A stretch of DNA of 64,000 nt from Amphiura filiformis (lineage: Eukaryota; Echinodermata; Ophiuroidea; Amphilepidida; Amphiuridae), in the NCBI RefSeq assembly GCF_039555335.1, contig NC_092647.1, forward strand, positions 6,710,608 through 6,774,607. Reading direction: 5' to 3'. Below are positions 1-64,000 of this stretch, in pieces. Every line of letters starts with the position of its first letter. Position 1 is the stretch's first letter. The notes beneath the pieces were generated by a model. It was not told the origin of the DNA and did not search any database. It saw only the letters and a program-made list of their open reading frames with translations. Position numbers and translations under genes: made by a program.

Positions 1-19
1 TTTTCCTTGTAAATAGTGC

Positions 20-130
20 AAAGATTTGAATTTTAAAATTAAGAATGTTAGTTGATGGAAGATCAAACAAATATGGCTTCATTTTGGTTCCCAACATTTG
101 CAGAACTTGCAATTGTTGAAAATATACACA
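20..130. repeat. Segment duplicated at about 1020-1510 and partly at 5565-5640
   Basis: The block beginning GCAAAGATTTGAATTTTA and running to AATATACACA recurs at 1030-1054 joined to 1427-1510 (split by the TTAA MITE), and in weaker form at 5567-5640. It precedes C/D-like copies 1 and 2, so a unit carrying the RNA-like element appears to have been duplicated within the CCT5 introns. Confidence 0.7.
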
Positions 131-733
131 TGTCAAAATGTTAGGGAAGTTGCATTATAATTATATTCAGCAGAGGGAATAAAATGAAGTACAGAAAGAA
201 ATCAGATGTTTTGGGGGGCGCTGCAGAACAGGGCTCAAAATTAACTGGGGCCAAGGGTGATTGGCACCCACAGAATAGCCCACATGGAAAATATTTGTCA
301 ATGGCATAGATTCTGTTTAAAAATTACAGCTGTTGTAATTAAAAGTATTTGAGGCCTGTGTCAGAGGTTTGATGGAAATCTTAAATGTTATAGAGCAAAA
401 AAAAAAGACAATTTATGATTGTTGATATGTTTTCCCTGCATTCTAATTTTCTTGTAGTAAATGTATCAATTTCACAAAAATGTTATATGCTGCAAAAATG
501 AAGATTCTTTTCAGCAATGTTTGTGATGCAATGATTAAGCCTCACCGTATTTTGCTGCATGTGTTTTTGCATTGTCAAATATCCATTGATATATGTGGCA
601 CCATCAGATGAAAAATAGACAAAAATATGATATTTTCAAAACACTTCTTCTCTGTATCATGAGTAACTTGGTGAAGTGGTAGAATTTCAAGATTTTTTTT
701 TGCCCATTGAAAACGGTCTTGGTAAATACAAGA

Positions 734-892
734 TCCTCAGTGATGATATGATGACGAGCCTGATAGGTGATATCTGCCTGCCCTGGTTGTCTCGGTCCAG
801 ACATGTTTTATGTCAGGACTGGTTATGATGATCAGAGTGGGTGATGTCACTGTAAGTGTGAAGCACAAACACGAGGCATTTGTCTGAGAGGA
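734..892 (+). ncRNA. Candidate C/D-box snoRNA-like RNA, copy 1 (CCT5 intron)
   Basis: The element starts TCCTC, then carries GTGATGA and ATGATGA (box C consensus RUGAUGA), and ends with GTCTGA (box D CUGA) followed by GAGGA. The end pairs with the initial TCCTC. In between, an internal hairpin built on GACAT/ATGTC is kept in all three copies. At about 159 nt it would be a long C/D RNA. It lies in an intron of a housekeeping gene, in the sense orientation, which is typical of metazoan snoRNAs. I do not recognise a specific snoRNA or a target. A dispersed repeat without RNA function is the alternative. Confidence 0.5.
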
Positions 893-1054
893 AAAGTAAA
901 TGATTGTTAAACAATTAAAACTCTACATAATTTGATACGGATATTAATCATAATGTTTAAGAGGAATAAATTATTTCCATTCAGGAGCCTGTTCACACGC
1001 TTCCTGACCGTGTTCTCCTTGTAAATAATGCAAAGATTTGAATTTTGAAATTAA

Positions 1055-1422
1055 AGGAAGTCTCCGGCAATCATAACATTATGCCTTGTGTGTTAGAAAA
1101 ATAATTATCAAGCACGAATCACATGGTTTTATTTAAAACAATAATGACCATAAAAACAGTCGGCTCTCAAATTTTCTAAGTGCAAGGACATAATGGTTAT
1201 TTGTGCTCAATTGTTGTCGGCCTTCATTGTATAACAGGGACGTCATTGCACTCGACAATTTTCGGCGCCCAGGAATTTTGAATATCGCGTATTAAGAGAC
1301 GGATATTTTATTCGCTTTTATGGTCAATATGAGTTTGTTTTGAATAAAACCATGTGATTTATGCTTGATCATTATTTTTCTTACATTATAAGGCATAATG
1401 TTATGATTACTGGAGACTCCCT
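1055..1422. mobile_element. TTAA-targeted fold-back MITE (T2/Kolobok-like)
   Basis: A 368-bp insertion with long terminal inverted repeats (AGGAAGTCTCC left, AGGGAGTCTCC on the other strand at the right) flanked by TTAA at 1051-1054 and 1423-1426. The ends read TTAAAGGRR, the motif described for T2/Kolobok elements in Xenopus. The paralogous segment at about 20-45 has a single TTAA and no insert, so the boundaries are exact. Confidence 0.88.
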
Positions 1423-1524
1423 TTAAGAATGTTAGTTGATGGAAGAACAAACAAATCTGGCTTCATTTTGGTTTCCAACATAATGGTTGCAGTTGTTGAA
1501 AATATACACAAGATATATACAAGA

Positions 1525-1679
1525 TCCTCAGTGATGATATGATGACGAGCCTGATAGGTGATATCTGCCTGCCCTGGTTGTCTCAGTCCAGACATGTGTT
1601 ATGTCAGGCTGGTTCTGATCAGAGTGGGTGATGTCGCTATTTGCATGAAGCACAAACACGAGGCATTTGTCTGAGAGGA
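1525..1679 (+). ncRNA. Candidate C/D-box snoRNA-like RNA, copy 2 (CCT5 intron)
   Basis: This is a close paralog of 734-892, with the same box C region, the GACAT/ATGTC hairpin, box D CTGA and the TCCTC/GAGGA terminal pairing. It has a few small deletions around 1610. It sits in the same intron as copy 1, within a duplicated segment whose 5' flank is interrupted by the TTAA-element at 1055-1422. Confidence 0.48.
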
Positions 1680-2873
1680 AGAGTAAAGGGTTGTTTAAAG
1701 GAAATGCTATTTCTTTCTTTTATAAAATGTTAGCCCGTCCAAATGAGAGACCTAATGGCAGAATGGTGTGGGGGTGGGGTGGGGTGTGTCTGTCAACAAT
1801 GTGTAGGACTTCTGGTTAAAATTTGTCTCATGAAGCAGTTCAATGCTTCATATCTTATTGCTATCAAACTTGGGTCATAGCTACACTCTGGGAACCTTTA
1901 TGTTTTGGTGGTGTTCAAGGTCACATGAGGTCAAAGATCATTATGTTAGGCTTTGGTTAAATTTGGGTTTCATGAAGACCAAACTGTAGCAGCCTTTGTG
2001 TAATGGTGGTGTTCAAAGTTCATTTAAGGTTAGCTTGTTGTAGCTGAAAATGAAATCCAAATGCAACATAAACATGGTCATAGCTACACTGTATGTGTGG
2101 TGGTTGTCACTTCCATAAATGCCATCCCTATTTGAAATCATGTGTAAGAGACAAAGATTTTAAGGCTACATGCTCTTTTTGGTTGAAATTTTTGGCGGGA
2201 AATAATCCCGCCAAAACATTAAAGTAATCTTTTCCCACAACTAAATATCATAGTCAGGAAAATAATGATGCATCTGGTAGCTTAGATCATAACTTTCATT
2301 ATACTTAGTTGCAATTATCCCAGAAAATTCTTGATTTGTTTTTACAGAGTCTTGAATTGTCGATGTTTTTGATCAAAAAACATCACTCGGTGTATTTTGA
2401 AACTTGAGGCATTAACTCTTCTCAAATTAGCCCCAAATCATAATTTATTATATGCAGGTGTAGTAAACACCAATGGGAATAATTGGACGTTGTTTGTGGA
2501 GCCTAAATTTGGTTTGATTTTATTTCACAATAATTCTAAGGTGAGAATTTTGACCTGACATTTCCTTTTTGGATTTCAAATTTAAATTCATTGATATGTG
2601 ATATTTTGAATAAATAAAGAGTACGCTTACCTTTCTGCAGCACTTCCCGGTATCATTAAGCATCTGCTGATAACCAACATTTTAGCTGAAAACAGTCCCT
2701 TCCTATCATTTTTGAACAAAACATGGTTCAAAAGTGCGTACACTACGCGTATAAAATAGCACAGCGAGGTAATGAAGAGAGCTATTTACGGTGGGGTATC
2801 TATTGTAAGCTATTAGGGTAGGCCTATAGTATATCTTCCCGCAAGTGACAAGATGTGTCAAGCAGGGCGGTAT

Positions 2874-4737
2874 ATGGTCATTTTCACAGTAAAGGGTGTA
2901 ACTTTTGATTTTTAGGGTCAAAATTTCAAACCACTTAAATATGTTTCTGTTTACTGTAATCATGCATAGAAGCAACTTAAATTCCAGTAAAATAGTGTTT
3001 CAAGGCTTAAACCTTTTGATTTCTGATAAAAAATTTGACATTTCCATAACATTTTGGTTAAAATCTAAGAAAAAATGTATTTTACATAAGCTCAGAAAAT
3101 TATGACATGAAAGCTGGAATACATGTGAAATCCCATTCCAAAGTAAGTCAACAGATATAAGTTAAATTTTATACCATGTTTTGCTATGTTTGTAATTGCA
3201 ATTTTGAAAATTTTTAACATCAAGGGTCATTTGCAATGGAAATTTCCCAACCTTAAACATATTTTTTAAGTTTTAATTGGGTTCCTAAAATAATTTAAAT
3301 GTCTAACTTCATGTACAAATACTACTTGATGAAAGGAACCTCCCAGCCAAGTTTCACAGAAATTGGAGTTATTTTTTAGAATTGGCAATTCAAGCGATTT
3401 GTGTTTCGGAGGCTTCAGTTAACAACACAGGTGATCATAAAAGTAAAATATTTGGCTAACTACTACAAGTTGACATGAAAAATAGGTAAAAAATATCACA
3501 ATTACCAATTTTCATGCTTTGCTTCTAAGTATTGAATTTCAGTTGTGACAAAATTAAATTATCACAGCAAGTCATTTTTTTTGTTTCGAGGCTTCATGTT
3601 TACAATGGTTAAACATGGCAGAAGTAGTTTTTTTGAAAACAACACTGTTGGGATCATCTAAGCTGTTATTTTCTTGTGTGTATTGAATCAATGATTCTAT
3701 GCGGCAGATATTGCAGATTTATAACATGATAATTTTTTCACCCATTTGTTAAGTATGGTGTTATTTGCATGTGAAGCCTCCGAAACAGGCTTTCTTGGAT
3801 ATCAGTATATTTTTTCAAGCATTAACCATAATATCAATTTTTTTTTAAATTTATGACATTCTGCACATATCATGCAACAATTACAATGCAGATATCAATA
3901 TGGAACATACCAATTTAGATATGCATAGATGATAATTAAGTTTACTGTTGTTTCGGAGGCTTCATTTGTTTCGAGGCTTCAATTGTTAACGGAAAGTTTG
4001 TATTGGGTCCCATTTTCAAACGGTGATATATATCTCCATGATTTAAAAACAAGTGACTTGAGGATCTACTTTGCTACATTTTGATAAATAGATTGGATGA
4101 GCTCTTTTATTTATATTTGCCCAAGCTTGCTGAACAGTTTGTTTCGAAAAAAAAAAAAAAGTTAACGGAAAATCGGCTCTTTGAAGTCAAGATTTTATAC
4201 TAATTTTAAAAGCTTGCAAATCAACTAATTTTTGTTACCCATTTCAAGTTAAGATATCAACTGTTATGAATCAAGAAGAAGTGAAGAAATAACCAAGAAT
4301 TATGAACCAAAGCTATACCCACAAAGTTTGTTAACAATTGTTAACGGAAAATGAAGCCTCGAAACGACAAATATCGAAGTCCGGTTCTCAAAAATACAGG
4401 GCTGTTCACAATTAAATCTAATGTGGCAGTGTTTACTGAACATATGACCGTACTTTCAGGATAAGAAAAATTATCCATGAACTAACTGAAGAAAACACAG
4501 GGTTTTACAAAATGTTACTGTTTTTTACAGTTTTTCAAAATGGCAATATTAGGTACATTTAAGCCTGCTAAAACTGAACGCAGTAACTCCCGAAGATGAT
4601 TATGCTACCCAAGGTAGCTGCTAACTAGATGACTTATGTGGCCAAAAATCATGGAATTCTGTGGCTTTATTAGAAAACTACGGATCAAAATGTTAAAAAT
4701 CCAAAGTTACACCCTTTACCGTGAAAATGACCATATT
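2874..4737. repeat. 1.9-kb inverted-repeat region with dispersed TTTCGAGGCTTCA motifs
   Basis: The arms 2874-2926 and 4684-4737 are inverted copies (TATGGTCATTTTCACRGTAA, then the AAGGGTGTAACTTT stretch). Between them the motif TTTCG(G)AGGCTTCA occurs six times: four forward (3404, 3584, 3951, 3968) and two reversed (3772, 4351). TTAACGGAAA occurs three times (about 3985, 4163, 4340). No coding sequence is visible. It may be a large non-autonomous element. Confidence 0.55.
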
Positions 4738-5083
4738 CAAACGCTATTGTCTGGATCATTGAGTATCGATTGCGCACGTATACATGCAGCACGGATGTGT
4801 GTGGTCTTCCCCAGGTTTTGACATAAATTACAAATGACGTCCTGAATGACCCAGCGTTTTCATTTTATTATTACTAAATTAATCGTCGTTTATCACGAGT
4901 GCCAAGAGTCGTACCAGTTCAATTCATCAAAATTAATTTGTATTAAATGAAAAACAAACAGACAAGTAGAGTCATATGTCTTTCTATGACCGTATTCCTA
5001 CCAAAATCTGATTTTCAATACACTAGAAACATGTTGATATGTATATCTTTGAAAATCGCCAAATGTTAACCACAGTCACCGTG

Positions 5084-5137
5084 GCACAGTAGGCATCTTT
5101 AGCATTCATAGTTTGGCAGTTGTTCGAACCCCGGTGA
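5084..5137 (+). repeat. tRNA-like SINE remnant
   Basis: A short stretch starts TCACCGTGGCACAGTAGGC and ends with GTTCGAACCCCGGTGA, so its ends pair and it resembles A and B promoter boxes. It is too short and irregular for a working tRNA. Confidence 0.35.
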
Positions 5138-5338
5138 AAATTTAGTATTTTTTATTCTTTTTACTAATGCGCTGTGCCGTTTTTCAAACACGCCCCTGAA
5201 TGAAACTGATGGGCAAGTACCCTTAATGTGTATTTTGTAATGTTTTGTTTTGCCTCTACCTTTTTCTGTATGATATTTTCACACCTTTGAATTATCCCAC
5301 ACATTTCAATTTGCTTGAGATTTTCTCTTTATATATGT

Positions 5339-5485
5339 GCATAGTAATCGGAATTCCTTGTAAGTATTTCTGGTAATTTACGAGGCCAAACGCTATGCTA
5401 CAGTAATCTAATCTATATCCATTGTGGAGAAACTCAATCTACCTGAATCATATGGTTGGAATAGGTTTTTCTGAATGGAACATTT
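5339..5485 (+). ncRNA. H/ACA-box snoRNA candidate, copy A (CCT5 intron)
   Basis: The layout is hairpin-hinge-hairpin-tail. Hairpin 1 is closed by GCATAG (5339) and CTATGC (5393-5398), with an inner stem CCTTGTAA/TTACGAGG and an internal loop suitable as a guide pocket. The hinge has box H ACAGTA (5400-5405, ANANNA). Hairpin 2 is closed by TCCATT and AATGGA (5474-5479). Box ACA follows at 5480-5482, exactly three bases before the inferred 3' end. The 147-nt length and sense-intronic position fit the family. The guided rRNA or snRNA site is not identified. Confidence 0.78.
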
Positions 5486-5705
5486 TATTCAAGATCAGCA
5501 AAAACACCTTGAACGATTTGTGTTTTTAATTTGTAGAAATGAATACATGGAAATAGTGTGAAGATAAGAATGTCTGGTTGGTGGAAGAACAAGCAAATGT
5601 TGTTTCATTTTGGTTTCCGTCATATTTTTTGTACATTGTCCTCCTGATGTACTGATTGTATTAATCTCATACATAATGAACACTTGCATTTTGTCTTCAC
5701 TACAG

Positions 5706-5843
5706 ATAATAGAAGAAGCCAAACGTAGTTTACATGATGCCCTGTGTGTTATCCGTAACCTGGTGAGAGAAAACCATGTTGTGTATGGGGGTGGAGCAGC
5801 AGAGATTGCATGCTCACTGGCAGTCAGTGAAGAAGCAGATAAG
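5706..5843 (+). CDS. CCT5: CCT5 exon (third from last)
   Basis: This exon encodes 46 residues, [13 protein letters not shown] through SEEADK, and matches the glycine-rich GGGAAE segment of CCT5. The acceptor is TACAG before 5706 and the donor is AAG/GTGAGT at 5844. Both ends are phase 0. The 3' 115 bases and the donor are duplicated directly downstream (see 5861-5981). Confidence 0.96.
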
Positions 5844-8247
5844 GTGAGTGATTAGCATAGTTTACATGATGCCCTGTGTGTTATCCGTAACCTGGTGAGA
5901 GAAAACCATGTTGTGTATGGGGGTGGAGCAGCAGAAATTGCATGCTCACTGGCAGTCAGTGAAGAAGCAGTTAAGGTGAATAATTGTTGATGTATTCTAA
6001 TTCAGACTTGCTGATATTCCGTTTCTTCAACACTTTGGCAGAATCAAATCCGATATTCACCGATTTATAAATGCCTCACCAATATTTCAAATGAATTTTA
6101 ATGTTCTGAGGCTTCCAGTAGTTGTAAGTAATAAGTAACAAAATAAATTGAATACTCGAACATACTTTTTAGACTTACTATGTTACCTATGGTAATGCCA
6201 GGCTCCGTCAGGCAACTGACCTGCAATCACATCAGATAACCGTCCCAGCTGGTTAAGTTGCCTGATGAAATTTGGTGTTACCAGATGCATCATAGCAAGT
6301 CTTAAAAGAAACCTCCAGGCTCCAGTATTAAGATTTATTCCCAAAATTGAAGAGTATTCATTGTTTGTTTAAGAATCACCAAAGTAGATTCTTGTAAATT
6401 TGAAAGAAAGCCCTTATGTAAATTTGATCCTCAGTGACGATATGATGACGAGCCTGATAGGTGATATCTGCCTGCCCTGGTTGTCTCAGTCCAGACATGT
6501 TTTATGTCAGGACTGGTTATGATGATCAGGGTGGGTGATGTCACTGTAAGCATGAAGCACAAACACGAGGCATTTGTCTGAGAGGATAAATTAAAAAAGC
6601 TCATTTATGACTTGCACAGCTTCAGCTGTATTGATGAGATAATTGATTAGTTGATATTTCTTTGTAAGCTTTCAGATGTGTAGCTTATACAATAGAAGCA
6701 TGTGACATAGTTACTTGCAATCATAGCCAATTATATCATGATTACAGTGACTTTAGGCGTGTGATAGTTTTTACTATCACATGGCATGAAAAGAAACCAT
6801 GTGATATCATGATATAAAACAAATATTACATGCCAATATTCGTAATAGTAAAAATATATCATTTGGTCAAATTTTGACTGTCCTATTCCACTCGGCTACG
6901 CTTCGTGAAATAGAAAAGTCAAAATTTGACCTCATGATATATTTTGTACTATCACACTCATAGGCATGTAATATTTGTATAATATACAACTTTGTTCAAG
7001 AGAATCACACCAATTCTGCAACACACACACCAGTTAATTCCAGGGGGATAGTACTATGCAGAGTGGATTCATTTGAAGGTTTCCACTTGCTTAAATGCCA
7101 ATCTGGTATCGGTATACTAAAGTGAAAAATGATTACGACCTTCAGAAGTAAATCGAATTCCTTGCAGGAATATGTGACATTTCCTGTAGATATGTAAATA
7201 ATCCTTGAGTGAGATTCATACCATTACCTAGGATGAAATTCTTACGAAATTTTGACCTGAATTTCCCAACTCTTTTTCCAGATTTCCACCATAGAACAGT
7301 ACGCCATGAGGTCGTTTGCTGATGCTCTTGATTCGGTACCCATGGCGCTAGCAGAGAACAGTGGATTACATCCCATCCGTACCATGGCAGATGTGAAATC
7401 TAGACAGCTGAAGGAGAAGAACCCTAGACTAGGCATTGATTGCATGGGAAAGGGAACAAATGGTAAGTGTTGTGTGTGTTTTGTGTCATTAATTAAATGA
7501 ATTAAATATCAAGTTATAAAGTGAAGTATAATGTGTGTCTTACACTACATCTGGAATGTGGAAAGCACCTCTCTGTTGTGACTAAACCACTGTGATACAC
7601 ATTTTTGTTTAAAATTCTAGTTTCTAAAATACGAACTGCTAGGACAATTTAACTCAATACTTGGCATGCGAATGTTTGGGTGATGGGCCTCAATGTGATG
7701 AAGAAAACCTGTGTTTTAATTGGACCAGCCACCTTTTAAATTGGTGACATTTTCACTGTAGACCAGCATGGGGCAGTGGAATAGGTAGAGGGGAAAGAGT
7801 ATGTTGGTTTAAACTTCTACCAGGTCTGATATGACTATTTAATGTCATTGCGCTAGGCTTTTCCACTTTATATATTGTGCATAGTAATCGGAATTCCTTG
7901 TAAATATTTCTGGTGATTTGCGAGGCCAAACGCTATGCTACAGTAATCTCTATAGATCCATTGTGGAGCAACTCACTCTAACTGAATCACATGGTTGGAA
8001 CAGGTTAATCTGAATGGAACATTACACACAAGATCTGTTCTTGATGTAATTAATGTTTGTTGATTTAAAGTAGTGGGAACAATGCAAACTAATGAAGTTT
8101 TGGTGTTTTTAATTTACAGATATGAAGGAGCAACATGTTATAGAAACACTCCACGGCAAGAAGCAGCAGATCAATCTAGCAACACAGCTTGTGCGTATGA
8201 TTCTGAAAATTGACGACGCCAGGTCACCCAACTTTACTGGCCAATAA
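5706..8247 (+). CDS. CCT5: T-complex protein 1 subunit epsilon (CCT5), C-terminal part, three exons
   Basis: CCT5 is one of the eight paralogous subunits of the cytosolic TRiC/CCT double-ring chaperonin, which folds actin, tubulin and other proteins with ATP. The window holds only the C-terminal part, about 146 residues, in exons 5706-5843, 7282-7462 and 8120-8247. These cover the return from the apical to the intermediate domain and the C-terminal equatorial domain. Peptides such as [34 protein letters not shown] and [17 protein letters not shown] match vertebrate CCT5 nearly residue for residue. All junctions are GT-AG and in phase, and the gene ends with TAA at 8245-8247 after a TGQ tail. 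Upstream exons were not found in 1-5705, so they lie outside the window. The gene converges on TIMELESS. Its introns carry snoRNA-like elements, so it is probably a snoRNA host. Confidence 0.97.
5861..5981 (+). repeat. Second copy of CCT5 exon 3' end plus splice donor (132-bp tandem duplication)
   Basis: The bases from about 5729 to 5860 are repeated once, head to tail, with a period of 132 bp. The copy contains the last 115 bases of the exon, [11 protein letters not shown] included, plus a GTGAAT donor at 5976. It has only a handful of substitutions, including GAT to GTT (Asp to Val) near the end. Reading from the real exon into the copy meets TAG at 5853-5855, so the copy cannot simply extend the protein. 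It is best read as a recent, non-functional exon-end duplication. Confidence 0.93.
6428..6586 (+). ncRNA. Candidate C/D-box snoRNA-like RNA, copy 3 (CCT5 intron)
   Basis: Third paralog, in the next CCT5 intron. Box D, the terminal pairing and the inner hairpin are intact. The first box-C-like motif reads GTGACGA, but the second, ATGATGA, is unchanged, which suggests the second one is the real box C or that this copy is decaying. Confidence 0.48.
6819..6978. mobile_element. 160-bp fold-back element (CCT5 intron)
   Basis: Perfect 16-base ends (ACAAATATTACATGCC and its complement) plus further pairing around GTCAAAATTTGAC-type arms give a near-complete hairpin with a GC-richer centre near 6890. 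Confidence 0.75.
7282..7462 (+). CDS. CCT5: CCT5 exon (second from last)
   Basis: The exon encodes [20 protein letters not shown] and continues to [10 protein letters not shown]. The acceptor is TTTTTCCAG and the donor is ATG/GTAAGT. It starts in phase 0 and ends in phase 1. It corresponds to the equatorial-domain helices near the C-terminus of CCT5. Confidence 0.97.
7879..8024 (+). ncRNA. H/ACA-box snoRNA candidate, copy B (last CCT5 intron)
   Basis: Paralog of 5339-5485 in a different intron, about 95 bases upstream of the last coding exon. It keeps GCATAG/CTATGC, box H ACAGTA, TCCATT/AATGGA and box ACA (8019-8021) plus three bases. In the inner stem, changes on both strands (TTTAC to TTTGC against GTAAA) keep pairing through G-U, which supports selection on structure. 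Confidence 0.78.
8120..8247 (+). CDS. CCT5: CCT5 terminal coding exon
   Basis: The exon opens after TTTACAG and encodes [20 protein letters not shown] through [16 protein letters not shown], then TAA. The length to the stop agrees with vertebrate CCT5; only the last residues differ, as is usual for this subunit. Confidence 0.97.
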
Positions 8248-9990
8248 TGTTACGCCTTTGTTCTCTCTAGTAAATTGCTACAAGACTTTAACTGTATGTG
8301 TCAGTACTTTGTACCAGAATGCATTTATCAAGTCGGTCAAAAATTAATATTCCGTCGGTGTTCTTGCAAGAACATACAGGTTGGTCAACTTTTGTGTTTG
8401 ATTGGAATAGCTCAGTCATCAATACAGTATACTGGTAGTTACGGTCGTCCATGTGCAATAGATTATGTGCTTTCACTGGTGTGAATCGCAAAGATGGCTA
8501 TGTCATGTTAACAGACAGCCCCTATGTATCCATTGTGACTGAGAGCAAATCAAACACAGAAATTGCTGCTTAGAAGTTGAAAAGCCACAGCTGGAGTATG
8601 GGATATTGTTAGATGACAGCATAGGAACTCTATTATGACCAATAATGTTGGTCTATTTTAAGCACCATATGGTGATAATATTACTTCTTGCATCTGCATC
8701 ATGACATCAAAACCTGCAAGGTCACATGAGATGTTATGATGATGAAGAACTTAGAAGGATGAGGTACAACCTTGATTTCTAAAGAAAAGGACATTACAGA
8801 ATAGTAATCTGTTATCACAAAAGTCCTGAAAACACAATGTTTTTTAAGTCCTAAGCCTACACCTCGCATGTTATGACTTGATTATAACATAAAATCATGT
8901 TATTTTTTGTTCATACTTCAATGTCACATGTGTCACTTTCAAAGAGACAGGTGCCCTGTTTAATCCTAAGCAAATCAAGGCTGTACTGATTGCAGATTTA
9001 TGCTTCAATGCATTCACACCCACAAACCACCTCTGACAATGAATGGAATTTGTCCAGCATGAAATAAAATCAAATCCAAGACCCTGGTAATTTAGTGTTA
9101 ACTAGGTTCCACTATACAATGTATAGTATACATGTAACTATAAGCAAAAGGCATTGGTTGGCATGCAAGAGGTTATTCAAAGTTGTTACACAAGACATTT
9201 GGCAAAAAAAGACAAATATTTTGCTTCAGAATGTCAACAGGGTTATAGCGCATCTATGGATTGCTTGATGTGTAAAGAATTCATACTGTAAAATGTAGCA
9301 TTTGTTAGGAAAGCCTTTTTCAGCAGAGGCTTCCATTCTCCATGTAACTCTGGTCATGGAATTGATGTGGAGTATACAGAATAAAAAGAAAAATTTCAAA
9401 TGGCCTGGGCTTCTCAAGCAAAATATGCCCTCCTGCCTTTAAACTCATGACTAAAGCAAGCTCTCTTACACAGTTACAGGAAAATAAAAACTTGGCGTGG
9501 GCAGCTACTATATATTCTGTCCATTCCATTTCCTAATGACAAGCAGGTACAGTTGTATAGTAAAAATGTCCCTCACCCCATCGTTAAATTGTGGGAATCA
9601 ACTATGTGAATGAAGATTTAATGTGGTTGTCAATGTTCACTGAAGATTTGAATAACCATAGCACAATTATATCCATCAAAGTTTTGATGTTTTTGTTTTT
9701 TTACTTTTCTTATTTTGTATCCCATACAATTCGCAGAACATTAATTTTGATGGTCAATGCATCAACCCCAAAAATAAAAACAAATGTTTTTGGTCTATGT
9801 AAGAAAACTTAAAAACAAGTAGTTCAGAATCGAAAAAATTCAAAAAATTAAGTGCAAAATTATATAACTATATATCTTCAGGATGTGCTGAAAGTTTGCA
9901 AAGCCTGAAAGTTAAGTGTCGTGTTGTGCTGTGACTTTGTGATGTTTTACATAATACAATGTACACGTATAAATAAAATAAGCACTCAAA
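8248..9990 (+). other. CCT5 3' UTR and flank
   Basis: No coding sequence is seen. AATAAA-type signals occur at 9063 and about 9970 on the plus strand and could end the CCT5 transcript. The choice cannot be made from sequence alone. Confidence 0.45.
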
Positions 9991-10933
9991 ATTCAGAGAA
10001 ATGCGTGATGTTATTGATTTATTTTTAGTGTGGGATGTATAATCAATGGATAGGCATTGTCCCTATTTTTACTGAAACAAAAAGCATAAAAGAGCGATTT
10101 TACCATGGCCCTATTTTTGCAAAAATATGTCTAGTAATGTATAGGAAGTTCAGGAATGTTCAAATTTTTTTCTCCCATTTGTCCCTATTTGTGAGGTATG
10201 TATTTGGCAGGTATGTGAAAAATGTGAAGCTTCATTCATTGTATGTTGCTGTCTGTACGGACAGACTCCACCAACATTTGGGAATTCAATCATATTTCAC
10301 TGTTGTTCATCAATATTCAACAACGATGCATCGGCATGGTTTACTTTATAGTCTGATTGAACCTGCTTATGAGTGTAAAGTTGGGTATATGACGCAATTT
10401 TTTGCTTTAATATTGACATCAGATGAATAATAAATATATGCATAGTGGGCACCCTTGAGCATTCAGAGAAATTCGGGGTCAAAGTTTAAAGAGGTCAAAA
10501 CATTGCAAAATATTCCCCATATTACAAGCATTCAGAAAATATATAGTTTGACCCACTTACGACCAATCAGTCTGGAGTTATTGGTGAAAAGGTCAACGGT
10601 TGGGATAGGGGTCAAACACAGAAAATTACCAAATTTTGATTAAAATGTCCTCAAAATGTTTGTATCGTTATAATCATTCAGAAAAGAAATATTTTACACT
10701 ATCTACGATGTTTCATTACCATGGTAACGCATCAAAAGGAGTTGCTGCTCATTGAATCCAATTGATGTTGACATATTTTTCGGCATGACCTAGGTAACAA
10801 AATGTCGTACTTAGTGAAACTATTCTTTTTCTGAATTATTATAAGAAGACTCACAATTTGAGACCATTTTGATCAAAGTTGGTTTACTTGTGTTTGACCC
10901 TAAATTTTACCCGTATACCTTTTAGCTAATGAC

Positions 10934-11056
10934 CAGGGACAGGCGATTTGCTTGGAAAAAAATAGCAAATTCCGCGGAACTCATGTATCCCTGCCCATAG
11001 GAAAGAAAATAGCCAATTGTGCAGAAAAAAAGTTCCGCACAAATCGCCTGTCCCTG
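10934..11056. mobile_element. hAT-like MITE with perfect 8-bp target duplication
   Basis: A 123-bp element with ends CAGGGACAGGCGATTTG and its complement, flanked on both sides by CTAATGAC (10926-10933 and 11057-11064). The CAGGG-type terminus and 8-bp duplication fit the hAT superfamily. Confidence 0.9.
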
Positions 11057-11184
11057 CTAATGACTGATTTTTTGTAGGTAGGTCAACTATATTTTCCGAA
11101 TCATTGTGACCCGAGGAATATTTTGGTATGTCTTTTAACTGAATTCGGAGCAATTTTAGCTGCAGCTGCCCCAGCAAAGTATAA

Positions 11185-11345
11185 ACCAGAGGGTATGTAA
11201 TTTAATTGGAGCAGCCAAAGCAGAGGGGTGTGTAATTTAATCAGAACAGCCAATCCAGGTGTATGCTTGTCAATAAGCAGGATGTAATTTAACTGGAACA
11301 GCCAAACCCCTGAGGGGTATCATTCCAGTTCGATTACATACCCGT
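11185..11345. repeat. Repeat with GTTCCAGTTAAATTACAT arms
   Basis: Contains four related, inverted or direct, versions of a GYTGTTCCAGTTAAATTACA motif. Relatives lie at 12772-12815 and 14747-14855, so one large element may have been split by later insertions. Confidence 0.5.
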
Positions 11346-11448
11346 TTCAGCCACACCACTCCACGCCATACATAAATTCTCCCAGTCACATTTCCCCAAT
11401 ATGAAATTTTTAAAAAGTAAAATTTTAATTTTAATTCTTTTAAAGTTT

Positions 11449-11541
11449 GGCAGAGGCGGGTTCGAACTCACGGCTCACCGCTTTGGCTAGTATCACGTAT
11501 ACCATACGTCCAGCGCCTTAGACCGCTCGACCACGAAGAAC
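11449..11541 (-). pseudogene. tRNA-Leu-like sequence (pseudogene or SINE head)
   Basis: On the minus strand, GTGGTCGAGCGGTCTAAGGC followed by GCTGG matches the D-arm region of class II tRNA-Leu, and a TTCGAAC T-loop follows, ending TCTGCCA. The T stem and the acceptor stem do not pair, and the anticodon loop region is too long (about 19 nt between GCTGG and CTAGC). An A/T-rich tail follows, as in a SINE. Confidence 0.55.
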
Positions 11542-12305
11542 TTGATAGTGTCATCGTGAACATTTATACATATAATATTAATAAATCGCAACTTCATTAC
11601 TGCATCATATTTTGGAATTTTATCTGCTTAAAACATAAATGTGTATTATAATAAAGCTACCATTATTTATATTGTTGAATTCTCAAGCGCATAGAGACAA
11701 TTAATACGAGGGTCCTATGAATAGGCCTACATACACAATACATAAAATCGATTTTGATATCGGCCATGTGCTCTGCTGTGCATGTGGTTTCCCAGTGGCG
11801 GAAGCTGTATTACTGAAGTGCATCCGAACTCCATTTTGAAGCAAATGATTTTGACAAGGCATTGGATTGTTCCAGTTTGCATCCTAAATCCACATTAGAC
11901 CCCTAATTTTATTTACAAAATCAAAAGATTAGATTATCATAACAACAAAACGGTAATCTTTTGTCGGGTCTAATGTGAAAATTACATTAAAAAAATACAG
12001 TTTTTACAGAATTAATTTTCACTTAATTCCAAAAAAAAAAATGGCGTAAATAAGATTGAAATAAATTCTCTACCTTCTATACTAGATCAATTGTGACGCA
12101 AGTTGTTATCAAAATTGTTGTGATAGATGTACAGTTAATATTCATATATTCCATTACCTATCTGATGGTACAGTTTTTACACAGAAAATATTTATTTGAA
12201 AAACCTGCCACTCGGCTTTTTCCGGAAAGGTCACAGGGTCGCCGTGACCTGTGCAATAATTACAATTAAAATTTTTCTTATTCTAACAGCAAGCGTTTCT
12301 AGAAT

Positions 12306-12734
12306 ATATGTGACGTGTCATGTCAAAAGGAGACACTTTTGGGCAGGATCGTAACTGGAGAAATAGCCAAAAATCTGCCCGGGGTGATTTTTTCACAATT
12401 TGGGTTTGTTGCGAATTTGTGATGTTATTAATGTTAAAAATATTGTCTGATAGTTTCAGACCAAAATATAACTGGCATCTTGTATTTTTTGATTCATTTT
12501 TCAAGGTAATTCATACTCTCAACATTGTCAATGATATTTTTGAAAGCCGATATCTCAATTTCCAATTTTATAATACCATAACTTACGAACTCAATATCTT
12601 CGCTTAGGAATGTCCGATTTCATTGGGGAAAATGGCGTTGTGGAGCAAAATATCTCTATATTTAGGATATGTAAAAACCTTAAAATTGATAACGTGCCCA
12701 AAAGTGTCTCCTTTTGACATGACACGTCACATAT
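12306..12734. mobile_element. 429-bp fold-back element
   Basis: Terminal inverted repeats of about 40 bp (ATATGTGACGTGTCATGTCA, then AAAGGAGACACTTTTGGGCA on the left, mirrored at 12695-12734) enclose about 350 bp with no credible coding sequence. Confidence 0.85.
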
Positions 12735-12884
12735 TATGGCGAAATGTGGTGTACGTTTCAGCTAAATTATGACCATCTGGGTTGGCTGTTCCAGTTAAAT
12801 TACATGCCACCTTTAATATAGCATACTAGGCGGTTACCCGTATTTGGCGGTTCTCGGCTGTCGCGGTTACCTGGCTGATGGTGA

Positions 12885-13795
12885 CTGATGCCCATAGGAC
12901 AGTTTTTACTAATTTGACCTCAGATGACCCCTTGTGACCTTGAAATGACCTTCCAAAATTTGGCTCTAAATGTTGACCCACCACGTTTCATGCCCATACG
13001 ACAGTTTTTAGTAATTTGACATTGGATGACCCCAAAATGACCGTCCAAAAATTTGACTCTAAATAAAAGTTGACTGTACCCATCAAGTTTCATGACCATA
13101 CAACAGTTTTTACTAATTTGACCTCAGATGACCCAAAAATGGTCGTCCAAAAATTTGACTCTAAAAGTTGATTGTACCCACGAAGTTTCATGCCCATACG
13201 ACAGTTTTTACTAATTTGACCTCAGATGACCCCTAAATGACCTCGGGTGATCTTGGCCCACCAACCGAAACAAACTTGTTCTGTCTGAGGCCCAGATGCA
13301 CCCACCCACCAAGTTTGAGGAACGTGCGATCCCTAGTCTCCGAGAAAATAGGCGGAAAACAGTTTTTACTAATTTGACCTCAGATGACCCCTGGGTGACC
13401 TTGACCCACTAACCAATACAAACTTGTTCCGTCTTAGGTCAAGATGCACCTACCCACCAAGTTGCATGCCCATATGACAGTTTTTACTAATTTGACCCTT
13501 AGATGACCTCTGGTGACCTTGACCCACTAACCAATACAAACTGGTTCTGTCCCGGGTCAAGACTCTCCCGCCCGCCAAATTTCAGGTACGTGCGACCCCC
13601 GTCCTGCGTGTAAAACAGTTTTTACTAATTTGACCCCTGGATGACCTTGACCCACTAACCAATACAAACTTGTTCTGTGTGGGGTCAAGCTGCGCCCACC
13701 CACCAAGTTTGAGGAACGTGTGACCCCTAGTCTCCGAGAAAATAGGCGGACAGACAGACAGAGTCACAGACAGACAGACAGACTACCAGTATTAT
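12885..13795 (+). repeat. Degenerate tandem repeat ending in GACA tract
   Basis: The phrase CAGTTTTTACTAATTTGACC recurs seven times (about 12902, 13003, 13094, 13202, 13359, 13476, 13615), each followed by a GATGACC stretch and in later units by GACCTTGACCCACTAACCAA. It closes with (GACA)n and TATTATTATATAGAT, resembling the 3' tail of a retroposed repeat. Confidence 0.7.
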
Positions 13796-13798
13796 TAT

Positions 13799-14725
13799 AT
13801 AGATGTGACCATCCACATCGAAACGCTCGTAAAGTCGGCCCCTGGTCAATTTTGTTTTCTTCCGTGTTTAGAAAATATATATCATAAGCTTTACAATGAT
13901 ATATCATTTGACTTCAAACGATATCCAGAAGAGGAGTTATGGCTTGTTAAACTGCTCCTTCAGTAAAAAGGTACATTATTTTGGTGCTTCAATATCTCTT
14001 TTCTATATTGCTGATATTAAGGTTATTAATTATTTTTAAACTGTTGTGAATTGGTAGTTCACCGCATCTTACGAATGGTAGTGAGCTTTGGCAAAAACTG
14101 CATTGCTCAATTCATAGCAAGCGTGTAGAAGAATTAAAATATCAGATATACTTTTATAGGTGCTGCGGTTCTTGAGTTACGTTGTAAAGAGGGCTGAAAC
14201 AACAACACTTTTGTAAAACGTACATAACTCATCAACTACAATAAATTAAGCAAGTTTGCAAAGTATACGACTTGTAGAATGAACTTTTGCAAAACATCAA
14301 GGTGTTAATTTTCAATAATATATTGATCTAGATAATGCCAATAGATTTTTAGGTTGCTTCGACCAACAATACCTCGTCTACCCTTAAATATCAAATGGTC
14401 ATAATTGGCGGTCACTTCAAATCATCCCCAAGTCAACGAGGTTCAGGAATGTCCTCTCCCCGGGGTCCTCTCATTGTTAATTAAGCCACCACTTGAACAG
14501 GATTTAGCCAAAGCAAACAAAGACTAAAGCTATTTACTGTAAGTATAAGCTTATTATCCTCTTCAACAATAGGATTAAAGATTGGTATTTGACTGGACTG
14601 AAATGAGAAACTTGTAGGACAATTATTAGGTACATTTTGAATACAAGCTTTATGCACATTTTGGACTGTAACTCGAAATACAATTTGCCGACTTTACGAG
14701 CGGTTTGAGATGGATGGCCACATAT
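13799..14725. mobile_element. 0.93-kb element with terminal inverted repeats
   Basis: The left end (GTGACCATCCACATCG, then AAACGCTCGTAAAGTCGGC) is mirrored at 14687-14725. The interior has no recognisable protein. Confidence 0.78.
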
Positions 14726-14746
14726 TGACAAACATACCCACTCTTC

Positions 14747-14860
14747 AGTACTGTTCCAGTTGAATTACATAGCCATCTGGTTGGCTGTTCCAAGTTACAC
14801 ACCCCTCTGGATTAGTTGTTCCAGTTAAATTACATTACCAACTGGTTTGGCTATACATAC
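14747..14860. repeat. Copy of the GTTCCAGTTAAATTACAT repeat
   Basis: Three versions of the motif GYTGTTCCARTTRAATTACA occur here, related to 11185-11345. Confidence 0.5.
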
Positions 14861-15196
14861 TGCCTGTATAACAAATCGACTCGGACCAAAGCAATCGGTT
14901 TCATTTATCTTTAATAAAACTATGTATCAAAACATGGAACAGGAATGATTTAACATAATTATCAATACTTAGACTATCTATGTATAAATATACCTTTTGT
15001 TAATAATACTTTCATCATTTTTGTATTCAACACATTTTTGGTCACTTGTTCTGAATGACCTGAATAAGGCCAAGTACCAGTATCATTAGAGATCAAGTAA
15101 AGTGTTGTGTGCAAAATTTGCACCTGGTTATCCCAGGAATTGAACTCTGGCCTCTTGTAATTGTATTTTATGGTTTGGGACCAAGATTATCAACCT

Positions 15197-15394
15197 ATAG
15201 AGGCCGTCAGCCTTTCGCCATCTTGTGGGTACAAATGCTCCGTGTGTTCATGCGTCGGACACTACGCGCAGGGCGCAGCTTGCCACGCGCAGCTGCTAGC
15301 TGTTATCACGCATCATCACGCATGGAGATCGAACGACCATCGCAGCGTGTACCCACAAGATGGCGGCATATGACGTCACGCTGACGGCCTCTAT
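15197..15394. mobile_element. 198-bp palindromic MITE
   Basis: The ends ATAGAGGCCGTCAGC and GCTGACGGCCTCTAT are perfect complements, with inner arms GCCATCTTGTGGGTACA and their complement. It is GC-richer than its surroundings. Apparent ORFs here are shadows of the palindrome. Confidence 0.88.
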
Positions 15395-15860
15395 TGGAGC
15401 CATTGAACATTTCAGGCAAACTAGGCCAATGCTATGATTGTAACCATTAATGACCTTAAGGTAACCCACACCAGAGAGCCTGCCCGCCTTAGAATAGCAA
15501 CTGATTATACAAGATCTTGAAAGTTGTAACACACAATATTTGGGTTATTTTAAGGGATACACAAGCCTTTTTGTCCAATTGTGCCTCACTCCTCATTGCA
15601 GTTGCATTTGAGCTGGATTTTAGTGTGGGACTTGTATCTAAAAACTAGATGACCTGTTCTGTTTTTGTTGTTGGTTTTTGCTTATTGATTTTGGGAACTC
15701 CCCATTATAGAATTGTGGGGAGACCAATAAATATTGGGCATAAATCATCCAGTATTGTACATCTGCTCCCACTAAAAACATGCTTTTGTGCAATTATCTG
15801 GAGTGTACAAACATATACTATTTTGTCCACCATAACAAACATGGCATATTGGGCTGCCCA

Positions 15861-15989
15861 GCCACCCCCTATGGAGGATCTCCCACACAGAGGGTATAGA
15901 TTTCGAATGGATTCACCCTTTCAGGTAACCTCATTAATTGAAACTCTTGTCTTCCACAGGGGGTGTATAGATTTCAAATGGAATAGCTC
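15861..15989. mobile_element. MITE family A, internally truncated copy
   Basis: Right arm GGGGGTGTATAGATTTCAAA, then TGGAATAGC is present and the left arm begins inside the element at CACCCCCTATGGAGGA. Family A is a fold-back element of about 190 bp with GGCTATTCCAGTTGAAATCC ends. Confidence 0.8.
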
Positions 15990-16162
15990 ATTACATCTCT
16001 TTGGTCTGCATAGAAATTTCAATCATGTTTAATTAATACAGATTTACAACCTCTTAATCACTACATATCTAACATCCTTTTATAAAATGTTAAAAACAGG
16101 CACTGCCTGATTTTGATTCGTTGAAATCATCTTTAAATTAAGTTAGCCAATCAAGACAAATA

Positions 16163-16342
16163 GGCTATTCCAGTTGAAACCCATACACCCCTGCCTTATG
16201 GAAGACATGGTCTTATTCTCCCACAAAGGGAGTGTTGATTTCAAATGGAGTCACCATTCAGGTAATCGCATTTGATATTCACACTCCCTGACTGGAAGTT
16301 TTGTCTTCTATACAGGGTGTATGGATTTCAACTGGAACAGCC
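16163..16342. mobile_element. MITE family A, full copy
   Basis: Starts GGCTATTCCAGTTGAAACCC and ends GGATTTCAACTGGAACAGCC. The two halves are inverted and meet near TTCAGGTAAT. Downstream of TIMELESS. Confidence 0.9.
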
Positions 16343-16964
16343 CAATTATCTTTTTGTTGCAGATAGATGCTCTTCTCTATGCACTCAATTATGTTTTCAG
16401 GAGTGAATTTCAAGAAAGCCATGAAAGTAACTTTGCCAAGATATGTTGCATTCGATAACATAACATATACTTTACTTTTATTGTGTAATAATATGTATAA
16501 ACCTTTTTATATGACTATTTATTGAATACTTTACTTGTTAGAAACATCCGTATAATAATAATGCATTCATTGACTATGTCATAGTCTTAACAATTGGCCT
16601 GCCAGCATTTCAATTTACTCAAAATAATATTGCTTATTTTATGATCATATAAGTCTATTCTGGCTTTTAGGTCAGCAATGATTACTCCAGTTGCACTACA
16701 AAAATATATCCAACAGAACAAAGCACATAATGAAAAGAATACATTACTTGACCAGAAACAATGTTCTCATCTGTTTTGTTTCTAATGCAAATCCATATGT
16801 GATGTGATCAAGCAAAATCAGTCGGAACTCGGAAATACTAATTTCCAGATATAGACAAACAAAGGAAATTGTTTTTTGTTATATGAGTGGATATTCATAC
16901 GTAGTGGTAGATAAAATAATAGAAGAGTTTAACTTCAACACTACACTATTTTTTCACTTTTTCA

Positions 16965-17120
16965 CTAGCGTCTTCAGCAGATGGTGATGCTATCTTGTCT
17001 GCAATTGGGATATCCCTCACTGATGACGACATCCTGTCAATCATATCACGTCATCAGTGAGGAATATCCCGATTGTAGACAAGTTATCATTACAGCATCA
17101 CCATCTGCTGAAGACGCTAG
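16965..17120. mobile_element. 156-bp perfect-type palindromic element
   Basis: CTAGCGTCTTCAGCAGATGG at the left is mirrored at the right end, and further arms (TGATGCT, GGGATATCCCTCACTGATGA) also pair, so nearly the whole length can fold into one hairpin. Confidence 0.85.
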
Positions 17121-17440
17121 TCAAACTAGTGAAAACGATCCAGGTGAGCGAAAAAATTGTTGTCTACTGTTTTGGAAACACTTCAACTGTTTATATCTTT
17201 GGAACTAAATGTTCGATTTCAATGGGGTTTTCTGCAAAATGTACCTTTCAAACGCTTTAGACAATCATGTAGAAAATGGAAAATTTAATATACCTGACTT
17301 TGATTTTGTTTGATAGCACCACATATAGTGAAAGATGGACTTCCTCGATGTACTTGAGATATCATCCAACACGTAGTCAGGACAAGCTTCAAAATTCTGT
17401 ATCAATAGCATTATTAGTTACCCCCTATTTGTTCACAAAA

Positions 17441-17529
17441 TACAGGAAAACGTCTATAGCCTGGTGCCGTATTCCATGAAGTCAAAGCCTGAACGGAATA
17501 CGGCACCAGACTGTAGACATTTTCCTGTA
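17441..17529. other. 89-nt near-perfect hairpin (pre-miRNA-like or tiny MITE)
   Basis: Arms TACAGGAAAACGTCTATAGC plus CTGGTGCCGTATTCC pair with their complements across a loop of about 20 nt. It lies about 350 bp beyond the TIMELESS stop codon. The size suits a miRNA precursor, but short palindromic transposon remnants look the same. Confidence 0.55.
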
Positions 17530-17874
17530 TTTCCCTGTACTTTGGTGAACACAACTCAACATCTTCCAACTTCTTCATAAACTTTGGTTTGTGAAGGAAT
17601 TGGTTTGATAATCTTACTAAACATTGGGACTTCTTTACTTCAAAACTGTGCTGCCATGCCACGTGTGATGTATCTTTGGATATATCACTTGTTATGTTAC
17701 ACTTACCTGCGCATAGTAGGATTATGCAGGTAATACAGAAAATATTATCCGCCTGCTTATATCATAAATATTAGTAAGGAATATGCAGGTAATACAGATT
17801 TTTAGTGGTGTTTGACCAATGAGATTACAGAATTCTTATCAATTAAAGGATAAGATTTTTTACATGTGTTTGCT

Positions 17875-18848
17875 TCAATCATCATCACTGTCCGATTGCA
17901 AAATATGACGTTTGGCTACCTTCCTCAAAGGCAAATCGTCATCTGAATCGGATTCACTCTGGTCCTGAGACGGATTATCCACTGTCATCTGAACATCATC
18001 ATCACCTCCTGCGCTTGGTTTTGTTGACTGCTTTGTATTCAAAGGAGTATCATCATCAGAGTCGGAATCTAAAGCTAGTTTGGAAGAAGAACTAGGCTTT
18101 GATGAAGTGTTTAGAGGAGTATCATCATCGGAGTCAGAATCTAAAACAAGTCTTAGACTTGAAGTAGAACTTGCCTTTGTTGATGCCTTTGATGTGTCCA
18201 TAGGAGCATCATCTTCAGACTCAGAATCTAAACTTTCTAAAGCAAGTCTTGAAGTAGGGTTTTTGGTGGTGCTAGTTTTAGTGGGAGATTTAGCAGTAAG
18301 TGGAAGATCATCATCGGAGTCCGAATCTGAGTCAAGCCTGGACGTTGACTTTTTGGAAGAGCTAGATTTGGAAGACCTACTGGCTTTGGTGGAAGATTTG
18401 GCAGTAAGTTGAAGATCATCATCGGAGTCCTAATCCGAGTCAAGCCTGGACGTTGACAGTTTGGAAGAGCTAGATTTGGAAGACCTACTGGCTTTGGTGG
18501 AAGATTTGGCAGTAAGTGAAAGATCATCATCGGAGTCCAAATCCGAGTCAAGCCTTGATGCTGACTTTTTGGAAGAGCTAGATTTAGATGACTTATTGGA
18601 GGAAGGAAGATCATCATTATCGGAATCCGAGTCTAGGGAGGAAGCTCTTTTACTCTTCTTTGCTGGTTTATTTTCTTTATCCGAATCAGAATCGGAGTGT
18701 GGTTTAGATGCAGTTTTCTTCATGCTTAGTGGCATATCATCATCTGAGTCTGAATCACTTTGAAGAGATGACCGTTTTGAAGTAGAATTGGTTGAGCTTT
18801 GAAGACTGCCATTTTGTGAGGGTTGACTCTTGGCTGATGCTTGTGAAT
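17875..18848 (-). CDS. TIMELESS: TIMELESS terminal coding exon 30 (contains in-frame TAG)
   Basis: Residues 1312-1635 plus TGA at 17875-17877. Low-complexity tail rich in Ser, Lys and SDSDDD blocks, ending [10 protein letters not shown]; the human protein also ends in an acidic run. Acceptor ACCACAG at 18849. A TAG at 18430-18432 (codon 1451) replaces the Ser codon TCG seen at the same place in the neighbouring repeat unit. The frame continues open for 184 residues after it. Confidence 0.85.
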
Positions 18849-21800
18849 CTGTGGTAAATATATAAATAAATCTTTTGTTAATGAATTGTTATGGCCAAGA
18901 GTACCATACAAAATTTACTGACGCTTTCAGGTGTTTCAAAATCAGGCACAAGCTTTTCATAATGCATACTGTGAAAAACATTAGAAAAAATATGTGACCA
19001 CAAAATTAGTGTTAAGTCACAAGTTGGTAGTTTTGAGACATCCTGACTACTGAGTCGATGTTCTTTGTCTCACAAGCAAATGAACAGCCAATAATATGTC
19101 TGAATGTCCTTTGTGAATGGGCCATGCACAAAGGACATACTACTGGCTTGTACAGGTGCGCAGCAAAGAACATCAACTCAGCAGCCAGGATGACTCGAAA
19201 CTACCAACTTGCGCCTTGATGCTAATTTCATGGTAGCAGGTCATATAGGCCTATATTATAGAAACATGATTTCATGGTAGCAGGTCATATAGGCCTATAT
19301 TATAGAAACATGATTTTAGTAAAATGGACCTGTAATGAAGTTAACAGCTCCTTTACTGTACTCATTCTCCAAACAGATACATGTACCGTACTGTTTGTAA
19401 TCAGGGATGCCAATTTTTCACAAGGTCATATCTTAAAATCCTCTCCATAAAATGAACAAAAATTGCACACAGGATTACTTCAATACTCTACTCTAAACAC
19501 ATGTCAGTAACCAAGCAGTTGTCCAACTGACACAACAGCAAAATGCACTGACATGGAACACCTTTCTGGACCAAAATTCACATCCCAACAGATTTCCGTT
19601 GTTGGGTTCCAATTATTCGCCTGTGAATGTGGTCCCGGAAACTGTTCCGTGTCAGTGCATTTTACTGTTGTGTCAGTTGGACAACTGCTTGGTTACTGAC
19701 ATGTGTTTAGAGTAGAGTATTGAAGTTATCCTGTGTGTAATTTTTGTTCATGTACAGGCAAATAATTGGAACCCAACAAAAGAAATCTGTTGGGATGTGA
19801 ATTTTGATCCAGGAAGGTGTTCCATGTCAGTGCATTTTGCTGTTGTGTCAGTTGGACAACTGCTTGGTTACTGACATGTGTTTAGAGTAGAGTATTGAAG
19901 TAATCCTGTGTGCAATTTTATTCATTTTTATGGAGAGGATATTAACATATGACCTTGTGAAAAATTATACGTTTCTTTTTGAGGCCAGTTTAGTATTATG
20001 GCGACGCCCATGGAAAATATCATTTTTGTGGTAAATACATCAAAATTACACCCGAAAGTGCATCATCAAGCAAGAATCTGGTGAAATTCTACCATAATTA
20101 GGCAATGGAATGGATGGAACTGTGAGTCATAATAGGTTTTGTCCATGCAATTTAGCAATCGTCACAGACAAGACTGACATATGACTGACAAGTTTTAAGC
20201 TTACTCACACAATATAAATTTAGCATGGAAATGTATGCATTTTTGTCAATTTTACACAGAAAATTTGGAGGGGGCGTTTAGAGGGGGCAGGTTTATTACA
20301 AACAATACAGTATATACATTTATAATACAAAAAAGGCCACAAATTTAAAAAAAGTTACCAGTAAGACCAGTGATTTAATTCTCGTAAAATTGTAATGTTA
20401 CAGTAAAATTTCATTTGAATGAACATAGCAGGATGAACAGTAGTGGAAATACCAGCCAATTAGGAGTGAGATGGATTCATTTCCATGTCACGCAGTGTAT
20501 GCGAGCATTCGTCATGTTGTGTTCAGTCAAATGAAATTCTTACTGTGTAAGCAGATCAACTCTGTCAGAATCTCCTGATTATTGCTACATTTGCTTGCAA
20601 GAATTGGTATAGATTGCCAAGAGACAAAACTGAAAACTGTCAGGACTTACCCGGTTGTTTACTGATGTCCATAGTCTCTGCATCATCACTATCCTCGTCG
20701 CTAGACATGAGGCGACTACGTTTCTGTGGCTGCTTCTTGGCTTTTTCTCTGGTCTTTTTTACCAGCGTTCTCATTGAAAATTCATCACTACAAGAAACAA
20801 AAGATGCAACAAGGCATTATGAAACATCAGACTGAAATTTATTGTTGTATGAAACAAAATGTCCAATATGTAGGTGTGTGAAATTTCTGTGTTTTAATCT
20901 GCCGCCAAGTCAAGATTTTTGCATCAATGTTTTTTAAATTGCTGTTTGTCCATCCCCATCTGGTTGACTGGTGCTCCTCACTAAAAGGAAAATACAATCA
21001 CAAAACTACAAAAAGGTACAAAAATGTTCAAATCATGCAAAACTGTATGCTTGCTACATTTGCATCAATTAGGTGGCCATTATTTTACCTGTGCAAAGGA
21101 GGGGGGGGGGCAGGTACAATGTGTATAGCAACAGCGGATGCTACATTTGGAATACCATTTGGAGAAATGCATCTCCTAAGGAATATGAACTATTGTATAA
21201 CCAATCATCTTTATCGCATGCATTGGGAAAATCCTTCAAAATCTCTAGTTAGTGACTACTTACATTTATGTGATGTTGTGCATATTCAATAGTATCTAGT
21301 ACTCAACTTACTCTTCACTACTGGATGAACTCTGCAGCGCTCTCTTGATTCGACGCCCCTGTGACCTCTGAGCTTTCTGTGATGACCCACCATCAGCATC
21401 TTCACCCGAGGCAGCTCCACCATCATGCATCTGTGTCTCATCTTCACTGTCATCATCTGGGACTCTGAAGTCATCTCCAGATGAAGCCTCTCCTTCTTGA
21501 ATGCGTTTTAGCGCCTCCTCCTTCTGCATCCTTGCCGGTCTCCTCTTTTTCCGTCCCTTTGTCTTATCCGCACCCTCATCTTTGTCCTTCTTCCGCTTTA
21601 GCAGACATTTCTTTCAACTTAGATACCTTGGATTCTCCATCTTCTTCTTCTCTCTCTCAGCAGCCACTTCAAGTTTTTGTTCTTTGGTTTGTTCGATAGA
21701 GTCTGCGGCAGATCGTAATTCTTGTGGGTCAAGGGTACCGGGAATGCGCCAGAACATCTCCTGTGAGTACAATTTGCAATGTTAGCATTAGCAGTTTTAA

Positions 21801-24800
21801 TGGTTAACATACCAGCGGGCCTGGAATATAATAGTTTATTACCTGGAATGATAAGCCATATTTCTCACAATTTTCTGTGAATTTCTTTTTTTTTTTTATT
21901 ATTAGCATGGTCATGGAAAACCATTCCAAATTTATCAGCACCCTCAATCTTCAGATTATAAGAACATTACGTTTCACTTCCTGGAGAGAATTGATCAAAG
22001 ATTGAATTTTCTCCTGAGGAAAGCGTGATCCAGTTGACGTCATATTCAAACGTGCACTACGGCAGCGAATTGTCACTTATCAGTTTTTGAATACCTTTAT
22101 TTATCATGATCAATCCGAAACCTGTAATGTTTCTGTCGATCTTCTTCAAGAAACACTTAGAATTTCATCACCCTTTTCTTTTTTAAATATTTTTTAATTA
22201 CCACATTGGTGCTCACCCTCAACTACAGTGGGAATTCCAATTGAATGAACGCAGCTTTCAACAGCTCTATTTGATACAACCGCGATCGTATTTTGCCTCT
22301 TTCAAACTACAATGCGAACGCACGACCTAGGATACAATACAAACCAATCATGAGTGCGTTGGCATGATTGCATTCACTTCTGCGTTACCCACAGTCGCAC
22401 ATGCTGGCGCATATCACGCAGTGTACGCAAAAATCTTCATGCTTCATGTCAGGCTGTGTTCATTCAATTGGAATTTCTACTGTAAGTTAAAACATACTTC
22501 ATGTGATGATGGTGGTGCAAGTCCAACCTTCTTCAGGAATTTCTTGAAAAGTTTGTTACTCATGGCATTCTCATTCTCCTCTGTCAGTGGCACAAGAGGG
22601 ATGGCTTGGTCATCACCTGAAAAAAAAAATTCAACAGATTCTACATCATCAATAATTGAAATTGAACCATTCACTTGATTGTCGAGAACAGCCATACTTT
22701 TTTTCCATTTTCTATTCTTCCTCATTTATTTGCAGATTATACGTTTAAAAACTAAAGTTCATCCTGGCTGTGATGGTTATTCTTAAATTAGGCTGATTAG
22801 GATACTGCAGCTGCAGAGTTTTTTTCTGTTCTCTTTGTCAATGTGTTTGAACTATGTTCTACAAATCACTACTTGCTTCATAAAGTTAAACTTTGTTCAT
22901 GGTCTTTTACGCTTTCCTTGGTGCTGAACTGGACAGAATCTGATAGCAGTTTGGTGAAAATGAAATTGGGCTATTACAGTTGAAAACAATCCACCCCCAT
23001 GGAAGACACGACCTTAATCTTCCACACAAGTAGTCCGAATTTCAAATTGGGTTACCTAAATTGGCGACTCCAAGGTCATGTCTTCCATTGAGGGTGTATG
23101 GATTTCAACTGGAATAAGCCCACTACAAGTTTTGTTAAGTGTAAATGAAAATATGCAACTTCTTCAAGAAAGAAAATCCAACCGCACATGGGGTGATAGA
23201 TCATGTGCAATCGCAGCTCCACGTCTATGGAATGAACTGCCTTTTTATATTAGAACTGCTAACAATATAACTGTGTTTAAAAAGTTGTTAAAAACTCATC
23301 TTATGTCAGAGACATTCTGTAATTCTGTTTCTTATTTTATAAACTTCCAGTTTTTTTGTCTATTGTTCAGTTTTTGTTTTTTGTTTTAGTGCCTTGAGCG
23401 CTCTTAATTGCGTGGATATGTGCCTTGTCGCTATTATTATTATTATTATTATTAATGACCACAAACAAAGGTTAAAAAGTTCTCAGAGGTTAAAATTCTC
23501 GCGTGCACAAGGTCACAGGTTCGATTGCTGGTGTAGAAAATTTACTGGGATATTGACCTGGAAAAAACTCTTTAATTGGCAACATCTGTAGATTAAATTC
23601 AGACTTCCACTCTCCCCATGGTGAATTTAGTGTTATCCAGGGTTTGTCCAAAAAATTAAATAATCCAATAATTAAAGGCAGCATTTGATACTCACCGTCG
23701 GCTTCCCTGTCATTAGCAGTGCTACGAAGACCGCCTTGAATCCACTTGATTTGTTCACCAAAACCTGTCAGAAAAAGTTCATATGCAAGTTTATAAAATT
23801 TGGTTTAAAGTTTGGTTTAAATATGTGTAATTGAGAATGTTTATTAAAAACATACAAAAAACAAACAAAGTTTTTATGACAAAGAGTTTGCCAATGTCTT
23901 CCCAATAAAAATGTTTTTTTTTTTTTTTTTTTTTTTTGTCAAGAGTCGATTGTGGCGTAAAGCGATACAATTGTATTTGGCTAGCTGACCTTTGGGCGCA
24001 CATCATGTTTCCTAATGCACTATTCACAGCTGGTTTGCTGTTACAAACCCAGGTAATGCCATAATCAAAGATTTGCCTTTCATGGCACATAAATGGGTAC
24101 CAGTTTATACTAGGAAAGTAAACCAACTCAATGTGTGGGAGATGTGACCATCCCCTCCACAGCATTAGCTTCTCAGTTCCAACCAAGTTTCTCCACATAA
24201 AAAATACCAATTTGCCTTTTCTTTCCCCCATTGGGTGCAACGGTTTTAACCCTCTGACATGAATAAGTGTTCCCTTCATGTCAGAGGGTACAGAGATGAA
24301 ACAGCCGAATCCCGGCAAAATCAACAATGTGATGAATCAATCCACCGCAATTGACGTAATGCCAACTGATTGAATCCTGATAATACAGGAATGAATCTTT
24401 ACCTATCTTCAGTTGGAGGTATGTTTTACATAGAAATGGTCAAAACATTGCTTATTCCCTTTACGAAAAAATGTTTACAAAGAAATGCAAGATTCATCTG
24501 AATTGGGCTATTCCAGTTGAAATTTATACACCCCCTGTGGAAAACACGAACTTCCACACAAGGAGTGTGAATTTCAAATGGGTATATCTGTATGGGTGAC
24601 TCCATTTGAAATCTACACCCCTGTGTGGGAGATAAGGGGTGTATGGATTTCATCTTGAATAGCCCATTCCTACCTTTCTTTGTGAGCTTAGCAACCACAG
24701 AAATAAGAGACATGTCCATATCGTCTCCCCCTTCCTCTCCATCCTGATCAGAGCTCTCACTTTCTTCTGCTTCAGGTTCGGAGTTGGCGTTGCCCCTACT

Positions 24801-27800
24801 GTCGTCACTGTCATCTATAAGAATTATATCGATGTTATACAATTGAATACCTGAGTGGAAGAAGGGCCCAACTCCATGAAAACTGTTTTTGAGATATTAA
24901 GAAAAAACTTAATATTTGGAAAAGTTTTATAGGCAGAATGTTTTCATCTTCAGGGGACCTTTAACACATGAACATACAATATTAAATACATTCGAAATTT
25001 TATAATGATGTTTCATGGCAACGGTACAGCTCTTTATACGATCTGGAGTTGGGCCCTTCTTCCACTAATATACTGCAAGTGCCAGTTCCGTAAGCAGATG
25101 TGTTATAAATAGCTACAGAAATTTGGTAATTATCCATTAATTGCACAAGTAGAAGCATGTAATATGTTAGCAAGAAAGTTTATTTTAGTGAAAAGCAGAT
25201 TTCATGGATAGAACTAAATTCCTCTTTATCCCAATATTTGTGGAAGAAGGGCCCAAATCCATGGAGTTGGGCCTTTCTTCCATGAAAACCATGATTAAGT
25301 GTACGTGGAAGACTATTTAGAGTGTGGATTTTGGCTCATCTTTCACACACAAGAAAGAACAGTCTGCTGGCAATAAAATGCTGGGTCTAACTCATTTTTG
25401 TAAAAAATTGGAGTTGGGCCCTTTTTCCACTCAGGTATTCAATTATAAGCACACATGTGATAGGCTAAACCACTTTCCACTACCCATCTGAAGGTACATT
25501 AATTTAAACAATAAAACATTGCCATCAGTTGAGTTTTTTAAGGTATAATTCTTAAACACTTGAGAACATTCCTGCAAACTTATTGGTTCTTACCCGTGTG
25601 ATATGACTCGATACCACACGGGTCATCACATGTGTATCAACACGATACGCATACTAGCTATTTGAACCAATCGGAAGCACACACGCAGAGCAACAACGGG
25701 ACTGATCGATTTTAAGCCCTGGGTAGTTCCTTGTAAAACATAGGATTTAATTTGATTATAATTTTTAATACTTAAGATATTTCTATTTGAGTTGAAGTGT
25801 TTAAGAATGAGAATAAAGGTGTTGGTTTTAGCCACTGGAGTGCATCTATCGTCTCACATAACACGCGTCATCATTATTGTTGGCGTAAAACAACGAGGTG
25901 AAAATAATGATGTTGCCCATGTTATATGAGACGATAGATGCACTCCAGTGGCTAAAACCAATACCTTAAATTCTCTAACTATAAAAAAAATCCAGATGTT
26001 GAAGAGAGGGTCTAAGTGTCCATATAGTCCTACAAGGTATGGTGTGTGGCCTAGATGAAGTAGAATTACACGGTTCGTAATGAAGGTGACCCCACAACAC
26101 AGGTTAACTCCATCATCCATCCAACCAAGTTATAAGTTAATCGGTTGTGTGTAGGCTGCAGTGTGGATTAATGGCATTTCAAGCAAAATATGCAAATAAG
26201 CTCATTCATATTCAACACAACAAATTTGGCTTATTTCATTTAGGTGTAAGATGGGACATGTGTAAACATTACAAATATGCCAAAATAAATCATATTTGTA
26301 ATTTTAATCAATTTCATATTGTACATTATGGTTTTAAAGTTGATATCCATTTACATGAGAAATATTCAACCAACCTTCAGCAGCAAAATCTCTATCTTCT
26401 TCTTCCTCTCCTCCCCTTTCAATGAAATCCTAAAGGAAATAAAAATAAAAATGGCACCATTAAAACAAACATTCCAACAAAATAATCACTTTTGTATTTT
26501 CTCAGGGAAATAGTAGACCCCTAGTCTCAAGATCGTGGAAACAGTTCTCACCATCTCCCTCATGAGCAGTCTATATTTGTATACCAGAATAATTTGACAT
26601 GAAATTACAATGGAAATATAACAGGCATAGACAGATAAACTCTGGACATACCTGCCTGTGCAGGGACTTGAACCCCTGACCTAATCTGGTTAGATTTCTT
26701 TCTCCGATATCAGGCGCTGTATGTGACCTCACATATGGCGCCCGTTAGATTTGAGAATTGTTACTGCACATAATAAATATCATGGACTTAGAACTAACTT
26801 TGTTTGGCTTAAAATTGGTAAAAAAAATAGTTTCTGTCATTGCCTGCATCACAACTTCCATTCGCAAAAATTCACATGTCACTCACACAACTAGTGTAGG
26901 TGTGGCTCCCAACTGCATGCACATCATTCTCAAGATTCTATATCAATCCAATTATAAGCCAAACAAAGTATAGAACCGGCTATGTCCACTTTCAGTTATT
27001 TAGGAGTAAAGTTCATCATGTTAACTCACTCAGAAAGAATAGGAAGATCATTAGCAGGAAATTACAATTTTCAGATAGACATTAACTTTTAAACTCAACT
27101 TTTCAAAACTAGAATTTAGGACAGCCATTTCTGGTTTAAGCCCTTCAATTAAGTAAAACATAGGAAATAGTTGCTTTCTAATTATATTTACCCTATCATC
27201 CTCATTTTCTTCATCCTCATCTTCTTCGTCGTCATAATTTTTTCTCTTCCTTCTTTTTCCTTCACCACTTCCTTCCTTCTTACGACGTTTCTTGTATAGT
27301 TGACTCCTTTCTTCCACTACCCCCAAACTTAGTAGTTTGTCCGACACCTTGACCTTTGTCCGTTTGGAGGACATATTCTCTACGATGTCACCAAGAGGAT
27401 CTGAAATTTTGAAAGAACAAACAAGTTACTTCACATGCTGTTATCTTTCTTACAGTGCTTCTGGTTGGTTAATCTCATGATATAATCATCTCAGTAACCA
27501 ATCAAAATACAGCTTTCATCTCTCAGCAATTTTAAGCTTAATCCCCTTCAGCCTGACTGACTCCATTCTTTCCATCTCTCTCATGATATACCCTCTTTGT
27601 AGCCAATCAAAATAGTTCTTTGTTTCATTGGTTTCACAATTTTTAAACATTTGACAATTGTCCACCCTTTTTTCTTAAAATCATTCTTCTGCCACCCCTG
27701 CTTTTAAGGGGGGCGGGGGAGGGCTAGCACCCCTAAAGCCCCCTCTTCCCATATATGCGCATATCTAGTCCCAATTGGCTGGTAAGTTTTTAAGAATTCA

Positions 27801-30800
27801 AATTATTGGTCTTTGATGTGCTTCAAGACTTAATACTCCACAATTTTAATGAAAATATTCCTAAACATTGCTTACAAACTTTTTTATTGTTGAACTAAAA
27901 TCCAAGCAGATTATATCCACCTCAAACACAATGGACTATTCCAGTTTGCGCATACACCACTATGAAAGTCTTGACCTTAATCTCCCAAACAGGGAGGGTA
28001 GATTATAAATGGAGCCACCCATTCAGGTAACCCTATTTAAAATTCACACTCCCTGTGTAGAAGATTAAATTCATGTCTTCCATATGGAGTGTATGGATTT
28101 CAACTGGAATACCCCATAAATACGTTATTCTTACCATCTGAGTCCTTGTATCTATCATAGAGTATCTTTAATTCTAATTCTTGTTCTTCTCTCCATAGGT
28201 TGGTACGCCATCTAAAAACCAAGAAACACTCGTCAAATTAAGTACATAAAACTTTTAAAACAAGACTTTTCTCTCCTCTAGAAATAACCTAGACTTGTGC
28301 TCATCCTATGACCAAATTAACCGTGCCACCACCATTTAAGGGATGTGGTATGAATGTTTGGACAGTATTTATTGTGGGACATTAAAGCACATCAGACATA
28401 TCGAATTGCATTCTGAATATAAAGAATGTCCTTCTGATATCAAATAATTTTGATTTTTTGAAATTTGCAATGCAATACACATTTTATGACAAATCATTAA
28501 AAATTGATATTTTTGATATTTAACAGTACTCGAGGTAAACTTTATAAATTTGATGATTTATACTTAAAGTGTATGTAGGTGGGATGAAAAGTCGACGATC
28601 AATTGAAAATTTTGACCTTTTGTATTGAAGATATGGATTTTTTCCCCAAAACACCAAAAAAATTAGGTCTTTTGGGGAAACATCCATATCTTCAATATGA
28701 AAGGTCAAACTTTTCAATTGATCGTCGGCTTTTCCTCCCAGCTACATACACTTTAAGAATATATCATTAGATTTATAAAATTTACTTCAAGACCGTTATA
28801 TTATCAAAAGTGTGAAAAATATCAAATTTTAATAATGTGTCATAAAATTTGTATTATATCGTGAATTTCAAAAATGAAAATTATTTGATATCAGAAAGAC
28901 ATTCTTCGTATTCAGAATGCAATTCGATATGTCTGATGTGCTCTCATGTCCTACAAAAAATACTGTTGAAACGCTCATTCCAGATCCCTTAATAATGAAG
29001 TCTAACATCAACATGTAGTGACAAAATATCATTATTTTGTTAAGTAAACTGTTTACCTCTCACCATACACAGGCATGTTGTGTAACAAGAATAGTGAAAA
29101 CATTCTTGAAGTAGACTATTGAACTTACCCAGGCTTCTTTCGTTTGAAGTCGGCAACACTCTCAGCCAGACCCAGCTCAACTAATTGATTGATAATCTGA
29201 AGGAAAGAACACAATGTTGAAATTGTTATTAAAAAACCCTGGTTAAGGCACAGGATCGAGACCTTAAAGAAAGGGGTCGGTGAAAAAGCTTGTATATAGG
29301 AGGTGAGACATGAGATACACTGGCCACAATATAAAACCATTATTGGTCCCAGTATTTCACAAAAACAAAACTTTTCCCCGACAAATTTCTAAAATTCCAT
29401 GAGAAATATTTCCGCTTTACCAAGGTTGCATCAGGGTGTGGACTGTTTCAAACAACTACCTAGAGACCGAGAAGGGAGAATTTCCAAAAGTATGAAATTG
29501 TATCTTTGTGCTCTGATAACCCCATTGTGCACTTTTGAAATCCCAAGCTTTTTTCAGCATTCTCAAGACTAAACATGTGACCCGTTCTGACAAAACCAGG
29601 TACAAGTCGCATTTTTGACATTTCATGAGTTGGATAAAATTGCAAGCACAATACAATAAGCTTTAAAATGATACCTAAACTATATAAATAGCATCAATAC
29701 TTTTCAAGATATGGATAATTTTGTAAATGACACCTTGAAATTTTTGCCAAATTGCTGTTCTGAGTAATGGGCCAATTAGTTTTCTGCCTTACACGGATTG
29801 AATAGGGATTATCATAGTTCAAATGTTATTTATTGATTAAGGCCAGAGTAATGGAAGACAAATTCGTCCATGCCCGAATTTGAGATTTCTCGATATTTAT
29901 CAACACTAAGATGTATTCTTTCACTTGAAACGGATAAAATACAACTTGCTAATATTTATTCGTATTTTTGCTTGAGTTTATTTCACTCTTTTTAACTCTA
30001 AAAGTCACATGGCTCAAGACAGCTTAGTAAATTGGCGGAAATAATGAGCCAGAAATGCGAGAATGCGAAATATTGTGATTACGCTGCGATTCAAGCGTCA
30101 TGGCAAGCTTAACTCTCTGCGCGTATGTCCAACGCAGTATAGGCGCATTCGGTATGTTGTTAATGCCAGCAAATGTGATGTAAACAAAACAAAAATTTGC
30201 AGTGAAAAGCCACTTAGATTTTTAAATTATTTTGGATTTAGGCGCACTAAAAGCAGACATTATAGATTCATTGGTGCAAAAAGATGCATATTTAGACCAC
30301 GCATCAGATACAGCTTTTACAAGCGTGAAAGTCTTGCCGTTTAAAAATATAAGGACGTTTTGTGCATAAATTTGACATTTTTTTACTAAAACGTCGATTT
30401 CTCAGAGTTCATTTTTACAATATTGTACGATTTTTGTGACAAGATAACTCGAAAAATCTGAAAGAAAAAGGTACACTTTTTGCACTATCGTTTAGAGCAC
30501 ATCAAAGTCTAGGGAAGGTTTTCTCATTTTTTCAAAATGTTTCTTTTAAACAAAAATATACACCATTATGTGTAATTTTTAGCTTAATAGAGTGAGAAAA
30601 TAGCTTTTTTCACATGTTTTTTGCAATATTTCAAAAATAAGACGCAATTTCAAAAAATAAAAAACCTTCCCTAAGTTCATGTCTCTTCTATATGAACAGC
30701 TAACTGAGTTTTTTACTACAAACAGATTTTCTTCTAAGTTGTCACAAAAAAATTGGGGTAAAACAGTGAATTTGTGTGATTTTTTCAAAAACTCGAGATT

Positions 30801-33800
30801 TTTGAACAAATCTGACGTCACCATGGGATTCCTTGACTCATTTCCTTTCCAAAAATGTATAGTTTTATATACTTTAGACATACAATTCAAAAATAATGAT
30901 GCTCGAAAAGGTCCATGTTCTCTCCCATTACTCTGCCCTTAAGTAAACCTCTCTTTAATAAGTGCTTTCAAGGATTTGAAAGTCCACTTAGTCTCACAGT
31001 CAAATACCATGAAATCAAGAATTCCAAAATTTGATTTTTTTTAAAATTGGAATGTCATCTTTAAAGGCCTATAACTCAAAAACATGTCTGGCGACTTGTT
31101 CCGGGTTTTGTTGGAGCTGGTCACATATATAAGTATTTCCTAGGCTGTCATGGACAAGGCCTATGCCAACAACCTTGTCAATAATAGGCTTTTTACACCT
31201 TGTCAACAGAACACAATTATTATCAATAAATATGTTCACCAAAGTACCAAATTCTAGTCAAAAGCATCTTGAATCTGAGTAGAAATTCACTAAATGATCA
31301 ATTCTGTGTCCTTCCCAAACATCAACTTCAATTCAAATGGGTTACCTGAATGGGTGCCTCCATTTGAAATAATTTGCAACCCCGTGTGGGAGATGAAGGT
31401 GTATGGATTTTAACTGGAATACCCTATTCCCATTCCCTTACCTGCTTTCTAGTTCTTGTGTCATCTAGAATATGTTCCATTATCTTATCAACAATATCTG
31501 TAAACAACAACAAATCAGTGGTATTAAATTCCACATTTAAAGCACATTATACTGCATAGGCAGAGCATAATATGGAGAACTATCAAGATAACAGCCAGGG
31601 ACCTACCCAAACAAATTGATAACACCATATAAATGTTCCATATTCATTCCATTAACCACCCATGCCCTTAGAAGTGCCCACACAGCAATAGGATCATGTG
31701 TGCAAGATACAACTACGTACACATGTATGTGGTACTAACCTTCTTCCGCATCTGGGTCTAGTTTATCCTTGTGCTCTGCATGTAGTTGCTTCAGTTCATC
31801 AACCTCTTCTTCATTCCAATGATGACCCATTTTACTGAAAAACAAAACACCATTGAACCGAGTCACATAAAACAGTCACAAGTTTAAGGGGCATTTTGTG
31901 ATCCACAGCCTCACCCTCCCCCCACTTTTATCAAAAAAAGTAGATTTTTATACCATAGGAAAGCTCTGGCTACATGTTTATGTCCAAAACATATTTCTTG
32001 CAGATTCATTCGCTTGGCAAAAATTTGTCTTTATTTCCTTAACATAACCAAATTACAACACGGTGGCCTATGGAGCACTGAGTTTAATAAGGCCTACCAC
32101 ATATAATCATGCATAACTTGCAAAACGCTAAATCGGAATTAACTAAAATTTTGGGAATAAGCTTTTTTTGTGAATATCTACTGAAAAATGTCATAAAATG
32201 AGGATGCCAGAATCACAAAATACTCCCTTAACAACAATAAATGATAGTCTGCTTCTAAAAACTTGGCACATTTGGGTAGATTCAGGTGGTGGCCGCATTG
32301 CATTCTCTAAATTCAGTAAATTTTCATCGTCAACCGCGTAATTGAATGGGATTATTTTGAAATTTTAAAACGCTTGAAATATCACAAACAAATAGGCCTA
32401 TGTTGATAAAGAATATAAATACAAGCTAAAACCGTTGGGGTTCGATAATGAACCCCACAAAACTAACCGACTATATTGGAAAATGCCATACGGCCGGGCG
32501 GTTTCACAAGTTACCGGCTCAATCATGTCATCCGCCGCCTGGGTAGATTGTACAATTCCTTACGTCACCCACAAGCAGTACTTTATTCTATCTCAAAAGA
32601 ATCCAAGGCAGTGTCTCATAACAAGAAATTCAGACGTGCTTGTCATTTGAATAAAGTTACCTGTCCTACAGATTAGGATTAAGGGTCAGTCGGATTATGC
32701 CAATCAAACAAAAGGCAACTTACACATCAGGTCTGACAGATCCGTATCCTTCCTCCAATTCATATAGATCCTGTCGACTTTTCCAGAAAAGTATCTCTAC
32801 AAACATCTTCTTGTTCTTAGTAGCCGCCTCAAAGAATTTACCGACGACAAATTTGGCAAATTTAGTCAACTCCTGTATGCAAAGAAATGAGCCAAGAGCA
32901 AGTGAAACTATCATTACTATCAAGATATTTCTTTGAACAAACCAATTTTTCTTCAGGTGAACTATAGAAAAAAGAAAAAGAGAGGGGAAAGAGGATGGAC
33001 GACAGAGGGTGAGACAGAGTGAAAGAGAGAGAGATCTCATATTTTCTGTATTAAAAGCCTTGGGGTGATGGGCATTAATTAGAGACAAATTTTCAAAGAA
33101 AACAAAAAGCTTAAAAATTGGGTTGAAAATCTAGAGTATCACTCGCTCCTGGTTTGTTTGCGGGTTCAAATCCAAGATGACGTTGCCCAACAATTTTGTT
33201 TCACTGCGTACCCGCATCAGAAACGCTAGTGATGCCAACAGCAAAGTGATAATATCGATCACTCAACCGCTTTGTCCAAAAAGCAGCAAATCGCTAAAAG
33301 TTGAATTCAAATTCAATCAGTCTGAACAAAGACAGTTGCTATAACAGGAGGCATGTAAACTGGTCTCACCTTGTACTGGGCCAGTTTTGAAACTGGATCA
33401 TTGAGAAGGTTCTGGAACACTCTGAACAAAGACAGTTGCTATAACAGGGGGCATGTAAACTGGTCTCACCTTGTACTGGGCCAGTTTTGAAACTGGATCA
33501 TTAAGAAGGTTCCAGAACACTCTGAACAAAGACAGTTACTATAACAGGAGGCATGTAAACTGGTCTCACCTTGTACTGGGCCAGTTTTGAAACTGGATCA
33601 TTAAGAAGGTTCCAGAACACTCTGAACAGAGACAGTTGCTATAACAGGGGGCATGTAAACTGGTCGCACCTTGTACTGGGCCAGTTTTGAAACCGGATCA
33701 TTAAGAAGGTTCTGGAACACTCTGAACAAAGACAGTTGCTATAACAGGGGGCATGTAAACTGGTCTCACCTTGTACTGGGCCAGTTTTGAAACCGGATCA

Positions 33801-36800
33801 TTAAGAAGGTTCTGGAACACTCTGAACAAAGACAGTTGCTATAACAGGGGGCATGTAAACTGGTCTCACCTTGTACTGGGCCAGTTTTGAAACCGGATCA
33901 TTACGAAGGTTCTGGAACACTCTGAACAGAGACAGTTGCTATAACAGGGGGCATGTAAACTGGTCTCACCTTGTACTGGGCCAGTTTTGAAACTGGATCA
34001 TTAAGAAGGTTCTGGAACACTCTGAACAAAGACAGTTGTTATAACAGGGGGCATGTAAACTGGTCTCACCTTGTACTGGGCCAGTTTTGAAACCGGATCA
34101 TTAAGAAGGTTCTGGAACACTCTGAACAGAGACAGTTGCTATAACAGGGGGCATGTAAACTGGTCTCACCTTGTACTGGGCCAGTTTTGAAACCGGATCA
34201 TTAAGAAGGTTCTGGAACACTCTGAACAAAGACAGTTGTTATAACAGGGGGCATGTAAACTGGTCTCACCTTGTACTGGGCCAGTTTTGAAACCGGATCA
34301 TTAAGAAGGTTCTGGAACACTCTGAACAAAGACAGTTGCTATAACAGGGGGCATGTAAACTGGTCTCACCTTGTACTGGGCCAGTTTTGAAACCGGATCA
34401 TTAAGAAGGTTCTGGAACACTCTGAACAGAGACAGTTGCTATAACAGGGGGCATGTAAACTGGTCTCACCTTGTACTGGGCCAGTTTTGAAACCGGATCA
34501 TTGAGAAGGTTCTGGAACACTCTGAACAAAGACAGTTGCTATAACAGGGGGCATGTAAACTGGTCTCACCTTGTACTGGGCCAGTTTTGAAACCGGATCA
34601 TTAAGAAGGTTCTGGAACACTCTGAACAAAGACAGTTGTTATAACAGGGGGCATGTAAACTGGTCTCACCTTGTACTGGGCCAGTTTTGAAACCGGATCA
34701 TTAAGAAGGTTCTGGAACACTCTGAACAGAGACAGTTGCTATAACAGGGGGCATGTAAACTGGTCTCACCTTGTACTGGGCCAGTTTTGAAACCGGATCA
34801 TTAAGAAGGTTCTGGAACACTCTGAACAGAGACAGTTGCTATAACAGGGGGCATGTAAACTGGTCTCACCTTGTACTGGGCCAGTTTTGAAACTGGATCA
34901 TTAAGAAGGTTCTGGAACACTCTGAACAAAGACAGTTACTATAACAGGGGCATGTAAACTGGTCTCACCTTGTACTGGGCCAGTTTTGAAACCGGATCAT
35001 TAAGAAGGTTCTGGAACACTCTGAACAAAGACAGTTGCTATAACAGGGGGCATGTAAACTGGTCTCACCTTGTACTGGGCCAGTTTTGAAACCGGATCAT
35101 TAAGAAGGTTCTGGAACACTCTGAACAGAGACAGTTGCTATAACAGGGGGCATGTAAACTGGTCTCACCTTGTACTGGGCCAGTTTTGAAACCGGATCAT
35201 TGAGAAGGTTCTGGAACACTCTGAACAAAGACAGTTGTTATAACAGGGGGCATGTAAACTGGTCTCACCTTGTACTGGGCCAGTTTTGAAACCGGATCAT
35301 TAAGAAGGTTCTGGAACACTCTGAACAGAGACAGTTGCTATAACAGGGGCATGTAAACTGGTCTCACCTTGTACTGGGCCAGTTTTGAAACCGGATCATT
35401 AAGAAGGTTCTGGAACACTCTGAACAAAGACAGTTGTTATAACAGGGGGCATGTAAACTGGTCTCACCTTGTACTGGGCCAGTTTTGAAACCGGATCATT
35501 AAGAAGGTTCTGGAACACTCTGAACAAAGACAGTTGCTATAACAGCGGGCATGTAAACTGGTCTCACCTTGTACTGGGCCAGTTTTGAAACCGGATCATT
35601 AAGAAGGTTCTGGAACACTCTGAACAGAGACAGTTGCTATAACAGGGGCATGTAAACTGGTCTCACCTTGTACTGGGCCAGTTTTGAAACCGGATCATTG
35701 AGAAGGTTCTGGAACACTCTGAACAAAGACAGTTGCTATAACAGGGGCATGTAAACTGGTCTCACCTTGTACTGGGCCAGTTTTGAAACCGGATCATTAA
35801 GAAGGTTCTGGAACACTCTGAACAAAGACAGTTGTTATAACAGGGGGCATGTAAACTGGTCTCACCTTGTACTGGGCCAGTTTTGAAACCGGATCATTAA
35901 GAAGGTTCTGGAACACTCTGAACAGAGACAGTTGCTATAACAGGGGGCATGTAAACTGGTCTCACCTTGTACTGGGCCAGTTTTGAAACCGGATCATTAA
36001 GAAGGTTCTGGAACACTCTGAACAGAGACAGTTGCTATAACAGGGGGCATGTAAACTGGTCTCACCTTGTACTGGGCCAGTTTTGAAACTGGATCATTAA
36101 GAAGGTTCTGGAACACTCTGAACAAAGACAGTTACTATAACAGGGGCATGTAAACTGGTCTCACCTTGTACTGGGCCAGTTTTGAAACCGGATCATTAAG
36201 AAGGTTCTGGAACACTCTGAACAAAGACAGTTGCTATAAAAGGGGGCATGTCAACTGGTCTCACCTTGTACTGGGCCAGTTTTGAAACCGGATCATTAAG
36301 AAGGTTCTGGAACACTCTGAACAGAGACAGTTGCTATAACAGGGGCATGTAAACTGGTCTCACCTTGTACTGGGCCAGTTTTGAAACCGGATCATTGAGA
36401 AGGTTCTGGAACACTCTGAACAGAGACAGTTGCTATAACAGGGGCATGTAAACTGGTCTCACCTTGTACTGGGCCAGTTTTGAAACCGGATCATTAAGAA
36501 GGCTCTGGAACACTCTGAACAGAGACAGTTGCTATAACAGGGGCATGTAAACTGGTCTCACCTTGTACTGGGCCAGTTTTGAAACCGGATCATTAAGAAG
36601 GTTCTGGAACACTCTGAACAAAGACAGTTGTTATAACAGGGGCATGTAAACTGGTCTCACCTTGTACTGGGCCAGTTTTGAAACCGGATCATTAAGAAGG
36701 TTCTGGAACACTCTGAACAAAGACAGTTGCTATAACAGGGGGCATGTAAACTGGTCTCACCTTGTACTGGGCCAGTTTTGAAACCGGATCATTAAGAAGG

Positions 36801-39800
36801 TTCTGGAACACTCTGAACAGAGACAGTTGCTATAACAGGGGCATGTAAACTGGTCTCACCTTGTACTGGGCCAGTTTTGAAACCGGATCATTGAGAAGGT
36901 TCTGGAACACTCTGAACAAAGACAGTTGCTATAACAGGGGGCATGTAAACTGGTCTCACCTTGTACTGGGCCAGTTTTGAAACCGGATCATTAAGAAGGT
37001 TCTGGAACACTCTGAACAAAGACAGTTGTTATAACAGGGGCATGTAAACTGGTCTCACCTTGTACTGGGCCAGTTTTGAAACCGGATCATTAAGAAGGTT
37101 CTGGAACACTCTGAACAGAGACAGTTGCTATAACAGGGGGCATGTAAACTGGTCTCACCTTGTACTGGGCCAGTTTTGAAACCGGATCATTAAGAAGGTT
37201 CTGGAACACTCTGAACAGAGACAGTTGCTATAACAGGGGGCATGTAAACTGGTCTCACCTTGTACTGGGCCAGTTTTGAAACTGGATCATTAAGAAGGTT
37301 CTGGAACACTCTGAACAAAGACAGTTACTATAACAGGGGGCATGTAAACTGGTCTCACCTTGTACTGGGCCAGTTTTGAAACCGGATCATTAAGAAGGTT
37401 CTGGAACACTCTGAACAGGGACACGTACCATTAAAGAGGGCATGTAAACTGGTCTCACCTTGTACTGGGCCAGTTTTGAAACCGGATCATTAAGAAGGTT
37501 CTGGAACACTCTGAACAGAGACAGTTGCTATAACAGGGGGCATGTAAACTGGTCTCACCTTGTACTGGGCCAGTTTTGAAACCGGATCATTGAGAAGGTT
37601 CTGGAACACTCTGAACAGAGACAGTTGCTATAACAGGGGGCATGTAAACTGGTCTCACCTTGTACTGGGCCAGTTTTGAAACCGGATCATTAAGAAGGTT
37701 CTGGAACACTCTGAACAAAGACAGTTGTTATAACAGGGGGCATGTAAACTGGTCTCACCTTGTACTGGGCCAGTTTTGAAACCGGATCATTAAGAAGGTT
37801 CTGGAACACTCTGAACAGAGACAGTTGTTATAACAGGGGGCATGTAAACTGGTCTCACCTTGTACTGGGCCAGTTTTGAAACCGGATCATTAAGAAGGTT
37901 CTGGAACACTCTGAACAGAGACAGTTGCTATAACAGGGGCATGTAAACTGGTCTCACCTTGTACTGGGCCAGTTTTGAAACCGGATCATTAAGAAGGTTC
38001 TGGAACACTCTGAACAGAGACAGTTGCTATAACAGGGGGCATGTAAACTGGTCTCACCTTGTACTGGGCCAGTTTTGAAACTGGATCATTAAGAAGGTTC
38101 TGGAACACTCTGAACAGAGACAGTTACTATAACAGGGGGCATGTAAACTGGTCTCACCTTGTACTGGGCCAGTTTTGAAACCGGATCATTAAGAAGGTTC
38201 TGGAACACTCTGAACAAAGACAGTTGCTATAACAGGGGGCATGTAAACTGGTCTCACCTTGTACTGGGCCAGTTTTGAAACCGGATCATTAAGAAGGTTC
38301 TGGAACACTCTGAACAGAGACAGTTGCTATAACAGGGGGCATGTAAACTGGTCTCACCTTGTACTGGGCCAGTTTTGAAACCGGATCATTGAGAAGGTTC
38401 TGGAACACTCTGAACAGAGACAGTTGATATAAGAGCGGAGCATCTCCTTGGTCAAAGCTAATGCGATGTAGCATCTTAACAGCACAGTGATTGGTGAAGA
38501 CTTTATTGGTACGATAAGTCTGAAGAGCAGATACGTAGCACCTGATAACATCTGGGTGACCGAATCTAGAAGAAAATAAAATATTAGGGTTGCATGACTG
38601 CAGTTTTGTCAAGTACAGATCTATGAATCCAATTTCATACATTCCTACCTCAATGGCAGACATTGCTGGGTTCCATCCCACCTGAAATGTCAAATAATGC
38701 GGCCTTGTCGGAGATTTTAAACTGCATTTCATCAGCCATGTTACATGTAGACGATAGAATGATGGAAGTTTACAACATTTTATTTAATAAAAGATCAATT
38801 TTAAGCAGCTCTTAACATCAGTTTGGTGTGGATGAATTCTGACCATCACTTGGCTTGTTGGATTTGTCCATAGTTGGCATCAAAAAAAGTTGCAACTCTC
38901 AGCAATGGGTTACCTGAATGGGTGATTCCATTTGAAATGACATCCTTTGTATGGGAGATTAAGGTCATGTCTTCTACAGGGGGTGTCTGGATTTCACCTG
39001 GAATAGCTGACAGATACACTGCTTTGATGGCATCTGTATCATGATCGCATGTGTATCACATATGGATGTTACCGTCTCGAGGGAGCCAAATGGAGTATAT
39101 ACTGTTAACCAGGCAAGTATACCTTAAATACAAGACAGAAAATGAGGGTTAACATGCTATTTCAACTTACTTGAGAATGTAGCCCTTGAAATTAAATTCT
39201 TCCTCTCCACGCACGTCTCTCTCCATTTCTGCCATCTCATCTTCCTCATCTAAACGACATCAAAATATCAAGTCATTAATTTAATAAGATTTCATACGTC
39301 CTTTCATGTGTTAGCCCTATGCTATTTGCCACTTCCTGTGGACCATTCCTATAATTGGCACATTCCTGCCGCTGATGGGGTTAACATCAATATCACACTG
39401 TTCACACACTATAAAACAATAAAAGTGAGCTCAAGAAGGGTATCCCCTGATTATAAGTATCACTTTCGCTACTGTTATGATAGGTTATATCGATGTTCAC
39501 CCCTATCAACGGCAGGAAGGTGCCATAATAGGAATGATCTATATCATTCTTTGACTAACCAATGTCTTTTGAAAATGGCAACAAACAACATAGCTGTAAA
39601 AATCCTGATCAGAATGACTCAATGATAACAATATAAATTGTATAATTTCAGAAAATTGCTATAAATTATATAAATAGTACTACAAATAAAAGTTCAAATC
39701 ATTTTCAATCCAATGCTTGTCTTACCTTCTTCCATGTCCATTTCAGGTTCTTCCATTGGTGGTGGTGCCACTGGAAAATTAACAAACAAACAAAATTATT

Positions 39801-42800
39801 GAAGCAGAATACATCAGGCCTCAATTTTTTTTTTGGGGGGGGGCACCCATTTTAAAGGCCACTGGGCAAAGACAAAGAAAGGCACCAAGGCCAATAAGTG
39901 ATGAAGAATGCCTTGAAGTTGACAAAGATCTGTGGCACCAAGGCCAAAACCAAAAAGGACAGGCAATGGCCTTGGTGGCCAACCTGAAGCTCGAGAAAAC
40001 AAAGAGAGAGAAAATTAGAGGGAAAAAAAAGGAGAAAGAATAGAATTAAAGTTCAATTGATTTGGTAAAGATGGGTCCAGCTATGGAGAATGCAGTTCAG
40101 TGTGATTAGCTTTACTGTGGTCCAATGACACAGATAAACAGGATGGTGAAACATTGGATAGAGTTTTATACACAATAAGAGCACTACTCCCTATTCCAGA
40201 AAAATACAGAACTAAGTTTTTCGTCCAGCGGAATCTTCAAAGAAATCATAGGATATCTAATATCTGTTCTTGGGCTGGGCAGCAGTGTTGTGCTTCACTT
40301 TGCGAAAAGCTTCAAAAGCTAATTGAATGTTAATGCAAAGACTAAATGCCACTTAGGGTATCAGATTAGGGACCATTTACACAAATATGCCTTTAAGGGT
40401 AGGGTTCCCGTAAACGACACCATTTACGGGTGCAAAATGTGATGGTGTGCGTCACGCCATTAAGGGTTCAATTTGGAGGGGGTAGCACATACGTGTGAGA
40501 GTGAAAAAAAAAAAAAAAAATATTTTTGCAGGCTTTTAAATTTGCGGTCTTGAAATTAATGGCAAAAATAAAAACGGCACAAAACTTTGCCCCTATACAG
40601 TACTTACCATTTAGATTAGTGAAATGGATTTCTCTGAGTGCCATGAACTCATCTTCTGGACTGACGTCACTAGCACCAAATATGTCACCATCAGGCCACA
40701 CTTCCCTGGTAAAATGGAAAGAAAATATATCAATAGATCCCACAAAGCCTCTGAGATAGCATCATTGATGAGGTTTTGTAGATGTGCACATCTTTACTTG
40801 TGCACATCAAGAATGGTTCAATTGCACACATGAAATGTCAATATTTCATCAGGGTTACTTTCATAATAGCTTTCGGAATTTTCCAAAGGCTTTCTGAGTT
40901 TGAAAGGTCTATTATGTTTATATAAACACCACCAAATTCTTATTGCTCCTGTTGACAGCTATTTCATTGGTACTTTAAAATACCTGTGTGGGCAATAGAG
41001 TACACACTACACATATCAGAATCACATGTACAGTTACACATACTGGTGCTGGACATCCGACATACCATAAAAAGAGAATGTTATAGTCCTTATGCCTTAC
41101 TTGATGCAATAAAGTAAAATCAACTTTTGTGATTTTATCAAGAACTGCTCATTTTTGCAGGAATCTGTTACATTTAGAGGTAAAGTAAACAACAATATCT
41201 AAATTACTGTTTTGAGGAAGGTACGCTGTCAGACTATAAAATCACAATCTTACCTGGCTGCTCTGAGCAAGGCTATCGCGTCCCCTGCCTGACCATTGTG
41301 TAAACCTCTCTGTATCCGTACCATTGCATCCGCTCTGAGGAACAAGAATATAGGGATAGTTTTTTAAGTGCCTTATTTAGATCATACTTTTTCATGAGTA
41401 AGTAACTCTTAGTCGCAATATGGTTAGGTGTTTGTGGGTGTATTTCTTGCAAAACTTTAAATGGAATACTCTATTAAAAGTAAATTCTACTCGATAGGAT
41501 GTAGTTGAATTCTAACTCTGATCCTAACACTAAACCTACCTCGAACCTAAATTCTAATTCTAATTCCAATGTCTAAAAAATGTTTTTGTAATGTACTTTA
41601 TAGTAAACCAACATACCCTACAAAAATCAAGACTTTATGTGATGTAGTTTTGTTAAAATCCGAGATTTTGAATAAAAAGACAAAGACTGAATGAAGTGTT
41701 GTTTAATTGTTAAGATTTCATACATACATACATTAATTTCTTATAAGGCGCAATATCCAGTATGATCAAATGGAAGCTACCCAATTGTCTTTTCTATTTG
41801 AAAACCATACTTCCTTTGTGTAAGATTCTAGCTAAATCTTCCACAGGAGGATGTCACTCATGGTATAGATCACTTCATTGCATTGTGTTATTGCTGGAAT
41901 TTGCCTGTTCCATCTCACACCCTTTGACATGAAAGGAACACTTACCATTGCACTCAATGACGGAAATCACAAAACATGCCATGAAATAAATATTTCTTGG
42001 CGAAACAACTACAAAAGTTTGATTTTTTTCATCAGGGAAATCAACTTCCAATAATTACAAAAGAAAACGTAAACTGATAATACTATTAACTATTTTCCAT
42101 GCTGAGAAAATTGGCTGGAACTGAAAGGCCCCGTACAAACCAATAAGGATTTTACGAGGGTGTCCTGTTTGACAAACATGAGAAATGAGTATGTGCACTA
42201 TAGATGGAACAACCCCAGCATTGAGTATCTTTTTCAAACTGATTAAGTTGCATTGCAAACCCCAACCAACCTTTGTTCTTCCACAGGTTGTTCTGATGCG
42301 GCATCAAAGGGTACAACATTCTCAGGGATATCCTCCCTCCCTTGCAGCATAGCGGAGAGGTCAGAGGTCACATGATCCCATCCGTCATTCAACTCTTCTT
42401 CACTAGGACCTTGCGGAGGTTGCTGATTGGCTCCCTGATTGCGCCGTCTCCTCTTTTTCTTCTTTTTTCCTTTTTTCTACATGCAAAAAAATATAAATAA
42501 AATATTGTGAATGGCAATGGCCGGGGGGGGGGATACAAATGACCATACAGGCACTGCAAACATGGGTAGCATTTTTGGCCTTTTTGTATATCAATGACTC
42601 CCTTTTCTGGGTCAATTTGGGTATATGGATGGGTCCTTGTTTTTGCAAAATTTTCTCTTTTTTTTTTTAAATACCCTAATTTTGACTCACTGTAGGCTCC
42701 AAAATTTTAGAAATTTCCCCAAAATTTGGGGAAAATGTTTCAATGTCACAACAAATAGTGGATCAATTCTAATTGTTAAAACAACTGTTACTGTGTATTT

Positions 42801-45800
42801 GGTTTAAAAAAAATTTGTTTCCGGTAAGTCTTGCGCATTTCATTTCTTGGGAGCAATTTTACCTCATTTTGGTTTTTTTATATAAATTCAGAAATTATCA
42901 TATTATTATATTTTCAAGCAAAAAATGCATGACAAAATCCTTCAAAAGATGTTTGAATGAACATAGCATGACAAACATGTATGTGCAAGCCTGCAGAAAT
43001 GAATCCTACTTGCTCTGATTGGCTGGTATTTCCAATGACTTTTGATTGGTTTGATCAGTATTTATGCCCGCCCACAATTTGTCCTATAGTTTATTTGTCC
43101 CAGTAAATATGATCACTTACTGCTGTGAGCATTCAAATGAAATTAATACTACAGTACACAGGTCATTGTGCTATTCCAGTTAAAATCCATACACCCACAA
43201 TGGCCACATGAAAGACTGTAGACATGTCCTTAATCTCCCACACAGGGGGTGCAGAATTCAAATAGAGTCACCCATTCAGGTAACCTCATTTGAAATTCAC
43301 ACCCCCTGTGTGGAAGATTAAGATCATGTCTTCCATCAGGGGTGTATGGATGTCAACTGGAATAGCCGATTCTTTTGAAGATTTCACTCTCACCTGTACA
43401 AGGATTTTATTCTTTCCATTACAGTAGTTTTCCAGCATTTTCAAGAAGATGTGGGTAGTCTCTATCAAGTCTATTAAAAAGCTCCTGGAACAAGAAATCA
43501 TGTTAGTAGTCTCCAATCATATTTCTTAGTCAATGCAAATCATTATAAAGACTCTCAAAAAGCATAAAACTTGAAATAGTATGTAAATTTGGGGTACAAA
43601 GTCCCAAAACAAGCTGAAAATAAATATAAAAGTGCGGAAATTTGAACATAATACGAGAAGGAATTCAGGCAAAAGAAGACAAATTCAATAGTGACATCTT
43701 TCATATGTGACCTGTTACCAGAAATGAGCGTGAAGTCGCAAGTTGAAAGTTTCAAGACATCCTGGCTGACTGAGCAGATGTTCTTTGTTTGCAGTGCACC
43801 TGTACAAGCCAGTAGCATGTCCTTGAATGGCCTGTTGTGCCGTTCACAAAGGACATACTACTGGCTTGAACAGGTGCGTGTGAAACAAATTATACCAACG
43901 CCAGAACGTTTCAAATTACCAACTTGCAACTTTATGCCCATTTCGTGGTTGCAGGTCACATATAGTCCCTATGTTCTTCCATTGTGACAGACATTTAGTG
44001 ATTTTATGCCTGGTCAAAGTTTTGCCAGTGTTATCTCCCAGATTTCAGCTGTTAATGCCTGGATATGCTCGACATAAAAAAAAAGCCAAGAAAACGTAGC
44101 ACAAACAGAAGTCAACACCCTGTTTATAACTTTCATTTAAAGAAAACTTACTTTGTGCATCTGACATCGTCAAATTTCTTGAGCAGCATAACAAAGAGTT
44201 CTTTATACTCAATGACGTAGAAGATGTTACTCTGTGTAACTCTGGCAGATTCTCGTATCTTGGAATCTTTGGATCTGGTCATCGTTTCTAATGTTGCTAG
44301 TAACTCGCGGTAGGCTTTCAAAGCATAGTGCATGCTAAGAGGAAAAAATAATAATAAATTATTATATTTAGGGCAGAATGCATTTACACAATATATACTG
44401 TGCCTCTGCTTTGAAAAACATGGTTATTTTTTCACTTTCAAACATGTATGCAAACATCTCAAAAGTTAGGACTGCCTGAAGTCACCATGTCAACAATGCC
44501 TAGAAAAGTTGCTTATTGCCTTGTAAAAGTACCATCATTTTTGACCATTTTTTGTTCCTTTTCTTTGATGAAGGCACCGGATGAATCAAACTTCTATTTA
44601 CGCACTACTAACTAATCATAGGCTGTTGGGAGTTGATCGTCAGATTGAAAGTAGTATGTTTATATCTGGCTCCTATTTAATAGGCGTCTATCCATTTACT
44701 TTAAAATATCCTTGGTTGTATGATTTCAAGTCTCTCATCCTAATTTCAAACAGAAAGTATGTCCTATTAACAGAACCATACAATGCATTTAGAAAAAAGT
44801 ACTGCATTTTTTGCAAGTATCTCCAAAGTCATCTTGCTTATAAAAAGAAAAAAAGTCTTACCGTTTTGACCATACTGCTGATTCTTTCTTGTCCGTGACC
44901 ATCATGTCCATGTACTTGATGAGGTTGACCTGGACGTAATAGAATGCTTGCACAGAGAATGTCTCACTGAATGCAGGGGAAAAATGTAAACGTAATCTGA
45001 ATGACGATAGTTTTCCAGTTGAAATCCATAGACACCTATAAGACATGACCTCAGTCTCCCACACATGGAGTGTGAATTTCAAATGGGGTTACCTGAATGT
45101 GTGTGAAATCTACACCACATGTGTGGGAAATTAAGGCCATGTCTTCCATAGGGGGTGTATGGATTTTAACTGGATTACCTAGCAGATTGGAAAATACGCA
45201 GCATGTTGTCATCCGCCAAGTTATGAGAAAAATAGTATTTTACGAAAAATTGAAAAAACAAAATTGAAATTTTGACAGAAATTGCCCGAAAAAATTTGGG
45301 GAAAAAAAACAAAAACAAAAAAACAGGTTTAGCGATTTTCACCCAAACTGCACATTTTTGCCCAAATTTGACCCAAGATGGGTTTGTCAAGTCTTTGTCA
45401 TTCTAAATATGTATACCTTTATAATTATACTTTAGAACAATTTAGCAGTTATAATGCCCTAAAGTTTCCATAATTCCAGGGTTAAGACCAACCTTAATTA
45501 CTCTCTGCATTAGCAAAACCTGACAAAATATTTCTATCTGACCCATAGATACCCACCTGATGACATCCACTCTGAAGTGATAATGCCGACTGAATTCCAT
45601 AAAGAACCTCATGGCCCATAGGTAATATGTGTCTATACTAATACCCACCTGATGACATCCACTCTGAAGTGATAATGCCGACTGAATTCCATGAAGAACC
45701 TCATGGCCCATAGGTAATAAGTGTCTATACTAATACCCACCTGATGACATCCACTCTGAAGTGATAATGCCGACTGAATTCCATAAAGAACCTCATGGCC

Positions 45801-48800
45801 CATAGGTAATAAGTGTCTATACTAATACCCACCTGATGACATCCACTCTGAAATGATAATGCCGACTGAATTCCATAAAGAACCTCATGGCCCATAGGTA
45901 ATAAGTGTCTATACTAATACCCACCTGATGACATCCACTCTGAAGTGATAATGCCGACTGAATTCCATAAAGAACCTCATGGCCCATAGGTAATAAGTGT
46001 CTATACTAATACCCACCTGATGACATCCACTCTGAAGTGATAATGCCGACTGAATTCCATAAAGAACCTCATGGCCCATAGGTAATAAGTGTCTATACTA
46101 ATACCCACCTGATGACATCCACTCTGAAGTGATAATGCCGACTGAATTCCATAAAGAACCTCATGGCCCATAGGTAATAAGTGTCTATACTAATACCCAC
46201 CTGATGACATCCACTCTGAAGTGATAATGCCGACTGAATTCCATAAAGAACCTCATGGCCCATAGGTAATAAGTGTCTATACTAATACCCACCTGATGAC
46301 ATCCACTCTGAAGTGATAATGCCGACTGAATTCCATAAAGAACCTCATGGCCCATAGGTAATATGTGTCTATACTAATACCCACCTGATGACATCCACTC
46401 TGAAGTGATAATGCCGACTGAATTCCATAAAGAACCTCATGGCCCATAGGTAATAAGTGTCTATACTAATACCCACCTGATGACATCCACTCTGAAGTGA
46501 TAATGCCGACTGAATTCCATAAAGAACCTCATGGCCCATAGGTAATAAGTGTCTATACTAATACCCACCTGATGACATCCACTCTGAAGTGATAATGACG
46601 ACTGAATTCCATAAAGAACCTCATGGCCCATAGGTAATAAGTGTCTATACTAATACCCACCTGATGACATCCACTCTGAAATGATAATGCCGACTGAATT
46701 CCATGAAGAACCTCATGGCCCATAGGTAATAAGTGTCTATACTAATACCCACCTGATGACATCCACTCTGAAGTGATAATGCCGACTGAATTCCATAAAG
46801 AACCTCATGGCCCATAGGTAATAAGTGTCTATACTAATACCCACCTGATGACATCCACTCTGAAGTGAAAATGCCGACTGAATTCCATAAAGAACCTCAT
46901 GGCCCATAGGTAATAAGTGTCTATACTAATACCCACCTGATGACATCCACTCTGAAGTGATAATGCCGACTGAATTCCATAAAGAACCTCATGGCCCATA
47001 GGTAATATGTGTCTATACTAATACCCACCTGATGACATCCACTCTGAAGTGATAATGACGACTGAATTCCATAAAGAACCTCATGGCCCATAGGTAATAC
47101 GTGTCTATACTAATACCCACCTGATGACATCCACTCTGAAGTGATAATGACTACTGAATTCCATAAAGAACCTCATGGCCCATAGGTAATAAGTGTCTAT
47201 ACTAATACCCACCTGATGACATCCACTCTGAAGTGATAATGCCGACTGAATTCCATGAAGAACCTCATGGCCCATAGGTAATAAGTGTCTATACTAATAC
47301 CCACCTGATGACATCCACTCTGAAGTGATAATGACGACTGAATTCCATAAAGAACCTCATGGTCCATAGGTAATATGTGTCTATACTAATACCCACCTGA
47401 TGACATCCACTCTGAAGTGATAATGACGACTGAATTCCATAAAGAACCTCATGGTCCATAGGTAATAAGTGTGTCTATACTAATACCCACCTGATGACAT
47501 CCACTCTGAAGTGATAATGCCGACTGAATTCCATAAAGAACCTCATGGTCCACAGGTAATATGTGTCTATACTAATACCCACCTGATGACATCCACTCTG
47601 AAGTGATAATGACGACTGAATTCCATAAAGAACCTCATGGTCCATAGGTAATATGTGTCTATACTAATACCCACCTGATGACATCCACTCTGAAGTGATA
47701 ATGACGACTGAATTCCATAAAGAACCTCATGGTCCATAGGTAATAAGTGTGTCTATACTAATACCCACCTGATGACATCCACTCTGAAGTGATAATGACG
47801 ACTGAATTCCATAAAGAACCTCATGGCCCATAGGTAATATGTGTCTATACTAATACCCACCTGATGACATCCACTCTGAAGTGATAATGACGACTGAATT
47901 CCATAAAGAACCTCATGGCCCATAGGTAATAAGTGTCTATACTAATACCCACCTGATGACATCCACTCCGAAGTGATAATGCCGACTGAATTCCATAAAG
48001 AACCTCATGGCCCATAGGTAATATGTGTCTATACTAATACCCACCTGATGACATCCACTCTGAAGTGATAATGCCGACTGAATTCCATAAAGAACCTCAT
48101 GGCCCATAGGTAATAAGTGTCTATACTAATACCCACCTGATGACATCCACTCTGAAGTGATAATGCCGACTGAATTCCATAAAGAACCTCATGGCCCATA
48201 GGTAATATGTGTCTATACTAATACCCACCTGATGACATCCACTCTGAAGTGATAATGCCGACTGAATTCCATAAAGAACCTCATGGCCCATAGGTAATAT
48301 GTATCATCATTCTCCTGAGCTTTCTGATGAAGGATGTGATCCTGTTGAAAGTAAATCACAAATTCCTTATTTTAGTCTGATACTATTATAAATATTTATA
48401 CCTGACTTTGTTACCAGTTTACATACTGAATTACTACTTCATACATCCTATGACCATGACAGCCTCCTCAGCCTACACACAATGTTGTCTGGTATCTCAA
48501 AGCATGGCTATCACACCCAGGGAGTACAAGCATGTGTAGAAATGTTCATTCTCAATACATTATAGTTATGACAAAACAAGTACATTAGTAAATTAAGCAG
48601 TACATAAAATGTGTCCCAGCCAGATTTGGGGTTTTATGGTTAATAAATAAAATAAAATCACATTTGTAAAATGACCCCAATTAACTCCTAGATGACCTTT
48701 GACCTCACAATTGTTGACATCACACATGTCAATGTACCCAAAGATCACTGTGTCCAAGCAGATGTCCAAGTCCAATTGAAATCCATCAAAGCATGGGTGA

Positions 48801-51800
48801 GAAATCAACAAACATCTGAGCTCATCGGGAACAAAAAAACTTTCTTTGGCGGGAACAATAACTTATTGGCTCATACCTTAACAGCATGCATAAGTGGATT
48901 GTAGCAGTTATCAAGAAACAGCTCGCAGAACTCCCTCAAGAATAGACGAATACTAAGAGTGGATCTCCTGGTGAGCGACGTGTCTTTCATCGGCATGCGG
49001 TTCTTAGCTCGTTTCTTAGGATTCTTCTCCCTGTCAAATGAGATATGCTTGGCTTTCTGCGGGGCTTGGTGATAGATGACATCTCTCTCTGATATGGACT
49101 TGAAATTCTTGACATAGAATGTACCTCCAAATCTGGAATGTCTGTAGGACAAGGGAATGGTGGAATGAACTTTTTTACTGTGAAAATTCTCAGTCTTTTA
49201 AGAAGGTTTTTAACAGTTGATCATTTCAAAAACCTCCCACAGGCATAAGTTTGTTTACTTGAAAAAAGCTAAAGTTGTTCAAAGGAGCTGAAAATGGGGT
49301 GAAATTGGCCAAAACCACTCAAAATTGGGCCGAAAAGAAGTAAAAATGCGTAAATATGAGCAGTCAAAAAAGTTGAATTCAGGTGATCAGCTGAAAAATC
49401 TCATGCCTGCTCCCACCTTGCACTTAATAAATGAATGAGAAGATGGCAAAGCTAACAGAAATGGCAGAGAAAAGGCAAGGTATTGGAAGGAAGCAGATTT
49501 GCAGGAATTCATATATATCATAGATGTCTCTTATTTCACATACAGCCTGGCGATTCATAGACGGTAGACCCATCGCATTTTGCATTTCACTTTGGGTTGA
49601 AATAAGAAACGTCTGATAATATGAGTTCCTGCGAACCTGTTCCTTTCTTGCCTTTTCTCTGCCATTTCTGTAGCTTGCTTAGCCATCTTTTTCATTCCTC
49701 CCCTCTCTCCCTTCACTCACCTTCCACTGCCTTTTAACACCCTGGCCTTTTTCCTCTGCTATTCCCATTGATTCTCTCCCTCCCTTCACACTCACCTTCC
49801 ACTGCCTTTTAACACCCTGGCCTTTTCTCTGCTATTCCCATTCATTCCCTCCCTCCCTTCATACTCACCCTCCCACTGCCTTTTAACACCCTGGCCTTTT
49901 CTCTGCTATTCCCATTGATTCTCTCCCTCCCTTCACTCACCTTCCACTGCCTTTTAACACCCTGGCCTTTTCTCCGCTATTCCCATTCATTCTCTCCCTC
50001 CCTTCACACTACCTTTCGATCGACATGTTGGCCTTTTCTCTGCTAATCCCCTTCATTCTCTCCCTCCCTTCACTCACCCTCCCACTGCCTTTTAACACCC
50101 TGGCCTTTTCTCTGCTATTCCCATTGATTCTCTCCTCCCTTCACTCACCTTCCACTGCCTTTTAACACCCTGGCCTTTTCTCTGCTATTCCCATTGATTC
50201 TCTCCCTCCCTTCACTCACCTTCCACTGCCTTTCAACACACTGGCCTTTTACCTCTGCTATTCCCATTGATTCTCTCCCTCCCTTCACTCACCTTCCACT
50301 GCCTTTTAACACCCTGGCCTTTTCTCTGCTATTCCCATTGATTCTCTCCCTCCCTTTACTCACATTCCACTGCCTTTTAACACCCTGGCCTTTTCTCTGC
50401 TATTCCCATTGATTCTCTCCCTCCCTTCACTCACCTTCCACTGCCTTTTAACACCCTGGCCTTTTCTCTGCTATTCCCATTGATTCTCTCCTCCCTTCAC
50501 TCACCTTCCACTGCCTTTTAACACCCTGGCCTTTTCTCTGCTATTCCCATTGATTCTCTCCCTCCCTTCATACTCACCTCCCACTACCTTTCGACATGTT
50601 GGCCTTTTCTCTGCTATTCCCATTCATTCTCTCCCTCCCTTCACACTACCTTTCGATCGACACGTCTGCCTTTTCTCTGCTAATCCCCTTCATTACCTCC
50701 CTCCCTTCACACTCACCTTCCACTGCCTTTCAACACACTGGCCTTTTACCTCTGCTATTCTCATTCATTCTCTCCCTCCCTTTACACTCACCTTCCACTG
50801 CCTTTCAACACCCTGGCCTTTTTCTCTGCTATTTCCCTCTGTCTAGCCATCTCCAGTTCTTGCTCATCCTTCTGTTTCTCACTAGAAGCCCTTGTAATAC
50901 CTGCTTTAGCCAGCTGCTCAGGGGTCTGCACATAATAATAATAGAAAGAAACTAATGATATTACGTCCATTCAGGTGATGACATAATCATGATATGTTAT
51001 GCGACAAAGAATGGGCTAGTCCAATTGAAATCCATATACCCCCTATGGAAAACATGACCTTGATCTCCCACACAGGAGGTGTACATTTTAAATGGAGTCA
51101 TCCATTCAGGTAACTTCATTTAAAATTCGCACTCCCTGTCTTAGTAAGAGATTAAGATCATGTCTTCCACATGGGCTGTTTGTATTTTAACAGGACTAGC
51201 CAATGCAAGACTCAGTTATGCAGGATATTGGCATCGTTCAAAGTTAAGTCAAACAAAGAGATGTTTCAAAGCGCTTTTGTAAACAAATAATCTAAAAGGA
51301 TGTTTTGAATGCAAGTTTTGTAACATCTCAAACTTACTTTTTAACAGACTTAGTTTGAATTGAGGAGGGGCACATTCCACACTTGATTTCTAAATTGTCG
51401 CACACTTTGAGACAAAATATCATGGTAGTGTACTCAAGAAATGTAATGTTAGCACATACAAAAAGACGGACTGCACAGTCTCTTTCTGAACAAGTTCAGG
51501 AGAGGAAAAAACCAAGCATAACAGACCTGTTCTCTGAGCATCAGTGAAGTAATCTCTATGGCATGCATACACCATTGTTGTTCTTCTTCAGAGCTGGCCA
51601 CATACAAGATAAGCTTATCCATACCGCTCACATTGAGAGCCCACAAGACTTGGTCGTGTACACTGGCATCATCATCAGTTCTCTAATTAAGTGAAAATAA
51701 ACAATTAAAATAATGGATGAGGTGAATAGGAAATAAAATTTCAATATGATTGATGAGACAGATAAGCCTGCTAAATTATCAGCCTCTAAAAACTATTTTG

Positions 51801-54473
51801 ATTGGCTATAAAGAGGACTATATAATGTATTGAGCCAATCAGAGATATGGTAAGAAGTCTGTGGGGCTGAAAGGAATTGAAGAATTATGTAACTTTACAC
51901 AATGTTATATGACTGGTTCAATTTACATTCATGTAAACTGCCATATTGAGACTCTCCTCACATATGGTGGAACCATGCAATGGGTGAATAGGGTCTACAA
52001 CACGGGCAATACTGTACCTTTTCTTGTGTGGGGTCAGCAGGCACATGGAGGACATTTCTCACCAGCAGTAATATCCTCTCCATCAGTATAGTGTGGTCCT
52101 CTCGTCGACTTTCCCATTCCTGCAAGGATGTGAGTCAGTGAAAATGTCAAATTTTAATTTACATTACCTTTTTAAAAAAATTAAAAAAAAAGTTCATTTA
52201 CTTCATTTGTAAGTGTACCAGAGTTTTCTTTATTTTGACGAAAGTACTCAGCAAGGTCATTTCATTCTGTGAAAAGAACTGCCAAATCTGACACCAAAAA
52301 TTGTTGTTAATGTACTGATGCAATATAGCAAATAAATGTTTCTTAAAGGTCCTCAACCCAATCAACAGCCTCATTCCCCCTCCGATTTACCTCACTATTA
52401 ATGAGAATTTGGCATCATATAATTAGATCCTATTTTCTCATTACTATCCTCAAATTTGATGTTCCAAATCAATGTATTTCCGAAGAAATTGTGAAAAAAA
52501 ACATCAATTTGGGGTATAACACATGACTTCATAATCATCCAACACCCTGGGACCAGTAGTTTTCACCACTTCCCCACAAAACATTATTTTTATACTACCA
52601 CCTATTTTGCACACTGAATGTGAACATTTCTTACCATATCCAATAATTTCTTCAGTTTCTTGGCCAAGACCACCATTAGTTCTTCATCAGCAAAGGCTTG
52701 CTTGTACGCTTGAAGATGCGACAATACTTCAAGATAGTAGTTCCTAGTGGTCTTGTCTGTGGGGACTTTGTTATCAAAACAAAGCTCTGCTGGCTGGGTA
52801 AGGTTCACCAAAAGCCTGGTATACAAAGAGGAAAATAAAAGTGAGGTGGTTCAATCAAAATATATACATGGGAAAATATGCTCAACTGTGGTATATAATA
52901 ACCTATATAGAACCTTGGGTTATTCCGGATTAAATCCATACACCCCTATGTTAGACATGACCTTAAATAATTTCACACACAAGGGGTGTAGATTTCAAAT
53001 GGAGTCACTCATTCAGGTTAACCCCATTTGAAATGCACACTCCCTGTGTGGAAGATGTAGGATCATGTCTTCCATAGGGGGTGTATGATTTTCAACTAGA
53101 ATAGCCCAATGTTGGCTGTCTTTTTGTTTACTAATATTGTCTATTGTAGTGTTTTGTACTATTTTCTACAATGTATGGTTTGAATATTGCTTTTATATCT
53201 TATCTTAAGGCCAGCCCATTTAGTGATCCCAACAAAGTGTAAAACACAATATACATAAATTGCTTAAAAGTCATTTAAATTGTAATTAGGTATGTCTGAA
53301 ATGAAAAATTTGGCAACAAACAAGATTGATCCAAGATATCCAAGATTGAAACAGTTGAAGTTCCATTCAAACAAATGTAGCTAATTTCTCTACTTAAATT
53401 ACAATTCATGTAAAATATCAGCAAGGAGGCTCACAGTTTTCCGGGTGCAAACCTGACAGCAGTCTCTACAAGATGACGGTTTTATTACAGATTTTTAAAA
53501 ATAAAAACCAACCAATCATACCTGGTACATGTTTCAAAGAGTTCCGTCTCTTTATGAAACTGCTTCAAAAGATAAATAAGATCATTCTGTAGAATCTGCG
53601 CATTCCCAAGCTGACGCCTAATCTCGACGGTGTCGTCTTCTCGTCGTAAGAAGCGAATCAGATCTTTTACTGTCTCTGTAAAATAACAATTTTTCATTTT
53701 GTAAATATTATATTCACATGTTTTAAAGTTTGGATATATATGGGATTTAAAGTATACAATTGGCTATTCCAGTTGAAATCCATACCCCCTATGGAAGACA
53801 TGACCTTAATTATGTAAATATTATTGTCAATAACAAATTACGTGAATGCAAACTTGCTGACAATGTACGATAGTTTAGAAAGTTGTATTTTTGCTCTCGT
53901 GTTTGAGCAAAAGCTTATCACGTCTCGCTGCCGTAAGAATTTTCATTCATTGACTGGTTGACCCGGAAGTGTTGCAAAATGGGAGTGGTTAAATGTGAAA
54001 GGTCAATAACTCGTGTGCTGATTGGTTGATCCATTGGTCGATATGCTGCTAAAATATTAATTTATGCACAATGGAGGTTTAGAAAATTTTCATGATTTTC
54101 ATGATGATGAAGTTACGAAATAGGATCATTACAAACACCAATTTGGTAAGCTTATAATCACTCATTTTTGGGCTGAATCAACTTGATGAAATGAAATTTG
54201 TTGAATACAAAATGTGTCTGGATGCAAGAATTAGCGCCAGCGTGAGTCTTGATCCCCTCCAGGTATTCCAACAAGTTACCACTTGCCAACAACCTTCATC
54301 ACACCGTAACATGACCCCCCCTGAAGAATAACATAGTGCAATTATTTATTTTAGTATTACATACCAAGTGCATCTGGTTCCTTCTGGTACGTATCCCCCT
54401 CCAGGTATCCCAATGCATTACAAGTTGCCAACAACTCATGGTTCATCACACGAACCACACTGCCAAACTCCAT
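17875..54473 (-). CDS. TIMELESS: TIMELESS, replication fork protection complex / circadian regulator, 30 coding exons
   Basis: TIMELESS pairs with TIPIN in the fork protection complex, which travels with the replisome, supports checkpoint signalling and cohesion, and links to the clock. Thirty exons, all GT-AG and in phase, give 4908 nt (1635 codons plus stop; human TIMELESS is about 1200). Order: N-terminal TIMELESS helical repeats (exons 1-11, about residues 1-531), a lysine-rich linker likely acting as nuclear signal (exon 12), the conserved C-terminal TIMELESS region (13-18), the MYB/SANT-like DNA-binding part (19-23), acidic linkers (24-25), the segment equivalent to the human PARP1-binding domain (26-28) and a Ser/Asp-rich tail (29-30). 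The start ATG at 54473 gives [20 protein letters not shown], which aligns with the human N-terminus. Oddities: donor-bearing tandem arrays after exons 6, 8 and 17; in-frame TGA (codon 1165) and TAG (codon 1451). The human ortholog aligns throughout, not the insect period-partner timeless. Confidence 0.96.
18331..18654 (-). repeat. In-frame 108-bp (36-residue) coding tandem repeat in TIMELESS exon 30
   Basis: The 108-bp period is seen from the recurrence of GTCAAGCCTKGACGTTGA at 18331 and 18439 and a close variant at 18547. Each unit encodes a Ser/Lys-rich stretch ending [11 protein letters not shown]. The first two units are nearly identical, the third is diverged. The TAG lies in the middle unit. 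Confidence 0.85.
18991..19255. mobile_element. MITE family B, copy 1
   Basis: Fold-back element in the last TIMELESS intron. Arms contain TATGTGACC, CAAGTTGGTAGTTT and GAGACATCCTG on the left, mirrored at the right, with centre AAAGGACATACTACTGGCTT. A second copy is at 43704-43963. Confidence 0.85.
19218..19315. repeat. Two-copy 48-bp tandem duplication
   Basis: The stretch ATTTCATGGTAGCAGGTCAT, then ATAGGCCTATATTATAGAAACATG is present twice in direct succession, overlapping the right end of MITE B copy 1. Confidence 0.85.
19411..19966. mobile_element. 556-bp compound fold-back element
   Basis: The outer arms (TTTTTCACAAGGTCATAT left, mirrored at 19950-19966) extend about 200 bp. A third copy of the arm, starting near 19640, is in tandem with the right one. 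All arms share TGTGTCAGTTGGACAACTGC and GGTTACTGACATGTG. Confidence 0.85.
20401..20545. mobile_element. MITE family C, copy 1
   Basis: Inverted ends CAGTAAAATTTCATTTGAAT and ATGAAATTCTTACTG. Shares its core (GTTCA.TC, ACGCAGTGTA) with 22225-22483. Confidence 0.7.
20651..20787 (-). CDS. TIMELESS: TIMELESS coding exon 29
   Basis: Residues 1266-1311, [20 protein letters not shown] to [10 protein letters not shown]. Acceptor TTGTAG, donor CCGG/GTAAGT. Basic then Ser/Asp-rich, likely CK2-type phosphorylation sites. Confidence 0.9.
21312..21760 (-). CDS. TIMELESS: TIMELESS coding exon 28 (contains in-frame TGA)
   Basis: Residues 1117-1265. Starts [20 protein letters not shown] (human ETFWRIPAKLSPTQLRRAAA) and ends QSSSSSE with donor AGA/GTAAGT. 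The frame at both ends is the same and fits the neighbours, but TGA at 21614-21616 interrupts it. In the +2 frame, the stretch around it reads [16 protein letters not shown], which looks more protein-like. That suggests two compensating single-base indels (real or from assembly) bounding about 21595-21640. Confidence 0.88.
22225..22483. mobile_element. MITE family C, copy 2, 14 bp from exon 27 donor
   Basis: Ends ACAGTGGGAATTCCAATTGA and its approximate complement at 22460-22483. The element starts 14 bp downstream of the TIMELESS exon 27 donor on the minus strand. Confidence 0.75.
22498..22616 (-). CDS. TIMELESS: TIMELESS coding exon 27
   Basis: Residues 1077-1116, [20 protein letters not shown] to [17 protein letters not shown] is identical to human. 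Donor GAA/GTATGT. Confidence 0.96.
22969..23120. mobile_element. MITE family A copy
   Basis: Begins GGCTATTACAGTTGAAAAC and ends GGATTTCAACTGGAATAAGC, with part of the middle missing. Directly followed by the LINE fragment. Confidence 0.85.
23135..23452 (+). mobile_element. 3' fragment of a non-LTR retrotransposon (CR1/L2-like)
   Basis: The plus-strand reading has [20 protein letters not shown] followed by [10 protein letters not shown], the conserved C-terminal end of reverse-transcriptase polyproteins in CR1/L2/Jockey-type LINEs, then a short 3' UTR (AGTGCCTTGAGCGCTC) and (ATT)n at 23431-23452. It is 5'-truncated and antisense to TIMELESS. Confidence 0.8.
23453..23640 (+). repeat. Possible tRNA-derived SINE fragment
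   Basis: Contains GGTCACAGGTTCGATTGCTGG, shortened here as a B-box-like GGTTCGATTG, then a non-tRNA body. The A box is unclear. Confidence 0.35.
23696..23764 (-). CDS. TIMELESS: TIMELESS coding exon 26
   Basis: Residues 1054-1076, [23 protein letters not shown]. Aligns with human LWLQNCLIRAADDREEDG, the start of the PARP1-binding region. Donor GACG/GTGAGT. Confidence 0.94.
24505..24664. mobile_element. MITE family A copy, 9 bp from exon 25 donor
   Basis: GGGCTATTCCAGTTGAAATT to GGATTTCATCTTGAATAGCC. On the minus strand the element begins right after the donor GTAGGAATG of TIMELESS exon 25. Confidence 0.9.
24674..24814 (-). CDS. TIMELESS: TIMELESS coding exon 25
   Basis: Residues 1007-1053, acidic then [16 protein letters not shown]. 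Acceptor CTTATAG, donor AAAG/GTAGGA. The exon is hemmed by transposons: MITE A ends 9 bp past the donor side, and a fold-back element begins 26 bp upstream of the acceptor. Confidence 0.9.
24841..25444. mobile_element. 604-bp fold-back element next to exon 25 acceptor
   Basis: The ends AATTGAATACCTGAGTGGAA, then GAAGGGCCCAACTCC are mirrored at 25411-25444. Two more copies of the GGAGTTGGGCCCTTCTTCCA core lie inside (about 25042 and 25246, the latter itself palindromic). It starts 26 bp upstream of the exon 25 acceptor. Confidence 0.85.
25809..25975. mobile_element. 167-bp palindromic element
   Basis: Arms with TTGGTTTTAGCCACTGGAGT and GCATCTATCGTCTCA are perfectly mirrored, with a short loop near 25890. 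Apparent ORFs on both strands are shadows. Confidence 0.85.
26375..26429 (-). CDS. TIMELESS: TIMELESS coding exon 24
   Basis: Residues 989-1006, [18 protein letters not shown]. Low-complexity acidic linker. Acceptor CTTTAG, donor GAAG/GTTGGT; assignment rests on splice sites and phase. Confidence 0.8.
26650..26735 (-). repeat. tRNA-like relic
   Basis: On the minus strand GGTCAGGGGTTCAAGTCCCT resembles a T arm about 45 nt after a GCGCCTGATAT stretch. Stems are incomplete. Likely a SINE remnant. Confidence 0.3.
27192..27400 (-). CDS. TIMELESS: TIMELESS coding exon 23
   Basis: Residues 919-988, [40 protein letters not shown], then basic and acidic runs. Donor AGG/GTAAAT. Confidence 0.95.
27933..28116. 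mobile_element. MITE family A copy, 18 bp from exon 22 donor
   Basis: Left end GGACTATTCCAGTTTGCGC, right end GGATTTCAACTGGAATACCC, with the CATTCAGGTAACC centre. Ends 18 bp from the donor of TIMELESS exon 22. Confidence 0.88.
28135..28211 (-). CDS. TIMELESS: TIMELESS coding exon 22
   Basis: Residues 893-918, [20 protein letters not shown] and YKDSD. Second MYB-like helix set (W..EQELEL). Donor GATG/GTAAGA. Confidence 0.95.
28340..28988. mobile_element. TTAA-flanked fold-back element, 649 bp
   Basis: TTAA at 28336-28339 and 28989-28992. The arms run almost to the centre (28640-28690), with shared blocks ACATATCGAATTGCATTCTGA and ATCAAATAATTTT, given here in parts. No coding content. Confidence 0.85.
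29129..29196 (-). CDS. TIMELESS: TIMELESS coding exon 21
   Basis: Residues 871-892, [22 protein letters not shown]; human has IIHHLVQMGLADSVKDFQRK. Donor CTGG/GTAAGT. Confidence 0.96.
29841..30938. mobile_element. TTAA-flanked element, 1.1 kb
   Basis: TTAAGGCCAGAGTAATGG at the left and CCATTACTCTGCCCTTAA at the right. Interior inverted blocks include AGGGAAGGTTTT and AAAACCTTCCCT. No protein recognised inside. Confidence 0.65.
31335..31427. mobile_element. MITE family A half-copy, 14 bp from exon 20 donor
   Basis: Only the right half is present, from CAAATGGGTTACCTGAATGG to GGATTTTAACTGGAATACCC. Confidence 0.85.
31442..31497 (-). CDS. TIMELESS: TIMELESS coding exon 20
   Basis: Residues 852-870, [19 protein letters not shown]. 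Donor CAG/GTAAGG. A MITE half-copy ends 14 bp from the donor. Confidence 0.94.
31740..31834 (-). CDS. TIMELESS: TIMELESS coding exon 19
   Basis: Residues 820-851, [20 protein letters not shown] through LDPDAEE. Start of the SANT/MYB-like region (WxxEEExxL). Donor GAAG/GTTAGT. Confidence 0.95.
31888..32227. mobile_element. TTAA-flanked MITE, 340 bp
   Basis: TTAAGGGGCATTTTGTGAT at the left and ATCACAAAATACTCCCTTAA at the right. A partial relative (GATTTTTATA, CTACAT, CTTGCAGATTAATTCGCTTA) lies at 59425-59578. Confidence 0.8.
32228..32723. other. TIMELESS intron 18, nothing recognised
   Basis: No further feature is seen here apart from the MITE just before it. Confidence 0.5.
32724..32872 (-). 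CDS. TIMELESS: TIMELESS coding exon 18
   Basis: Residues 771-819, [20 protein letters not shown] to [12 protein letters not shown]. Acceptor ACAG, donor ATGT/GTAAGT. It joins exon 17 in frame (human YKELVTFAKYILGKFF), which proves the proximal donor of exon 17 is compatible. Confidence 0.96.
32873..33317. other. Distal part of TIMELESS intron 17
   Basis: Contains a GA-rich run (32975-33035) and, at 33141-33200, a B-box-like GGGTTCAAATCC that may be a SINE relic. Nothing else is recognised before the 100-bp array starts. Confidence 0.45.
33318..38430 (-). repeat. Array of 51 x 100 bp units carrying exon 17 end plus donor
   Basis: Donor positions run from 38358 down to 33370. The 4988-bp span equals 50 periods of 100 bp, less 12 single-base deletions in a G run. 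On the minus strand each unit has the last 69 exon bases (CAACTGTCTCTGTTCAGAG to CAGTACAAG), the donor GTGAGA and 25 bp of intron. Every unit also has CTGTCTYTGTTCAG, which resembles a splice acceptor and could define a 52-nt mini-exon. One unit (37405-37440) is diverged. Marker variants recur about every 1190 bp, so a 12-unit higher-order repeat is present. Confidence 0.97.
38358..38565 (-). CDS. TIMELESS: TIMELESS coding exon 17 (donor amplified in array)
   Basis: Residues 701-770, [31 protein letters not shown] and [19 protein letters not shown]. The first donor is TACAAG/GTGAGA at 38357. It runs directly into the 51-unit array. Reading past the donor gives TAA after 22 codons. Confidence 0.95.
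38904..39008. mobile_element. MITE family A half-copy
   Basis: Right half only, AATGGGTTACCTGAATGGG to GGATTTCACCTGGAATAGC. Confidence 0.82.
39171..39249 (-). CDS. TIMELESS: TIMELESS coding exon 16
   Basis: Residues 675-700, [20 protein letters not shown] to FKGYIL. Donor CTCAA/GTAAGT. EFNF(K/L) matches the human EKEFNFLDYL. Confidence 0.94.
39726..39770 (-). CDS. TIMELESS: TIMELESS coding exon 15 (acidic mini-exon)
   Basis: Residues 660-674, [15 protein letters not shown]. Only 45 nt. Acceptor TTTCCAG, donor GAAG/GTAAGA, and phase bridges exons 14 and 16 exactly. It corresponds to the acidic run in human. Confidence 0.88.
39771..40607. other. TIMELESS intron 14, no element recognised
   Basis: AT-rich intron with poly-purine tracts and several GGCCTTGG or GCCAAGGCC-type words at 39885-39980. 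No ncRNA or transposon was recognised. Confidence 0.45.
40608..40705 (-). CDS. TIMELESS: TIMELESS coding exon 14
   Basis: Residues 627-659, [20 protein letters not shown] to HFTNLN. Donor AATG/GTAAGT. Strong family match (REVWPEGDVFGSQDISPEEE in human). Confidence 0.97.
41254..41334 (-). CDS. TIMELESS: TIMELESS coding exon 13
   Basis: Residues 600-626, [20 protein letters not shown] and ALLRAA, matching human AEAMVRIQDCLLAGQAPQAL. Donor CCAG/GTAAGA. Confidence 0.96.
41335..42270. other. TIMELESS intron 12, at most a degraded MITE A
   Basis: A weak resemblance to MITE A (GGAAGCTACCCA to ATCTTCCACAGGAGGATG) lies at about 41770-41865. The rest shows nothing. Confidence 0.35.
42271..42476 (-). 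CDS. TIMELESS: TIMELESS coding exon 12 (basic linker)
   Basis: Residues 532-599. Begins with a run of Lys and Arg ([12 protein letters not shown]), a likely nuclear localisation signal also present in human, and ends [16 protein letters not shown]. Donor AAAG/GTTGGT. Confidence 0.95.
43169..43368. mobile_element. MITE family A full copy, 25 bp from exon 11 donor
   Basis: GCTATTCCAGTTAAAATCC to GGATGTCAACTGGAATAGCC, about 200 bp with the CATTCAGGTAACC centre. Confidence 0.9.
43394..43484 (-). CDS. TIMELESS: TIMELESS coding exon 11
   Basis: Residues 501-531, [20 protein letters not shown] to NKILVQ. Donor CAG/GTGAGA. A MITE ends 25 bp beyond this donor. Confidence 0.96.
43704..43963. mobile_element. 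MITE family B, copy 2
   Basis: TATGTGACCTGTTACCAGAA to TTGCAGGTCACATAT, sharing AAAGGACATACTACTGGCTT and GACATCCTGGCTG with 18991-19255. Confidence 0.87.
44152..44334 (-). CDS. TIMELESS: TIMELESS coding exon 10
   Basis: Residues 440-500, [18 protein letters not shown] through [20 protein letters not shown]. Donor AAA/GTAAGT. Matches human MHLALKAYQELLATV and NIFYVMEYRELF. Confidence 0.96.
44862..44966 (-). CDS. TIMELESS: TIMELESS coding exon 9
   Basis: Residues 405-439, [20 protein letters not shown] and [15 protein letters not shown]. Acceptor CATTCAG, donor ACG/GTAAGA. It splices in phase to exon 8 only through the AG-ending donor. Confidence 0.95.
45006..45178. mobile_element. MITE family A copy upstream of exon 9
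   Basis: TTCCAGTTGAAATCCATAG to GTATGGATTTTAACTGGAT. It starts 39 bp upstream of the exon 9 acceptor, so it may supply or displace branch-point sequence. Confidence 0.88.
45547..48300 (-). repeat. Array of 30 x 92 bp units carrying exon 8 end plus donor
   Basis: The donor-bearing positions run from 48229 to 45557 with a period of 92 bp (two units are 2 bp longer). On the minus strand each unit has TTACCTATGGGCCATGAGG, the rest of the exon 8 end to GATGTCATCAG, the donor GTGGGT and about 20 bp of intron. Units are very similar. Variants cluster: AATGACGAC replaces AATGCCGAC mainly at 46590-47900, and GGTCCATAGG is confined to 47350-47740. Confidence 0.96.
48229..48341 (-). CDS. TIMELESS: TIMELESS coding exon 8 (donor amplified in array)
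   Basis: Residues 368-404, [20 protein letters not shown] and [17 protein letters not shown]. The first donor is ATCAG/GTGGGT at 48228. The exon runs straight into a 30-unit array of its own 3' end. Reading past the donor reaches TAG within five codons. Confidence 0.94.
48877..49141 (-). CDS. TIMELESS: TIMELESS coding exon 7
   Basis: Residues 279-367, [20 protein letters not shown] to [17 protein letters not shown]. The HSRFGG(S/T)(Y/F) motif is a hallmark of the family. Acceptor CTACAG, donor AAG/GTATGA. Confidence 0.97.
49430..49698. mobile_element. Fold-back at the distal end of the 71-bp array
   Basis: AGATGGCAAAGCTAACAGAA with ATGGCAGAGAAAAGGCAAGG on the left is mirrored at 49640-49690, and inner arms (GCAGGAATTCATAT, TCTTATTTCA) also pair. 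The arms resemble the exon 6 segment AGCAGAGAAAAAGGCCAGG. Confidence 0.75.
49434..50860 (-). repeat. Array of about 16 x 71 bp units carrying exon 6 end plus donor
   Basis: From about 49705 to 50860 a unit of about 71 bp repeats head to tail. On the minus strand each unit holds AATAGCAGAGAAAAGGCCAG, GGTGTTAAAAGGCAGTGGAAG and the donor GTGAGTGAAGG, followed by GAGGGAGAGAAT. A sub-type near 50014, 50576 and 50650 has the variant end GATCGAAAG/GTAGTG. Copies differ by small indels (69-75 bp). The proximal end merges with exon 6 itself. Below 49700 a fold-back of 265 bp (49434-49698) follows, whose arms resemble the same exon segment. Confidence 0.93.
50792..50925 (-). CDS. TIMELESS: TIMELESS coding exon 6 (donor amplified in array)
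   Basis: Residues 235-278, [20 protein letters not shown] to KARVLKGSG. The first donor is GGAAG/GTGAGT at 50791. About 15 further copies of the exon end and donor follow in the intron. Only the first donor preserves the frame, because reading on gives TGA at once. Confidence 0.93.
51013..51201. mobile_element. MITE family A copy
   Basis: GGGCTAGTCCAATTGAAATC to GTATTTTAACAGGACTAGCC, with the CATTCAGGTAAC centre. Confidence 0.88.
51527..51682 (-). CDS. TIMELESS: TIMELESS coding exon 5
   Basis: Residues 183-234, [20 protein letters not shown] to ITSLMLREQ, phase 0 both ends. The donor is the weaker CAG/GTCTGT. Confidence 0.94.
52018..52119 (-). CDS. TIMELESS: TIMELESS coding exon 4
   Basis: Residues 149-182, 34 codons in phase 0, [20 protein letters not shown] and [14 protein letters not shown]. 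Acceptor TTGCAG, donor AAG/GTACAG. Confidence 0.95.
52635..52815 (-). CDS. TIMELESS: TIMELESS coding exon 3
   Basis: Residues 88-148, [17 protein letters not shown] through [15 protein letters not shown]. Donor ATG/GTAAGA. This is the signature NLTQPA stretch of the TIMELESS N-terminal domain. Confidence 0.96.
52917..53106. mobile_element. MITE family A full copy
   Basis: GGTTATTCCGGATTAAATCC to TTTTCAACTAGAATAGCCC, in the intron upstream of exon 3. Confidence 0.88.
53522..53675 (-). CDS. TIMELESS: TIMELESS coding exon 2
   Basis: Residues 37-87, [20 protein letters not shown] to ELFETCT. Acceptor TTTACAG, donor CCAG/GTATGA. Strong match to the human VKDLIRYLRHED region. Confidence 0.95.
53761..53810. 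mobile_element. MITE family A, left end only
   Basis: GGCTATTCCAGTTGAAATCC, then CATACCCCCTATGGAAGACA, then unrelated DNA. Truncated copy. Confidence 0.85.
54365..54473 (-). CDS. TIMELESS: TIMELESS coding exon 1
   Basis: Residues 1-36, including [20 protein letters not shown] and QKEPDAL. ATG is at 54471-54473 and the donor is CTTG/GTATGT. A second in-frame Met lies at residue 10, but the upstream ATG matches the human start region better. Confidence 0.93.
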
Positions 54474-54536
54474 TTTCACTCCTTATCCTTCGTCTAATGT
54501 CCCTGTTGAGTACTTTGAATATTATGACTTTATGAC
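54474..54536 (-). other. Candidate TIMELESS 5' UTR segment of exon 1
   Basis: Upstream of the ATG the minus strand has an acceptor-like TTAATTACAG ending at 54537, so 54474-54536 may be the untranslated start of this exon, implying at least one upstream non-coding exon. Confidence 0.45.
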
Positions 54537-54708
54537 CTGTAATTAAATTATACAACATTATATTACTATAATAGGAAAATCAGCAATTCTTGTTTGAAGG
54601 GTTTTTATTATTGCCAAAGTTTTTCATGAATTCAAACTTCACAGATTTTAAGAGATTTATTCCAAAATATATAATCAAACCAAAAAGCAAGAATTATAAA
54701 CAACTTAA

Positions 54709-55065
54709 GGGGGTACTACACCCCTCAATAAATTTGTGTATATTTTTGCATTTTTCTCAAAAACTAATAACACCCTGGTAACAAAAGTTATGTATATTGT
54801 AGGGGCAAGGAATCCAATTACTACACTGGAATTTCAGTGACCCAAGACACGCGGTTCGTTATTTTTATGATAAATAAGGTACCGCTAGGATGTACCTCAT
54901 TTCCTATCATATACTGAACCGCTTGTCATAAGTCACTGAAATTTCAGTGTAGTAGTTGGAATCCTTGCCCCAATAATATACATAACTTTTGTTACCAGTG
55001 TGTTATTAGTTTTTGAGAAAAATGCAAAAATTGTCACAAATTTACCACAGGGGTGTAGTACCCCC
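54709..55065. mobile_element. TTAA-flanked palindromic MITE (family D), copy 1
   Basis: TTAA at 54705-54708 and 55066-55069. Ends GGGGGTACTACACCCCT and complement. Arms of about 150 bp include GCATTTTTCTCAAAAACTAA and GGGGCAAGGA. Confidence 0.92.
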
Positions 55066-55937
55066 TTAATAATTGAACAATAAAAGAAACAGGAACTATA
55101 GTGTGACATTGTGGATATAAAGTTAATTATGCAGTTCCAATAATTGAAACTCCTGGCTCCAACTGGGAAGTGCTGTGTATGTGTTTATAATATACATGTT
55201 TAATGTTCATTCACATACATACTTAGCCGTCAGTACGAAGAAATCGTTGCTCCATAAATGATTGCAAACAGTGAAGTAGCTATATGGTGGGTGCTGGCGG
55301 GCGGCAGAGCCCCGCAGTCAGATTTAAAACCCACCACTGATAAACAATTTAAGCTCTAGCACCCAGCAGTCAAGTGTCAAAAATTGCAAAATCACATAGA
55401 ATTTGGCCAAATTTAAGCAATTTCCAATAAAATTGTCAATTTCACCAAAAATTCCTTCAAATACCACCCAGCACTAAAAATGGTCTAGCTACAACCCTGA
55501 TTGGAAATTTACACATTTGTAATCATTTTTACCACAATATGATATGAAAACACAGGTGAGCAATATATGGAGAGGTCAAACAGGCTGTTAATTATTGTCA
55601 ATATTAATGTTTTTCGACATTTATAATGAAAACAATAGACACGGAATACACCCTATTATGGCACTTCCTACAACTTGAGAGTCCTCAAATGTTTGAAATT
55701 TGTAGGGTAGTGCTAGGCTGCTTTTTGGGGTCCCAGGCTCACCAAAATACAGTTCGGACCCCCTATTAAAAAAATTTCTCCAAGTTCAGGGGTCCCTGCA
55801 GACCCCCAGCTTTGCAATCTAGTGCTACCGCAGACATACTATTTTGCTGCATTTGTGCAACTTGTGACTCGCCAAGTTTTGATGAATATTGGGTACGGTA
55901 AGCTTAATTGGAGGTTGGTGATCAATGGGCAAGTTAA

Positions 55938-56285
55938 GGGGTACTACACCCCTGCCCAATTTTGTGCCTATTTTGCATTTTTCTCAAAAATTATAGCGCA
56001 TTGGTGACAAGTAAGATATGTATATTATAGGGGCAAGGACAACAACTACTGCACTGGAAATTTTATTTCAACACAGACGACTTTGTTGAGTTACAGTCAA
56101 AATGAGGGAAAACCAATATTTGATCAATAAATCAATAACTACTTGCCTTGAGTTGCTGAATTTTCAGTGCAGTAGTTGTAGTCCTTGCCCCTATAATATA
56201 CATATCTTACTTGTCACCAATGCGCTATAATTTTTGAGAGAAATGCAAAAATAGGCACAAAAATGGCCAGGGGTGTAGTACCCCC
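55938..56285. mobile_element. TTAA-flanked palindromic MITE (family D), copy 2
   Basis: TTAA at 55934-55937 and 56286-56289. Same termini and arm blocks as copy 1, but a different central 60 bp. Confidence 0.92.
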
Positions 56286-56775
56286 TTAAGATATTTCCCA
56301 TGCTGTCAGTGTCAGGTTGTTGACTGTCGATACATGTCGATTGTCGGAAGTATTTTCTTCCGACATGGCGATACACAAAATCTCTATCGATAACACCCTT
56401 AACGGGATGTTTCGAGTTTTATTTCAACTGGTGGTGTAGGAAGGTGAGTGAATTCGTGAATGAGTCCGGGGAATGAGATTTTCTTGTTTCAACGATCCGA
56501 TAGTAGGATACGAAACATAAATTAAAAATGTCTAATGACTCCCATGTTTACATGAAAACATTAGCTGCTGCGAGGTCAGTGTCGTTCAATTCGTTACCTA
56601 AATTCCTTTCAGGATATTCTGATTTCACTTATTTATAATGTGTACGAACGTGCTCCATACAAACTCAAAAGTATGAAGCAAGGTGTTATTGCTGACAATA
56701 GAAACATTGTTGCAATGTCATTAAAAACAGGTATGTACTACAGAGTACAGACGTTCTGAAACTTGTTCGAAAATT

Positions 56776-56826
56776 TCTAACTTTCGTATGAACAACCGAT
56801 AGCTTGTGATACGAAAGTTAGAACGT
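56776..56826. other. 51-nt hairpin with 15-bp perfect stem
   Basis: TTCTAACTTTCGTAT and ATACGAAAGTTAGAA are exact complements around a loop of about 20 nt. Function unknown. Confidence 0.5.
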
Positions 56827-57420
56827 GGAAGGATTTGCGCTCATGTAACGTACCTTGTTTGGTACATGTACACGGTTGGCATGCAGGTCCCAATTTTATC
56901 CAATATCATGCATATGAATAAAAACTTCTTCCTCAAGTTAATTATTGTCTCAAAAATATGAGGATATTATTCTTGACATATTAGTGACACCATGTGCTAA
57001 ATTCCTTCATCAATTCACCATGACTTTACTCACGAACGCGAAAAACGTCATTTTGTGCCAATTTTTCTCGAGTGATCGCCAGACATCGCACAGTCCCCAT
57101 TGTAAATAGGTGATCAACACGTGTAGTGCTGGTCTCACATGTTCAAGAACCGGAAGGGTATCACCATCAGTTTGCAATGACAAGTCAACCTTTGCAAATC
57201 GGGAGATGGATTGATTTGCCCAGCACTGGCCTATGACTGGATTTTCTCAAATCTTTAATCACCGACGCAGTTGGCAGTTGTCAAAACATCTTTCTCTAGA
57301 CTTTGATCAAGCAAGGTTGCAGAATTAAACGGACTCATAATATGGTCGGAATTTGTACTTCAGCGCCTGTGTTTCCGGTTAAAAGTAAGCAAACACTTCA
57401 GCTAAGCCTAAGGCTAAGAT

Positions 57421-57830
57421 ATAGGTATGCTAGGTGAATTCAAATTTGCCATCAAACTGCATCATTTTATATATCAAATTAAAGCCCTTGTGAGTAAACA
57501 AAGCCAAAACTGAAAACCTTTTTTTCATAGCACTTTCCGTAGCAAAGTTACATCTTGTCAAAGACTGACTTTCATCAAAAAGATTCAGCTGGCAAAATTC
57601 ACCAAAAGCGGCATTTCGGGGTGTTTCTAGATCTTAGTCTCATGGCGATAGCAGCTTTTTTTTAATGGAACTGCTATCAAAATCCTCTAAAATTCCATGT
57701 GCTTACTTGATTATCACCATAAAAATCATATATTTGGGTCAAGTGAAGTATAGAAAACATATTTATGTAGGTTTCCTTCACCGACCTATTCTCGAAAAAA
57801 ATTCAAATTTCTATGTAAATATGCATTGTG
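57421..57830 (+). repeat. Dispersed repeat, copy 1 (unoccupied)
   Basis: Begins TAGGTATGCTAGGTGAATTC and runs to AGGTTTCCTTC. Direct copy at 62532-63090, which carries a hAT-like insertion absent here. Confidence 0.88.
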
Positions 57831-58559
57831 TTTGGGCCCCGGTCTCGGCGAATTTCGCTGACTAGCAAATGTGTTAACTAAGGTTTGCCTGGGATACCTA
57901 TAAGATACATAAATGTTAGCCTAGCTAGCCAAGCTAAATTGAAGCCAAACTGGACAATCTAAAAAATTGTTTTGCTGCGTTTAAAAACTGAAGACACTAC
58001 GATGACTGACCGTGTTAATATACTAGCAATCTCTATCTTCTATTCACACATTACCTACATGCCTATCGTGGATAGTAGATAGATTTCTCGATCAAGCTGA
58101 AATGTGATACAGGCTAGTACATGATGTATAATATAGGCAGTCATCATTCATGGACATGGTCATGCACTATGGCTATGCAGTCTGGCCAGCACTAAATAAG
58201 GAAGTTCTAAGAATTGTCAATGATCATTCTTCTTCTTGAAAAGTGTGTGCTTCAGCAACTGCATGACTGACACTGTCTAGTCCGAATAATCAGACCCAGA
58301 ACAAAATATTAATTTCTGACATAATCAGTGATCGTGTTCTGCATCATCATGCACTGAATATTAATCATGTACAATGATGTATGGACACCCATGGAAAAGT
58401 TTCACCGACTGTACTACGTACTGCCATGACTGCTAAAAATGACGAATATGACGATTATTTATTACAACATTTAAACTACACTTACAGTTTCATACCCTTT
58501 GTTTATCGAATTAATTACTAGTTATTGGCTCCATAATTACATATTCTGGTCTCATTTTA

Positions 58560-58650
58560 GCTCCAAAGATGAACTACGATCGCGATTGAGCTCTCCCGAT
58601 CGACGTCTTTCTGCAAGAATTTCCCGCGATACCGGACCGGAAGTGGAATG
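58560..58650 (-). promoter_or_regulatory. Candidate TIMELESS promoter with E2F and ETS sites
   Basis: A small GC-richer island stands out of AT-rich DNA. It has TTTCCCGC at 58620-58627, the E2F consensus expected for an S-phase gene, and CCGGAAGT at 58637-58644, an ETS core. The distance to the ATG is 4.1 kb, which fits a non-coding first exon. A promoter for transcription to the right is equally possible. Confidence 0.35.
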
Positions 58651-58866
58651 AAAAACATAACCCCTGCTTGACCTTTCACAAAGCAAACGTCTTTAATGTG
58701 ATCATTAAACAGCACTTATGGTTACTTTTTTGTAATAAAAGAACATATTAACTAAAATAAGATTCTATTTTATATTAAATAGCCACAAATAACACGGAAT
58801 AGAGAAAAAATTGGGAATATTTTGTGTATACTATAATGATTTAAGAATCCCCGACTTCGGCGGTGT

Positions 58867-58939
58867 GGCGCGGTGGCCAAGTGGCTAAGGCGTCTGTCTC
58901 GTAAACAGAAGATCGAGGGTTCGAATCCCTCTCGTGCCT
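58867..58939 (+). tRNA. tRNA-Thr (anticodon CGU)
   Basis: A 73-nt cloverleaf. The acceptor GGCGCGG pairs with TCGTGCC (two G-U), the D arm TGGCCAAGTGGCTAAGGC is canonical, the anticodon stem TCTGT/ACAGA encloses CTCGTAA (anticodon CGU, codon ACG), and the T arm GAGGG-TTCGAAT-CCCTC is perfect. Discriminator is T. No intron. A T-rich tract begins within 10-15 bases downstream (ATATTTTGT), a possible pol III terminator. Closely matches vertebrate tRNA-Thr-CGU. Confidence 0.95.
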
Positions 58940-59424
58940 GATATTTTGTCTCTGTCTTCAAAGTATTTATTTTTAAATAAAATGTTATTTTAGATAAGAT
59001 GTATTTCACACAATTTTCATATATTTTTTTTCCTGTTTGCTGTGACCATTTTCTGTGATAATTCATACCGTAAAATGGGGTAACTTTGGGCACTTTTCAG
59101 AGTTTTTAAACCACTGCTTCCAAACAAAATGACGAGTGCCGCAATCAATATTACGTCATACTAGAGGCTACATGTTTTGAACATCATTTTGCCCTTTGCC
59201 AAAAATAGGCCTAAATTATCACATTGTCCATAACAGTTTAAAAGGGCTGGCTGTTGGCATTTGATGACCAAAATGTAGGGAGTCAAAAGATGACCACACA
59301 GATAGGCCTAGTGTGTTTTAATGTTTCTTTCTCTTTCTCCCTTTGTAGTGCAGACTTCAAATAAATACTTTTTGTAAATTTGGGACCCCCTCCCTTCCGA
59401 AGAAAACATTGAACATTAAGAAAA

Positions 59425-59578
59425 TACCAGCCCCAATCCACAGCCTACCCCCTACCCCCACTTTTCTGTAAAAAAGTTGAGATTTTTATATCACTGGAAT
59501 CCTTATGGCTACATAAATGTTTAGGCCTATGAGCTCCTATGTACAAAACAAATCTTGCAGATTAATTCGCTTAGCATT
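59425..59578. repeat. Partial relative of the 31888-32227 MITE
   Basis: Shares CAATCCACAGCCT, a C-rich run, GATTTTTATA and TGCAGATTAATTCGCTTA with the left half of that element, without a matching right end. Confidence 0.65.
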
Positions 59579-59580
59579 TG

Positions 59581-59900
59581 ATTAGACGAAGGTCCAGTTT
59601 TAAAAGTGACAAACTGGCCTATTCAAAACTCCACAGACTAGACATCTGGTTTGTGAGTGGTGAATGGCTAATTTATGCGTTTGGCTTTAATTTAAAACAA
59701 AAGGAACAAAAGAAAACTAAAACAAAAGAGCTGACAAATAAAATGAAAGTTATGAAAAGTACAGAGAAGCAAAAACTGAAATAAAAACTGCTTTAAATAA
59801 CGCTTAAGAAACTGTGTTGTCTCTTTGTTTCGCTTGTTGGAATCTTTTTGCGCCTTGTATAGGCCAGTTTGTCACTTTTAAAACGGGACCTTCGTCTATT
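59581..59900. mobile_element. 320-bp fold-back element
   Basis: A 40-bp arm (ATTAGACGAAGGTCCAGTTT, then TAAAAGTGACAAACTGGCC) is mirrored at 59860-59900. The apparent ORF inside is AT-rich low complexity. Confidence 0.85.
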
Positions 59901-60164
59901 CAATTGCTTGTAACTTTACTTCTTGAGGTCACATTGGATTCAATGTGGTGTCATAATGTGCAGGATTAAATTTACCCCAATAGGCCTATTGTTCAGTTTT
60001 GAAATTGTGATTATTTTTCCAAGTGCAAGGATACTTTATTGGCGCAGTATAGGCCTATAGAGAAAATATAATGACAAAATACATGTGCCAAAAAATAAAG
60101 GAAAAAACGACAATATGTTGTCGTAAATTTTCTTTTACGACATTAAATTATTTGTGTGCATGTT

Positions 60165-60295
60165 TGTTTTGGACAAAATATATGTGGACAAAATATTGGA
60201 CGGAGAAAATAGCACTATAATTATGCGGATAAAAATATTTGGACGAAATGTTATTGGACAAAAATATCTGGGACCTTAAAAATTAACTGAAAATG
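60165..60295. repeat. Degenerate short repeats of TGGACAAAATAT
   Basis: About six imperfect copies of a 12-14 bp unit (TGGACAAAATAT, TGGACGAAATGT). Low-complexity. Confidence 0.5.
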
Positions 60296-61340
60296 TTTGG
60301 ACTATTGACTTACATTTTTGTGCAGGACTAAAGAAGCCATGCATACAACATGACATTGGACAAAGTGTTTTTGGATGCACCATAATTTTGACATGAGGGC
60401 TGGAAGTTGCAAGGTCAGGGCAGGTTGGGGTGGTTTTTTTTGCCGAACTACATGTACATTTAAAAAATAATTCATTATTGTATACCGGCGCGGTACTGGT
60501 ACGCAGTTTGGGTAGGGACAGTTTATTCCTTTCTTTTTAGTGAGTGGGAACGTTTTTTTCACTGAACATGCTGAGCACTGCTCAAACAAGCCCATAATAA
60601 TATAACAATGATAATATAACAATTAATAAACAGGGTTTTTTTTTCAAGTGCAAAAATATTAACAAAGTCAAAACATCTCAGAACCAAATCAAAACGCAAT
60701 CAGAAAAAAGGCAACATGATATGATATGATATGAGAGATTGCGAGTACATAGGCAAAAGGCAATGAAACAATTATATACAATTTCAAACTTTTTGAGGGG
60801 CATGAGGGTGTTTTTAAATTGACTGATGGATGATTCCACTATGTGCGATTTCCATGAAGAATAATTTATTACTTGTTTTCTACAAAATGTTAGTTTTACT
60901 GTCCCTTTTAGGGTAAAATTGGGAGAAGCAATTGTTGGCAGGACGAAGGGGGGGGGCGATTTTTTGGTGCTCATGTATGGGATATTAAAAAAATATATAT
61001 ATCCATAACATTTAACACTAAAGGATGCACCATTTGACTTTGGGGGCGGCTGCAAATTTTTGGAAAAAAAACTTCACCCACTACATGATCAACAAAAACA
61101 AAAAAGAAACATTCCCCACTATCGCTAAAAATACCGTTCCCCACCTACCACCAACCTCCCCCCCCCAAAAAAAAAAACCTTGCCAGCGATTCCTCCGACC
61201 TTGACAACTTCCAACCCCCTGGAAAGTCAAATGCGTCCATAAAAATGCTCAGGAAAACGGCATCAGAAACATTCAAATAATTATGCCAAACAGGTAGTCT
61301 TGTAGGCCTATATAAAATAAGAGTTGGTAATTGCTCCTAA

Positions 61341-61541
61341 ATCTGTAGCTATACCAATTGTTCTTCTCTGGAACACACCCATCGATATTCTAAATTTGCT
61401 AAAAAGGTATCCAAAAACCGTGGCACATCCCTGTTCACATTTAACCAAGAATGGTTCACCTCAGAACTCTCAGTAGACTCAGTAAACCCAGCAAATGAAA
61501 TAATACTAGAGGCAAATGGTGGTCATAGACCACAAACCTAG
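61341..61541 (+). pseudogene. Short open frame, possible retroelement relic
   Basis: A 66-codon open frame without an initiating ATG ends at TAG 61539-61541. Residues such as HTHRYSKFAKKVSKNRGTSL and NEIILEANGGHRPQT have balanced composition unlike the surrounding low-complexity DNA. I do not recognise the family. It could be a terminal exon or a transposon end. Confidence 0.3.
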
Positions 61542-61554
61542 CTGGGGCATGTTG

Positions 61555-61868
61555 GTGTTGTGGAGGTATCTGACCCCTGCAAAATGTTCCAAAAATGTTC
61601 CCCTGTCATGAGGTTTGTTGTCACCGAGTTTTGAGTCCTGTACTCCTCACAGACGTCCAGATAATGCAATTCTAAGATTTGACCCAGATGACCTTTGACC
61701 AGACCCCTGCAAGATGTTCCATAATTCACCCCTGGTCATGAGTTGTCACCGAGTTTGAGCCCTGTACTTCTTACAGATGTCCAGATAACGCAATTCTAAG
61801 ATTTGGCCCCAGAACTTATAGTGATGTCTTTTGAGCTGACCCGTGCAAAATGTTCCAATATGTTCCCC
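61555..61868 (+). repeat. Tandem repeat, about 137 bp, 2-3 copies
   Basis: CTGACCCCTGCAAAATGTTC recurs near 61567, 61704 (diverged) and 61840, with GTCACCGAGTTTGAG and GACGTCCAGATAA-type blocks between. Confidence 0.75.
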
Positions 61869-61869
61869 A

Positions 61870-62405
61870 GGTCAATTGCAAATCCACAGTAGGGTTGCAA
61901 ATATACCATATGTCACTCGGAGTGCGACGATTTGTACAGATAAATTTATCACAGGTATTTTTTTATTAATTTGACCATTCGTCTGCATATTACCAAATAT
62001 AACCCATTTTGGGCTACCGTTTTTCCGCGAAGGTCATTTATGTCGACAAATTGTTCACAAATCCACAGTAGGGTTGCAAATATACCATATGTCACTCGTA
62101 GTGCGACAATTTGTATTTTTCTATTAATTTGGCCATTCGTCTGCATATTACCAAAAATAACGCATTTTGGGCCACCTTTTCTCCGTGAACATCATTATGT
62201 TGACAAATTGTTCGCAAATCCACCACAGGGTTGCAAATATACTATACGTCACTCGGAGTGCGACAATGTGTACAGATAAATTTATCACAGGTATTTTTCT
62301 ATTAATTTGACCATTCGTCTGCATATTATGAAATATAACCCATTTTGGGCTACCGTTTCTCCGAGAAGGTCATTTATGTCGACAAATTGTTCGCAAATCC
62401 ACCGG
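61870..62405 (+). repeat. Tandem repeat, about 179 bp, 3 copies
   Basis: GCAAATCCACAGTAGGGTTG recurs at about 61877, 62057 and 62214, with a partial start at 62392. Units share CGTCTGCATATTACCAAA and TGTCGACAAATTGTTC. The middle unit lacks about 20 bp. Confidence 0.85.
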
Positions 62406-62531
62406 TTACTTTTAAGGATATTAATACATGGCATAAAATGTGACAATTTATCAAAATAATTTTATAATGAACGCTTTTATGGATATTTGCTAATACAATA
62501 TACCGTACATCTGACATGTACATGGTATATT

Positions 62532-63090
62532 AGGTATGCTAGGTGAATTCAAATTTGCCATCAAACTGCATCATTTTATATATCAAATTAAAGCTCTTGA
62601 GCAGGGGTAGAGTTTTAAGGGGTCTTGGGGTCCAGGACTCCTTGATTTGGCAGGTCCCCGTGATTTGGACCCCTTAATTTTGTACGTCTGTGTAGAATTA
62701 GATGCCTGGACCCCTTTATTTGCCAATTTGGACCCCTGGACTCAGCAGGTCACCGCTAACCCTGCTCTTGAGTAAACAAAGCTAAAACTGAAAACCTTTT
62801 TTTCATAGCACTTTCCGTAGCAAAGTTACATCTTGTCAAAGATTGACTTTCATCAAAAAGATTCAGCTCACAAAATTCCCCAAAATGGCATTTCGGGGGT
62901 GTTTCTAGATCTTAGTCTCATTATGATAGCAGCTTTTTTTTTAATGGAACTGCTATCAAAATCCTCTAAAATTCCTTGTGCGATTGTCTTATCACCATTA
63001 TATTTGGGTCAAGTGAAGTATAGAAAACATATTTATGTAGGTTTCCTTCTTCGGCCAGTTGTTTTAAATTTCTATGTAAATATGCACATA
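62532..63090 (+). repeat. Dispersed repeat, copy 2 (occupied by hAT-like MITE)
   Basis: Same unit as 57421-57830 with about 90% identity by eye, interrupted at 62602-62764. Confidence 0.88.
62602..62764. mobile_element. hAT-like MITE, 163 bp, 8-bp target duplication
   Basis: Ends CAGGGGTAG and CTAACCCTG (rough inverted repeats), flanked by CTCTTGAG at 62594-62601 and 62765-62772. The paralogous copy at 57490 has a single, uninterrupted target. Confidence 0.9.
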
Positions 63091-64000
63091 GATGAACTCC
63101 TGGATGGGGCAGCTTTAATTAGCATGAGGCCACATTGATATGTAAATAGCGTATTGTTATTTAAATTTGTGCCCAGACGTATTGAGGGCGACAGTCATGT
63201 TACCCAGACGGAGAATGGCTGCATATGCCAGGCATGTCAATTTGCTGAGTGAAGGCTGATAATCACCTTTCTGTATAGGTAATAAGCTAGTATATTTCGT
63301 GTACCAGTTGGTTATAACAAAAAATTAGTATCATATTAAATATATTAAATGTATAAACTTTGAAATTTACATGAATTTGAAAAGCAGAGCTTCGAAATCT
63401 AGCTAAGTCAGGTGATGTGAAATTCTGCTGCGTGACCCCCTCTGCGTGGTAGAATTATATTCATAAAACATTGAATTTAACAGATATCATGGGCAGCCAA
63501 CCACGATTTATCAGCATTTAAAATATATGTTAATTAACAAAGATAAATAATAAAGAGTACAAATGGCAATTAACTAGTAAACAAGCCTGAAATCTTATTA
63601 AAATGTTGCCACGTGATTTCCCGAACACATGATATTTCAACATGTGACCACTATTCAGATTTACCGTAAATATTTGGAGTATGCTTGCACATCATGCACA
63701 TACACTGTGCATTTCTTTACCTCCGGGTAAAAAATCAATAATTCATGCTGGGAGCCAAGTAACATTGTCTACTCAGTGCAGATTGGTATTTTATTTTACT
63801 TGAGAGCATAATAGAAATACATAAGACGAATAAGGCGCCATGATGGAGGTCAGGTCGGGTATCAAAGGTTATTATAACTTAAATACTACTTTTATTTCCC
63901 ACATTGCCTCTGTCACATATTTCCTTCATATTATTCAGTATCGAAGTTACGTAATGTTACTATGTCAACGGGATCACGCGCTAGAGTAATGAACCACGAT

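Follow-up and report, generated by a model that had tools for sequence, protein, structure and literature searches.

Tandem duplications that span the exon–intron boundaries of lancelet genes have been described under the name of mirages, and these are found at 5' as well as at 3' boundaries (PMC3087553, PMC3902484). In the available parts of these reports, which cover Adh3 and globin genes together with boundary-spanning repeats in PGBD5, the authors judge splicing to be undisturbed; BflGb6 is composed of homogenised units with divergent edges, and Adh3 displays both length instability and somatic instability (PMC3087553, PMC3902484).

Three further systems are related to this class. The human IFI6 (6-16) minisatellite provides multiple splice donor sites, according to the title of Turri et al. 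1995 as given in PMC4526556, and in the accessible text of the latter two downstream repeat units serve as donors, resulting in three mRNA species. In the Rogers model, new introns arise when exon segments carrying AGGT are duplicated in tandem, with potato RdRp, fission yeast and Drosophila named in the excerpts at hand (PMC4974935, PMC2891723). Finally, genes of human segmental duplications contain, as far as the available portion of the report goes, variable internal tandem repeats at exon–intron boundaries, with novel introns or exon-retained repeats (PMC2812944). A TIMELESS gene with arrays of this kind is not reported among the titles listed in our literature search, the coverage of which left subscription journals mostly outside.

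Here, we are describing a window of 64,000 nucleotides from Amphiura filiformis, i.e., the whole stretch of DNA that was analysed, in which four tandem repeats have units spanning an exon–intron boundary, each of them at a 5' splice site (4/4; Table 1). The three large ones lie in one gene, on the minus strand, which was identified as TIMELESS (Pfam PF04821). Its joined exons match human TIMELESS (PDB 7pfo_K, E 3.4e-183), in agreement with the assignment made in the first-pass annotation, and the exon join ...YK/EL... is gap-free in this alignment. By analogy with the lancelet genes, the anatomy of the arrays fits the mirage class, and we consider it likely that they are mirage-type minisatellites which grow within introns, are tolerated and are nearly neutral. 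The class itself has already been described; new in the present case are the copy number, the occurrence of three arrays within a single gene, the 12-unit periodicity and the GTG with which all duplicated donors begin.

Table 1. Features of the window with their positions (position 1 is the first letter of the window).
Feature	Position	Strand	Description or source
Array 1	33321..38432	-	51.2 copies, 100-bp unit, 97% matches; TRF
Coding exon whose end seeded array 1	38358..38565	-	208 bp; donor at 38357/38358
Array 2	45549..48299	-	~30 copies, 92-bp unit; TRF
Coding exon whose end seeded array 2	48229..48341	-	113 bp
Array 3	49703..50833	-	~16 copies, 71-bp unit, 87% match; TRF
Coding exon whose end seeded array 3	50792..50925	-	134 bp
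Two-copy duplication	5726..5979	+	period 132 bp, 98%; TCP-1/cpn60 chaperonin gene, Pfam PF00118
108-bp repeat	18277-18599	-	three copies; serine/aspartate-rich protein reading, in-frame TAG in the middle copy
tRNA-Thr (CGT)	58867-58939	+	Rfam and ARAGORN

In array 1, each unit comprises 69 bases from the 3' end of a TIMELESS exon, provisionally numbered exon 17, followed by the donor, mostly GTGAGA. The 100-bp unit in 51 copies which had been proposed from inspection of the letters was recovered by TRF, and the 69 exonic bases and the donor of each unit were confirmed; the intronic part had been put at 25 bp, which is 6 short of the 31 bp that are intronic in total. Near-identity of the 51 donors, likewise claimed, was borne out, with 50 reading AAG/GTGAGA and one AAG/GTGCGA (unit 48, ~33672). 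An acceptor-like sequence had been attributed to every unit. This holds for most of them, which carry CTGTCTYTGTTCAG, and the 52 nt counted on the sequence from there to the donor are correct; unit 11 reads TGTCCCTGTTCAG instead.

Beyond array 1, the architecture of an exon end plus its donor recurs at three further places within the window. The array 2 unit is composed of a TIMELESS exon end (...GTCATCAG), the donor GTGGGTAT and, as judged by eye, ~10 nt of filler, and that of array 3 of the 3' end (...GGCAGTGGAAG) of a third TIMELESS exon with a GTGAGTG donor. Array 3 is partly decayed; 13 donors of its ~16 units match GGTGAGT. In the chaperonin gene, which we take to be CCT5-like, the duplication copies the exon end GCAGATAAG together with the donor GTGAGTGATT. 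The coding exon end is, in each case, the first unit of its own array. A comparison of 21 TIMELESS donors, derived from the part of the gene's exons that was identified, with up to 4 kb of downstream sequence gave matches for three (scores 104–196, shuffle maxima 26–28), the other 18 remaining below the shuffle maxima. The starts of 20 TIMELESS exons and one chaperonin exon were searched for in up to 3 kb of upstream sequence; 20 of the 21 acceptors did not exceed the shuffle maximum and one lay barely above it (28 vs 26), so that none is clearly duplicated. The AG dinucleotides at unit junctions had also been viewed as the possible ends of mini-introns of 16–35 nt (by eye), a reading that was dropped because the AG lies partly within the junction homology and is not exact in every one of the four repeats.

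With Rfam at gathering thresholds, tRNA-Thr was the only hit in the window, and ARAGORN returned the same one. A dispersed repeat with translations like 'PxMEDMxLIxHTxGVxF' occurs at several places, e.g., 45054-45239 and 43289-43516 (-), and is probably a mobile element. The three-copy repeat on the minus strand is listed in Table 1.

Among the donors read, the first alone keeps the frame in each array; in array 1, this is the donor at 38357/38358. From the later donors, translation runs into a premature stop in 50/50 cases in array 1, in 29/29 in array 2, in 12/12 in array 3 (where the test used the 13 donors matching GGTGAGT among ~16 units), and in 1/1 in the chaperonin gene. The earlier statement that only the first donor preserves the frame and that reading on gives a stop after 22 codons was thus seen to apply to all 50 later donors of array 1. 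The arrays are most likely harmless because the first donor alone keeps the protein readable, and donor 1 is probably the one in use, judging from reading frame and homology. When donors of similar strength compete under exon definition, the one lying upstream is favoured according to the accessible part of PMC9225289; therefore, the frame-keeping first donor would probably be used and the remainder of the array be removed as intron. That exon definition applies at the three array exons, the upstream introns of which measure 535–605 nt, is an assumption. In a simple match to the donor consensus, the four array donors reach 6–7 of 9 positions and 18 other donors 5–8.

On this basis, the following route can be proposed for the mirage-type minisatellites. 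The initial tandem duplication would begin within an exon and reach a short way beyond the 5' splice site of that exon, and unequal exchange would subsequently expand the duplicated segment. Since exon definition favours the shortest exon, the spliceosome would take the first donor, with the later copies leaving as intron; this choice, we infer, is the reason why the arrays are tolerated. As the array grows, the intron would become longer and the preference for the first donor stronger, so that copies could pile up in a nearly neutral manner, and exchange of units would couple the evolution of the coding exon end to that of its non-coding copies. Simple neutral expansion, one of the options raised in the first-pass annotation, fits best, given the anatomy common to the four loci and the premature stops read from the later donors.

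The lengths of the introns are informative in this context. Those carrying arrays 1, 2 and 3 measure 5485, 3262 and 1650 nt, and the spans from first to last donor are 4988, 2672 and 1071; upon subtraction, ~497, 590 and 579 nt are left, compared with 242–936 nt for the 15 other TIMELESS introns of which both ends were identified. The three long introns are, hence, ordinary-sized introns plus an array, which suggests that they pre-existed. Herein lies the relation to the Rogers model, with which the arrays have in common, in the text of the model that is available, that a splice signal is copied by tandem duplication. In that model the duplicated segment is the new intron and an intron is created, whereas here ~497–590 nt of intron remain after subtraction, both the donors and the introns seem to be older than the duplication, and the effect of the latter is to lengthen the intron.

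Turnover of units is evident in the larger arrays. Array 1 comprises 25 distinct units among 51 and has a 12-unit higher-order pattern, with a mean of 1.62 differences at lag 12 vs 2.36–2.93 at lags 1–11; array 2 comprises 16 distinct units among 30, of which near neighbours are most alike. Divergent units are found at the distal edge, namely units 49–51 in array 1 and unit 30, in its intronic part, in array 2. Homogenised units with a left-out edge are, accordingly, present at the distal edge only, the coding-side unit of arrays 1 and 2 not being divergent. In array 1, units 1 (coding) and 9 have the same sequence, and in array 2 this is true of coding unit 1 and units 2, 15, 22 and 30 over positions -72 to +8; the coding copies, therefore, do not form a group of their own, and we infer exchange between coding and non-coding units. 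In array 2, the last unit departs from the array pattern at +8 and the inner junctions carry the filler mentioned above, which suggests end-joining repair. Within array 1, changes cluster locally in unit 22 (36240-36260) and in units 10/11 (37410-37450), possibly through patch replacement.

Variation among the copies was inspected for traces of selection. In array 1, types confined to units 10/11 (6/21), and in array 2 those confined to edge units 1 and 30 (8/20), were left out. Of the 27 variant types remaining, one fell within the 9-base donor core vs 2.5 expected, so that avoidance of the core is not significant (P 0.27). In the exon-derived parts, synonymous changes are mildly over-represented (8 of 17 events vs 3.5–4.6 expected, P 0.01–0.06; events classified by hand, variants private to units 10/11 excluded), with P 0.04–0.21 in a flat-rate test. 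This excess is a mild argument against the copies being plainly neutral; it could reflect constraint on them, or exchange with the coding unit.

Set against the described systems, the TIMELESS arrays share with the amphioxus mirages (Adh3, BflGb6/BflGb9, PGBD5 and others) a repeat unit lying across an exon–intron boundary. The amphioxus mirages have 2–7 copies where the accessible text gives a number, in contrast to ~51, 30 and 16 in three arrays of one gene, and they affect both exon ends, whereas all four repeats of the window are at 5' splice sites only. The IFI6 minisatellite has a unit of 12 bp. In this short-unit system, as far as the excerpt goes, downstream donors are used, while reading from the later TIMELESS donors examined leads to a premature stop. 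For the human segmental-duplication genes, novel introns or exon-retained repeats are reported, whereas the TIMELESS arrays are predicted to leave the mature message unchanged.

Several other explanations have been weighed. Surplus donors might bind U1, or be used occasionally to yield premature-stop transcripts that are degraded, and thereby tune TIMELESS output. The identity of 50 of the 51 array 1 donors, the premature stop from each of the 50 later ones, the occurrence of three arrays within TIMELESS and the small, if not significantly small, number of donor-core variants (1/27) are in line with such a regulatory function, which we nevertheless regard as improbable: homogenisation alone predicts identical donors, the core variants do not differ significantly from expectation (P 0.27), array 3 is decaying (13 of ~16 donors matching), and the chaperonin gene has the same structure in two copies. 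The proposals of a U1 decoy and of a poison-exon reservoir, both contained in the first-pass annotation, accordingly find no direct support, and the lancelet counterparts are reported, in the parts available, without disturbance of splicing (PMC3087553, PMC3902484). Very improbable, in our view, is an ongoing gain of introns or birth of mini-exons, in which inner units would be turning into exons or new introns. Units of array 1 do bear both the acceptor-like CTGTCTYTGTTCAG and a donor, but 52 nt are not divisible by three, and mini-exons would be spaced by 48 nt (100 - 52); introns of 48 nt are probably too short for animal splicing. A model for such a course has been published and was proposed for the lancelet globin mirages (PMC3087553, PMC4974935, as far as available), yet the ordinary-sized intron left after subtracting the extra copies suggests that the introns pre-existed. 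Long near-identical arrays are prone to assembly error; however, a false array or an inflated copy number is highly improbable given 25 distinct units of 51 and 16 of 30, the 12-unit pattern with divergent edge units, and sister arrays with different unit lengths.

The placement of the repeats calls for a separate consideration. Four of ten TRF arrays with units of at least 30 bp span a donor, or three of nine when array 1 is left out. With uniform placement and 24–60 donors in the window being assumed, the post hoc chance of at least four donor-spanning arrays is 0.0001–0.004, and that of all three large arrays spanning donors 0.00003–0.0004. This bias toward donors is not explained by neutrality alone. 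Furthermore, G occupies +3 (GTG) in 4/4 duplicated donors, as against 1 of 20 others examined (post hoc Fisher test, P 0.0005). If this difference is real, it indicates either a duplication process tied to sequence or a filter that determines which donors tolerate duplication without harm. It is conceivable, albeit doubtful, that in this genome a donor-linked process preferentially duplicates and amplifies segments whose end lies shortly after a GTG-type 5' splice site, and that coding exon ends thereby evolve together with dozens of copies that are spliced out.

The question raised by the window is why its duplications strike 5' splice sites and not acceptors. The arrays constitute a natural experiment on the choice of the spliceosome among dozens of near-identical donors, placed every 100 bases. 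If the first donor is always used, exon definition would prevail over intron proximity at an extreme, and the arrays suggest a route by which introns may grow by several kilobases without harm to the protein.
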